Assembly (NCBI RefSeq): GCF_000731095.1 | Contig: NZ_JMTZ01000023.1 | Coordinates: 1 to 48,462 of the forward strand | DNA: 48,462 bases | Source of the DNA: Lysobacter antibioticus | GTDB taxonomy: Bacteria; Pseudomonadota; Gammaproteobacteria; Xanthomonadales; Xanthomonadaceae | Direction: 5' to 3' | In this document: positions 1 to 48,462 of the stretch, piece after piece | Layout of the letters: each line of letters begins with the position of its first letter | Numbering within the stretch: the first letter of the stretch is position 1 | The notes under the pieces: model-generated | What the model was told of the DNA's origin: nothing | Seen by the model: only the letters and a program-made list of their open reading frames with translations | The model's database searches: none | Translations under genes and position numbers: made by a program

Positions 1-3000
1 TCAGGTAGTTCAGGTTGAAGGTCGCGGCCTCGTTGGCGTTGCCGCTCGACACCACCAGTCCGCCGGTCGGCGTCTGGACGCCATAGCCGACGACGCTTCC
101 CGTGGGAGCGGTCGATTGGCCGGCGACTTTCAGCAGCAGCTTTTGTCCCGCGACCACAGGCAGGGTCATTCGCATGACTTGGCCGTGGCGTGGAATCGTC
201 ACGGTCTGCGGCTGGTCGAGGCTCAAGGTTCCGGAGAGTTCGCGGCTGAGGGTCGCGGTGGTGCTGAAGGGGTTGTAGCGGTCGGGGTCCTGCCAGTACG
301 GCTCCAGGGCGACCAGATAACGGCCGGCCGCGAGGTCCTTCAGACGCATGCTGCAGGGACCTTGCATGACGCAGTAACCCTCGCGCGTGGGGCCGTCGGC
401 CAGCGGAACCACGAAGATCCTGTAGTCGCCCGAAGAGCCGTCGAGCTGGAACTCGCTCAAGCCCAGGTCGAGGTATTCGCCCTGCGCCGCATCGAAGGTG
501 AAATACAGCGACTGACCGTGAAGCTGAGTGGCGAAGTTGACCGGATCGCCGTCGGCGACGATATGGCCGCTTTCTCCGAGCACGAGTTCGATCTTGCCGC
601 TCAACTGCATCGCCTTGGATGGATCGACGAACAGCATGTATTCGCCGGTCACCGCAAGCGCGTCCAGGTTGAAGGTGTAACCCTTTTGCGACCTGCCGGT
701 GCGCTGACTGCCATCGGGCAGATACAAGGTGTAATCGACATCCCCGAACGCCGGCACGGTCGCGACATTGGAGATCGTCAGTGCCAGGTTCTGTCCGGCC
801 ACCGCATTGAAACGGTAGCGGCCATTGAGGCCCGGGCGGTTCAAGGAGATCGTGGTCGTGGCGTTCGCGCCCACGCTGCCTTCCAGGTCCGAGCTCAGTG
901 TCGCGAGCAGCGAGCGGGCCGGCGGCGGTGGAGCGCTATCGGAAATCCGGACCGTGTAGATGCCCGCATCCAGGTTCTTGAAGTTCATGCTGCAGCCCGG
1001 CGGTGCGCACGACTGCGAATGCAGTTGAGTACCATCCGGCCGGTAAGCATTGAGCAAGGCCGCACGCGATGTCGAGCCGCTCAATTCCGAAATGCCGAGG
1101 CCCAGGTTGGCGCCCTGTTGCGCTTCGAAACTCAGGTGGATTTCCTGGCCCGCGGCCTGGGTCGACAGCGGCACGGAATCGCCGTCGACCGTCAATACAC
1201 CGGTCTTGGGTGTGTGCAGGATCAGTTGCGCGCTGGCGGTTTCGCCTTCGGTGGGGTCGATTCTGATCGTATAGGCGCCTGCGGCGAGACCTGGCAGAAA
1301 GAGCGATTGGTCGGCATCGACCGAACGCTGCAGGATCAGGCTGCCATCGGGCTTGTAGACGCTGTAGGCGACGCTGCGGCCAACCGGCTGGGTCGCGTGT
1401 TGGTAAACGCCCAAGGCCACGTCCTGTGCCTGGGGCAGGTTGAAGCCGAGCAGGGCGTCCTGGCCAGGGCGGGTAATGGCAAGGGCGAATGGAGCTTCCC
1501 CGAGCAGCGACCCGGTGAGCTGGGTACTGGCGGTCGCGCGCAGGCTCAGTTTCTGCTGGCCCAGCGGTTCGACGACGATGCTGTAGTTGCCGCTGGCGAG
1601 ATTCGTCAGGTTGAGGTCGCAACCGCCCAGCGAAAGGCTGCACTCTTCCGTATGCACGCTGGCGCCGCCGCTGGACAGGACATTGACCTTGACGCGGCCG
1701 TTGCCGAGGTCCGGGGCCGACAGTTCGCTGAAGCCGAGGCCGATATTGCCGGTCTGCGGGTTCGACATGCGGAAGTAGAAATTCTGTCCGGCGTTCTGTG
1801 CCGCGGCGTCGATGCTGTTGCCATCGAGCGCAAGGCTTTCATTGACGCCGTTCGCCAGCCACAGGTCCATCGACACCGTGGCACCGAGTTCGGTGTCGAT
1901 CAACACCGAATAGCGTCCGGTCGCCGGCAGGCTGGGCAGATTGAGGGTAGCCGCCGGCGAGCGCGAGCTGTTGGTTTTCAAGGCGATTCCGTCGGGCCGG
2001 TACACGGTGATCGCGACCGCCCGGTTGGCCGGGGCGCTGAGCAACTGCGAATACGCCAGTGCCACGGTTTGCCCGGCGCTGGCATCGAACCACAGACGCG
2101 CATTCTGACCACGACGATCCAACGCGAACGGCGTCGGGGTCGAAGGCAGGGGACCTGTTTTGTCGTTGCTCAAGGTCGCGGTGACCGAGACCGGGGCCGT
2201 GGCCGAATACGAGCCGAGCCGGATGTTGTGCATGCCGGCCGCCAGGCCGCTGAGATTGAAGTCGCAACCACCGTTGGCGACGAAACAATTGCCCAGCGTG
2301 CTTTGGCTGCCATCGGGCTTGGTCAGCACTGCGATCGCCGGGTCTCCCGCTGGCGCACCGGTAAGGGCCAGGTTGCTGAAGCCCAAGCCCAGCTTGGTGC
2401 CCGCGGTGACGTAGAAATCGACCGCCGCCGATTTGCCTTCGGTCGGCGAGGCCAGGTCCATCGAATCGCCGTCGGCGACCAGCACGTCGCTGAAGCCCTG
2501 GGTCAGGGTGAGCTGGACGTTCGCGGTTTCGCCATAGAGCGGGTCGACCAGGACGGTGTAGCGTCCGGTGCTCGGCAGCACGAGGTTGATCGCGGCGGTC
2601 GCCGCGGAGATCACGCTGGTCTTGATGGCCGTGCCGGCCGGGTTGTAGACGACGTAGCTGATGTCGCGACCGGCCGGCAGCGTGGCTTGCCCGGCGATGC
2701 GCAGGCTGACTTGCTGATTGGCGCTGCCGTTGAACACCGGACGGCCGTTCTGGCCGCGATAGCTCAGGCTCAGCGGATAGGCGGCGCCGGGCTGAAGCAG
2801 CGTTCCCGCGTCGCGACTCAGCGTGGCCTTGAACTTGATCGTTGCGGTACTCGAGGTCGGACGCGCGCTCAATACATAGCTGCCCGTGCCGAGTTTGGCC
2901 AGGTTGAGCGCGCATCCCGCGTATTGAGCCGTGCAGTTGGTGCTGACCACGGTGCTGCCGCTGCGGGTGACTTTCACGGTCGCCGAGGTGCCTGCGCTCA

Positions 3001-3160
3001 AGTTCAGCTCGCTGACGCCCAGGCCGTAGTCGCCGGTTTGCGAGATCGTGAACGGCACGGTGATCTCTTGCCCCGGCGTCTGCGACTCGACGTCCACCGG
3101 GTTGCCGTCGGGTGCGAGCGTGCCGCTGACCGATGCCGTCGTCGAAGCGGCCGCCATGCG
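1..3160 (-). repeat. Five tandem ~640-nt coding repeats in the giant secreted protein
   Basis: Within the minus-strand gene the cysteine-pair motif recurs near plus positions 2911-2940, 2261-2290, 1616-1650, 988-1015 and 350-380, a spacing of about 630-650 nt (~215 residues). The ADGD/LDGN motif that opens each unit recurs with the same period (near 3115, 2480, 1830, 1190 and 560). The copies are clearly diverged at the DNA level, so this is an old domain duplication rather than a recent expansion. Confidence 0.75.
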
Positions 3161-4270
3161 CGGTGCGGTCGCGGCGGAAGCTGCGGGGTGCGGCGATGGG
3201 CGCGGGCCGGCCGTCCCGGTTTCAAAATCGATCAGCGTCGTCGCCAGCGATTTGCCGTTGCGCGCGTGCACGCCGTCGACCAACAGCGAATACGCTGCGT
3301 TGGGTTGCATCGGTTGCCGCGGCGTCACGAACAGCAAGCGGCCGGCCTCGGCCGGAGTGACCTGGACGGCGGCGAAGCCGCGCGGGCCGAGCAGGGTGAC
3401 GCTGGCGGCGTTCAATTCCGCCACGCGCAAGGGTTGGTCGAAGCGCAGCGACAGTCGCGAGTCCGGCGCAACACCCTGAGCCAGGTCCTGCGGGAAAGCC
3501 GCCATCAACTTGGGGGCCCGGCCGTTGTCGGTGGCCTGGGCAGAAGCTACGCCGGCGGCCTCGAAGCTCTGCCGAGCCGGGTCGTAGCGTTGATCCCGGG
3601 CGATAGGGCGGCCTTGGCCGTCGACGCCGCCGGAAAGACGCACACGGCCGTCGTTCTCGATCCGGCTGCGATGGCCGATGCGCGGCGGAGTCGAGAGCCC
3701 CTTCGGCACCGATACCGAAGCGCTGCGTTCGTCCCACAGCTCGGCCTGGGCGATGCCGACGCTGCCCGGGGTCCAACCGCCGGTGAGCAGCAGGCGGCCG
3801 TCGCTGAGTACGGTGGCGGCATGGCCGGCACGCGGCAGCAGCTTGAGCGGGCCGCTGCTGCTCAAGCTGCGCGATGCCGGGTCGAACCACAGACCGCCTT
3901 GATGTACATGACCCTTGCCGTCGACGCCGCCCCAGATCAATACCCGTCCGCTCGGCAGCAGGCTCAGGCTGGCCCAGCGGCGCGGCGAGGAAAGCGGCCA
4001 GCGACGCAGGGCTGCGCCGCCTTCGCGGTCCTCCATCAAGACCAATGCGGCGCCGCTGCGCTCAAGCACCAGCCAGCGGCCGTCCGGCAATTGCGCGCGG
4101 CCTTCGCGCGCATCGGCCGCCAAGCGGTGAGCGAGCGTTTGCGGCAGTGGCTCCGAAGCGGCCCCGGCGCTGCTCGACAGCAGGGCCGACGATCCCATCG
4201 TCAGGGTCAGGGCCAAGGCCGCTGCGCTCCAACGCCAATTCCTGCGAACTTCCTGTTGCTTGGGCCTCAT
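1..4270 (-). CDS. Giant secreted kelch/Ig/tandem-module protein, 5' part (3' end outside window)
   Basis: Open frame on the minus strand from ATG at 4270 to the window edge with no stop, at least 1423 residues. It starts with a basic stretch and a hydrophobic segment (about residues 15-37), a likely signal peptide. Residues ~45-255 carry kelch-like blades (GRVLIWGGVDGKGHV, GRLLLTGGW, GRVRLSGGVDGQGRP). Residues ~255-350 resemble an SbsA/Big_5-type Ig-like domain (GVAPDSRLSLRFDQPL). From ~375 on there are five tandem ~215-residue modules. Each has a half with ADGDxxD, LGLGxSEL, a close Cys pair (as in CFVANGGCDFNL) and LAAGxYxI, and a half with PDGxxL and GxYTVLVDP; this recalls bacterial pre-peptidase C-like beta sandwiches. 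Similar N-termini are known in large surface or RHS-type proteins of this family, but no RHS core is visible here. The role is probably cell-surface or secreted; the exact function is unknown. The long plus-strand frame here is a shadow. Confidence 0.85.
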   Translation of the reverse strand, partial: MRPKQQEVRRNWRWSAAALALTLTMGSSALLSSSAGAASEPLPQTLAHRLAADAREGRAQLPDGRWLVLERSGAALVLMEDREGGAALRRWPLSSPRRWASLSLLPSGRVLIWGGVDGKGHVHQGGLWFDPASRSLSSSGPLKLLPRAGHAATVLSDGRLLLTGGWTPGSVGIAQAELWDERSASVSVPKGLSTPPRIGHRSRIENDGRVRLSGGVDGQGRPIARDQRYDPARQSFEAAGVASAQATDNGRAPKLMAAFPQDLAQGVAPDSRLSLRFDQPLRVAELNAASVTLLGPRGFAAVQVTPAEAGRLLFVTPRQPMQPNAAYSLLVDGVHARNGKSLATTLIDFETGTAGPRPSPHPAASAATAPRMAAASTTASVSGTLAPDGNPVDVESQTPGQEITVPFTISQTGDYGLGVSELNLSAGTSATVKVTRSGSTVVSTNCTAQYAGCALNLAKLGTGSYVLSARPTSSTATIKFKATLSRDAGTLLQPGAAYPLSLSYRGQNGRPVFNGSANQQVSLRIAGQATLPAGRDISYVVYNPAGTAIKTSVISAATAAINLVLPSTGRYTVLVDPLYGETANVQLTLTQGFSDVLVADGDSMDLASPTEGKSAAVDFYVTAGTKLGLGFSNLALTGAPAGDPAIAVLTKPDGSQSTLGNCFVANGGCDFNLSGLAAGMHNIRLGSYSATAPVSVTATLSNDKTGPLPSTPTPFALDRRGQNARLWFDASAGQTVALAYSQLLSAPANRAVAITVYRPDGIALKTNSSRSPAATLNLPSLPATGRYSVLIDTELGATVSMDLWLANGVNESLALDGNSIDAAAQNAGQNFYFRMSNPQTGNIGLGFSELSAPDLGNGRVKVNVLSSGGASVHTEECSLSLGGCDLNLTNLASGNYSIVVEPLGQQKLSLRATASTQLTGSLLGEAPFALAITRPGQDALLGFNLPQAQDVALGVYQHATQPVGRSVAYSVYKPDGSLILQRSVDADQSLFLPGLAAGAYTIRIDPTEGETASAQLILHTPKTGVLTVDGDSVPLSTQAAGQEIHLSFEAQQGANLGLGISELSGSTSRAALLNAYRPDGTQLHSQSCAPPGCSMNFKNLDAGIYTVRISDSAPPPPARSLLATLSSDLEGSVGANATTTISLNRPGLNGRYRFNAVAGQNLALTISNVATVPAFGDVDYTLYLPDGSQRTGRSQKGYTFNLDALAVTGEYMLFVDPSKAMQLSGKIELVLGESGHIVADGDPVNFATQLHGQSLYFTFDAAQGEYLDLGLSEFQLDGSSGDYRIFVVPLADGPTREGYCVMQGPCSMRLKDLAAGRYLVALEPYWQDPDRYNPFSTTATLSRELSGTLSLDQPQTVTIPRHGQVMRMTLPVVAGQKLLLKVAGQSTAPTGSVVGYGVQTPTGGLVVSSGNANEAATFNLNYL

Positions 4271-4794
4271 GGCGGGTTCCTTGTGTAGAGACGTTTCGAT
4301 GGAGGCGGGCAGCCACCTTGGCGATGACGCACGAGCGAACCGAGACGGAACACGGTCGGTCCGAATGCGTGCGTGCATGTCGCGGGTGCTCTCCCCAGAG
4401 CGACCCCGGAGAAAACGGGGCCTTGAACTAATGACGGATGGATGGCGGCCGGCATGGGTTCGGATGCCAAGCGAAGCTCGCTGTGCACCGACCGAGCGAC
4501 GGGTCGCGCCGCTATTTAACCCGAAGCCCGGGCGCGACGGTAGACGGGTGAATGTGCTTCATCCTCGCCGTGGCGTTCAGTTTGAAACGCTTGCGTCGCA
4601 ATGCCTGAGACCTTGTCTTGTCAAGCTGCAGGGCAGCACGGAGTCCTGCGTTTCTGTCATCAACTTGCATAGATCTTGAATCCAAGATCAGCAACCCGCG
4701 GCGCTTCTGCAAATCGCTAATTCCTTCTTCACCTTTTTTTATCGGGCCGATCGACACCATGCGCCGGCTTGCAGCAAATACAGCAAAGGCACTG
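4271..4794. other. Divergent intergenic region with an 18-nt palindrome
   Basis: About 520 nt between the giant minus-strand gene and the small plus-strand gene, without a convincing ORF. It should hold both promoters, but no confident -35/-10 pair was found. The one clear structure is a perfect inverted repeat, GATCTTG-AATC-CAAGATC, at 4672-4689, about 105 nt upstream of the plus-strand start. It could be an operator or a small hairpin. A T-rich stretch lies at 4734-4740. Confidence 0.5.
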
Positions 4795-5088
4795 ATGAAA
4801 ATGCGCGTAGACGTATTCGTGGTGGGTGAGGACGAGGGTTATGTGGTCGCACCTGCCGACAGCTGGTTGCCGCTGGACGAAATGAAGGCCCTCGGCGCCT
4901 TGCGCTTCGGTTGGACCATCGACACCTCGATGGCGATGCCGAAGCTGGACTGGCATACGATCGCCAAGGACATCGATGCGCGCGGCTACAGCATCGTCGC
5001 CTCGCACGACGTCGGCGGTCTGCTGGCCATCCCGCAGCAGAATCTGCGCGCGATCTATCCCGAACACCACCAGCCCTTCGCGGCCTGA
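4795..5088 (+). CDS. Conserved-looking hypothetical protein, 97 aa
   Basis: The frame is open from 4618, but the chosen start is ATG 4795 (MKMRVDVFVVGEDEG), which has an AAAGG purine run 5 nt upstream; ATG 4759 and ATG 4801 are alternatives. The product is soluble, acidic to neutral, with no signal peptide or membrane segment. It has an N-terminal beta strand (VDVFVVGEDEGYVVAP) and a C-terminal half around DIDARGYSIVASHDVGGLLAIP. I do not recognise the family. It precedes radA by about 270 nt on the same strand and is probably a separate transcription unit. Confidence 0.6.
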   Translation: MKMRVDVFVVGEDEGYVVAPADSWLPLDEMKALGALRFGWTIDTSMAMPKLDWHTIAKDIDARGYSIVASHDVGGLLAIPQQNLRAIYPEHHQPFAA

Positions 5089-5357
5089 GCTCTCGGCGCC
5101 GCGGGGTCTCCTGCGGGCGGTCTTCGGGCGCGTTCGGCGAAGCGAACGCTGGCTCGATCGATTCAGGTGGGGCGGCGAGGCTCCGGCGCCGTTTGGAGCG
5201 GCGCGCCTTTGGTTCTGTCGGCTCATCGATCCTCGGCGAAGCCGCGGACCGTGTCGCTTGCCTCGGCGGATCAATGAGTTGCGCGGCCAATCTCGCAGCA
5301 TGCGACTGCGAGCGGCTACAGTGCGGCTTCGTGCCGCATCGTTGTCAATCGCCACCC

Positions 5358-6782
5358 ATGTCGAATATGTCCAAATCGCCCGGCAAGTCCGCCGCCAAGG
5401 CCGCCCGCACCGCCTACGTCTGTTCGGAGTGCGGCGCCGACTACAACAAATGGCAGGGGCAGTGCGGCGAATGCGGCGGCTGGAACACCCTAAGCGAGTT
5501 CATCGTCGAACCGGCGGCCAAGGCCGGCGCGGGCGGCGGCGTGGCCGCCAGCCGCCGTTCGAGTTGGGCCGGACGCGTCGATGCGCCCGCGGTGACCGCC
5601 TTGAAGGACGTGCGCCATAGCGAGGAATCGCGGGTCAGCACCGGCATCGGCGAGTTCGACCGCGTTCTCGGCGGCGGCCTGGTGCACGGCGCGGTCGTGC
5701 TGGTCGGCGGCGACCCCGGCATCGGCAAGTCGACCCTGTTGCTGCAGGCGATCACGCGCATGGCCCAGACCCTGCCGGGTTTGTATGTCACCGGCGAAGA
5801 ATCGCTGTCGCAAGTCGCCGGCCGGGCCGCGCGCCTCGGCCTGCCGCTCGACGGCGTGCATGCGCTGGCCGAGACCGGCGTGGAGCGCATTCTCGAACAC
5901 GCCGCCGCGACCAAGCCGGCGCTGATCGTTGCCGACTCGGTGCAGACCCTGTGGACCGAACAACTCGGCGCTGCGCCGGGATCGGTCAGCCAGGTCCGCG
6001 AAAGCGCGGCACGCCTGGTGCGCTACGCCAAGGAAACCGGCACCGCGGTGTTCCTGGTCGGCCACGTGACCAAGGAGGGCGGCATCGCCGGCCCGCGCGT
6101 GCTCGAACACATGGTCGATGCGGTGCTGTATTTCGAAGGCGAGAGCGGCAGCCGTTTCCGCGTGCTGCGCGCATTCAAGAACCGCTTCGGCGCGGTCAAC
6201 GAGCTCGGCGTGTTCGCGATGAGCGACAAGGGCCTGCGCGAAGTGCCGAACCCTTCGGCGATCTTCCTGTCGGGCAGCCGCAGCCCGCAGCCGGGCAGCT
6301 GCGTGATGGTGACGCGCGAAGGCACCCGGCCGCTGCTGGTCGAAGTGCAGGCCCTGGTCGATTCCTCGCCCTTGTCGAATCCGCGCCGGGTCGCGGTCGG
6401 CATGGAGCAGAACCGTCTGGCGATGCTGCTCGCTGTGCTGCATCGCCACGGCGGCATTTCGGTCGGCGACCAGGACGTGTTCGTCAACGTGGTCGGCGGC
6501 ATCCGGGTGCAGGAAACCGCGGCCGACCTGCCGGTGCTGCTGGCGGTGCTGTCCTCGCTGCGCGATCAGCCCTTGGCCGAGCACACCGTCGCCTTCGGCG
6601 AAGTCGGCCTGTCCGGCGAGATCCGCCCGGTGCCGAACGGCGAGGACCGTCTCAAGGAAGCCGCGACCCACGGCTTCAAACGCGCCATCGTGGCCAAGGG
6701 CAACGCCCCGCGCGGCGGCCGCATCGGCGAGATGGAAGTGATCGCGGTCGAACGCTTGTCCGAGGCCTTGGACGCGGCGTGA
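5358..6782 (+). CDS. radA: DNA repair protein RadA
   Basis: 474 residues, normal RadA/Sms length. RadA is a RecA-like ATPase/helicase that drives branch migration in homologous recombination. An N-terminal C4 zinc finger has Cys22, Cys25, Cys36 and Cys39 (CSECGADYNKWQGQCGEC). Walker A GGDPGIGKST lies at 117-126, a Walker B-like segment ALIVADSVQTL at ~188-198, and the RadA signature KNRFG at 274-278. The C-terminus is a Lon/S16-like fold (VGGIRVQE, FGEVGLSGEIRPV). Start ATG 5358 is in frame with a second ATG three codons later; the zinc finger fixes the N-terminus to within a few residues. The stop overlaps the GTG of the next gene, so the two are probably translationally coupled. Confidence 0.97.
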   Translation: MSNMSKSPGKSAAKAARTAYVCSECGADYNKWQGQCGECGGWNTLSEFIVEPAAKAGAGGGVAASRRSSWAGRVDAPAVTALKDVRHSEESRVSTGIGEFDRVLGGGLVHGAVVLVGGDPGIGKSTLLLQAITRMAQTLPGLYVTGEESLSQVAGRAARLGLPLDGVHALAETGVERILEHAAATKPALIVADSVQTLWTEQLGAAPGSVSQVRESAARLVRYAKETGTAVFLVGHVTKEGGIAGPRVLEHMVDAVLYFEGESGSRFRVLRAFKNRFGAVNELGVFAMSDKGLREVPNPSAIFLSGSRSPQPGSCVMVTREGTRPLLVEVQALVDSSPLSNPRRVAVGMEQNRLAMLLAVLHRHGGISVGDQDVFVNVVGGIRVQETAADLPVLLAVLSSLRDQPLAEHTVAFGEVGLSGEIRPVPNGEDRLKEAATHGFKRAIVAKGNAPRGGRIGEMEVIAVERLSEALDAA

Positions 6783-7369
6783 GCGGCAGCGAGCGCGAAC
6801 TCGGCAAACCCGGCGGGTTCGCCCGCTGGATTTCGATCGTCCTGCATCCGTTCGCGGTGTTCATCGCCTTGACGATGGTCAGCGTGCGGGTGCTCGCGCC
6901 GCAGGCGTTCTGGTCGGCGGTGTGCGGGGTCGCGGTGGCGGTGTCGGTGAGCTGGGCTTTCGTGGTCCAGCGTCGCCGGAGCGGGCAGTGGTCGACCGTG
7001 GATGCCTCGCATCGCAGCGAGCGGCCGCTGCTGTATGCGGTGTTGCTCGCGGTGCTGGCGATCTGTTGGTGGTGGATGCGCGAACGCGCGGCACCGATGG
7101 GGCAGGGGATACTCGCGGTCGCGGCGATGCTGGTCGCAGCGGCCTTGCTCAATCGCTGGATCAAACTGTCCCTGCACATGGCGAGCCTGGCGTTCGCCGG
7201 GGTGTCGCTGTTTTCGCTGCGGCCGACGCTGGCAACCGTTGCGCTGTTGCTGCTGCCGTTGTTGGCGTGGTCGCGCCTGAAACTGGCGCGACACACCCTG
7301 GCCGAAGTGATCGGCGGAACGCTGCTCGGCGCAGCGTTCGCCTGCGGCCTGCAGGTCCTCGCCGGCTAA
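6779..7369 (+). CDS. PAP2-like membrane phosphatase family protein
   Basis: 196 residues from GTG 6779, which overlaps the radA stop (GTGA), the usual sign of coupling. The protein is strongly hydrophobic, with about six membrane segments. Sequence blocks resemble the type-2 phosphatidic acid phosphatase family: DASHRSERPLLY early, KLSLHMASLAFAG in the middle (place of the SGH motif) and SRLKLARHTLAEVIGGTLLG near the end (place of the SRxxxxxH-D motif). The middle Ser-x-His and the late Arg and His are present, while the last Asp is replaced by Glu. It probably acts on a lipid phosphate or undecaprenyl-type substrate in the inner membrane; the substrate is unknown. Confidence 0.75.
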   Translation: MSGSERELGKPGGFARWISIVLHPFAVFIALTMVSVRVLAPQAFWSAVCGVAVAVSVSWAFVVQRRRSGQWSTVDASHRSERPLLYAVLLAVLAICWWWMRERAAPMGQGILAVAAMLVAAALLNRWIKLSLHMASLAFAGVSLFSLRPTLATVALLLLPLLAWSRLKLARHTLAEVIGGTLLGAAFACGLQVLAG

Positions 7370-7414
7370 GCCGGTGGAGGCCGGGCCGGCGAGGTAAGTC
7401 GAACCGCGCCGGCC

Positions 7415-7840
7415 TCAGGCCGCCGGCTTGGCCGCCTTGCCGTGCGCATTGATCAGTTCGACCAGCTTGGCTTCGTCGTAGCCCTGCAAGCTCTGGTCGC
7501 CGATGTACAAGGTCGGCACGCTCTTGATCTTCAGGCCGTCGGCCTCGACCTTGGCATCCTTGTCCTGGTCGATGATGCGTTCGACGAACTTGACGTTCTG
7601 TTTCTCGAGCACGGCGCGCGCCTGTTTGCAGAAGGGGCAGGTCGACAACGAATACATCACCACCTCGCCGCCGGCGTTGGCGTAGACCGACGAGTAATCG
7701 CCCTGGGTCACCACCGCACCGCCGCCGCCTCCGCCGTTGCCGAGCAGGCCGCTGTTGCGGACCAGGTAGCCGGCACCAACGCCGAGGCCGAGCGCCAGCG
7801 CCACGACCAGGATCGTCGTCAGGATCGATTTGAAGTTCAT
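7415..7840 (-). CDS. Membrane-anchored glutaredoxin-like protein
   Basis: 141 residues. An N-terminal transmembrane or uncleaved signal segment (~6-27) is followed by a Gly-rich linker (32-41) and a glutaredoxin/thioredoxin fold. The redox motif is CPFC at 68-71 (MYSLSTCPFCKQARAVL) and the cis-proline motif is SVPT at 107-110. The anchor predicts a domain facing the periplasm. An AGGACA purine run lies about 7 nt before ATG 7840. It converges with the PAP2-like gene. Likely role: thiol-disulfide exchange; the partner is unknown. Confidence 0.85.
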   Translation of the reverse strand: MNFKSILTTILVVALALGLGVGAGYLVRNSGLLGNGGGGGGAVVTQGDYSSVYANAGGEVVMYSLSTCPFCKQARAVLEKQNVKFVERIIDQDKDAKVEADGLKIKSVPTLYIGDQSLQGYDEAKLVELINAHGKAAKPAA

Positions 7841-8287
7841 TCCATGTCCTCGTAGAGCCGGAGCGTGCGCGGGCCGGCGGTGGCTGTGATGGGGTGATCG
7901 CGCAGGCCAGCGAGCGCGGCCGCTGCAGGGCGGATGCGTTCGCCGACAGGCGATGGGGGTATGCGGGTAGCGGCCAGTACGGCGATCCGGGCGGGTGCCG
8001 GGCTTCGGGAGCGGTGTAACGGAAGCGATGCGGCCTGCGGAGATAAGCCGGTGGAGGGCGTCAACGTCACTGTTGCTCCTGGTCCGTCACTGGACGCTCG
8101 GAGTTATAGCACCGTCGCGATCCGGCGCGATGGCCCGGCCGCTCTGCCGATGTGATCGGCGTTGCTAAACACCGCTCCGGTCGCCAGTTGGAGCGTTCGG
8201 CGCGTTCGTGGCGAACGTTCCGACTGCCGCGCCCGGTGCGCCGAAGACGGTCTTCGCTGCGATGCATCACGATCTTGCGCATCGAAC
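7841..8287. other. Intergenic region without a supported gene
   Basis: About 450 nt between the glutaredoxin-like gene and the hairpin behind the cysteine-rich peptide gene. Only short frames occur and none has a credible start or recognisable product. On the minus strand a TATAAC hexamer around 8103-8108 could be a -10 element for the glutaredoxin-like gene, but no matching -35 stands out. Confidence 0.4.
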
Positions 8288-8321
8288 GCGGCCGGCAGGC
8301 GTGTTGGCGCCTGCCGGCCGC
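8288..8321 (-). terminator. Strong hairpin behind the cysteine-rich peptide gene
   Basis: Perfect 14-bp inverted repeat GCGGCCGGCAGGCG / CGCCTGCCGGCCGC with a 6-nt loop, just downstream of the minus-strand stop at 8331. It lacks a U-tract, so it may act as an mRNA-stabilising hairpin rather than a classic intrinsic terminator. Confidence 0.55.
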
Positions 8322-8330
8322 GCGAGCGGC

Positions 8331-8546
8331 TCAGGGGATCGGGCAACCGCAGGAAATGCCGCAGCTGCGCCAGGTGATCTGGCAATTTTGCGCGGGGTAG
8401 CCGGCGTCGATGCAGTAATCGAACTCCGCCTGGCAAGCATCCCAACAGCTCTGGCAACCGCCGGAGCCGATGGCGCTCAACGAAAACGCCATGCCGAAAC
8501 AGAACGCGCAGATGGCGAACAGCTTGGTGGTCGTGCGCTTCAACAT
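8331..8546 (-). CDS. Small exported cysteine-rich peptide, 71 aa
   Basis: Start ATG 8546 (MLKRTTTKLFAICAFCFG). A basic N-terminus plus a hydrophobic core to about residue 26 forms a good signal peptide. The remaining ~45 residues contain eight cysteines in the pattern GGCQSCWDAC ... DYC ... QNC ... RSCGISCGCPIP, enough for four disulfides. Upstream ATGs in the same frame only add sequence lacking coding character. The size, export signal and cysteine density suggest a disulfide-stabilised periplasmic or secreted peptide. No known family is recognised and function is unknown. It is divergent from the HypX-like gene. Confidence 0.65.
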   Translation of the reverse strand: MLKRTTTKLFAICAFCFGMAFSLSAIGSGGCQSCWDACQAEFDYCIDAGYPAQNCQITWRSCGISCGCPIP

Positions 8547-8923
8547 CAGTCCTCTCCTTGAGCCCGTCATGGGCGATGAGGCCGCGATCGCGGCCGTTCC
8601 TGGACGCTCCACGAGAACAGGCGGCGTTGCGTCCCCGGCGCCGCGCGTGCAACGGATCCGCCGTCGCCTGGCGAGGATGCCGAATCGGCGCGGCGCGCGC
8701 CGGGCAACTGTCAAAACAGACGGTCGTCGCCCGTAGCCAAACGTAGCGTGGCAGCCGCGACGGTCAACGAAAGCACCTGTTTTCCGCAGTTCTTCCTGGA
8801 ACGGCGATGGCCGTCGAGAATTCGCGATCCCGCTGCGGCGCAGCAGAAATTTGTGATCGCCGCTCAGGAATATGAACATGCGATGGCACAAATTCGACGC
8901 TTCGTCGTGACATGGAGCGTGCG
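8547..8923. other. Divergent intergenic region
   Basis: About 377 nt between the cysteine-rich peptide gene and the HypX-like gene. It presumably contains the promoters of both. No convincing -35/-10 pair, operator palindrome or RNA gene was recognised; short ORFs here look random. Confidence 0.4.
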
Positions 8924-10639
8924 ATGGCGCTGCGTATCCTGTTCCTGTGCACCGCGTACAACGGCCTTGCGCAGCGCGCCTGGGTCGAGCTGACCGATCT
9001 CGGCCATGAGGTCAGCGTGCAAGTCGCCGCCGATGCCGACACGATGCGTGCCGCGGTCGCGCGCGAGCGGCCGCAGCTGATCGTCGCGCCGATGCTCAAG
9101 TCGGCGATTCCCGACGACATCTGGACCCACCACACCTGCCTGATTGTCCACCCCGGCATCGTCGGCGACCGTGGGCCGTCCTCGCTGGACTGGGCGATCC
9201 TCGACGGCGAACACGACTGGGGGGTAACGGTGTTGCAGGCGGCGGCCGAGATGGACGCCGGCGACATCTGGGCCAGCGCCGGCTTCGCCATGCGCGGCGC
9301 GTCCAAGAGCCAGCTGTATCGGCACGAAGTCACCGATGCCGCGATCCGTGCTTTGCTGCAGGCGGTGGAACGCTACGCCGAGGGCGGCTATCGCCCGCAG
9401 CCGCTCGACTACGGTAGGGCCGAGGTGCGCGGACGCCTGCGCGCCTCGATGCGCCCCTCCGAACGATCGATCGACTGGCAGCTCGACACCGCGTCGGTGC
9501 TGGCGCGCGTGCGCTGCGCCGACAGCTATCCGGGCGCGCGCGCCGAACTGGCCGGACTGCGTTGCCAAGTGTTCGGCGCCCACCCCGAGCGCGCCTTGCG
9601 CGGCCGTCCGGGCGAGCTGCTCGGATGGCGCGAAGGCGCGGTCTGTGTGGCGACCGGCGACGGCGCGGTCTGGCTCAGCCATCTGCGCGAGAAGGACGGA
9701 ATCAAGCTGCCGGCGACCCAGGTGCTCGGCGAGCGGCGCATGCAGGGGGTGATCGAGCGAGCGTCGAGGCCGGCCATGTCGGTCGCCGGGCGGCGCGACC
9801 ACGGCTACCGGCAGATCCGTTACCGCGAAGTCGGCGCCATCGGCTACCTGCATTTCGACTTCTACAACGGCGCGATGTCGACCGCGCAATGCGATCGGTT
9901 ACGCACCGCTTTCCTGCAGGCGCGGCAGCGTCCGACCCGGGCGATCGTGTTGATGGGCGGCGCCGACCTGTGGTCGAACGGCATCCACCTCAACACCATT
10001 CAGGCCTCGAACGATCCGGCGCTGGAGTCGTGGCGCAACATCCTGGCGATGAACGCTCTGGTGCGCGAGATTGTGCTGACCGACAGCCACCTGGTGATCT
10101 CGGCGATGCAGGGCAATGCCGGTGCCGGCGGGGTGATCCTGGCCTTGGCTGCGGACCAGGTGTGGGCGCGGCGTGGCGTGGTGATGAATCCGCACTACAA
10201 GAGCATGGGCGGGCTATACGGCTCGGAGTATTGGACCTATCTGTTGCCGCGTCGGGTCGGCGACACCTTGGCCCAGGAGCTGACCGAGGGCCTGCGTCCC
10301 ATCGGCGCCGCCGGTGCCGAGCGCATCGGCCTGATCGACGCCGCGTTCGGTTCGAGTGCAGCCGATTTCGTCGCCCATGTCGAACAGCGCGCGGAGCGCG
10401 CGGCCGATCCGGCGAGTTGCCGCAAGGCCTTGGCGCTCAAGCGTCGCCGCCGCGCCGCCGACGAACGCCGCAAGCCGCTGGAAAGTTACGGTGCCGAAGA
10501 GCTCGCGCACATGTACCGCAATTTCTTCGGCGCCGATCGCAGCTACCACGAGGCGCGGCAGCGTTTCGTATTGAAGTGCGCGGCGGAGGTTTGCGAGGCG
10601 GCGCCGGTGGCGCAGCCCACGGTGCGGGTGCCGGCCTGA
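8924..10639 (+). CDS. hypX: HypX/HoxX-type protein (formyltransferase-crotonase fusion)
   Basis: 571 residues from ATG 8924, chosen because GGAG lies 6 nt upstream; ATG 8912 has no such site. Residues 1-~280 form a methionyl-tRNA-formyltransferase-like half with HPG at 76-78 (IVHPGIVGDRGPSSLDWAI) and DAGDIW at 111-116. Residues ~290-540 are crotonase-like, with GNAGAGG at 398-403 and SMGGLYGSEYWTYLLPRRVG at 427-446, a stretch I associate with HypX. Known HypX converts the formyl group of N10-formyl-THF to formyl-CoA and then to CO for the Fe(CN)2CO centre of NiFe hydrogenases under oxic conditions. No hydrogenase or hyp gene is in the window, so the role here is open. Confidence 0.85.
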   Translation: MALRILFLCTAYNGLAQRAWVELTDLGHEVSVQVAADADTMRAAVARERPQLIVAPMLKSAIPDDIWTHHTCLIVHPGIVGDRGPSSLDWAILDGEHDWGVTVLQAAAEMDAGDIWASAGFAMRGASKSQLYRHEVTDAAIRALLQAVERYAEGGYRPQPLDYGRAEVRGRLRASMRPSERSIDWQLDTASVLARVRCADSYPGARAELAGLRCQVFGAHPERALRGRPGELLGWREGAVCVATGDGAVWLSHLREKDGIKLPATQVLGERRMQGVIERASRPAMSVAGRRDHGYRQIRYREVGAIGYLHFDFYNGAMSTAQCDRLRTAFLQARQRPTRAIVLMGGADLWSNGIHLNTIQASNDPALESWRNILAMNALVREIVLTDSHLVISAMQGNAGAGGVILALAADQVWARRGVVMNPHYKSMGGLYGSEYWTYLLPRRVGDTLAQELTEGLRPIGAAGAERIGLIDAAFGSSAADFVAHVEQRAERAADPASCRKALALKRRRRAADERRKPLESYGAEELAHMYRNFFGADRSYHEARQRFVLKCAAEVCEAAPVAQPTVRVPA

Positions 10640-10687
10640 GCCCGGCATCGATACGGCTGCGGCCGTGAGGGAACAAGACGCGAAACG

Positions 10688-10715
10688 CGACAGGCCGGAC
10701 GAACCCGGCCTGTCG
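10688..10715. terminator. Bidirectional hairpin between the convergent hypX-like and emrB-like genes
   Basis: Perfect 11-bp inverted repeat CGACAGGCCGG / CCGGCCTGTCG with a 6-nt loop, centred between two converging stops (10639 and 10787). Only a short T-run follows on the plus strand (TTG). Likely serves both genes. Confidence 0.6.
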
Positions 10716-10786
10716 TTGATAGCATCCGCTGCGGCGTTACCAGTGCGGCAAGGTGCTGGATCGTGGGGTGGAGCGATTCGCCGCGA

Positions 10787-12367
10787 TCAATGTCCGCCGG
10801 CTGCGGCCGCGCCGCCGCCGAGCTTGGCGGTGAACGGCGGCTTGGCGAACCAGACGATGACGATCACCGCCAGGAACAGGATGCCGAGCAGGTGGAAGAT
10901 CTCGTTGAAGCCGATCTGGGCGGCCTGCTGCGAAATCATCTGGTTCAGGCTGACCGCGCCGCGTTGCAGGTCGCCGCGGCCGAGCGTATCGACGGTCTGC
11001 AGCACCGCCGGGTCGTAGGCGCCGATGTGCTCGGTGAGTTGTGCATGGTGGATAGTGCTGCGCTGGTTCCAGCCCCAGGTGGTCAACGAGGCGGCGAAGC
11101 TGCCGCCGAGGGTGCGCACGAAGGTGGCCAGGCCCGAGCCCGCGGCGATCTCGTGCGGCTCCAGGTCCGACAACAGGATCGTCAGCACCGGCATGAAGAA
11201 CAGTGCCACGCCCAGGCCTTGCCACAGCTGCACCATCGCGACGTGGTTGAAGTCGACGTCGAGGTTGAAGCCTGAGCGGATGAAGCTGGTGAAGGCCATC
11301 GCGATGAAGGCGAAGCTGGCGACCATGCGCAGATCGAAGCGGGTCGCGTACAGGCCGACGAAAGGCGTCAGCAACACAGGCAGGATGCCGATCGGCGCGG
11401 TGGCGAAACCGGCCCAGATCGGGGTATAGCCCAGGTTGCGCTGCAGCCACAGCGGCACCAGCAGGCCGACCGCGAAGAACGCCGAGTAGGCCAGCACCAT
11501 CGCCGCGGTGCCGGCGGCGAAGTTGCGATGGCGGAACAGGCGCAGGTTGACGATCGGGTCGCGCTCGGTCAGCTCCCAGATCACGAACACGGTCAGCGCG
11601 ATCACCGAGACGATCGCCAGGATCACGATCTTGGTCGAGTTGAACCAGTCTTCGTCGTTGCCCAGGTCGAGCAGGACCTGCAGCGCGCCCACGCCGACGA
11701 TCAGGGTCATCAGCCCCATGTAGTCCATCTTCGGGCGTTCGAGTTTCTCCGGGCGGCCGCGCAACTGGCTGCCGACCACCAGGCTGGCGAAGATGCCGAT
11801 GGGAATGTTGATGAAGAAGATCCATTCCCAGCTGTAGTTGTCGGTGATCCAACCGCCCAGGATAGGGCCGGCGATCGGCGCCACCACCGTGACCATCGCC
11901 AGCAGCGCGATCGCTTGCCCGCGTTTGTGCGGTGGGTAGATCGAGATCAGCAGCGCCTGGGTCACCGGATACATCGGGCCGGCGACGAAGCCCTGCAGGG
12001 CGCGCGCGGTGACCAGCAGGCCCATGCTGCTGGCCAGGCCGCACAGCAGGGACGCGACCACGAACGCCAGCGTCGCCCACATGAACAATTTGCGCTCGCC
12101 GAAGCGGCGGGTGAAGAAACCGGTCAGCGGCAGGGCGATCGCATTGCTGACCGCGAACGAGGTGATGACCCAGGTCGCCTGGCTGCTGCTGCCGCCGAGG
12201 TTGCCGGCGATGGTCGGCAACGAGACGTTGGCGATGGTGATGTCGAGCACCTGCATGAACGACGCCAGGGCCAGGCCCAGCGTGGTCAGCGCGATGTTCG
12301 GCGGGCGGAAGCCCGCTTGCGTGGGCGCTGCGGGGGCGGCGCCGGCATTGGCCGTGGTGGCGGACAT
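10787..12367 (-). CDS. emrB: DHA2-family multidrug MFS transporter, EmrB type
   Basis: 526 residues with about 14 predicted membrane segments, the length and topology of DHA2 drug:H+ antiporters. Motifs include LDITIANVSLPTIAG in the first helix and the motif-C antiporter segment GPILGGWITDNYSWEWIFF. EmrB pumps amphipathic drugs and works with EmrA and an outer-membrane channel. Start ATG 12367 (MSATTANAG) with a weak AGGCAG site upstream; an in-frame ATG at 12412 adds only a non-conserved leader. It is the last gene of the efflux cluster, but 277 nt with two hairpins separate it from emrA. Confidence 0.93.
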   Translation of the reverse strand: MSATTANAGAAPAAPTQAGFRPPNIALTTLGLALASFMQVLDITIANVSLPTIAGNLGGSSSQATWVITSFAVSNAIALPLTGFFTRRFGERKLFMWATLAFVVASLLCGLASSMGLLVTARALQGFVAGPMYPVTQALLISIYPPHKRGQAIALLAMVTVVAPIAGPILGGWITDNYSWEWIFFINIPIGIFASLVVGSQLRGRPEKLERPKMDYMGLMTLIVGVGALQVLLDLGNDEDWFNSTKIVILAIVSVIALTVFVIWELTERDPIVNLRLFRHRNFAAGTAAMVLAYSAFFAVGLLVPLWLQRNLGYTPIWAGFATAPIGILPVLLTPFVGLYATRFDLRMVASFAFIAMAFTSFIRSGFNLDVDFNHVAMVQLWQGLGVALFFMPVLTILLSDLEPHEIAAGSGLATFVRTLGGSFAASLTTWGWNQRSTIHHAQLTEHIGAYDPAVLQTVDTLGRGDLQRGAVSLNQMISQQAAQIGFNEIFHLLGILFLAVIVIVWFAKPPFTAKLGGGAAAAGGH

Positions 12368-12437
12368 GGATCTGCCTGTCTGTTCGGTTGGGCCGCGCGG
12401 GCGCGGGACCAAAAGCGGGAACCAAAGCGTCCGATTC

Positions 12438-12467
12438 CCGCCATTCCGGCGTGTGCCGGAATGGCGG
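12438..12467. repeat. Palindromic repeat between emrA and emrB
   Basis: Perfect 13-bp inverted repeat CCGCCATTCCGGC / GCCGGAATGGCGG with a GTGT loop. The CCGCCATTCCGGC core looks like the intergenic palindromic elements common in Xanthomonadaceae. In the emrA-to-emrB direction it could be an mRNA-processing or attenuation hairpin. Confidence 0.6.
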
Positions 12468-12603
12468 TCTCAGAGCTCGCGGCGCATCGCCGGGGGAGGG
12501 GACGAAGCGGCGCCGATGGCGCGGCTGCTTCGATGCGATGCGTCGCGACAGACGAAGAACGACGTGGGGGAGGCGCTTCGTCTTTGCTGCGGGGTAGTTG
12601 CGT

Positions 12604-12635
12604 GACCGGATCGCGCCTGAGATGCGGATCCGGTC
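12604..12635 (-). terminator. Hairpin just downstream of emrA
   Basis: Inverted repeat GACCGGATC / GATCCGGTC (9 bp, loop 14 nt) starting 10 nt past the emrA stop. No U-tract. It could be a partial terminator that lowers emrB expression or a 3' stabilising hairpin. Confidence 0.45.
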
Positions 12636-12644
12636 GCGCGTTCG

Positions 12645-13838
12645 TCAACCGTGCTGCGTGCCGGGCAAATTCTCGCGGACGATGTTCGCGATCACCGCAT
12701 CGGCTTCGGACAGCTGCTTGGCATAGGCTTGCGTGCTCAGCAGCGGCTTTGCCGGCGGCGCGGCGGCGAGCACGGCGCCGCCGCGTTCGCGGATGCCGAC
12801 GTCGACGTGCATGCTCAGGCCCAGGCGCAACGGGTGTTCGACGAGTTGCTTGGGCTCGACTTCGATGCGCACCGGCACGCGTTGGATGATCTTGATCCAG
12901 TTGCCGCTGGCGTTCTGCGCCGGCAACAGCGAGAAAGCGCTGCCGGTGCCCATGCCGAGGCTGACCAGCTTGCCCTGGTAGGTCACGTCGCTGCCGTACA
13001 GGTCCGAGTGCAGTTCGACCGGCTGGCCGATGCGCATGTCGGCGAGCTGGGTTTCCTTGAAGTTGGCTTCGATCCAGACCTGCTCCAGCGGCACGATCGT
13101 CATCAAGGCGGTGCCGGGCTGGACGCGTTGGCCGAGCTGCACGCTGCGCTTGGCGACGTAGCCGTCGACCGGGGCAAGGATCGCCGCGCGCTGCAGGTTC
13201 AGATAGGCCTGGCGCAATTGCGCGGCGGCCGCGGCGACCTGCGGCTGCTTGGCGACGGTGGTGGCGTCGACCAAGGCGCGATTGCGCGCCAGCGAACCGC
13301 GCGAAGACGACAGCGCCGCTTCGGCCGCGGCGAGTTCGTCGCGGGCGTGGGCGAGCTCTTCGGCCGAGACCGCGCCGCCGGCGACCAGGCCTTCGCGGCG
13401 CTTCACGTCGGCACGCGCCTTCTGCACCGCGACTTGGCGTGCCGACAGATCGGCTTGGCCGGCATCGACGGCGCTGAACAGACCGCGCACTTGGCGCACG
13501 GTGTTGGCGAGGTTGGCGGTGGCCTGGTCGTAGGCGACCTGGGCGTCGTTCGGATCGAGCTGGACCAGCACTTGGCCGGCGCTCACCTTCATGCCGTCGT
13601 CGGCGCCGATGCTGACCACGGTGCCCAGGGTCTGCGGGGTGATGCTGACGACGTTGCCCTGTACGTAGGCGTCGTCGGTGTCCTGATGCCAACGCAGCAC
13701 CAGCATGTAGTACAGGCCCCAGGCTATCGCGGCGACCGCGACTACGCTGAGCAGGATCAACAGCGCCTTGCGGCGCTTGCCGTTGGACGGCGGGGCGGCG
13801 GCTGCGGCCGCGGCTTGCGGATTGATTTCGGTGGTCAT
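12645..13838 (-). CDS. emrA: Periplasmic adaptor (membrane fusion) protein, EmrA/HlyD family
   Basis: 397 residues. A cytoplasmic Ala/Pro-rich N-terminus is followed by one transmembrane helix (~24-46), then the lipoyl/barrel-sandwich half DTDDAYVQGNVVSITPQ, a long Ala-rich coiled-coil hairpin (~115-210), the second lipoyl half (ILAPVDGYVAKRSVQLGQRVQPG) and a beta-barrel (VWIEANFKETQLADMRIGQPV). It links the inner-membrane pump with the outer-membrane channel. Its ATG (13838) overlaps the stop of the upstream channel gene (ATGA), showing translational coupling. Much longer frames on this strand here run through neighbouring genes in the wrong frame. Confidence 0.95.
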   Translation of the reverse strand: MTTEINPQAAAAAAAPPSNGKRRKALLILLSVVAVAAIAWGLYYMLVLRWHQDTDDAYVQGNVVSITPQTLGTVVSIGADDGMKVSAGQVLVQLDPNDAQVAYDQATANLANTVRQVRGLFSAVDAGQADLSARQVAVQKARADVKRREGLVAGGAVSAEELAHARDELAAAEAALSSSRGSLARNRALVDATTVAKQPQVAAAAAQLRQAYLNLQRAAILAPVDGYVAKRSVQLGQRVQPGTALMTIVPLEQVWIEANFKETQLADMRIGQPVELHSDLYGSDVTYQGKLVSLGMGTGSAFSLLPAQNASGNWIKIIQRVPVRIEVEPKQLVEHPLRLGLSMHVDVGIRERGGAVLAAAPPAKPLLSTQAYAKQLSEADAVIANIVRENLPGTQHG

Positions 13839-15370
13839 GGCGTGGAGGCCTTGGCGATAACGCTGGAATCGGAAATGACGACGGGGTGCTTCGCGGCGAC
13901 CGGGTCGGGCGCGCGCAGTTCGAGACCGCCGCCGAGCGCGCGGTCGAGGTCGATCGCCGCGGCCAGGCGTTGTGCGCGCAAACCGGCGAGCTGTTGGTCG
14001 AGCTGCAGCAGCGGGCGCTGCGCCGACAGCACGTCGAGCTGCGTGCCCAGGCCGGCGCGGTAGCGGGTGCTGGCGATCTGCCAGGCCTGTTGCGCGGCGT
14101 CGCGCGCCTGCTGCGCCGAAACCAACTGCGTATCGAGCGAACGCGAGGCCTGCAGGGCATCGGCGACTTCGCGCAAGGCCGCGACCAGGTTCTGGTTGTA
14201 GTTGGCGACGGCGAGGTCGTACTCGGCATCGCTTTCGGCGAGTTGGTTGCGCAGGCGGCCGCCGTCGAAGATCGGCAGGCTGATGGCCGGGCCGCCCTGG
14301 ATCAGCACGGCATCGCTGCCGAACAGATCCGACAGGCCGCCCGAGGCCAGCCCGAGCATGGCGCTGAGATTCACGCTCGGATAGAACTCTGCTTTGGCGG
14401 CCTTGATCCCGTGCGATGCGGCTTCCACGCGCCAACGCGCGGCGACCACGTCGGGACGATGGCCGAGCAATTCGCTCGAGGTCACCGCCGGCACCGCCGG
14501 CGATTTCGCGCTGAGTAGGGACGGGCGCGCGATGTCGAGGCCGCGGTCTGGGCCCTTGCCGAGCAAGGCGGCGATGGCGTTGCGGGTGGCATCGATCTGC
14601 TGCTGCGCCGATTGCATCTGCTGATCGGCGGCGGCGCTGGCGCTTTCGGCGTTGCGGATCTGCAGTTGATTGTCGAGACCGGCCTTGACCCGCTGGCGGC
14701 CGAGGCCGAGCAGATGCTCGGAGCGTTGCTTCTCGGCCTGGGCGACGTCGAACCCGGCATAAGCCTGCGCCAGCGAGACGTAGGCGCGGGCGATGTTCGA
14801 CGACAGGGTCAGGCGCGCGGCCTGGGACTCCACTTCGGCGGCGCGGGCCTGGCCGAGTGCGGCATGCCAGCGCGCGCGTTTGCCGCCCCACAGATCGGGG
14901 CTGTACTTGAAGCTCAGCGACAGCACTTCCACGCCGCTGTATTTGCCGCCGAGCGGTTCGGGGGCGACCGTCTCGGGCAGTTGCAGGCCGGAATACTGGG
15001 CGCTGCCGCCGAGGGTGGCCTTGCGCGCGGCATCGGCGAGGCCGGCCTGGGCGACGGCCTGGCGCACGCGCGCGTCGGCGGCGTCCAGGCCCGGCGTGCC
15101 GGCCAGGGCTTCGTCGATCAAGCCATTCAATTGCGCGTCGCCGAGCGAGGTCCACCAGTCGCGCTTGGGGAACGTAGCCTCGGATAGCGACGTCTCGGAC
15201 CGCGGGGCGCCGGCGAAGCTGCGCTGGGTCGCCAGGTCGTCGGCGTCGAGCGCGCGCCCTTCGGGGACGAGGCCGCGGGTGCTGGCGCAGCCGGCGAGGA
15301 TCAAGGCCGCGGCGAGCGGCGCGAGCACGAGGAGCAGCCCGCGGCGCGGGCGAGTGTCGATGGGTGACAT
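13835..15370 (-). CDS. Outer-membrane efflux lipoprotein, NodT/TolC family
   Basis: 511 residues. A lipoprotein signal peptide ends in LAGC, with the acylated Cys at 28. Two repeated outer-membrane efflux domains follow, each with long helices, typical of NodT/OprM-type channels (DWWTSLGDAQLNGLIDEAL near the N-terminus, GHRPDVVAARWRVEAASHGI between the halves, FDGGRLRNQLAESDAEYD in the second). It forms the trimeric exit duct of the tripartite pump with EmrA and EmrB. It starts 4 nt after the marR stop and overlaps emrA by 4 nt, so all three lie in one operon. Confidence 0.95.
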   Translation of the reverse strand: MSPIDTRPRRGLLLVLAPLAAALILAGCASTRGLVPEGRALDADDLATQRSFAGAPRSETSLSEATFPKRDWWTSLGDAQLNGLIDEALAGTPGLDAADARVRQAVAQAGLADAARKATLGGSAQYSGLQLPETVAPEPLGGKYSGVEVLSLSFKYSPDLWGGKRARWHAALGQARAAEVESQAARLTLSSNIARAYVSLAQAYAGFDVAQAEKQRSEHLLGLGRQRVKAGLDNQLQIRNAESASAAADQQMQSAQQQIDATRNAIAALLGKGPDRGLDIARPSLLSAKSPAVPAVTSSELLGHRPDVVAARWRVEAASHGIKAAKAEFYPSVNLSAMLGLASGGLSDLFGSDAVLIQGGPAISLPIFDGGRLRNQLAESDAEYDLAVANYNQNLVAALREVADALQASRSLDTQLVSAQQARDAAQQAWQIASTRYRAGLGTQLDVLSAQRPLLQLDQQLAGLRAQRLAAAIDLDRALGGGLELRAPDPVAAKHPVVISDSSVIAKASTP

Positions 15371-15373
15371 GGT

Positions 15374-15832
15374 TCAGGAACCGGAAAGGGAGAGGTTGTC
15401 GCGAACCTGTTCGAGCAGACGGTAAAGCTGGTCGCGGTCGTCTTCGCTCAGGCCGGCCATCGCGCGTTCGCGCACGCGTCGGCCGCATTGGTCGATATCG
15501 CTCCAGATCGCCGAACCGGCCTCGGTCAGGTGGATGTTGATGGCGCGGCGATCGTCGGGATCGGCGACGCGCGCGACCAGGCCGCGGCTTTCCAGCTTGT
15601 CGAGCAGGCGCGTCATCGCCCCGGGATTGAGCTGGGCGGCGCGGGCCAGCTCGGTCACGCCGGCGGTGCCGATCGCGAGTTCCTTGAGGGTGATGAACTG
15701 GCTGAAGGTCAGATCGTGGCCGGCCTGCGCCAGCTCGCGTTCCATCTGTGCCCACATCGCGTCGCGGACCTGGCGGAACAGCAGGCCGAGGTTCGAGGTC
15801 GAGCAGGGCTGGTTCGGATTGGGGGTGGTCAT
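15374..15832 (-). CDS. MarR-family transcriptional regulator of the efflux operon
   Basis: 152 residues. Winged helix-turn-helix of the MarR/EmrR type: LTFSQFITLKELAIG, then the recognition region GVTELARAAQLNPGAMTRLLDKLESRGLV and the wing VADPDDRRAINIHLTEAG. It is first in an operon with the channel and emrA genes and probably represses it until a phenolic or drug ligand binds. Start ATG 15832 (MTTPNPNQ) is preferred over 15859 because the -10 element at 15841-15846 lies inside the longer reading; the transcript is then nearly leaderless. Confidence 0.93.
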   Translation of the reverse strand: MTTPNPNQPCSTSNLGLLFRQVRDAMWAQMERELAQAGHDLTFSQFITLKELAIGTAGVTELARAAQLNPGAMTRLLDKLESRGLVARVADPDDRRAINIHLTEAGSAIWSDIDQCGRRVRERAMAGLSEDDRDQLYRLLEQVRDNLSLSGS

Positions 15833-15840
15833 GGCGCCGA

Positions 15841-15884
15841 ATAATCTGCGCCCAGGCAATAGTTGTCAAGGCAAATATTGTTCC
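15841..15884 (-). promoter_or_regulatory. Promoter and likely MarR operator of the efflux operon
   Basis: On the minus strand there is -35 TTGACA (plus 15864-15869), a 17-nt spacer and -10 GATTAT (plus 15841-15846), close to the sigma70 consensus. The -35 lies inside an imperfect dyad (CAATA ... TTGTCAA ... TATTG, plus 15858-15880), a plausible autoregulatory MarR site. The -10 ends 8 nt before the ATG, so transcription should begin at or within 1-2 nt of the start codon. Confidence 0.7.
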
Positions 15885-16036
15885 GGCAAGCGCCGGTTAA
15901 GCCAAGTCGACGAATCGTGCACACAGGCGCTGTCCGCCTCATGCTCGCCGGCAGGTGGCTGATTTGTTGGGTTATTACCTGGCAAGAGCTGGTTCGACGG
16001 GGCAGGCGGTGGGGCGCCGGCTGCCGCCGGGAACGC

Positions 16037-16702
16037 TTAGCTCGGAAGGCTCAGTGCCCAAACATCCAGGACGATATGGGCCACCACCAGTGGCCAGAGC
16101 CGGCCGGTGCGGGCGTACAGCCAGGCGTACAGCAAGCCCATCGGCACGATCGAGATCACCCCGACGCTGCCCTGGTAGAGGTGGTAGGCGGTGCGGATCG
16201 CGGTGCTCAGGTGGATCGCGGTCCAGGTGCTGCGGCGCTCGCGCATCGCCGTGATCAGATAACCGCACACCAGGGCTTCCTCGTAAAAGCCGTTCACCAC
16301 CGAGGCCGCGAGCCGCATCGGCCAGCCGATGTCGCTGGCGACCGGCACCGCTTCGTCGACCGGCGGCAGGCTCAGGCCGAACGCGAGCGCCAGGGCCTGC
16401 AGCAGCCAGAACAGCATCGCGGTCAGTACGGCCAGGGCCAGGCCCAGCGGCAGGTCGGTTTTCGCCGGTGCCGGGCCGAGCCTGGCCAGGTTCCAGCCGC
16501 GCAGCGACAGGAACACCGCGAGCACCGCCAACACCGGGATTTCCAGGCTCAGGATCGAAGCCAGCCCGGCGCCGTCGATCGGTGTCGGCGGTTGCGGGTA
16601 GGCGACGGCGGTCAGGCTGCCGAGGACCGGCCAGGCGAACGCCAGCACCAGCACGAAGACGAATTCGTTGCGCGCCGAAAGCGACTTGATCCAGCGGTCC
16701 AT
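16037..16702 (-). CDS. CPBP-family intramembrane metalloprotease (Abi/CAAX type)
   Basis: 221 residues with about seven membrane helices. The family motifs are present: EExxxxG at 141-147 (YEEALVCGYL), a second block with His174 (RTAYHLYQG) and a third with His209 and Asp213 (HIVLD), the presumed zinc ligands. Members include CAAX proteases and bacteriocin-immunity proteins; the bacterial substrate is usually unknown. The stop of the next gene upstream in genome order and this ATG are separated by only ~30 nt, in tandem with the YpjD-like gene on the same strand. Confidence 0.9.
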   Translation of the reverse strand: MDRWIKSLSARNEFVFVLVLAFAWPVLGSLTAVAYPQPPTPIDGAGLASILSLEIPVLAVLAVFLSLRGWNLARLGPAPAKTDLPLGLALAVLTAMLFWLLQALALAFGLSLPPVDEAVPVASDIGWPMRLAASVVNGFYEEALVCGYLITAMRERRSTWTAIHLSTAIRTAYHLYQGSVGVISIVPMGLLYAWLYARTGRLWPLVVAHIVLDVWALSLPS

Positions 16703-16732
16703 GCCTGTGCCGGTCGTGAGTGAGGCGGTGAC

Positions 16733-17524
16733 TCAGGTCCTGCGCAGGACCAGTTCGAGGACGAACTTACTGCCGAAGAAGGCCAGCACCAACAGGATCA
16801 TCGCCGCCAGGGTCCAGCGCACCGCGGTGGTCCCGCGCCAGCCGTAACGCCAGCGCCCCAGCAGCAGGCCGCCGAAGGCCAGCCAGGACAGCACGCTGAG
16901 CACGGTCTTGTGCACCAGATGCTGGGCGAACAGGTTCTCGACGAACAGCACCCCGGTCAGCAGGGTCGCGGTCAACAGGGCGAAGCCGACCGCGATGGTG
17001 CGGAACAACAGGCTTTCCAGCTCGACCAGCGGCGGCAAGGCGCGTAACCAACCGTGGAACTCGCGCCGGCGCAGGGCGCGTTCCTGCAGCCACAGCATCA
17101 GCGCGAACAGGGCGGCGACGGCCAGGGTGGCGTAGGCGAGCAGGGCGAACCAGGCGTGCAACTGCAGGCGCCAGTCCAGCGGCGCGGGGTGCTGGACGTG
17201 GCCGGTGAACTGATAGGCGCCGAGCATCAGCGCGGCGAGCGGGAACACCACCACCCCGAGCGCGGCCATGCGCCCGGAGGCGCCGACGATCGCGGTCAGC
17301 GCAGCCATGCCCAGGCCGACCAGGGACAGCGCGGCGAAGAAATGCAGGTCGGCGCCGCCGGCGGCGCGCCAGGCGAGAAAGTGGGCGGCGCCGTGCAACA
17401 GCACCGCCAGATTGGCCGGCAGCAGCCACAACCGCGCCTGTCGCCCACCGTCGTGGCGCACCGCTGCGATCAGCAACCCGCTGGCGACGAGGTAGAGCGC
17501 GACCGCGATGAGAACGATTGTCAT
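16733..17524 (-). CDS. Cytochrome c assembly-like inner membrane protein, YpjD/CcsA family
   Basis: 263 residues and about eight membrane segments. The resemblance is to the CcsA/HemX/YpjD group: HGAAHFLAW early, LDWRLQLHAWFALLAYATLAVAALFALMLWLQERALR in the centre, and HLVHKTVLSVLSWLAFGGLLLGRWRYGWRG near the end, with conserved His residues. Start ATG 17524 is chosen because upstream in-frame codons overlap the ffh gene. The gene is divergent from ffh, the same neighbourhood as ypjD in Escherichia coli, which supports the assignment. Its exact role is not settled in the family. Confidence 0.88.
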   Translation of the reverse strand: MTIVLIAVALYLVASGLLIAAVRHDGGRQARLWLLPANLAVLLHGAAHFLAWRAAGGADLHFFAALSLVGLGMAALTAIVGASGRMAALGVVVFPLAALMLGAYQFTGHVQHPAPLDWRLQLHAWFALLAYATLAVAALFALMLWLQERALRRREFHGWLRALPPLVELESLLFRTIAVGFALLTATLLTGVLFVENLFAQHLVHKTVLSVLSWLAFGGLLLGRWRYGWRGTTAVRWTLAAMILLVLAFFGSKFVLELVLRRT

Positions 17525-17589
17525 CGCGGCAGTGTGGCATAGCGGCATGGCGATCTGCAGCGGCCGGATGGCGGATTCGCGCGCCGGGC

Positions 17590-17595
17590 TATACT
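17590..17595 (+). promoter_or_regulatory. Possible -10 element of the ffh promoter
   Basis: TATACT hexamer 80 nt upstream of the ffh start in the divergent ypjD-ffh gap. No good -35 partner was found, so this is a weak call. Confidence 0.35.
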
Positions 17596-17675
17596 TCGCG
17601 GTCTTATCAGACCCATACGGCAAGGCCGCCCGGCATCGTCCCGGTCGCGCCGGCCCCAACGCAGGTAGCGCGCGC

Positions 17676-19043
17676 ATGTTCGAATCCCTGACCCAACGCC
17701 TCTCCGGCACCATCGAGCGCCTGCGTGGCCGCGGCCGTCTGACCGAGGAAAACATCCGCGAATCGCTGCGCGAGGTCCGCATCGCCCTGCTCGAGGCCGA
17801 CGTGGCCCTGCCGGTGGTGCAGGCCCTGATCGAGCGCATCAAGATCCGCGCGGTCGGCCAGGAAGTGTTGAAGAGCCTGACCCCGGGCCAGGCCCTGATC
17901 AAGGTGGTGCGCGACGAGCTGACCACGGTCATGGGCTCGCAGGCCGCCGATCTCAATCTCAACGTGCCGGCGCCGGCGGTGATCCTGATGGCCGGCCTGC
18001 AAGGCGCCGGCAAGACCACCACCGTCGGCAAGCTCGCCAAGCATCTGCGCGAGCGCCGCAAGAAGAAGGTCATGGTGGTCTCGGCCGACGTCTACCGCCC
18101 GGCCGCGATCGAGCAGCTCAAGCAGCTCGCCGAGCAGGTCGAGGTGTTGTTCTTCGCCTCGGACGCGTCGCAGAAGCCCGTGGACATCGTCCGCGCGGCG
18201 ATCGCCGACGCGCGCAAGTCGTACGTCGACGTGCTGCTGGTCGATACCGCCGGCCGCCTCGCCATCGACGAAGCGATGATGAGCGAGATCAAGGCGCTGC
18301 ACGCCGCCGCCGCGCCGGTCGAGACCCTGTTCGTGGTCGACTCGATGACCGGCCAGGACGCCGCGATCACCGCCAAGGCCTTCAGCGAAGCCCTGCCGTT
18401 GACCGGCGTGGTGCTGACCAAGACCGACGGCGACGCCCGCGGCGGCGCGGCCTTGTCGGTGCGCTACGTCACCGGCCGCCCGATCAAGTTCATCGGCGTC
18501 GGCGAGAAGCCCGACGGCCTCGACGTGTTCCACCCCGACCGCGTCGCCAGCCGCATTCTCGACATGGGCGACGTGCTGTCGCTGGTCGAGCAGGTCGAAC
18601 AGCAGGTCGACAAGGACAAGGCGCAGAAGCTCGCCGAGAAGGTCGCCAAGGGCAAGAAATTCGACCTCAACGACATGAAGGACCAGCTCGAGCAGATGCA
18701 GAACATGGGCGGCCTGCACGGCCTCATGGACAAGCTGCCGGGCATGGGCCAGATCCCCGAGTCGGTCAAGAACCAGGTCACCGGCAAGGAAGTGCCGCGC
18801 ATGGTCGCGATCATCAATTCGATGACCAAGAAAGAGCGCCGTAACCCGGGCCTGCTCAACGGTTCGCGCCGCGCGCGCATCGCCAAGGGCGCGGGCCTGA
18901 CCCCGGCCGACGTCAACAAGCTGATGAAGCAGTATCAGCAGATGGAAAAGATGATGAGCAAGCTGTCCGGCGGCGGCATGAAGGGTTTGATGCGCGGCAT
19001 GAAGGGCATGATGGGCGGCCGCGGCGGTATGCCGTTCCGCTGA
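17676..19043 (+). CDS. ffh: Signal recognition particle GTPase Ffh
   Basis: 455 residues, the usual Ffh length. It targets nascent inner-membrane proteins to the Sec translocon together with 4.5S RNA and FtsY. It has an N-domain helical bundle (1-~85) and a G-domain with P-loop GLQGAGKTT at 107-115, DTAGRLAIDE, and TKTDGDARGGAALS. The C-terminal M-domain is Met-rich (MKGLMRGMKGMMGGRGGMPFR at the end), with the RNA-binding segment KKERRNPGLLNGSRRARIAKGAG. Start ATG 17676 gives the canonical MFESLTQRLSGTIERLRGRG. Confidence 0.98.
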   Translation: MFESLTQRLSGTIERLRGRGRLTEENIRESLREVRIALLEADVALPVVQALIERIKIRAVGQEVLKSLTPGQALIKVVRDELTTVMGSQAADLNLNVPAPAVILMAGLQGAGKTTTVGKLAKHLRERRKKKVMVVSADVYRPAAIEQLKQLAEQVEVLFFASDASQKPVDIVRAAIADARKSYVDVLLVDTAGRLAIDEAMMSEIKALHAAAAPVETLFVVDSMTGQDAAITAKAFSEALPLTGVVLTKTDGDARGGAALSVRYVTGRPIKFIGVGEKPDGLDVFHPDRVASRILDMGDVLSLVEQVEQQVDKDKAQKLAEKVAKGKKFDLNDMKDQLEQMQNMGGLHGLMDKLPGMGQIPESVKNQVTGKEVPRMVAIINSMTKKERRNPGLLNGSRRARIAKGAGLTPADVNKLMKQYQQMEKMMSKLSGGGMKGLMRGMKGMMGGRGGMPFR

Positions 19044-19066
19044 TCGTGCGTCGCGCGTGCCGATAA

Positions 19067-19100
19067 AAAACGGCGGCCGTTCGGTCGCCGTTTTGGTTTT
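19067..19100 (+). terminator. Intrinsic terminator after ffh
   Basis: Stem AAAACGGCG / CGCCGTTTT with a 10-nt loop, followed by TTTTGGTTTT, 24 nt after the ffh stop. The A-run on the 5' side suggests it could also function on the other strand. Confidence 0.85.
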
Positions 19101-19268
19101 ATGCGGATTCGATGTGCAACGAGTTCGGCCTGAGCCGAGCCGGCGGCCTGACCTCTGCGACAGCCGGCTCAGCTGCAGCCACTACGGGGCTGGAAGCGGC
19201 TTTGTTCAGGAATGAGGCCCCGGAAGCCCACGATTCGGCCCGATTCGGGCTTGGGGCAGGGCCCGGGT

Positions 19269-19296
19269 TTGCCCAAGCCGCGGAATCGGTTAGACT
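19269..19296 (+). promoter_or_regulatory. Putative promoter of the rpsP-rimM-trmD cluster
   Basis: -35-like TTGCCC (19269-19274), 16-nt spacer, -10-like TAGACT (19291-19296), giving a leader of about 47 nt before rpsP. A short inverted repeat (CTTGGGGCA / TGCCCAAG, 19250-19277) overlaps the -35. The rest of the ffh-rpsP gap (19101-19249) shows nothing else I can support. Confidence 0.5.
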
Positions 19297-19349
19297 TTCC
19301 GGCTTACCCCGTCATTCCGACGGCTGGGCAACACAGGAAAGCAGACCCC

Positions 19350-19607
19350 ATGGTCAAGATTCGACTGACCCGCGGCGGCGCCAAGAAGCGTCCGTTCTAC
19401 CACATCATCGTCACCGACAGCCGCAGCGCCCGCGACGGCCGCAACATCGAGCGCGTCGGTTTCTACAACCCGGTGGCCGCCGGCGCCGAAAAGCGCGTCG
19501 AGCTCAACGTCGAGCGCGTGAAGCACTGGGTCTCCCAGGGCGCGCAGCTGACCGAAAAGGTCGCCGACCTGTACAAGCAGGCCGTCAAGGCCGCTCCGGC
19601 CGCCTGA
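19350..19607 (+). CDS. rpsP: 30S ribosomal protein S16
   Basis: 85 residues, standard bS16 size. The N-terminus [20 protein letters not shown] and the block [14 protein letters not shown] are diagnostic. bS16 binds 16S rRNA early in 30S assembly. A GGAAAG ribosome-binding site sits 10 nt before ATG 19350. It is the first gene of the conserved rpsP-rimM-trmD-rplS group. Confidence 0.98.
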
Positions 19608-19651
19608 GCCGGCGGGCCGCGCGCCTGGCGCGCGGCCCGATTACCGCACCG

Positions 19652-20167
19652 ATGACAGATTCCACGCGCCGCATCCTGCTGGGCAGGGTGCTTGGCGCTT
19701 TCGGTCTTCGCGGCGAAGCCAAGCTCGAGTCCTGGACCGAGCCGCGCGTTGCGATCTTCCGCTACCAGCCCTGGATCGTGCGCGACCCGCAGGGCCGCGA
19801 GCGCGAGCTTTCGGGCGTGCGCGGGCGCGAAAGCGGCAAGTACCTGATCGCCAATTTCCCCGAAGTCACCGATCGCGACACGGTCGAGGCCATGCACGGC
19901 ACCGAGATCTACGTGCCGCGTTCGGCGCTGCCGCCGCCCAAGGCCGGCGAATACTACTGGGTCGACCTGGAAGGCCTGCGCGTGGTCACGACCGAGGGCG
20001 TTTCGCTCGGCACGGTCTCGCACCTGTTTTCCACCGGCGCTAACGACGTGCTGGTCGCCCGCGACGACACCCGCGAGCGCATGATTCCGTTCGTACTCCC
20101 GCAGTACGTCACTTCGGTCGATTTCGACAACAATACGGTCACGGTCGACTGGGATCCCGAGTTCTAG
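19652..20167 (+). CDS. rimM: Ribosome maturation factor RimM
   Basis: 171 residues. N-terminal RimM domain ([26 protein letters not shown]) and C-terminal PRC-barrel ([18 protein letters not shown] ... [27 protein letters not shown]). RimM helps assemble the 30S head and contacts S19. The start ATG 19652 is 44 nt after rpsP. Confidence 0.97.
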
Positions 20168-20271
20168 GAACGAGTGAAGAGGAACGAGGAACGAATGCGT
20201 TCCCGTCTCTCTCGCAGCGTTTCGGCAGTTCCCGCATTGCCACTCGTTTTTCTTTACTGGGCACTCGTTCC
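20167..20271. repeat. Inverted-repeat element between rimM and trmD
   Basis: Perfect 10-bp arms GGAACGAGTG (20167-20176) and CACTCGTTCC (20262-20271), with a further GGAACGAGG copy at 20181-20189, flank the 112-nt gap. It leaves trmD without a recognisable Shine-Dalgarno sequence, since CCTCGCTCCC directly precedes its ATG. Probably an interspersed repeat that inserted between two operon genes. Confidence 0.55.
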
Positions 20272-20279
20272 TCGCTCCC

Positions 20280-21116
20280 ATGCGCATCGACGTCATCAGC
20301 CTGTTCCCCGAATTCGTCGCCCAGTGCGCCGCGTTCGGCGTGGTCGGCCGTGCCGGCGAACGCGGGCTGCTGTCGCTGCACGGCTGGAATCCGCGCGATT
20401 ACGCCGAGGGCAACTACCGCCGCGTCGACGAACGTCCGTTCGGCGGCGGTCCCGGCATGGTGATGCTGATCGAGCCGCTGCGTGCCGCGATCCGCGCCGC
20501 GCGCGCGGCCGATCCGACCCCGGCGCGGGTGGTCTATATGAGCCCGCAAGGCGTGCGCCTGGACCAGGCCAAGGTCCGCGAACTGGCCGCCCACGAGCGC
20601 CTGATCCTGTTGTGCGGCCGCTATGAAGGCGTCGACGAGCGCCTGATCCAGGCCGAGGTCGACGAGGAAGTCTCGATCGGCGACTACGTCCTGTCCGGCG
20701 GCGAACTCGCTGCGGCGGTGATCGTCGACGCGGTCGCCCGGCTCCAGGACGGCGCCCTCAACGACGCCGAGTCGGCGGTCCAGGACAGTTTCGAGGACGG
20801 CCTGCTCGACTGCCCGCATTACACCCGCCCGGTCGAGCACGAGCTCGGCGGCGTGCCGGCGGTGCTGATGTCGGGCAACCACGCCCATATCGCGCGCTGG
20901 CGCCGGCAGCAGTCGCTGGGCCGGACCTGGCAGCGCCGGCCCGACCTGCTCGACGAGGCGGCTCTGTCCAAAGCCGACCGCAAGCTGCTGGAGGCCTACC
21001 GGGCCGAGCTGGCCGCCTCGCAGGCCGCCGCAGAGCCGGGCGAGGGCGGGGCTGGAAGCGTTTCCAGTGCCGATCAGGCCCCGGCCAAGGCTCCCGGCCC
21101 GGGTCGGACGGCCTGA
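20280..21116 (+). CDS. trmD: tRNA (guanine-37-N1)-methyltransferase TrmD
   Basis: 278 residues. TrmD methylates G37 of tRNAs that have G36, preventing +1 frameshifts. It has the SPOUT trefoil-knot motifs: [11 protein letters not shown] early, [14 protein letters not shown], and [14 protein letters not shown] at the SAM-binding knot, plus LDCPHYTRP. The C-terminal ~30 residues form a low-complexity Ala/Gly/Pro tail ([20 protein letters not shown]) beyond the usual end. ATG 20280 gives the standard [12 protein letters not shown]. No Shine-Dalgarno is visible. Confidence 0.97.
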
Positions 21117-21132
21117 GACGGGCAGCCCAAGC

Positions 21133-21162
21133 TGGCAACCCGATAAAAAATGCCGCTATAAT
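21133..21162 (+). promoter_or_regulatory. Internal promoter of rplS
   Basis: -10 TATAAT (21157-21162) matches the consensus perfectly; TGGCAA (21133-21138) with an 18-nt spacer is a fair -35. It gives a leader of about 85 nt and would allow rplS to be made independently of trmD. Confidence 0.65.
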
Positions 21163-21252
21163 TAGCCGCTTAGCCGTACCCATTTGCTGTACCGATGCCA
21201 TGACGCGGGTCCACGTGCACTCGCGCAACAACTAATCCAACAGGCCGCACCC

Positions 21253-21660
21253 ATGAACAAGCCCTCTATCCACACCCTGCTGCAGAACTTCGAAGCCGAA
21301 CAGATCCAGCGCAAGCTGCCCGACTTCAGCCCCGGCGACACCGTCGTGGTCAACGTCAAGGTCAAGGAAGGCAACCGCGAGCGCGTCCAGGCCTATGAAG
21401 GCGTGGTCATCGCCAAGAAGAACGGCGGCCTGAACTCCTCGTTCACCGTCCGCAAGATTTCGCACGGCTTCGGCGTCGAGCGCGTCTTCCAGACCCACAG
21501 CGCGATCATCGACTCGGTCGACGTCAAGCGCCGCGGTAAGGTTCGCGCCGGCAAGCTGTACTACCTGCGCGGCCTGGAAGGCAAGAAGGCCCGCATCAAG
21601 GAAGACCTCGCTGCCTACGCGCGCGCCAAGAGCGCTGCCGCGGCTGCCGCAGCCGAGTAA
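21253..21660 (+). CDS. rplS: 50S ribosomal protein L19
   Basis: 135 residues with the bL19 pattern: [47 protein letters not shown], and [33 protein letters not shown]. It lies at the 30S-50S interface. It ends in an Ala-rich tail slightly longer than in enterics. Last gene of the ribosomal cluster, followed by a clear terminator. Confidence 0.98.
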
Positions 21661-21693
21661 TCCCGTCGCCGCGCCTCACCGCGCAGCGCATCG

Positions 21694-21724
21694 AACGGCC
21701 GCCGTAAGGCGGCCGTTTTCGTTT
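21694..21724 (+). terminator. Intrinsic terminator after rplS
   Basis: Perfect 10-bp stem AACGGCCGCC / GGCGGCCGTT with a GTAA tetraloop, followed by TTCGTTTC, 33 nt after the stop. Confidence 0.88.
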
Positions 21725-21954
21725 CCGGCGGCGTCAGGCCGAAGCGAAACGGCGGCGGCTGGAACGGGCCGGTTCTCGCCGGCTTTCGACGTCGCCGCCG
21801 CGCTGCTGACGCAGCCGCCGAGCGCGTCCGCGACATAGGCCGCAACGGCCCCGCTTTTCGACCGCTCCCGGAATATACGCCGGGGCCGGTTCGCGCTAGA
21901 TTCCCGACGCGGCGCCGCCCGCACGATGCCGCCCCCGCGGCAGGAGAGCGCAAC

Positions 21955-22320
21955 GTGAATCCCGGTTTGTCCGAAGGCGATATCTGCACCTATCTGCGCA
22001 GCGACGGCGCATGGGGATTCTTCTGGGTGCAGCGTATCGATGCCTTGCCCGACGGCCGCGACGCCTTGTCGCTGCGCAAGTTCGACACCCACACCGCCGA
22101 GGAAGTGCTGCGCGAGCACGTCGACGAGGTCGCCGAACTCAAGAGCCTGCGCCTACTCGGCCATTTCCCCATCGTCGGCACGCGCGTGGCCGAGGTCGAG
22201 CCGCGGGTGATCGGCCATCTGCCGGTACGCGAGAGCGACCTGGAGGGCTACCGCATCTGGCGCGAGGCCTTCGACAAGGGCGAGGCTGGGGTGTTTACCT
22301 TGCCGTTGCAGGACATCTGA
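21955..22320 (+). CDS. Hypothetical protein, 121 aa
   Basis: GTG start at 21955 (frame begins NPGLSEGDICTYLRSDGAWGFF) with a good AGGAGA site 7 nt upstream; no alternative start keeps the conserved-looking N-terminus. The product is acidic and soluble, without signal peptide or membrane helices. The repeated alternation of W/F and charged residues (GAWGFFWVQRIDALPDGRDALSLRKFD) suggests a small beta-rich fold followed by a helical end (DLEGYRIWREAFDKGEAG). I do not recognise a family. It converges with the MATE gene. Confidence 0.75.
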   Translation: MNPGLSEGDICTYLRSDGAWGFFWVQRIDALPDGRDALSLRKFDTHTAEEVLREHVDEVAELKSLRLLGHFPIVGTRVAEVEPRVIGHLPVRESDLEGYRIWREAFDKGEAGVFTLPLQDI

Positions 22321-22389
22321 CCCCGCCCGCGGGCATGGCGGCGCACGAATCTGCAGCGTCTACGCGCCGCAATGCCGACCGGCGCGGCG

Positions 22390-23943
22390 TCAGCGAACAG
22401 GGCGCTCGCGCGCAGGCGTGCCGACGATGTCGATCTCGCCGATCTCGCCGATCTCGTCGGTCTCCTCAGGACTCGCATCGGCCACCGGCGCCGACGGCGA
22501 CGCGGCGATTTCGGCCGGGGTGGCGATGGTTTGGGCAGCGATCGGCGCGACGACGCGCTCGGGCGCGGCCATCATCCGCGAACGTCGCCAGCCACCCCAG
22601 CGGTAGTAGGCGATCGACATCAGCATCGAGCACAGCGCGCTGACCGGGAAACTCCACCACAGCGCATCGGTGCCGATCGCCGGCTGCAGCAAGGTCGCGA
22701 ACGGCACGCGGATGCCCCATAGCGCGAAACCGAGGATCAACAGCGGCGGCACCACCGCGCCCGTCGCGCGCACCACGCCGGAAATCACGAAGGTCACGCC
22801 GAAGAACAGGAACGACCAGATCGCGATATGGTTGAGATGGCGCGCGATTTCGAACGAAGCGCTGCCTTCCGGCAGGAACAGCGCCAGGGTGTAGCGGTCG
22901 AACAGGATCAGCGGCACGATCAGCGCGCCGGTCATGAGGAAGTTGAAACCGGTGCCGGTGCGCGCGGTCGCGTCGACGCGGTCCCAACGCCCGGCGCCGA
23001 CGCTCTGCGCGGCGATCGACGAACAGGCCGCGCCGATCGCCATCGCCGGCATCTGCACATAGGTCCACAACTGCAGCGCGGCGCCATAGCCGGCCGCGGT
23101 GCCGGTGCCGTGGGCATTGACCAGGCTGATCATCGCGATCATCGCCAACGAGATCAGCACCATCTGCAAACCCATCGGCACGCCCTTGACGATCAACGCG
23201 CGCAACACGGTCGGGTCGATCTTCAGCAGATGCGCGTCCTGGCGGCCGAGCCAGAGCACGTGGCGCTTGCGTCGCAGATACAGCAGCATCGCCATCAGAC
23301 CCAGGCCCTGGGCGAAGAAGGTCGAAGCGGCCGAGCCGGCGATGCCGAGCGCGGGGATCGGCCCCCAGCCGAAGATCAGCAAGGGGTTGAAGGCGATGTC
23401 GAGCACCACCGCCATCAGCAGGAAGCGGAACGGCGTGCGCGAATCGCCGGCGCCGCGCAGGGCCGCCGAGATGAAGGCGAAGGCGTACAGGAACGGCATC
23501 GACAGGAAGATCACCCGCAGGTAGTCCTCGGCCAGCGGCAGCGCCGCCGCGGGCGTGCCCATCGCGCGCAACACCGGATCGGCCATGAACCAACCGGCCG
23601 CGGCGATCAGCGCCGACAGGCCGATGAAGAAGGTCGCGCTGGTGCCCATGACCCGGCGCGCGCGCGCGGTGTCCTTGGCGCCGATCGCCTGGCCGATCAG
23701 GATCGTCGCGGCCATGCCGATGCCGAAGATCGAACCGATCAGGAAGAACATAATGTTGTTGGCGTTCGCGGTCGCGGTCAGCGCGGCTTCGCCGAGATAA
23801 CGCCCGACCCAGATCGAGTTGATCGAGCCGTTGAGCGACTGCGCGGCGTTACCGGCCATGATCGGCAGCGCGAAAGCGATCATCGTGCGTCCGATCGGAC
23901 CTTCGGTCAGCAGATGGCTGCCGCGTGAGGGGCTGGGGGCCAT
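22390..23943 (-). CDS. MATE-family multidrug/Na+ antiporter
   Basis: 517 residues and twelve predicted membrane helices in two six-helix halves. MATE hallmarks are present: LLTEGPIGRTMIAFALPIMAGNAAQSL at the N-terminus, IGQAIGAKDTARARRVMG, and GWGPIPALGIAGSAASTFFAQ. It exports cationic drugs or metabolites in exchange for Na+ or H+. Start ATG 23943 (MAPSPSRG) is preferred over 24108 because the extension overlaps the hslR gene and its promoter. The last ~60 residues form an odd soluble tail rich in Ala/Pro ending with an EIGEIGEI repeat, beyond the usual MATE end. Confidence 0.93.
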   Translation of the reverse strand: MAPSPSRGSHLLTEGPIGRTMIAFALPIMAGNAAQSLNGSINSIWVGRYLGEAALTATANANNIMFFLIGSIFGIGMAATILIGQAIGAKDTARARRVMGTSATFFIGLSALIAAAGWFMADPVLRAMGTPAAALPLAEDYLRVIFLSMPFLYAFAFISAALRGAGDSRTPFRFLLMAVVLDIAFNPLLIFGWGPIPALGIAGSAASTFFAQGLGLMAMLLYLRRKRHVLWLGRQDAHLLKIDPTVLRALIVKGVPMGLQMVLISLAMIAMISLVNAHGTGTAAGYGAALQLWTYVQMPAMAIGAACSSIAAQSVGAGRWDRVDATARTGTGFNFLMTGALIVPLILFDRYTLALFLPEGSASFEIARHLNHIAIWSFLFFGVTFVISGVVRATGAVVPPLLILGFALWGIRVPFATLLQPAIGTDALWWSFPVSALCSMLMSIAYYRWGGWRRSRMMAAPERVVAPIAAQTIATPAEIAASPSAPVADASPEETDEIGEIGEIDIVGTPARERPVR

Positions 23944-24044
23944 GACGGGATCCGTGCGGAGTCGGCGCAGTATGCCGGCTGATCGGTGAGCGGGTCGTCG
24001 CCCTACCTGCGTCGGCAGCGGGAACGTCGGCCCGCGGCCCTCAG

Positions 24045-24072
24045 TTGCCGTGTAGGAACGCAGTGGTATCTT
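24045..24072 (+). promoter_or_regulatory. Promoter of hslR, nearly leaderless
   Basis: TTGCCG (24045-24050), 16-nt spacer, TATCTT (24067-24072); the ATG follows at 24081. The expected transcription start is at or 1-2 nt before the ATG and no Shine-Dalgarno is present. Confidence 0.5.
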
Positions 24073-24080
24073 TCGCGCCG

Positions 24081-24500
24081 ATGAGCAAGCAAGAGATTCC
24101 TTCGCCACCGCCGCAGGCCTCGGTCCGTCTGGATCTGTGGTTGTGGGCGGCGCGTTTCTTCAAGACCCGCAGCCTGGCGCGGCAGGCGGTCGAGACCGGC
24201 AAGGTCGAGATCGGCGGTCAGCGCGGCAAGGCCTCGCGCGCGCTGCGCGTCGGCGACGCCTTGCGCATCGCGCGGGGCGAGGAAATGTTCGAGGTCGCCG
24301 TGACCAGGCTCAGCGATACGCGCGGGCCGGCAAGCGTCGCCCAGACTCTGTACGCGGAAACCGAAGCCTCGCGCCTTGCCCGCGAGCAGGCACGGGCGAT
24401 GCGCGTGGCCGAACGCAATGGCTATCGCGCGCCGGAGACCAAGCCCGACAAGCGCGCGCGGCGCTTGATCAAAGCCCTGGGCGATATCGACGCTCTGTGA
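24081..24500 (+). CDS. hslR: RNA-binding S4-domain heat shock protein Hsp15 (HslR)
   Basis: 139 residues. An N-terminal S4 domain (RLDLWLWAARFFKTRSLARQAVETGKVEIGG ... LRVGDALRIARG) is followed by a basic tail. The known Hsp15 binds 50S subunits carrying stranded nascent chain and peptidyl-tRNA after heat shock and helps recycle them. ATG 24081 gives MSKQEIPSPPPQ. It is divergent from the MATE gene. Confidence 0.93.
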   Translation: MSKQEIPSPPPQASVRLDLWLWAARFFKTRSLARQAVETGKVEIGGQRGKASRALRVGDALRIARGEEMFEVAVTRLSDTRGPASVAQTLYAETEASRLAREQARAMRVAERNGYRAPETKPDKRARRLIKALGDIDAL

Positions 24501-24539
24501 GTTGCGCGCGTGTCGCCGTTCGATAACGGCGAATCGATG

Positions 24540-24577
24540 GCGGCGAAAACGAAAACGGCTGCGCCTGGGCGCAGCCG
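24540..24577 (-). terminator. Intrinsic terminator of the DUF937-like gene
   Basis: 10-bp stem CGGCTGCGCC / GGCGCAGCCG with a 2-nt centre (24556-24577). On the minus strand it is followed by TTTTCGTTTTCG. It sits about 30 nt past the stop at 24609. Confidence 0.8.
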
Positions 24578-24608
24578 TCGTCGATACATCGGGAAAACCA
24601 GCCTGGAT

Positions 24609-25241
24609 TCAGCGCTGGCCGCCGCCGAGCAGGCCGCCGCCGATCTTGAGCAGATCGCCCAGGCCCAACTGGCCGTCGCCGTCCTGGTCGAGCACCGCGC
24701 CGAGCAGGCCGCCGCCGAGGCCGCCCTGCTGGGAAATACGCTGCTCTTCCTGGCCGAGCACCTGGCCGAGCGCCTGCGGCGATGCCGCCTGGTTGCCGCC
24801 CGACATCATGCGTTGGGCGAGATAGGACAGCACGATCGGCGCCAGTACCTTCAACAGCGTATTGGCCTGGCTGCCGCCGAGACCGGTGGCCTGGCCGAGA
24901 CCTTCCGCCGCGGTTTCCTGGCGGCCGCCGAAGATGTGGCCGAGGATGCCGGCGCCGTCGGTCTGCCGGCTTGCGCCGCCGCCGCCGAGCACCGCACCGA
25001 GCACGCTGCCGATGTCGAGACCGCTGCCGGCGCCGGCGTGGTCGCGTTGCAGCGCGCCGAACAGCGCCTCGGCGCCCTGCGGCTGGCTGGCGTTGCGGCC
25101 GAGCGCGCCGAGCAGCAAGGGCAGGGCGGCGCTCACCGCGTTCTGCGTCTGCGGTTGCGACAGCCCGAGCTGGCTGCCCAGTTGCGCCAGCGGCTGGCCC
25201 TGGAGTTGGTTGAGAAGGTCGTCGGTCAGCGAAGCGCTCAT
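24609..25241 (-). CDS. DUF937/YidB-like protein with an EF-hand-type loop
   Basis: 210 residues from ATG 25241 (MSASLTDDLLNQLQG). The N-terminus and the segment NAVSAALPLLLGALGRNASQPQGAEALFGALQRD fit the DUF937 family (bacterial proteins of unknown function, often Gly/Gln-rich). The middle is Gly-rich (GSVLGAVLGGGGASRQ, GHIFGGRQ). Near the C-terminus DQDGDGQLGLGDLL (residues ~187-200) has the DxDxDG pattern of EF-hand or dockerin calcium loops. No signal peptide is seen. A T-rich stretch near 25312-25318 lies in its upstream region. Confidence 0.85.
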   Translation of the reverse strand: MSASLTDDLLNQLQGQPLAQLGSQLGLSQPQTQNAVSAALPLLLGALGRNASQPQGAEALFGALQRDHAGAGSGLDIGSVLGAVLGGGGASRQTDGAGILGHIFGGRQETAAEGLGQATGLGGSQANTLLKVLAPIVLSYLAQRMMSGGNQAASPQALGQVLGQEEQRISQQGGLGGGLLGAVLDQDGDGQLGLGDLLKIGGGLLGGGQR

Positions 25242-25444
25242 CGGGGTCGGTCCGTTGCAAGGAACCCAGATGCTAGCGCCGGCCGGTGAGCTTGGGGTGA
25301 GATTCGCGGGTTTTTTTCGATAGCACACTTACCCGCCGATAAGCGGGCGATAGAAGGGCGATAAACGAAGATTCATGCGCTCCATGGCGATCCGTCGCTC
25401 GGGCCGCGAGGCGCCGACTCGCGCAGCTACCGGCTCGGAAACGC

Positions 25445-25472
25445 AACGGGCCGGCCATCCGGCCGACCCGTT
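25445..25472 (-). terminator. Hairpin after katG
   Basis: Arms AACGGGCCGGCC / GGCCGACCCGTT with one mismatch and a 4-nt loop, 25 nt past the katG stop. No clear U-tract, so the strength as a terminator is uncertain. Confidence 0.55.
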
Positions 25473-25497
25473 CGAGTGGAAGCCGTGCTGGCCAGGC

Positions 25498-28173
<2,676 letters not shown>

Positions 28174-28242
28174 CAGGAGCGACTCGAGCCGCGACCGCGT
28201 GGGCACGGCCGGTGATGCTCTCGCGGCTTGCGCCGCTCCTAC
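28174..28242. repeat. Degenerate REP/BIME palindrome
   Basis: Right arm TCGCGGCTTGCGCCGCTCCTAC (28221-28242) is the reverse of the GTAGGAGCGGCGCAAGCCGCGA element found at 39535, 39655 and 48306. The left arm CAGGAGCGACTCGAGCCGCGACC (28174 onward) is a decayed opposite copy. It lies 30 nt past the stop of the AAA+ gene and may serve as its 3' hairpin. Confidence 0.7.
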
Positions 28243-28272
28243 CCATGAGATGTGCGGCGCATCAGGCGCCCA

Positions 28273-31200
28273 TCAGCCGCCCTGCATGACGTCGAACTCG
28301 CCGCCGAGCACGCGGTCGAGGCGGCCGCTGCGCCAGCCGCGCACGCCGTCGCGGACCAAGGGCGAGGGCGACTCGCGGTAACGCCGGCTGATGCGCCGCT
28401 CGCCTTCGGCCGCGGCCTGGGCGACGCGCGCACGGCCCGGCAGGTCCGGTGCCACCTGCACCGACAACGAGACGCGGCGGGTGACGCCGTCCTCCTGGTC
28501 TTCGAGCACGTGCAGGCCGGACTCGGCCTGCAGCAGGTCGAAGGCGCCGAAACCGCTCACCGCCAGCCAGGCCTTGCAGCGCTCGGCGTCCTGGCGCAGC
28601 ACTTCCACGCGCATGTTGCGGCGCTGCGCCCAGGCCAGGTACATCGCCAGCAGGCGCTGCCACCACAAGCGCAGGTCGGGGCCGTGGCGCAGGTGCGCGG
28701 CTTCGTCGGTATCGATTTCGATCAAGGCATCCTGCGGGCGCTGTTCGCGAACGGCGTCGACCGCCAGGCCGAGCAGGAACAGCAACTGGGCGATGCGGCC
28801 GGCGAATTCGTCGTTGCCGCCGTCCTCGCGCAAACGATGGTGCATGCGATGGGCGGTATCGAGCGCGCTCTCGATGCGGTCGCGACGTTCGATGCGGTCG
28901 AGCACCAGATGGCGGTCGCCGGCGTTCCAGAAATCGGCCTCGGCCATGCGCGCGTAATCGGCTTCGCGCGCCGAGACCCAGTCTTGCGAGGTCACGGTGA
29001 GGTCGAGCTGCTGCAGGCGGGCATCGAGCCGCGCCACCGACGCCGCCGCAGCCGACGGCGCATGCACCAGATCGCGCAGGTCGCCGGCGTCGGCGGGCGC
29101 GGCGACTTCGGCCACGGCGCCGTCGTTGCGCCGCGACGCGTCGGGATCGATGAACTGCACGTCGAGCTGGTCGCCGGCGCTGCGCACGAACAGGAACTGG
29201 TCGCCCTGCGGAGCGCGGTGTTCGACGATGCTGCGCGCCAGGGGGGCGAGCAGGTAGTGCTCGATCGCGCGGCGCAGCGGCCGCGCGCCGAGGTCGGGGG
29301 TGAAGCCGCGGTCGAGCAGGAACTCGATCGCCGAGGGCTCCCATTCCACCGCCCAGTCGCGATTGCGCAGGCCGCGCCGGGTCAGCACGCGCTTGAGCTC
29401 CTTGTGCAGGATCTCGCGCATCAGGCTGCGGTCGAGCGGATTGAACAGCACGATGCGGTCGAGACGGTTGAGGAACTCGCGGCGGAAGGTCTCGAACAGC
29501 GCCTTCTCGACCGCGTCGCGCGAATAACCGCCGCGCGCCGAGGTGAAACCCGGGCCGGCGCTGCGCGAAATGGTCGAGCCGACGTTGCTGGTCAGGATGA
29601 TGATGCTGTGGCGGAAGTCGGCGGTGTGGCCGCTGCGGTCGCTCAGGCGCGCATCGTCGAACACCTGCAGGAACAGGTCCCAGACTTTCGGATGGGCCTT
29701 CTCGAACTCGTCCAGCAACACCACCGAGAACGGCTGCTCGCGGATGCGCGAGGTCAGCGAACGCACGCCGCTCTGGCCGCCTTCGTCGGCGGTCAGGCGC
29801 CAGGCCGAGTCCTCGGACTGGAACTCGCTCATGTCCAGACGAAGGAGGCGTTCGTCGCTGCCGAACAAGAGCTCGCCGAGCGCTTTGGCCAGTTCGGTCT
29901 TGCCGGTGCCGGTGGGGCCGGCGAACAGGAACACGCCGATCGGGCGGCTGCTGTCGATCAGCCCGGCCTTGAGCATGGCGATGCGGTCGAGCAGGGCGTC
30001 GACGGCTTCGTCCTGGCCGATCACGCGCTGACGGAAAAACGCGCGCAGACGGTCGAGGTCGAGGCTCTGGCGGTCGTCGATGACGTCGAGCGGCAGGCCG
30101 CTGCGCTGGGCGATGGTCGCCAGCAGGCGCTCGGCGTCGAGCGGCAAGGCCGGCGGCGTTTCCGCCAGCGCGCTCTGCAGCGCATCGTTGAGCAGGCGCA
30201 GCAGGCGGCCGGGTTCTTGCTGCTCGGGGAAATACTGGGCGGCCATGCGCGCGCCCTCTGCCAGCGCGCGCGGGTCGGCGACCGGGCGACCGAGGCGTTC
30301 GCCTTCCAAACGCGCCCACTCGGCGGCGATCGCCTCCAGCGCATCGGCTTCGGTCGGCAACAGCGGCACGATTTCGACGTGGTGCTTGATGACCGGACGC
30401 GCGATCAGCAACTGCGCCAACTGGCGCGGGGTGATCTCGCCGATCACCCGCAACTGGCCGCGCTCGATTGCCGGCAGCACCAGGTCGAGCAGGCCGCGCG
30501 GGTCGCGCGAGTGCGAGCCCTTGGCGAGCAGGTCGAAGAACTCCGGTGCGCGCCACACCGCGCGCTTGCGGTTGAGCACGCCGAGCATCTCGCGCACCCG
30601 CTCTTCGAGTTCGCCGATATAACTCTGGCCGGACAGGATCTCGGCCGCCGAGGCCTCGAACACCAGCCAACCTTCGGCCTGCAGACGCTCGGCCAACAGG
30701 TCGATCAGCACGGTCTTGCCGACGCCATGTTCGCCGGAGACCAGCACCGAGGCGGCGTCGTCGCCCGACAGCAGTTCGTGCAGGCGTTCGAGTTGGCGGG
30801 CGAGGGCGTCGTGGACGATGCGCGCCTGCGCCTTGGCGCTGGCGTTGACCCGGCCGAAGGCGCCTAGCACGCGGCTTTCGCGGCGCGCATTGGTGGCGTG
30901 TTCGGCCTGCTCGATCAGCGGTTCCAGCAGCGGCGACTGGAAGCGCTTCAGGGTGTCGCGTAACTGCGTCGCGGCGTGCTCCTCCAGTTCCTCCAGCACC
31001 GGCGCGGCCGGCGCCGGCCCGAATTGTTCGGCCCATTGCAGGTAGTCGCGCAGTTGCTGGCGCACCGGGGCGAAGTCCCACCACCACGGCTGGGCATGGC
31101 GCAGCAGCTTGGGCAGCTCGCTGGCGTCGGGGCGGGTGCGCAGGTACTCGACCAGGAAGTGCAGCGGGTAACCGCCGAACTGGCCGACGTGCTCGAACAC

Positions 31201-31623
31201 CGGGTCGAGCGCGACGTCGCTGCGGTGCGGCAGGGCCTTGGTGATCATCGATTGCAGTACGTAGCCGGTGCCGCTGAGCTGGCGCACCAGGTCGGCGGCG
31301 CTGAAGGCTTCGCTCGCGACCAGATCGACGCCTTGGTGGAACTCGGGCAGGGCGAGCAGGTCCTGCGGACGCTGGATGCGTTCGTCGACCGCATCGATGG
31401 AACGGACCAACCGAAGTAATCGATCCTCTGGTGCTTCGGCCGTTTCCGAAGTCGATTCAATCGGTGCTTCGGCTTCGTTTTGGATTTGCTCGACAGCCGG
31501 CGTGTTTTCCGTATCCGCCCGCGGCGTATCCGTCGAGGCAGCGACGATCGCCGCCTGCGGCCGATACAGGCGCGCGAGAATCAGGCCGGCGATCAGGCCG
31601 ACGACGAGTAATAGGGCTTCCAC
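28273..31623 (-). CDS. Membrane-anchored double AAA+ Clp/Hsp100-like protein with a GGQ-less RF2-like C-terminus
   Basis: 1116 residues from GTG 31623 (GGAG 5 nt upstream); ATG 31650 would add nine residues. Numbers below use the longer form. Residues 11-28 are a membrane anchor, followed by an acidic linker. D1: Walker A GEHGVGKT 306-313 and pore-loop-like SYIGELEE, but AVWRAPEFF replaces the Walker B DE pair. D2: Walker A GPTGTGKT 578-585, Walker B VVLLDEFEKAHP 643-654, Arg finger FLNRLD, sensor GARP 788-791; the GYVGY pore loop is missing. Residues ~875-1125 match RF2: EADFWNAGDR, then MYLAWAQRRNMRVEVL, then GAFDLLQAESGLH, then the end YRESPSPLVRDGVRGWRSGRLDRVLGGEFD, like RF2 [22 protein letters not shown]. 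The SPF tripeptide and the GGQ domain 3 are absent. Function unknown; ribosome docking is an inference. Confidence 0.85.
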   Translation of the reverse strand: MEALLLVVGLIAGLILARLYRPQAAIVAASTDTPRADTENTPAVEQIQNEAEAPIESTSETAEAPEDRLLRLVRSIDAVDERIQRPQDLLALPEFHQGVDLVASEAFSAADLVRQLSGTGYVLQSMITKALPHRSDVALDPVFEHVGQFGGYPLHFLVEYLRTRPDASELPKLLRHAQPWWWDFAPVRQQLRDYLQWAEQFGPAPAAPVLEELEEHAATQLRDTLKRFQSPLLEPLIEQAEHATNARRESRVLGAFGRVNASAKAQARIVHDALARQLERLHELLSGDDAASVLVSGEHGVGKTVLIDLLAERLQAEGWLVFEASAAEILSGQSYIGELEERVREMLGVLNRKRAVWRAPEFFDLLAKGSHSRDPRGLLDLVLPAIERGQLRVIGEITPRQLAQLLIARPVIKHHVEIVPLLPTEADALEAIAAEWARLEGERLGRPVADPRALAEGARMAAQYFPEQQEPGRLLRLLNDALQSALAETPPALPLDAERLLATIAQRSGLPLDVIDDRQSLDLDRLRAFFRQRVIGQDEAVDALLDRIAMLKAGLIDSSRPIGVFLFAGPTGTGKTELAKALGELLFGSDERLLRLDMSEFQSEDSAWRLTADEGGQSGVRSLTSRIREQPFSVVLLDEFEKAHPKVWDLFLQVFDDARLSDRSGHTADFRHSIIILTSNVGSTISRSAGPGFTSARGGYSRDAVEKALFETFRREFLNRLDRIVLFNPLDRSLMREILHKELKRVLTRRGLRNRDWAVEWEPSAIEFLLDRGFTPDLGARPLRRAIEHYLLAPLARSIVEHRAPQGDQFLFVRSAGDQLDVQFIDPDASRRNDGAVAEVAAPADAGDLRDLVHAPSAAAASVARLDARLQQLDLTVTSQDWVSAREADYARMAEADFWNAGDRHLVLDRIERRDRIESALDTAHRMHHRLREDGGNDEFAGRIAQLLFLLGLAVDAVREQRPQDALIEIDTDEAAHLRHGPDLRLWWQRLLAMYLAWAQRRNMRVEVLRQDAERCKAWLAVSGFGAFDLLQAESGLHVLEDQEDGVTRRVSLSVQVAPDLPGRARVAQAAAEGERRISRRYRESPSPLVRDGVRGWRSGRLDRVLGGEFDVMQGG

Positions 31624-31734
31624 ATGCGCTCCGGTGTCCGTTCCGGGCATTAGTTTAGCGGTTCGTCCGATAGGGACCGTGCGCTATGACTGTCGGCGGC
31701 GATGCCGTTCGATGCCGCTATCGATCTCTCAGTC

Positions 31735-31817
31735 GTTGTCCCCGCGAAGGCGGGGATCCAGAGACTTCAGAGTGATGCCGCGGTAGAGCCCTGGATCCCC
31801 GCCTTCGCGGGGATGAC
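31735..31817. repeat. Paired inverted repeat (BIME-like) between mutS and the AAA+ gene
   Basis: Left arm 31735-31761 and right arm 31791-31817 are reverse complements over 25 of 27 nt, each carrying CCCCGCGAAGGCGGGGATCC; each arm is itself a small hairpin. This is the common 'tccccgcgaaggcgggga' intergenic repeat of Xanthomonadaceae. It lies past the mutS stop in the direction of transcription and may end or protect the mutS mRNA. Nothing else was seen in 31651-31886. Confidence 0.85.
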
Positions 31818-31886
31818 GGGATTATCGGGGCGGACCGCGGCGGGCAACCAAGCGGCACCCGTCTGCGTCGTCACCGCACTCTGCGC

Positions 31887-34484
31887 TCAGGCCAGCGCCT
31901 TGATCCGGTACAACGCTTCCAGCGCCTGCTTCGGCGTCAGTTCGTCCGGATCGACTTCGGCAAGCGCATCCAACGCGGCGGACGAGGTCGCGAACAGGCC
32001 GAACTGCTGCGGCTGGTCGAGCGCAGCGGTGGCGAACGAGGGCTTGGGCGTCTCGCGACCTTGTTGTTCCAGCTCGATCAAACGCCCGCGCGCCTGCTTG
32101 ACCACCGACTTCGGCAGGCCGGCCAACGCGGCGACCTGCAAGCCGAAGCTGCGATCGGCCGGGCCGTCCTTGACCGCATGCATGAACACCAGTTGGTCGC
32201 CGTGCTCGACCGCGTCCAGGTGGACGTTGGCGATGCCGTTGCCGGGCTCGGCCAATGCGGTGAGCTCGAAGTAATGCGTCGCGAACAAGGTGTAGGCGCG
32301 GTTGCTGTGGGCCAGGTGGCGCGCGCAGGCCTCGGCCAGGGCCAGGCCGTCGTAGGTCGAGGTGCCGCGGCCGATCTCGTCCATCAGCACCAGCGACTGG
32401 TCGGTGGCGTGATGCAGGATGTAGCTGGTCTCGCTCATCTCGACCATGAAGGTCGACTGGCCGCGGGCGAGGTCGTCGCCGGCGCCGATGCGGGTCAGGA
32501 TGCGGTCGATCGGGCCGATCAGCGCGCGCGAAGCGGGCACGAAGCTGCCGATGTGGGCGAGCAGCACGATCAGCGCGTTCTGGCGCATGTAGGTCGACTT
32601 ACCGCCCATGTTCGGGCCGGTGATCACCAGCATGCGGCGGCCATTGTCCTCATCGAGAATCAGGTCGTTGGGCTCGAACGGGTCCTTGCGCACCGCCTCG
32701 ACCACCGGGTGGCGGCCGCGTTCGATGCGCAGGCCGGGCGTGTCGCCGAGTTCCGGCTGCGACCAGTCCAGCGCCTGCGCGCGTTCGGCGAAACCGCACA
32801 GCACGTCGAGCTCGGCCAGGGCCGCGGCGCAATGCTTGAGCGGCTCCAGGCGTTCGTTGAGGGCATCGAGCAATTGTTCGTACAGCAGCCGCTCACGCGC
32901 GAGCGAGCGCTCGCGCGCCGACAACACCTTGTCCTCGAACTGCTTGAGTTCCTCGGTGATGTAGCGCTCGGCGTTGCTGAGCGTCTGCCGCCGGGTGTAG
33001 TGGGTCGGCGCCTTGTCGGCTTGGCCCTTGCTGATTTCGAGGTAGTAACCGTGGACGCGGTTGTAGCCGACCTTGAGCGTGGCGATGCCGCTGCTGGCGC
33101 GTTCGCGCGCTTCCAGGTCGACCAGGAACTGATCGGCGTTGGTCGACAAGGTGCGCAGCTCGTCGAGCTCGGCGTCGTAGCCGGTGGCGAATACGCCGCC
33201 GTCGCGGGCCAGCACCGGCGGCTGCGGCACGATGGCCTCGGCCAGCAGATGCGCGTGGGCGTCGTGTTCGCCGAGTTCGGCGCCCAGCGCGTTGAGGCGC
33301 GGCGCATCGAGCGGCGCCAGAGTGGCGCGCACGTCCGGCAACAGGCCGAGGCCGTCGCGCAGAGTCGACAGGTCGCGCGGGCGCGCGCTGCGCAGGGCGA
33401 TGCGCGAGAGGATGCGTTCCAGATCGCCGAGCGCGCGGAAGCGTTCGCGGATGTCGTCGCCGGCGCGGCTTTCGATCAAGGTCGCGACCGCCTGGTGGCG
33501 ATGACGCAGGACGCTGCGGTCGCGCAGCGGGCGGTGCAGCCAACGCCGCAGCAGGCGCCCGCCCATCGGCGTCACGGTGCTGTCGAGCACGCCGAGCAGG
33601 GTGGTGCGGCTGTCGCCGTCGACGCGGCTGTCGAGTTCGAGATGGCGGCGGGTGGCCGCGTTCATCGCGATCGCGCCGTCGCCGGATTCGATCGCGATCG
33701 AAGTCAGGTGCGGCAGGCGTTGCTTCTGGGTTTCCTCGACATAGCCGAGCAGGGCCGCGGCGGCGGCGATCGCCAGCGGCTTGTCTTCCAGGCCGAAGCC
33801 GCTGAGATCGTGCAGGCCGAAGAAACGCAGCAACTGGCGGCGGCCGCTGTCGACGTCGAACAGCCACGGCGGACGACGGCGCATGCCGTTGCGTTCGGCC
33901 ACGAACGGCGGCCAGCCGTCTTCGTCGGCGACCAACAGTTCGGCCGGCTCCAGCCGGGCCAGTTCGGCTTCCAGCGCGTCTTCGCTGGCGACTTCGTTGA
34001 CCAGGAAGCGGCCCGAGGCCAGATCGGCCCAGGCCACGCCGTAAGCGTGCTTGCCGCGAGCGACCGCCAGCAACAAGGTGTCGCGGCGTTCGTTGAGCAG
34101 GGCCTCGTCGGTGACCGTGCCCGGGGTGATGATGCGCACCACCTTGCGTTCGACGATGCCCTTGGCCAGGGCCGGGTCGCCGATCTGTTCGCAGATCGCC
34201 ACCGACTCGCCGAGCGCGACCAGGCGGGCGAGATAGCCTTCGGCCGAATGGTGCGGCACGCCGGCCATCGGGATCGGTTGCCCGGCCGAGTTGCCGCGCT
34301 GGGTCAGGGTGATGTCGAGCAGTCGCGCCGCCTTGCGGGCGTCGTCGTAGAACAGCTCGTAGAAATCGCCCATGCGGAAGAACATCAGTACGTCCGGATG
34401 CTCCGCCTTGGCGGCGAAGAACTGGCGCATGAGCGGGGTATGGGCGTCGAGATTGCGGGCGCTGGAGGAGTCTGGGGCGGACAC
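31887..34484 (-). CDS. mutS: DNA mismatch repair protein MutS
   Basis: 865 residues from GTG 34484 (reading [22 protein letters not shown]), which aligns with the Escherichia coli MSAIENFDAHTPMM start; the in-frame ATG 34544 adds a non-conserved leader. The mismatch-reading FxE-type motif is in [16 protein letters not shown]. The Walker A region is [15 protein letters not shown], Walker B is [15 protein letters not shown], and [11 protein letters not shown] follows. MutS recognises mispairs and recruits MutL. It is followed on the same strand by the AAA+/RF2-like gene after a BIME repeat. Confidence 0.97.
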
Positions 34485-34625
34485 GAAATACCGGGTGTTC
34501 TGATGCGGGAGGAGCCGGCGCGCTGGGGCTGCAGGCGGGCGCACAGTATGCCAGCCGGGCTGAGGGCCCGCGCCGCGCTGGCCTGTGTTGCCGGGGCGGG
34601 ACTGGCCCGCGTGCGATGCGCACGC

Positions 34626-35336
34626 TCAGCGGCCGTTCGCGGTCCGATACAGCAGCAATCGTCCGGCGTCCTCGCCGACCCACCAATGGCCGTCGTGCGA
34701 CACCGCGACCGGCTTGGCCGAGCTGTCGGCCGGGGCGACGAATCCGGCCGGCACGGCGCGCGGCGGTTGCGTGCGTTTGCCGGCGACGCCGCCCGGGTCG
34801 CTGGCGGCATCGGCGACGCCGGCCGGTAACGGCTCGGCCGGATAGCGGGTGAGACCGCAGTGCAGGTCGATCCAGACCGGATGGCGCAAGGGCCCGACGC
34901 CGTCGGAATGGCCGTAGCCGGCGGCAGCGAGGCCGTCGCCCGCGGTGCCGAGCGCGCGGCTGAGGTCGGCGGCTTCGCTGCGGCAGCCGAGGCCGCCGTC
35001 GCGCCAGCGCTCGGCATGGTCGCCGACCAGCCACAGGTCGCCGTCGGGCGCGTAGGCGAGGTCGGCGATCTCGCTGTCGCCGGCGAAGTCGGCGACGCGG
35101 TCGGTGTGCAGGTCGAGCACGTGCCAGCGTTTGCCGTCGCTCCAGGCGAGCAGCGGCCGGCTCGGGTGAAACGCGACCGCGCCGGCTCCGGCGAGCAGAC
35201 GCGGCGGTGCGGCTTCGGCGGTGGCCGACGCGGTGGGCGATGCAAGGGCAGGGCGTGCGGCGCCGGCCCGGCAGGCCGGCAACAGGGCGACCGCACAGGC
35301 GAGCGCGAGACAAAGGCGGTGCGCGTGGCGACTCAT
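34626..35336 (-). CDS. Exported hypothetical protein, possible beta-propeller
   Basis: 236 residues. A signal peptide (MSRHAHRLCLALACAVALLPACRAG) with a cysteine at the likely cleavage site; LPAC is a poor lipobox, so lipidation is uncertain. The mature part has propeller-like strands: VAFHPSRPLLAWSDGKRWHVLDLHT, IADLAYAPDGDLWLVGD and VAVSHDGHWWVGEDAGRLLLY. Two Cys (GLGCRSE and DLHCGLT) may pair. The short size would fit only part of a propeller. Not recognised as a family. It follows the M15-type gene on the same strand by 46 nt and may be co-transcribed with it. Confidence 0.75.
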   Translation of the reverse strand: MSRHAHRLCLALACAVALLPACRAGAARPALASPTASATAEAAPPRLLAGAGAVAFHPSRPLLAWSDGKRWHVLDLHTDRVADFAGDSEIADLAYAPDGDLWLVGDHAERWRDGGLGCRSEAADLSRALGTAGDGLAAAGYGHSDGVGPLRHPVWIDLHCGLTRYPAEPLPAGVADAASDPGGVAGKRTQPPRAVPAGFVAPADSSAKPVAVSHDGHWWVGEDAGRLLLYRTANGR

Positions 35337-35382
35337 GTGCGGACCAGTCTAGCCATCGCGAGGCGAGGCGCCGCGGCCTGGG

Positions 35383-36402
35383 TCACGGTACCTGGCCGAT
35401 GCCCATGCGATCCCAGACCGCCTCCAGCCCGCCCTGGCGATGGCTTTGCATCATGTTGCGCGCATCGCCGGCGTCGAAGCCGGGGTGGTATTCGACGTGC
35501 GGACGGTCGGTAAACCCTTGCCAGTTGCCGCCCCATTCCAGGCCCTGGGCGACGGCGATTTCGCCGTAACGGTCCCAGTTGTTGGTCTCGGCCCAGCTCG
35601 GCCGGCCGTTGGCGTCGTTGAAGACCAGGTCGACCGCGACACCGTAGTTGTGCCAGGACTGGCCGGCGCGCGCGTTGGTGACCCGGTTGCCTGGCGCGGT
35701 GCGGCCCTGCGCGTACAGCGTGTCCTGTTCGGCGAAGGTGCGATAGGCGGTATCCACGCGCATGTTCATGCCTTCGCGGCGCGCCTGCTCGATCACGGCA
35801 GTGACGCGATTGGCGACTTCCTGATTCAGGTTGGGATCGGCGAGGCGGCCGCGCGGATCGGCGGCATGCAGATCGACCAGGGTCCGGGTCTGCGCGCCGA
35901 TTTGTTCGGTCAGTTGCACGCGGGTGCCGATGTTGTCGTAGACGCTGCGCGCGGCGGCTTCGTTGGCGAGCTGGACGGTGCCGTCGTTGCGGATCGTGCC
36001 GACGGTGCGGCCCTCGGCATCGAGCAGATTGCCGTTCTGGATGCCGTAGGTGACGCCGTCCAGGGTCAGGGTGCCGGCGTCGGGCGTCAACGAGGACGGT
36101 GTCGCCTGCGGGTTCAAGCTCACTTCCGCTGCGCCCTGCAGATAGGTCGCGGTCGCCGCGTTCGGCGCGCTCATGAAGGAATTGAGCGATTCGACTTTCT
36201 GTTCTTCGCTGAGCTGGCCGAAATTGCGGTCGGCGACCAACTGGTCGAGCGCGGCGACCGCCTGCGGGTTCTGCGCCAGCTCGGCGCGGATCTCCTCCTC
36301 GCGCTCTTCGCTGATGCTCGGCGTGGCCTGGGCCTGGGCCTGGGTGGCCGAGGCGGTGGATTGCGATTCGCTGCTGTGCGATGCGCCATTGACGCTGTCC
36401 AT
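35383..36402 (-). CDS. M15-type peptidoglycan peptidase without signal peptide
   Basis: 339 residues from ATG 36402 (MDSVNGASHSSESQ); the longer open frame upstream lacks coding character. Residues 1-35 are Ser/Ala/Gln-rich, then a helical acidic part, a middle beta portion (GTLTLDGVTYGIQNGNLLDAEGRTVG) and a C-terminal D-Ala-D-Ala carboxypeptidase/L-Ala-D-Glu endopeptidase domain of the VanY/phage endolysin M15 type. The zinc ligands are likely His251 and Asp258 in SWHNYGVAVDLVF and His302 in DRPHVEYHPG. No Sec signal is visible, so it is either exported by another route (for example a contact-dependent secretion system) or of phage-lysin origin. No secretion genes are nearby. Confidence 0.85.
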   Translation of the reverse strand: MDSVNGASHSSESQSTASATQAQAQATPSISEEREEEIRAELAQNPQAVAALDQLVADRNFGQLSEEQKVESLNSFMSAPNAATATYLQGAAEVSLNPQATPSSLTPDAGTLTLDGVTYGIQNGNLLDAEGRTVGTIRNDGTVQLANEAAARSVYDNIGTRVQLTEQIGAQTRTLVDLHAADPRGRLADPNLNQEVANRVTAVIEQARREGMNMRVDTAYRTFAEQDTLYAQGRTAPGNRVTNARAGQSWHNYGVAVDLVFNDANGRPSWAETNNWDRYGEIAVAQGLEWGGNWQGFTDRPHVEYHPGFDAGDARNMMQSHRQGGLEAVWDRMGIGQVP

Positions 36403-36949
36403 GGGCGTAGTCCTTGTTCGGGGGAACGGCCGGAACTTCGCTGCCTGGGCGAGGTTCCACGGAAGGTTCGCCTGCATTGCACGCCGCATGCATCGCTGTC
36501 GCCACCTGGGATCGACCCTAGCGCCGGCGGACCGATGACGCAGTTTTCGTGCACGGCTGTGCAGTCGCGTTTGCGCATTCCGACACGACGCTGTCGTGCC
36601 CTCGCTTCGCGAACGCGCGAACGTTCGTTCGTTTTTAAGCCGCGAACCACGATGCGACGCGCTTCTGCGCTTTTGCTTGCGTTTGCCTACACAAAGGTGT
36701 TGCATCGCCGCATGACGTTCGTTAACAGCGTGCTAATTTCCGCACGCCGATTCGATCCACGCCTTACAGACTCAGGCTGCAATCGCTCACGGATTACGTA
36801 TCGAACAAGGATGTGATCCGCGCAGGGGACGGCGCGGTATCGCAGACACGGGTCGGACCCCCGGACGCATGCCTTCATCTTGCGCACCCGCCGCACCGGA
36901 CATCGAAGTCCAGCACGTCCCGAACGTTTTCAAACTTGGGGGAAACCAG
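36403..36949. other. Divergent intergenic region before the TonB receptor
   Basis: About 547 nt without a credible gene. It holds the promoters of the M15-type gene (minus) and the TonB receptor (plus). A candidate for the latter is TTGCAT (36700-36705), 17-nt spacer, TAACAG (36723-36728), giving a ~215-nt leader. A short dyad GCGCGAACGTTCGTTCG lies near 36614-36630. No Fur-like box was recognised. Confidence 0.4.
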
Positions 36950-39478
36950 ATGATCGCTCGTCAGCCGGGTCGCAAGTCCTTGTCTTTGGCCATCGCCTTA
37001 TCAGTGGCGTCGCTCGCCGCGACCGCACAGGCGCAACAAACCGGTGCTGCCCCCGCCGAAGAGGAGGCCACGACCTTGGCCGGCCTCACCGTGACCGCGC
37101 AAAAGCGCGAGGAGGCCATGCAGGACGTGCCGATCTCGATCACCGCCTTGCCCGAGCAGTTACTGCAGGACACCGGCGTGCGCGACGTCAAGGACCTGCA
37201 GGTGCTGGTGCCCGGCCTGACCGTGAGCAGCACCCAGAGCGAAGTGCAGACGGTGGCGCGCATCCGCGGCATCGGCACGGTCGGCGACAACGCCGGCCTG
37301 GAGTCCTCGGTCGGCGTGGTCATCGACGGCGTCTACCGCCCGCGCAACGGCGTCGGCTTCGGCGACCTCGGCGAGATCGAGCGTATCGAAGTGCTGAAGG
37401 GCCCGCAGGGCACGGTGTTCGGCAAGAACACCTCGGCCGGCGTCATCAACGTCATCACCCGCCGGCCGAGCTACGACACCACGGTCGAGGGCGAGCTGAC
37501 CATCGGCAACTACGGCGCGGTCGGTCTGGCCGGCTCGTTCAATACCGCGATCGGCGAGAACGCCGCCTTCCGCGTCTACGCCGGCAAGCGCAAGCGCGAC
37601 GGTTTCACCGACGTCGAGATCGGCCGCGGCCCGCGCGGCGAGCGCGAGGACGGCGACCAGAACTTCCACACTTTGCGCGGTCAGCTGCTGTTGGAGCCGA
37701 CCGAGAACCTCGACATCAACTTCATCGCCGACTACAGCAGCCGCGAAGAGAACTGCTGCGTCGGCCTGACCACGGTGCGTGGCCCGACCTCGGCGATCAT
37801 CAATGCGCTGGTCGGCGGCACCGGCGTCGCGCCGGTCGCCGATCCGTTCGCGCGCGTGGCCTGGAGCAATCGCCCGACCACCCAGGACATCAAGGACAAG
37901 GGCATCTCGGCCGAGGTCAACTGGATTACGCCCTGGTTCGGTGGCGCCACCCTGACCTCGATCACCGCCTCGCGCGACTGGCAGGCCATGAACGGCCTGG
38001 ATTTCGATTTCACCACCGCCGACCTGATCTACCGCAATCCGGATCCGGACGAATCCTTCACCGGCTTCAAACAGTTCAGCCAGGAGTTCCGCCTGACCGG
38101 CGCGACCGACAAGCTCGACTGGATGTTCGGCTTGTTCTATGCCGACGAAGACCTCAAGCGCAACGATTCCTACAGCCTCGGCGCGCACTACGAGCCGTAT
38201 CTGTCGACCGCGGTGCTGAGCCAGATCGCCGCGCGCTTCCCGGCCGGGCTGATCAACACCGCCAATGCCGCGACCTTCTTGTCGCAGGCTTCGGGCCGCC
38301 CGTTCGGCAGCAGTTTCGGCGGGCTCGGTGCGCTCGACCGCTACCAGCAGAACAGCAAGAGCGTGGCCTTGTTCACCAATAACACCTGGCATGCGACCGA
38401 CGCCCTCGATATCACCTTGGGCCTGCGCTACACCAAGGAGAACAAGGAACTCGACTCGGTCTACAGCAATCCCAACGGCGGCCTCGGTTGCGGCGCGGCG
38501 CTGGCCAACCCGACCCGGGTCGGCGCGGCCCTGGCCGCACGCGGCGTGCCGGCCGCGGCGCGCGCGGCGCTGGTCCAGCAGGTGGTCGGCTTCATGTGCC
38601 TGCCGTGGGCCAACACCCTGCACAACGGCCGGGTGACCAACCAGGAACGCGACGAGAAGGAATGGTCGGGCACGATCAAGGCGGCCTACCGCTGGAACGA
38701 GCACGTCATGGGCTACGCCTCGGCCGCGCGCGGCTACAAGGCCGGCGGCTTCAACCTCGACCGAGTGCAGTCCTCCAACGGCCTGTCCTCGGGCACCGCC
38801 GGCATCGCCCCGGTCAACGACACCTCGTTCCCGGGCGAGTTCGTCGACAGCTACGAGCTCGGCGCCAAGACCACCTGGGCCGACGGCAATCTGCTGCTCA
38901 ATGCGACCTTGTTCCACCAGACCTACACCGACTTCCAGCTCAACAGCTTCCTCGGCACCAGCTTCGTGGTGCGGTCGATCCCGGAGGTGGTGTCGCAGGG
39001 CATCGACACCGAGATCCTGTGGCAGACCGGGCTCAAGGGCCTGATGCTGCAGGGCGGTTTGATGTACGCCGACACCAAGTACGGCAACGACCCGCTGCCC
39101 GACGCCGACCTGGCCAAGTTGCCCGGCGCGCGGGCGAGCTTCGCGCCGCTGTGGTCGGCCTCGGCTTCGGCGACCTACCAGTGGGACTTCGGCGCCTCGC
39201 TGGTCGGTCGCTTCAACATCGGCGCCAAGTACTCGTCCGACTACAACACCGGTTCCGACCTCGACCCGGAGAAGGGCCAGGAGGCCTACACCGTGGTCAA
39301 TGCGCGCCTGGGCATCGGCGCCAAGAACCGGCGCTGGATGGTCGAAGCCTGGGCCATGAACCTCACCGACGAGGAGTACAAGCAGGTCGGCTTCGACGCC
39401 CCGTTGCAGACCGGTTCCTGGAACGCCTTCCTCGGTGCCCCGCGCACCTACGGGGTGACTTTGCGGGTCATGTACTGA
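36950..39478 (+). CDS. TonB-dependent outer-membrane receptor
   Basis: 842 residues. Signal peptide with cleavage after AQA (about residue 28), TonB-box-like TLAGLTVTAQKREE, plug domain (DVPISITALPEQLLQDTGV ... RIRGIGT ... VIDGVYRPRNGVGFGDLGEIERIEVLKGPQGTVFGKNTSAGVINVITRRP) and a long beta-barrel ending in TLRVMY with a C-terminal aromatic. It belongs to the large Xanthomonadaceae/sphingomonad receptor group that imports siderophores, glycans or other nutrients; the substrate cannot be read from the sequence. A strong GGGGGA site precedes ATG 36950. No TonB, regulator or degradative gene is adjacent. Confidence 0.95.
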   Translation: MIARQPGRKSLSLAIALSVASLAATAQAQQTGAAPAEEEATTLAGLTVTAQKREEAMQDVPISITALPEQLLQDTGVRDVKDLQVLVPGLTVSSTQSEVQTVARIRGIGTVGDNAGLESSVGVVIDGVYRPRNGVGFGDLGEIERIEVLKGPQGTVFGKNTSAGVINVITRRPSYDTTVEGELTIGNYGAVGLAGSFNTAIGENAAFRVYAGKRKRDGFTDVEIGRGPRGEREDGDQNFHTLRGQLLLEPTENLDINFIADYSSREENCCVGLTTVRGPTSAIINALVGGTGVAPVADPFARVAWSNRPTTQDIKDKGISAEVNWITPWFGGATLTSITASRDWQAMNGLDFDFTTADLIYRNPDPDESFTGFKQFSQEFRLTGATDKLDWMFGLFYADEDLKRNDSYSLGAHYEPYLSTAVLSQIAARFPAGLINTANAATFLSQASGRPFGSSFGGLGALDRYQQNSKSVALFTNNTWHATDALDITLGLRYTKENKELDSVYSNPNGGLGCGAALANPTRVGAALAARGVPAAARAALVQQVVGFMCLPWANTLHNGRVTNQERDEKEWSGTIKAAYRWNEHVMGYASAARGYKAGGFNLDRVQSSNGLSSGTAGIAPVNDTSFPGEFVDSYELGAKTTWADGNLLLNATLFHQTYTDFQLNSFLGTSFVVRSIPEVVSQGIDTEILWQTGLKGLMLQGGLMYADTKYGNDPLPDADLAKLPGARASFAPLWSASASATYQWDFGASLVGRFNIGAKYSSDYNTGSDLDPEKGQEAYTVVNARLGIGAKNRRWMVEAWAMNLTDEEYKQVGFDAPLQTGSWNAFLGAPRTYGVTLRVMY

Positions 39479-39534
39479 GCAATGCGGGAGCGGCGGCGAC
39501 GCCGCTCTCTTTTTGCTGATCGCTCCAGTCTTTT

Positions 39535-39627
39535 GTAGGAGCGGCGCAAGCCGCGACTGTGCCGCCGCATCTACGTCGCCACCGGATGCAACCCCGCGTC
39601 CCGTGTCGCGGCTCGCGCCGCTCCTAC
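39535..39627. repeat. REP/BIME unit 1
   Basis: Arm GTAGGAGCGGCGCAAGCCGC at the left and its inverse GTCGCGGCTCGCGCCGCTCC plus TAC at the right, with a spacer containing CATCTACGTCGCCACCGGAT and CAACCCCGCGTC. It lies 57 nt past the TonB-receptor stop and may form the 3' hairpin of that mRNA. Confidence 0.85.
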
Positions 39628-39654
39628 CCCAAAGCGGTGCGGCGCGGCTCAAGG

Positions 39655-39746
39655 GTAGGAGCGGCGCAAGCCGCGACCGCGCCGCCGCAACTACGTCGCC
39701 ACCCGATGCAACCCCGCGTCCCCGTCGCGGCTCACGCCGCTCCTAC
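39655..39746. repeat. REP/BIME unit 2, tandem copy of unit 1
   Basis: Nearly the same arms and spacer as unit 1, 120 nt further on (GTAGGAGCGGCGCAAGCCGC ... CGTCGCGGCTCACGCCGCTCC). Compared with unit 1 it differs at a handful of positions, so the pair is a recent tandem duplication. The rest of the gap to cinA (39747-39847) contains only the cinA -10 element. Confidence 0.85.
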
Positions 39747-39835
39747 AGGGATACCGCGCCGCGCATAGGGCGGCCTGCGCGCCAATCGGCCGTCGATCCC
39801 GACCGTCCAGGCAAAGCCACGTCCGCGACGCCCGT

Positions 39836-39841
39836 TATAGT
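39836..39841 (+). promoter_or_regulatory. -10 element of cinA
   Basis: TATAGT ends 6 nt before the ATG at 39848, so the predicted transcription start falls on the start codon (leaderless mRNA). No good -35 is seen. Confidence 0.45.
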
Positions 39842-39847
39842 GGCGCC

Positions 39848-40348
39848 ATGACGCCCGATACCAGCGACTCCGCCCTGCGTGGCCTCGCCGAACGACTCGG
39901 CGAGGCGGCGCGCCTCAACCACCACATGCTGGTCACCGCCGAGAGCTGCACCGGCGGCTGGATCGCCAAGACCCTGACCGACATCGCCGGCTCCTCGGCC
40001 TGGTTCGGCTGCGGCATCGTCGCCTACAGCTACGAGGCCAAGCAGTCGCTGCTGAGCGTGCGCCCGCAGACCCTCGAGCAATACGGCGCGGTCAGCCGCG
40101 AGACGGTGATCGAAATGGTGTCCGGCGCGCTGGCCAATACCGGCGCGACCATCGCGGTCGCGGTGACCGGCATCGCCGGCCCCGGCGGCGGCACCGACGA
40201 CAAGCCGGTCGGCACCGTCTGGATCGCCTGGAAACGCCGCGGCGGTTACCCGATGGCCGAGGTCTTCCATTTCGACGGCGATCGCGAAGCGGTGCGGCGC
40301 AAGACCGTCGCCGCGGCGCTGCACGCGATGCAGTCGCTGACGAGCTGA
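39848..40348 (+). CDS. pncC: CinA-family nicotinamide-nucleotide amidase (PncC)
   Basis: 166 residues, the stand-alone CinA C-terminal domain. It hydrolyses NMN to nicotinate mononucleotide plus ammonia in pyridine-nucleotide recycling. Diagnostic motifs are VTAESCTGGWIAKTLTDIAGSSAWFGCGIVAYS (catalytic Ser in ESCTGG), YGAVSRETVIEMVSGAL and VTGIAGPGGGTDDKPVGTVWIAW. In many gammaproteobacteria this gene lies just before recA; here lexA and a regulator gene intervene. No Shine-Dalgarno is present, in keeping with a leaderless start. Confidence 0.95.
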   Translation: MTPDTSDSALRGLAERLGEAARLNHHMLVTAESCTGGWIAKTLTDIAGSSAWFGCGIVAYSYEAKQSLLSVRPQTLEQYGAVSRETVIEMVSGALANTGATIAVAVTGIAGPGGGTDDKPVGTVWIAWKRRGGYPMAEVFHFDGDREAVRRKTVAAALHAMQSLTS

Positions 40349-40522
40349 TGCGGCAGCGGGCGCTTCGGCACTCGTGGTCGCCAGGCGCGACCCGGTCCGG
40401 CTAGCGTGGCGAATCCGCCGACTCGGTCGCCGCGCCGGTTACGCCGATCCATCGGTGGGTCGGCTTCGACCCGGCCAGATCTGTCCCGCTCGATCCGTCT
40501 CAATCAGATCCGTCCCGCTCGA

Positions 40523-41464
40523 TCAATCCAACGCGCGCGTCCAGACCTGGCCGACCAGGTCATGGCCGAAGCTGTGGTGCGGCGCCTGTTCGATCAGGCT
40601 GAAGCCGCAGCCTTCGTAGATCTTGCGTGCCGAGCTCAGTACGTCGTTGGTCCACAGCAGCATCCGCCGATAACCGGCGTCGCGCGCGAAGGCGATGCAG
40701 GTTTCGACGAGACGTCGGCCGACGCCCAGGCCGCGTGCGCGCGGGTCGACCAACAGACAGCGCAATTGCGCGGTCGCGGCATCGTCCTCGTTGCGGACCA
40801 CGAACACGCAGCCGATGCGCTCGCCGTCGAGTTCGGCGATCCAGCAGCGCTCGTATTGCGGGTCATGGCGGGTCGCGAAACGCGCGAACAAAGTGGCGAC
40901 CAGGGCTTCGAACTCGCCGTTCCAGCCGTACTCGTCCGCGTACAGCCGGCCGTGGCGTTCGATCGCCCAACCGATGTCGCCGATCCGGTGCTCGCGCACC
41001 AGCAAGCACTGCGCAGCCGGCAGCGACGGCGTCGATAAGGCCTGTTCGGCCTCGCGGATTGCGCGCAACAAGCGGTCGCGATCCAGCGTCGACAAGGCCG
41101 ACAGCATCGCCGCGGTCGACTCGTGCGAGCTGCGGTCGAGCGCGGCGAAGGCTTCGCGGCCTTTCGCCGACAGAGTCAGCACGAAGCTGCGCGCGTCCTG
41201 CTCGGAGCGGGCCTTGTCGATCAGACCGTCGCCGGCGAAGCCCTGCAGAATGCGGCTCAGATAGCCCGGGTCGAGGCCGAGCACCTCGCCGATTTCGCGC
41301 GCGGCGACCGGCTCGCGCTGGGCGAGTTCGAACAGCACCCGCGCCTGGGTCAGCGGGAACGCGCTGTCGAGCAGGTCTTCCTGCAGCACGCCGATCCGGC
41401 GGGTATAGAAACGGTTGAAGGCGCGGACGGCATCGACGTCGGCGGTCTCGGCAGCACCGGTCAT
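40523..41464 (-). CDS. MarR-GNAT fusion: regulator with acetyltransferase domain
   Basis: 313 residues. Residues 1-~145 form a MarR winged helix (AFPLTQARVLFELAQREPVAAREIGEVLGLDPGYLSRILQGFAGDGLI, wing RSEQDARSFVLTLSAKG). Residues ~150-313 form a GNAT N-acetyltransferase with the acetyl-CoA loop DPRARGLGVGRRLVE and the late strand ARKIYEGCGFSLIEQ. Such bifunctional HTH/GNAT proteins are common in proteobacteria; the acetylated substrate is unknown. It is divergent from lexA, with a TTGAC-TTT-GTCAA dyad over its own -35, suggesting autoregulation. Confidence 0.93.
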   Translation of the reverse strand: MTGAAETADVDAVRAFNRFYTRRIGVLQEDLLDSAFPLTQARVLFELAQREPVAAREIGEVLGLDPGYLSRILQGFAGDGLIDKARSEQDARSFVLTLSAKGREAFAALDRSSHESTAAMLSALSTLDRDRLLRAIREAEQALSTPSLPAAQCLLVREHRIGDIGWAIERHGRLYADEYGWNGEFEALVATLFARFATRHDPQYERCWIAELDGERIGCVFVVRNEDDAATAQLRCLLVDPRARGLGVGRRLVETCIAFARDAGYRRMLLWTNDVLSSARKIYEGCGFSLIEQAPHHSFGHDLVGQVWTRALD

Positions 41465-41498
41465 GAAGGGGCTCGTAGAGATAGGCAGGACGAAGGCC

Positions 41499-41526
41499 AG
41501 ACTAGTTAGATGTTTGACTTTGTCAA
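41499..41526 (-). promoter_or_regulatory. Promoter and operator dyad of the MarR-GNAT gene
   Basis: Minus-strand -35 TTGACA (plus 41521-41526), 16-nt spacer, -10 TAGTCT (plus 41499-41504). The -35 is embedded in a perfect dyad TTGAC-TTT-GTCAA at 41514-41526, flanked by A/T-rich sequence. A dyad at the -35 next to a MarR gene is a likely autorepressor site. Confidence 0.6.
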
Positions 41527-41547
41527 TTAAATGCTTGGCGAAGACAC

Positions 41548-41576
41548 TTGCCCTCGTGGTTTGTTAGTAGTAATAC
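41548..41576 (+). promoter_or_regulatory. lexA promoter
   Basis: TTGCCC (41548-41553), 17-nt spacer, TAATAC (41571-41576). The -10 is inside the LexA box and ends 8 nt before the lexA ATG, so the transcript should start about 1-2 nt before the start codon. Confidence 0.65.
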
Positions 41577-41582
41577 TACTAA
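41564..41582 (+). promoter_or_regulatory. LexA box (SOS operator)
   Basis: Perfect 19-bp palindrome TTAGTAGTAATACTACTAA, ending two bases before the lexA start codon. It matches the LexA operator described for Xanthomonas, unlike the enteric CTGT-N8-ACAG. It covers the -10 element, so LexA binding should block its own transcription. Confidence 0.93.
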
Positions 41583-41584
41583 CC

Positions 41585-42241
41585 ATGAGCCTGACCGACA
41601 CCCAGCAAGCCATCCTCGCGATGATCGCCGAGCGCATCGACACCGAGGGTTTCCCGCCGTCGCAGACCGAAATCGCCAAAGCCTTCGGCTTCAAGGGCGT
41701 GCGCGCGGCGCAGTACCACCTCGATGCGCTCGAGACCGCCGGCGCGATCGAACGCATGCCGGGCCGGGCGCGCGGCATCCGCGTGTTGCAGCCGCCGCCG
41801 CAGGCGCAGCGCGAGCTGGGCCTGATCTCGATGGGCGGGATCTCGGCGAACGAGGAGGCGATCCGCCTGCCGGTGCTGGGCCGCGTCGCCGCCGGGGCGC
41901 CGATCGGCGCGGACGCCGGCGCCGACAACTACGTCCTGCTCGATCGCAACATGTTCTTTCCGTCGCCGGATTACCTGCTCAAGGTCAAGGGCGATTCGAT
42001 GCGCGACGAAGGCATTTTCGACGGCGACCTGATCGGCGTGCACCGCACCCGCGACGCGCGCTCGGGCCAGATCGTGGTCGCGCGCATCGACGACGAAATC
42101 ACCGTCAAGCTGCTCAAGATCGGCAAAGACCGCATCCGCCTGCTGCCGCGCAACCCCGATTACGCGCCGATCGAGGTCCAGCCCGATCAGGATTTCGCGA
42201 TCGAGGGCCTGTACTGCGGCCTGGTCCGGCCGAATCGCTGA
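41585..42241 (+). CDS. lexA: SOS repressor LexA
   Basis: 218 residues. N-terminal winged helix ([48 protein letters not shown]), linker with the self-cleavage site Ala103-Gly104 (GRVAAGAP), catalytic Ser138 (GDSMRDEG) and Lys175 (VKLLK). RecA filaments trigger the autocleavage that opens the SOS regulon. The start ATG 41585 has no Shine-Dalgarno and sits directly after the LexA box. Two genes downstream is recA. Confidence 0.97.
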
Positions 42242-42474
42242 TGGCACGCGCCAAGCCCGATCCCAATGTCGATCGCTATGGCTCGGTGCGCGCCTGCGCC
42301 GCCGTGCCGGCCGCACAAGCCGCCCTGCAAGGCCTGGACGAGTCGATTTCCGCGGCGTTTTCGCGGGGAAATCCGACTCCCGCGCAAGCCGCCGCCCGGC
42401 TGACCGCCGCTGCGGCGAGCGATAATTTGCTTCCAGGCGACGCGGTCTCAGCCTCTGCGATCCGCCTCCTCTAA
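42241..42474 (+). CDS. Possible small protein coupled to lexA
   Basis: 77 codons. The ATG at 42241 overlaps the lexA stop (TGATG), a typical coupling arrangement. The product is Ala-rich and soluble ([20 protein letters not shown], then helical [20 protein letters not shown]), with no recognisable domain. It stops 37 nt before recA. It may be a real SOS-operon product or chance coding potential in a GC-rich leader of recA. Confidence 0.35.
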
Positions 42475-42511
42475 CTTCCCTCTCACCACGACACGACTTA
42501 AGGACACCACC

Positions 42512-43537
<1,026 letters not shown>

Positions 43538-43541
43538 TCGT

Positions 43542-43573
43542 CCGGCTCTGAATGGTTCCGGCTCTGAACGGTT
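43542..43573 (+). repeat. Two tandem 16-nt copies between recA and recX
   Basis: CCGGCTCTGAATGGTT (43542-43557) is followed directly by CCGGCTCTGAACGGTT (43558-43573), and AAGGCTCT continues into the recX start at 43582. The last copy supplies the AAGG used as recX ribosome-binding site. Confidence 0.7.
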
Positions 43574-43581
43574 AAGGCTCT

Positions 43582-44664
43582 ATGACGTCGGATCGGCACG
43601 ACGATCGGCGTCGCGAAGGCGGCGCCGTGGACCCGGACGGGCAGGGCGGACAGCCCATGCCCAAATCCGGCCGCGACACGCAGCTTCGTGAGGAGCTGCG
43701 CGCGCGGATGCGTGCGATCGAAGCCGGCAATGCGGCGCCGAAGTCGGCCCTGGGCCCGGCGGCGACCCGTCCGCAGCCGCTTTCGTCGCCAGACGAAGCT
43801 GCGGATGCCGATGCAGATATAGAGCCGGATGAAGGGCCGGCTGAGGAGCGCACCACGTCCGAGCGCTCAACTTCTGAAACCGGCCGGCGCGGCGGGTTTT
43901 CCGGCGGCTTTGGCTCGAAGCGCTCGGCTTTGAAGCCGTCGGCTTCGAAACGGTTCGGCTCCAAAGGCTTCGGTTCGAAACCGTTCGCCTCGAAATCGTA
44001 CGGAAACGGCGGCTTCGGCGGCGAGGCCGACCGTCCGGAGCGGTCCGTTCCGGGCGGCTCGGCCTGGCCCGAAGCCGACCGCTTCGAGGCGCAGCTCGCC
44101 CTGGGCGGCGCCGATCCGCTCGATCCGGCCTCCGCGGAAGATCGACCCAGTGCACTGTTCGACGAAAGTCTAAGCCGCTCCGACAGCTCGGGCCGGGGCC
44201 AGCGCCGGCGGGCGCCGCGCGAGCAGAACCCGACCCAGCGGGCCCTTGGCCTGCTGACCCGCCGCGAGCATTCGCGCAAGGAATTGACCCGCAAGCTGAC
44301 CTCCCGCGGCCTCGACGCCGGCGAGGTGGAAACCGCGGTCGCCCAGTTGGCCGAGGCCGGTTGGCAGAACGACGTCCGCTTCGCCGAAAGCATGGTCAGA
44401 AGCCGCGCCGGCAATGGTTATGGGCCCTTGCACATACGTGCTGAATTGGCCACCCACGGCCTCGACAGCCAGACCATCGCCGACGCCCTGGCCAGCTACG
44501 AAGGCGACTGGCTGCAGAACGCCCGCGACCTGGTCCGGCGCCGCTATGGCGAGGACTTCGCCGCCGACCCGGCAAGGCGGCGCAAGGCCGCCGATCTGCT
44601 GATGCGGCGGGGCTTCGACGGCGATACGGCTCGTAATGCGAACCGTTCCGGCTCCGACGACTGA
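43582..44664 (+). CDS. recX: RecX with an extended low-complexity N-terminus
   Basis: 360 residues, against ~150-170 for most RecX. RecX caps RecA filaments and dampens SOS. The RecX core is at ~210-355: [84 protein letters not shown]. The first ~200 residues are charged, disordered and repetitive, including SK-Aro/Gly units ([19 protein letters not shown]). Start ATG 43582 has AAGG close upstream; an in-frame ATG at 43657 ([10 protein letters not shown]) would still leave ~180 extra residues, so the extension is not just a wrong start. It is downstream of recA in the usual place. Confidence 0.9.
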
Positions 44665-44828
44665 ACGGTCGGACATATTTGCCGTACGGCCTTGCACATA
44701 AGGCCCCCGGGCCTGTTAGGCTACGCGGCTTTCGGGTCCCGGGTTGCCTGTTCCAGTCGATGCCTCCATCGTGGTGGCATGGGTTCGGTCGAGCGGCACC
44801 GCTCCCGACCAGGCAAATAATCCCAGGC

Positions 44829-47462
<2,634 letters not shown>

Positions 47463-47488
47463 ATGGCGAACAGTGACTTCTATCGCTT

Positions 47489-47510
47489 GCGACCGGGTTT
47501 GACCGGTCGC
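47489..47510 (+). terminator. Hairpin after alaS
   Basis: Perfect 8-bp stem GCGACCGG / CCGGTCGC with loop GTTTGA, 27 nt past the alaS stop. Without a U-tract it may be a weak terminator or an mRNA end-protecting hairpin before the csrA promoter region. Confidence 0.5.
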
Positions 47511-47541
47511 TAAGATGGTTCACGTTTGTGTACAAATTGAA

Positions 47542-47567
47542 GCATTCTTCCTGATGGAAAAGAATGC
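47542..47567 (+). promoter_or_regulatory. Putative CsrA-binding hairpin in the csrA leader
   Basis: 8-bp stem GCATTCTT / AAGAATGC with a 10-nt loop CCTGATGGAA carrying the ATGGA form of the CsrA ANGGA motif. A second GGA lies in the csrA ribosome-binding site (GAGGAGG, just before ATG 47607). Two such sites fit the known translational autoregulation of csrA by bridging. Confidence 0.6.
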
Positions 47568-47606
47568 CAACGCCGGCGCTGCGGTGCCGGCTCGAGGAGG
47601 TTTTCA

Positions 47607-47810
47607 ATGCTGATCCTGACGCGTCGCGTCGGCGAAACCCTGATGATCGGCGACTCGGTGACTGTCACCGTGCTCGGCGTCAAGGGGAACCAGGTGCGTA
47701 TCGGTATTACCGCACCCAAAGATGTCGCAGTCCATCGCGAAGAGATCTATCAGCGCATCCAGCGCGGCGAGGATGCGTCGGACGACTCGGGCAAGAACAC
47801 CGGCGGCTGA
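47607..47810 (+). CDS. csrA: Carbon storage regulator CsrA (RsmA)
   Basis: 67 residues, usual size. [52 protein letters not shown] is the complete CsrA fold, with the RNA-binding Leu4/Arg6 and Arg44 region intact. It binds GGA in leaders of many mRNAs and controls motility, virulence and secretion in this family. Strong GAGGAGG ribosome-binding site. Conserved position between alaS and a tRNA-Ser gene. Confidence 0.98.
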
Positions 47811-47820
47811 TAAAAAAAGT

Positions 47821-47849
47821 TTGCTGCGAATCGGGTGAGCCGTTATGCT
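47821..47849 (+). promoter_or_regulatory. Promoter of tRNA-Ser
   Basis: TTGCTG (47821-47826), 17-nt spacer, TATGCT (47844-47849), 28 nt before the tRNA. Confidence 0.65.
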
Positions 47850-47876
47850 TCCCGCCCGCACCGCGTTAAGTGATGC

Positions 47877-47969
47877 GGAGAGTTGCCCGAGAGGCTGAAG
47901 GGGCTCCCCTGCTAAGGGAGTATAGGGTCAAAAGCTCTATCGAGGGTTCGAATCCCTCACTCTCCGCCA
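47877..47969 (+). tRNA. tRNA-Ser (anticodon GCT)
   Basis: 93 nt with CCA encoded. Acceptor GGAGAGT pairs with ACTCTCC, discriminator G; long variable arm typical of serine tRNAs; anticodon loop CTGCTAA gives GCT; T-arm GAGGGTTCGAATCCCTC. Confidence 0.97.
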
Positions 47970-47974
47970 GTTAC

Positions 47975-48003
47975 AAAAGAGCCGCTTCTGGCGGCTTTTC
48001 TTT
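47975..48003 (+). terminator. Terminator after tRNA-Ser
   Basis: Stem AGCCGC / GCGGCT with a 5-nt loop (47980-47996), preceded by AAAAG and followed by TTTCTTT. Confidence 0.75.
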
Positions 48004-48060
48004 GCAGATCCATCGGGGTTTTCGCAGCCGATGAGGACGCAAAGAGCAAAACAGAAAATG

Positions 48061-48089
48061 TTGACGAACAGAAAAACGTCCGTCATAAT
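48061..48089 (+). promoter_or_regulatory. Promoter of tRNA-Arg
   Basis: TTGACG (48061-48066), 17-nt spacer, CATAAT (48084-48089), 11 nt before the tRNA; close to consensus. Confidence 0.8.
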
Positions 48090-48100
48090 TTTTCAACTCA

Positions 48101-48177
48101 GCGCCCGTAGCTCAGCTGGATAGAGCACCAGGCTACGAACTTGGGGGTCGGAGGTTCGAATCCTTCCGGGCGCGCCA
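48101..48177 (+). tRNA. tRNA-Arg (anticodon ACG)
   Basis: 77 nt with CCA encoded. Acceptor GCGCCCG pairs with CGGGCGC; D-arm AGCTCAGCTGGATAGAGC; anticodon loop CTACGAA gives ACG (read as ICG after deamination); T-arm GGAGGTTCGAATCCTTCC. The minus-strand ORF crossing it is a well-known false gene. Confidence 0.98.
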
Positions 48178-48187
48178 TACAAAGAAG

Positions 48188-48220
48188 CCCGGCAATCGCA
48201 AGATTGCCGGGTTTTTCTTT
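48188..48220 (+). terminator. Intrinsic terminator after tRNA-Arg
   Basis: Perfect 10-bp stem CCCGGCAATC / GATTGCCGGG with GCAA loop, followed by TTTTTCTTT. Confidence 0.9.
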
Positions 48221-48305
48221 GCGCGCGATTCTTGTTCGCCGCCGCCTGTTCATGGCCGGTCGTTCGCGTCGTATCAACTCCGCCGCGCTACTGGCCGAGC
48301 CCCCT

Positions 48306-48330
48306 GTAGGAGCGGCGTAAGCCGCGACCG
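48306..48330 (+). repeat. Single REP element
   Basis: GTAGGAGCGGCGTAAGCCGC followed by GACCG: the same element as at 39535 and 39655, here as a lone arm with only a poor partial inverse downstream. Nothing else is seen in 48221-48413. Confidence 0.75.
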
Positions 48331-48413
48331 CGTCGTTTGTCGTCGCGGCGGTTCTTGCCGCAAAGCGGTAAGGCAACATCAAGATCTAAAGCTTCCGCCC
48401 GCTAAAGCGGCCG

Positions 48414-48451
48414 GGTTACTTTCTTTTGCTAAGCCCAAAAGAAAAGTAACC
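48414..48451. repeat. A/T-rich inverted repeat at the right edge
   Basis: GGTTACTTTCTTTTG (48414-48428) and its inverse CAAAAGAAAAGTAACC (48436-48451, one extra A) around a 7-nt centre. A recurrent proteobacterial interspersed element, continuing toward AAAGAAAAGGG at the window end. Confidence 0.75.
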
Positions 48452-48462
48452 AAAGAAAAGGG

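Follow-up and report, generated by a model that had tools for sequence, protein, structure and literature searches.

An Hsp100-type AAA+ protein of Lysobacter antibioticus with a C-terminal domain resembling release factor RF2

Domains of the predicted motor protein

The window, i.e. the whole stretch of 48,462 nucleotides of Lysobacter antibioticus DNA analyzed here (contig NZ_JMTZ01000023.1), carries on its reverse strand a gene for which a previous sequence-only reading had proposed an Hsp100-like AAA+ protein fused to a module shaped like release factor (RF) RF2. Both halves of this fusion were matched by Pfam and by PDB profiles. The open reading frame was present, with an ATG at 31650 and 1125 amino acid residues, and the end coordinate given in that reading corresponds to a GTG codon at 31623, from which the product begins with VEALLLVVG. 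This GTG is the likelier start, because it is aligned with the starts of homologues. The features of the gene are as follows.

28273..31650, reverse strand: complete gene, start ATG at 31650 or likelier GTG at 31623, stop codon at 28273-28275, product of 1125 or 1116 residues
31567..31620, reverse strand: predicted N-terminal membrane-anchor helix, residues 2-19 of the 1116-residue form (hydropathy and structure model)
30856..31431 (limits approximate), reverse strand: all-helical HEAT-like N-terminal domain (model helices 65-256; profile A6)
30136..30801 (limits approximate), reverse strand: AAA1 (D1) module (ClpA model match from residue 284; motif tallies)
30712..30735, reverse strand: D1 Walker A motif GEHGVGKT (Lys in 56/60 members)
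30604..30630, reverse strand: D1 pore loop GQSYIGELE (Tyr or Phe in 57/60)
30544..30546, reverse strand: Pro in place of the D1 Walker B Asp (Pro in 51/60, Asp in 1/60)
29437..30135 (limits approximate), reverse strand: AAA2 (D2) module (PF07724, E = 7.9e-42)
29755..29793, reverse strand: shortened D2 loop at the site of the GYVG pore loop of ClpA/ClpB (motif count, 60 members)
29545..29553, reverse strand: D2 loop tripeptide PGF, aligned with the IGF/LGF site of ClpA/ClpC (alignment of 60 members)
29197..29436, reverse strand: D2 small (lid) domain, ClpB_D2-small (PF10431, E = 3.8e-16)
28738..29049, reverse strand: RF2 domain-1-like helical bundle (model residues 12-115; W...R motif aligned to RF2)
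28447..28734, reverse strand: RF2 domain-2-like core part (PCRF match at 28507-28683; GGxEA tip and SPF loop absent)
28393..28446, reverse strand: short linker replacing the GGQ domain (domain 3) (GLH-to-RRY spacing)
28285..28392, reverse strand: RF2 domain-4-like end, RRYRESPSPLVRDGVRGWRSGRLDRVLGGEFD (column counts; structural alignment to RF2 residue 359)

Members of the family were compared in two alignments. A3 comprised 69 of 72 loci plus the window and omitted L101, which nearly duplicates L100, L121, whose C-terminal match is split, and L122, which is too short; A4 comprised 59 loci plus the window and additionally omitted L066, L068, L074, L083, L084, L096, L098, L099, L103 and L110, with split, partial or broken matches.

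The membrane anchor postulated earlier was recovered as a helix at residues 2-19 of the structure model with a hydropathy of 2.59 across 17 residues, and a hydropathic stretch of at least 1.6 occurs in 45 of the 60 aligned members, a count in which some rows begin inside the open reading frame by choice of the analyst. An Arg residue directly follows the helix and, by the positive-inside rule, an N-out, C-in orientation is predicted. For the N-terminal domain, profile A6 matched Alpha-Rep4, presumably a designed HEAT-like repeat protein, at 1.8e-6, and Pfam matches were scattered and weak, with a best value of 0.0011 for the window, while HEAT_2 was matched by two of the 43 members. HEAT-like domains are typical protein-binding scaffolds. 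In each of eight genomes searched, the N-domain profile detected a single copy, and a relative devoid of the RF-like part was therefore rejected. Two extra weak N-domain matches, of 20 and 23 bits, appeared in the class-level genome search.

The two AAA modules are differently preserved. D1 keeps Walker A and an aromatic pore loop, while its Walker B motif and Arg finger are degenerate: the residue after the Walker B Asp site is Glu in 12/60 and Asp in 29/60 members, the Arg-finger pattern is found in 9/60, and the host genome's own ClpA and ClpB keep the Asp. Judged from these residues, D1 probably lacks the Walker B Asp-Glu pair and the Arg finger of a working Hsp100 D1 ATPase. The ATPase motifs of D2 are canonical, with LLDE, the Arg finger NR and the sensor-2 GAR each present in 60/60 members. 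GYVG was found in the D2 loop of none of the 60 members and any aromatic residue in the loop core of only four, the loop being 1-5 residues shorter than in the host's ClpA/ClpB; without this pore loop, D2 is not expected to thread substrates in the ordinary way.

With two AAA modules, a D2-small domain and the Walker A/B, Arg finger and sensor 2 of D2, the protein belongs with Hsp100 (Clp class I) proteins like ClpB, ClpA and ClpC, but differs from them in the absence of D1 Walker B and of the D2 GYVG, and in the presence of a HEAT-like N-domain and an RF2-like C-domain. Its scores lie far under every matched NCBIfam Hsp100 cut-off (ClpB, 286.3 of 1232.1 bits), and no helix longer than 19 residues was seen at model positions 420-515, where the M-domain coiled coil of ClpB/Hsp104 was sought; by score and by M-domain it is not a ClpB/Hsp104 disaggregase. 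PADLOC matches were confined to the AAA regions, the best being DolB (1.8e-29) at residues 532-692, and a match to phrog_4871, 'ATP-dependent protease', spans residues 202-832.

An RF2-like body without the elements for release

The C-terminal region was compared with PCRF and RF families and, as a model, with the RF2 structure. Pfam PCRF matches residues 990-1048 (E = 3e-7; 30.9 bits vs a cut-off of 24). When a profile of 10 homologues was used to search PDB, RF2 was the top match at 1.8e-11, with E. coli RF2 at about 4e-10 and RF1 at 2e-4. The domain 1 motif that had been likened to RF2 is aligned by the profile (eadfWsradR with qpdVWnepeR), and the MYLxWAexR and E-G-H blocks listed earlier are both printed in the RF2 profile alignment. 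The claim that the last block, VRDGVRGWRSGRLDRVLGGEFD, matches RF domain 4 is weak in sequence, at about 4 bits, and the profile-profile alignment ends short of this block; structurally the claim holds, since the model alignment covers domains 1, 2 and 4 as far as RF2 residue 359. The domain-4-like end is among the tool-chosen most conserved stretches of the family, and its Arg-rich terminus is conserved by column counts. The region thus has the PCRF domain and the domain 1/2/4 fold of the class I release factors RF1/RF2.

When the genome of the window was searched with the family profile at E<=10, three places were hit, namely the gene itself, RF2 (4e-13) and RF1 (6e-8). In the control at the same threshold, 18 of 20 real RFs were matched, as against 0/20 reversed and 0/400 shuffled RFs. 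In a tree of 20 family members and 20 RFs over 250 columns, with RF rows classed by motif, the family grouped with RF2 rather than RF1, the split having 100/100 support and the family's branch being long (2.0); its position inside RF2 is unsupported, and any RF ancestry more precise than the RF2 side is but weakly indicated. The net charge of the RF2-like domain is near neutral (median -2, n = 70; -5 in the window; -12 to -23 in four RFs), which favours neither ribosome docking nor its opposite.

The proposal that the GGQ domain is missing was borne out in the window and, by spacing, in 70/70 members. From GLH to RRY there are 42 residues in the window and 33-59 across the family (70/70, counted by column), vs 125-144 in 13 RFs; a pattern-based measure had found the spacing in 68/70 (33-69) before all 70 were recounted. 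PF00472, the GGQ domain, gave no match at the fusion site in 15 of 15 genomes searched. Likewise, the SPF tripeptide, reported absent earlier, is found in the codon-reading loop of 0/70 members, the window included. PxT stands soon after GLH in three of the 70 (L073, L078 and L083) and not in the window, while 20/20 RFs have SPF or PxT, and the GGxEA/S tip was found in 1/70 members (L098, which keeps GGxEA) vs 17/20 RFs. These four cases, relics or chance, are signs against a clean loss. By these counts, the window's protein lacks the GGQ domain, the stop-codon tripeptide and the GGxEA tip of class I RFs. Of 15 genomes that carry the fusion, 14 encode two full-length GGQ factors and the remaining one encodes a single such factor. 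As ordinary release factors are kept, the fusion protein has an added function.

Other bacterial factors derived from RFs are PrfH/RFH and ArfB, and PrfH retains a version of the codon domain. According to passages of Burroughs and Aravind (2019), both retain a catalytic GGQ-type domain, and section 2.4 of that article mentions no AAA+ fusion for them.

Occurrence and gene neighbourhood of the family

AAA sequence precedes the C-terminal match within the open reading frame in 70 of 71 cases, the exception, L068, beginning at a contig end; a stand-alone RF-like domain was therefore rejected. Proteins with this fused architecture occur in numerous bacterial phyla and, by sequence and model, probably constitute a distinct, chromosomal, Hsp100-type AAA+ family. 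No description of this family was found among the full-text literature matches listed. Mean column identity is 43% over 60 members and the architecture is kept across phyla, which indicates that the family is under selection; the family tree was a quick build with weak deepest forks. Occurrence is patchy: of 369 genomes from the class, the window's own included, at least 2 have a member, and at least 2 strong matches were obtained among 149 genomes of the phylum of L113 (that of L113 included), in searches that scored the best 19 and best 7 candidates per genome, respectively, so that members may be missed. Such patchiness argues against a general rescue factor.

Neighbourhoods of 71 loci were compared using our own crude gene calls and clustering. 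On direct comparison with the window's genes, mutS lies upstream in 16/71 and katG downstream in 15/71 loci, all within L051-L065 and L081, i.e. Lysobacter, Xanthomonas, Pseudoxanthomonas, Luteimonas and bins of their order. At the other loci no neighbour cluster occurred in more than five, these were lineage-bound, and none common across phyla points to translation. Gene neighbourhood was therefore rejected as a guide to function. A link with loss of RF3 was also rejected, RF3_C being above cut-off in 11 of 15 fusion-bearing genomes, as was a mobile or phage origin, since the 50,697 phage and 72,556 plasmid records searched contained no relative; a motif was matched by 98 stretches of viral contigs, none of which coded for a relative.

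Possible roles of the RF2-like domain

The docking partner of the motor may be the ribosome, or another structure able to recognise the shape of RF2. From sequence, model and analogy, it is quite possible, if short of probable, that the family is a distinct Hsp100 type whose RF2-derived domain, without release or stop reading, acts as a C-terminal docking module, for which the ribosome would be the most economical target. Like its Hsp100 relatives, the protein would assemble as a ring, held on the inner side of the cytoplasmic membrane; D2 would hydrolyse ATP, and D1 would grip or serve for assembly only. RF2-like modules on the exit face would carry the ring to the A site or stalk base of the ribosome, entered codon-independently as by Balon, and the motor might act there on a stalled or idle ribosome, or on a factor bound to it, by remodelling or stripping. 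RF2 domains 1, 2 and 4 make ribosome contacts, and the retention of this body and of the Arg-rich end, while domain 3 and the reading loops were lost, counts for ribosome docking. Conversely, the codon-reading and catalytic parts are the main ribosome contacts of RFs; their loss and the lack of a common neighbour across phyla count against docking, and an anchor helix in just 45/60 members counts against a membrane-held ribosome motor.

Balon, as described in PMC10901736, is related to release factors but has neither GGQ nor the codon-reading motif, and it occupies the A site. This precedent, together with D2 ATPase motifs in 60/60 members, counts for a motor docking on the ribosome. Balon belongs to the aeRF1/Pelota family of unrelated fold, acts with EF-Tu and has no motor part, so that the likeness is one of logic alone.

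We consider it rather unlikely that the family is the first AAA+ ring motor with an RF-derived ribosome-entry module of its own, held at the membrane, with grip in D1 and ATPase in D2, which would remodel or extract at the A site or stalk base codon-free and thus represent an old, overlooked branch of ribosome quality control. Release factors are usually viewed as single-purpose, with few GGQ-bearing paralogues. An RF branch that gave up its catalytic domain yet stayed fixed in an Hsp100 motor in many phyla would demonstrate a use of the RF body on its own and raises the testable question of whether an AAA+ machine docks in the A site of bacterial ribosomes.

Alternatively, the RF2 fold might have lost its link with translation and been exapted as an adaptor or ring-assembly domain that binds, at the membrane, a substrate protein or a partner, which we regard as possible with some reserve. 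The disappearance of codon-reading and catalytic elements in nearly the whole family, the absence of a translation neighbour common to the loci and the scaffold type of the HEAT-like N-domain agree with exaptation, as do the many invariant positions that, judged by eye, are those common to RFs and hence reflect the fold. On the other hand, domains 1, 2 and 4 are still RF2-like across phyla, perhaps more so than a pure scaffold would require, and the Arg-rich tail is conserved. If there is no docking on ribosomes, the family would still put the RF2 fold to a new use and represent an unusual Hsp100 protein with grip and ATPase split between two rings.

It is improbable that the ring delivers to ClpP substrates, bound to ribosomes or RFs, that its RF2-like module has picked. 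The IGF/LGF loop of ClpA/ClpC is the ClpP-docking motif, and at this site 59/60 members have xGF, of which 38 read [ILVM]GF, in a loop of low model confidence (pLDDT <50 at 689-698); also, the first matches of the whole-model structure search were mostly ClpC chains, many out of ClpCP complexes. However, the window and 19 other members have PGF instead, in a ClpB structure (4lj7) the corresponding residues are GW, so that GF may be structural, the GYVG threading loop is absent, and the C-terminal domain would be expected to hang at the ClpP docking side.

Decidedly improbable is a factor for ribosome hibernation or protection, in which the module would plug idle A sites and tether them to the membrane until ATP hydrolysis frees the ribosomes. 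The anatomy follows the logic of Balon and the anchor helix of 45/60 members would suit a tether, but a many-armed motor would be a costly plug and the family is rare. Finally, chance likeness or another fold, which the low identity to RF2 might suggest (14-18% in Foldseek RF2 rows; about 18-22% by VIA-align in full-length RF2 alignments), is to our mind refuted by the curated Pfam threshold passed, the PDB profiles, the structure and the clean reversed and shuffled controls.

The RF2-like domain

The fusion gene lies at the following position:
28273-31650, minus strand: fusion ORF with an ATG start, 1125 aa

The sequence-only reading had placed the start at a GTG at 31623; the ORF begins at the ATG at 31650, but 31623 agrees better with the homologues. 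Pfam analysis of the fusion protein revealed AAA_2, ClpB_D2-small and PCRF, the latter with E=3e-7 and over the curated cut-off, which bears out the earlier claim that the last ~250 residues are RF2-like and stand behind an Hsp100-like motor. NCBIfam matches were to Hsp100 proteins and prfB, every one under its cut-off (the best 25 of 56 matches listed), and therefore no curated family covering the fusion protein was seen among the matches listed.

The distance from the His of GLH to RxY, motifs that flank the place where release factors (RFs) carry the GGQ domain (domain 3), was 33-59 residues by alignment column in 70 of 70 family members (42 in the window), compared to 125 residues in 12 RFs and 144 in a thirteenth. 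PF00472, the GGQ domain, was found at the fusion loci of none of the genomes searched (0 in 15/15). With the short spacer and the absence of PF00472, the GGQ domain is indeed missing, as had been claimed, and the homologue survey confirmed fusion and GGQ loss as a family-wide feature. SPF did not occur in the loop after GLH in any of 70 members and PxT occurred in three (L073, L078 and L083), while SPF or PxT is present in the loop of 20 of 20 RFs. The GGxEA signature was encountered in a single member (L098) versus 17 of 20 RFs in the comparison set. Therefore, the C-terminal domain is composed of RF2 domains 1, 2 and 4; domain 3 has been cut out, the codon-reading elements have decayed, and the RF2 module on the motor is dead. 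The domain-4-like C-terminal end, RRYxExPSPLVRDxVRGWRTGRLDRVLxGDFD, was the source of the stretches that the search tool ranked most conserved.

Stray strings, GGQ in L103 and SPF in L091, occur at other positions of the domain. The PxT strings PCT, PET and PQT of L073, L078 and L083 are at most 16 residues past GLH, at the site of the RF1 codon-reading tripeptide, and are either relics or chance. In L098 (7998-8816), an alphaproteobacterial member, DGGAEAVQW at the GGxEA site of RFs is a possible relic or may represent an intermediate stage in the loss of codon reading.

The motor and the front end

Motifs of the first (D1) and second (D2) AAA modules were tallied with the ClpA and ClpB of the window's genome as reference. 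D1 kept the Walker A Lys in 56/60 members and the aromatic pore residue in 57/60, its Walker B Asp was replaced by Pro in 51/60 (Asp in 1/60), the subsequent residue was Glu in 12/60 or Asp in 29/60, and the Arg-finger pattern was present in 9/60. In D2, LLDE, the Arg finger and sensor 2 were each kept in 60/60; GYVG was absent from D2 in 60/60, and the D2 loop, shorter by 1-5 residues, had a core with an aromatic in 4/60. From these losses and retentions, D2 would be expected to hydrolyse ATP, and any contact with substrate would fall to D1. An xGF tripeptide, a candidate ClpP-docking motif, occupies the site of the ClpP-docking loop of ClpA/ClpC in 59/60 members; in one structurally characterized ClpB, however, that site reads GW.

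In 45/60 aligned members the N-terminus forms a hydrophobic helix, usually with net positive charge behind it (some rows begin inside the ORF by the chosen start), pointing to a cytoplasmic, membrane-held protein. Krumholzibacteriota members seem to lack this helix. The domain after the N-terminal helix consists of helices alone in the structure model, and its profile hits a designed HEAT-like repeat protein (1.8e-6); Pfam gave weak, scattered matches.

Possible target and gene surroundings

Hsp100 proteins assemble into rings whose exit face carries the C-terminal domain, and the RF2-like modules may recruit the motor. We tentatively favour an account in which they bring it to the ribosome, because the stalk base and the decoding region are contacted by the part of RF2 that remains. 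The ribosome is also favoured because Balon, a release-factor relative of a different fold that likewise has neither GGQ nor a codon-reading motif, occupies the A site in an mRNA-independent manner (PMC10901736). The main known contacts are lost and no translation gene recurs nearby, which counts against a ribosomal target; exaptation of the RF2 fold for a non-ribosomal job is nearly as likely as the favoured account.

In the window, mutS is upstream of the fusion gene, and katG is downstream, followed by DUF937, an S4 protein resembling Hsp15 (opposite strand) and a MATE transporter. Across 71 loci, mutS was upstream or near-upstream in 16 and katG downstream in 15, all within the window's wider group, and no neighbour gene recurred across phyla. 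No relatives were found on phages, plasmids or viral contigs. Other features of the window are:
24045-24500, plus strand: S4-domain protein matching ribosome-associated Hsp15 (89 bits, under the 148 cut-off)
35383-36705, minus strand: D-alanyl-D-alanine carboxypeptidase (VanY/M15-like)
36869-39478, plus strand: TonB-dependent receptor
44679-47462, plus strand: alanyl-tRNA synthetase gene

About 3.8 kb separate the fusion gene from the Hsp15-like gene, which lies downstream on the opposite strand; such a relative is near the fusion in 13/71 loci, all in the window's wider group, and this proximity is probably plain synteny. No Pfam match at 1e-5 was obtained for the ORF opposite the alanyl-tRNA synthetase gene (44721-47333), apparently a high-GC shadow frame.

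Distribution and history of the family

Among the matches listed from the literature (open-access full text), none reported an AAA+/RF2-like fusion by title or abstract start. A survey of release-factor evolution (Burroughs and Aravind; PMC6514570) covers RF1/RF2, ArfB and PrfH, all described with the catalytic domain, and its main text contains neither 'Clp' nor 'PCRF'. The fusion family would escape a survey that starts from the catalytic domain.

Two short motifs from the C-terminal end, scanned against 84,980 species genomes, yielded 72 loci; since both motifs are narrow, this count is a minimum. Named genera were Lysobacter, Luteimonas, Xanthomonas, Pseudoxanthomonas, Tahibacter, Rudaea, Woeseia, Labrys and Solirubrobacter, and metagenome bins were labelled, by title or in the family tree, Acidobacteriota, Planctomycetota, Krumholzibacteriota, Calditrichota, Myxococcota, Thermodesulfobacteriota and Eiseniibacteriota. 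AAA sequence precedes the C-terminal domain in 70/71 ORFs, the lone exception starting at a contig end, and PCRF was matched in 69/70 members. Within the window's order the fusion occurred in 10/200 genomes, its own included; the remaining 55 genomes with a match led to ORFs of 235-428 residues, and the 20 of these that were opened, as well as the window genome's RF1 and RF2, contained a GGQ motif. Class-wide, at least 2/369 genomes have the fusion, and the phylum of L113, an acidobacterial member, gave at least 2 strong matches in 149 genomes (own genome counted in each case, with a limited number of candidates scored per genome); the family is rare outside the window's order.

In a tree of 60 full-length members, built by a quick method with weak deepest forks, members grouped by phylum label, with 11 label changes (minimum possible 8, shuffle mean 24.7). 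This clustering suggests that the family is old and mostly inherited, apart from some transfers or mis-binned contigs.

The L104 contig is labelled Gammaproteobacteria and its fusion protein lies inside the Krumholzibacteriota clade beside L108 on very short branches, indicating a mis-binned contig or a recent transfer. In the genome of L113 (G200), the fusion aside, there is one full PCRF match and one full GGQ factor; a second release factor was not found in it, perhaps because the bin is incomplete or RF2 is frameshifted. At L158 (G204:C20:10296-10490), a weak PCRF match of 22.3 bits, under the cut-off, was accompanied by a stop within a 682-aa frame.
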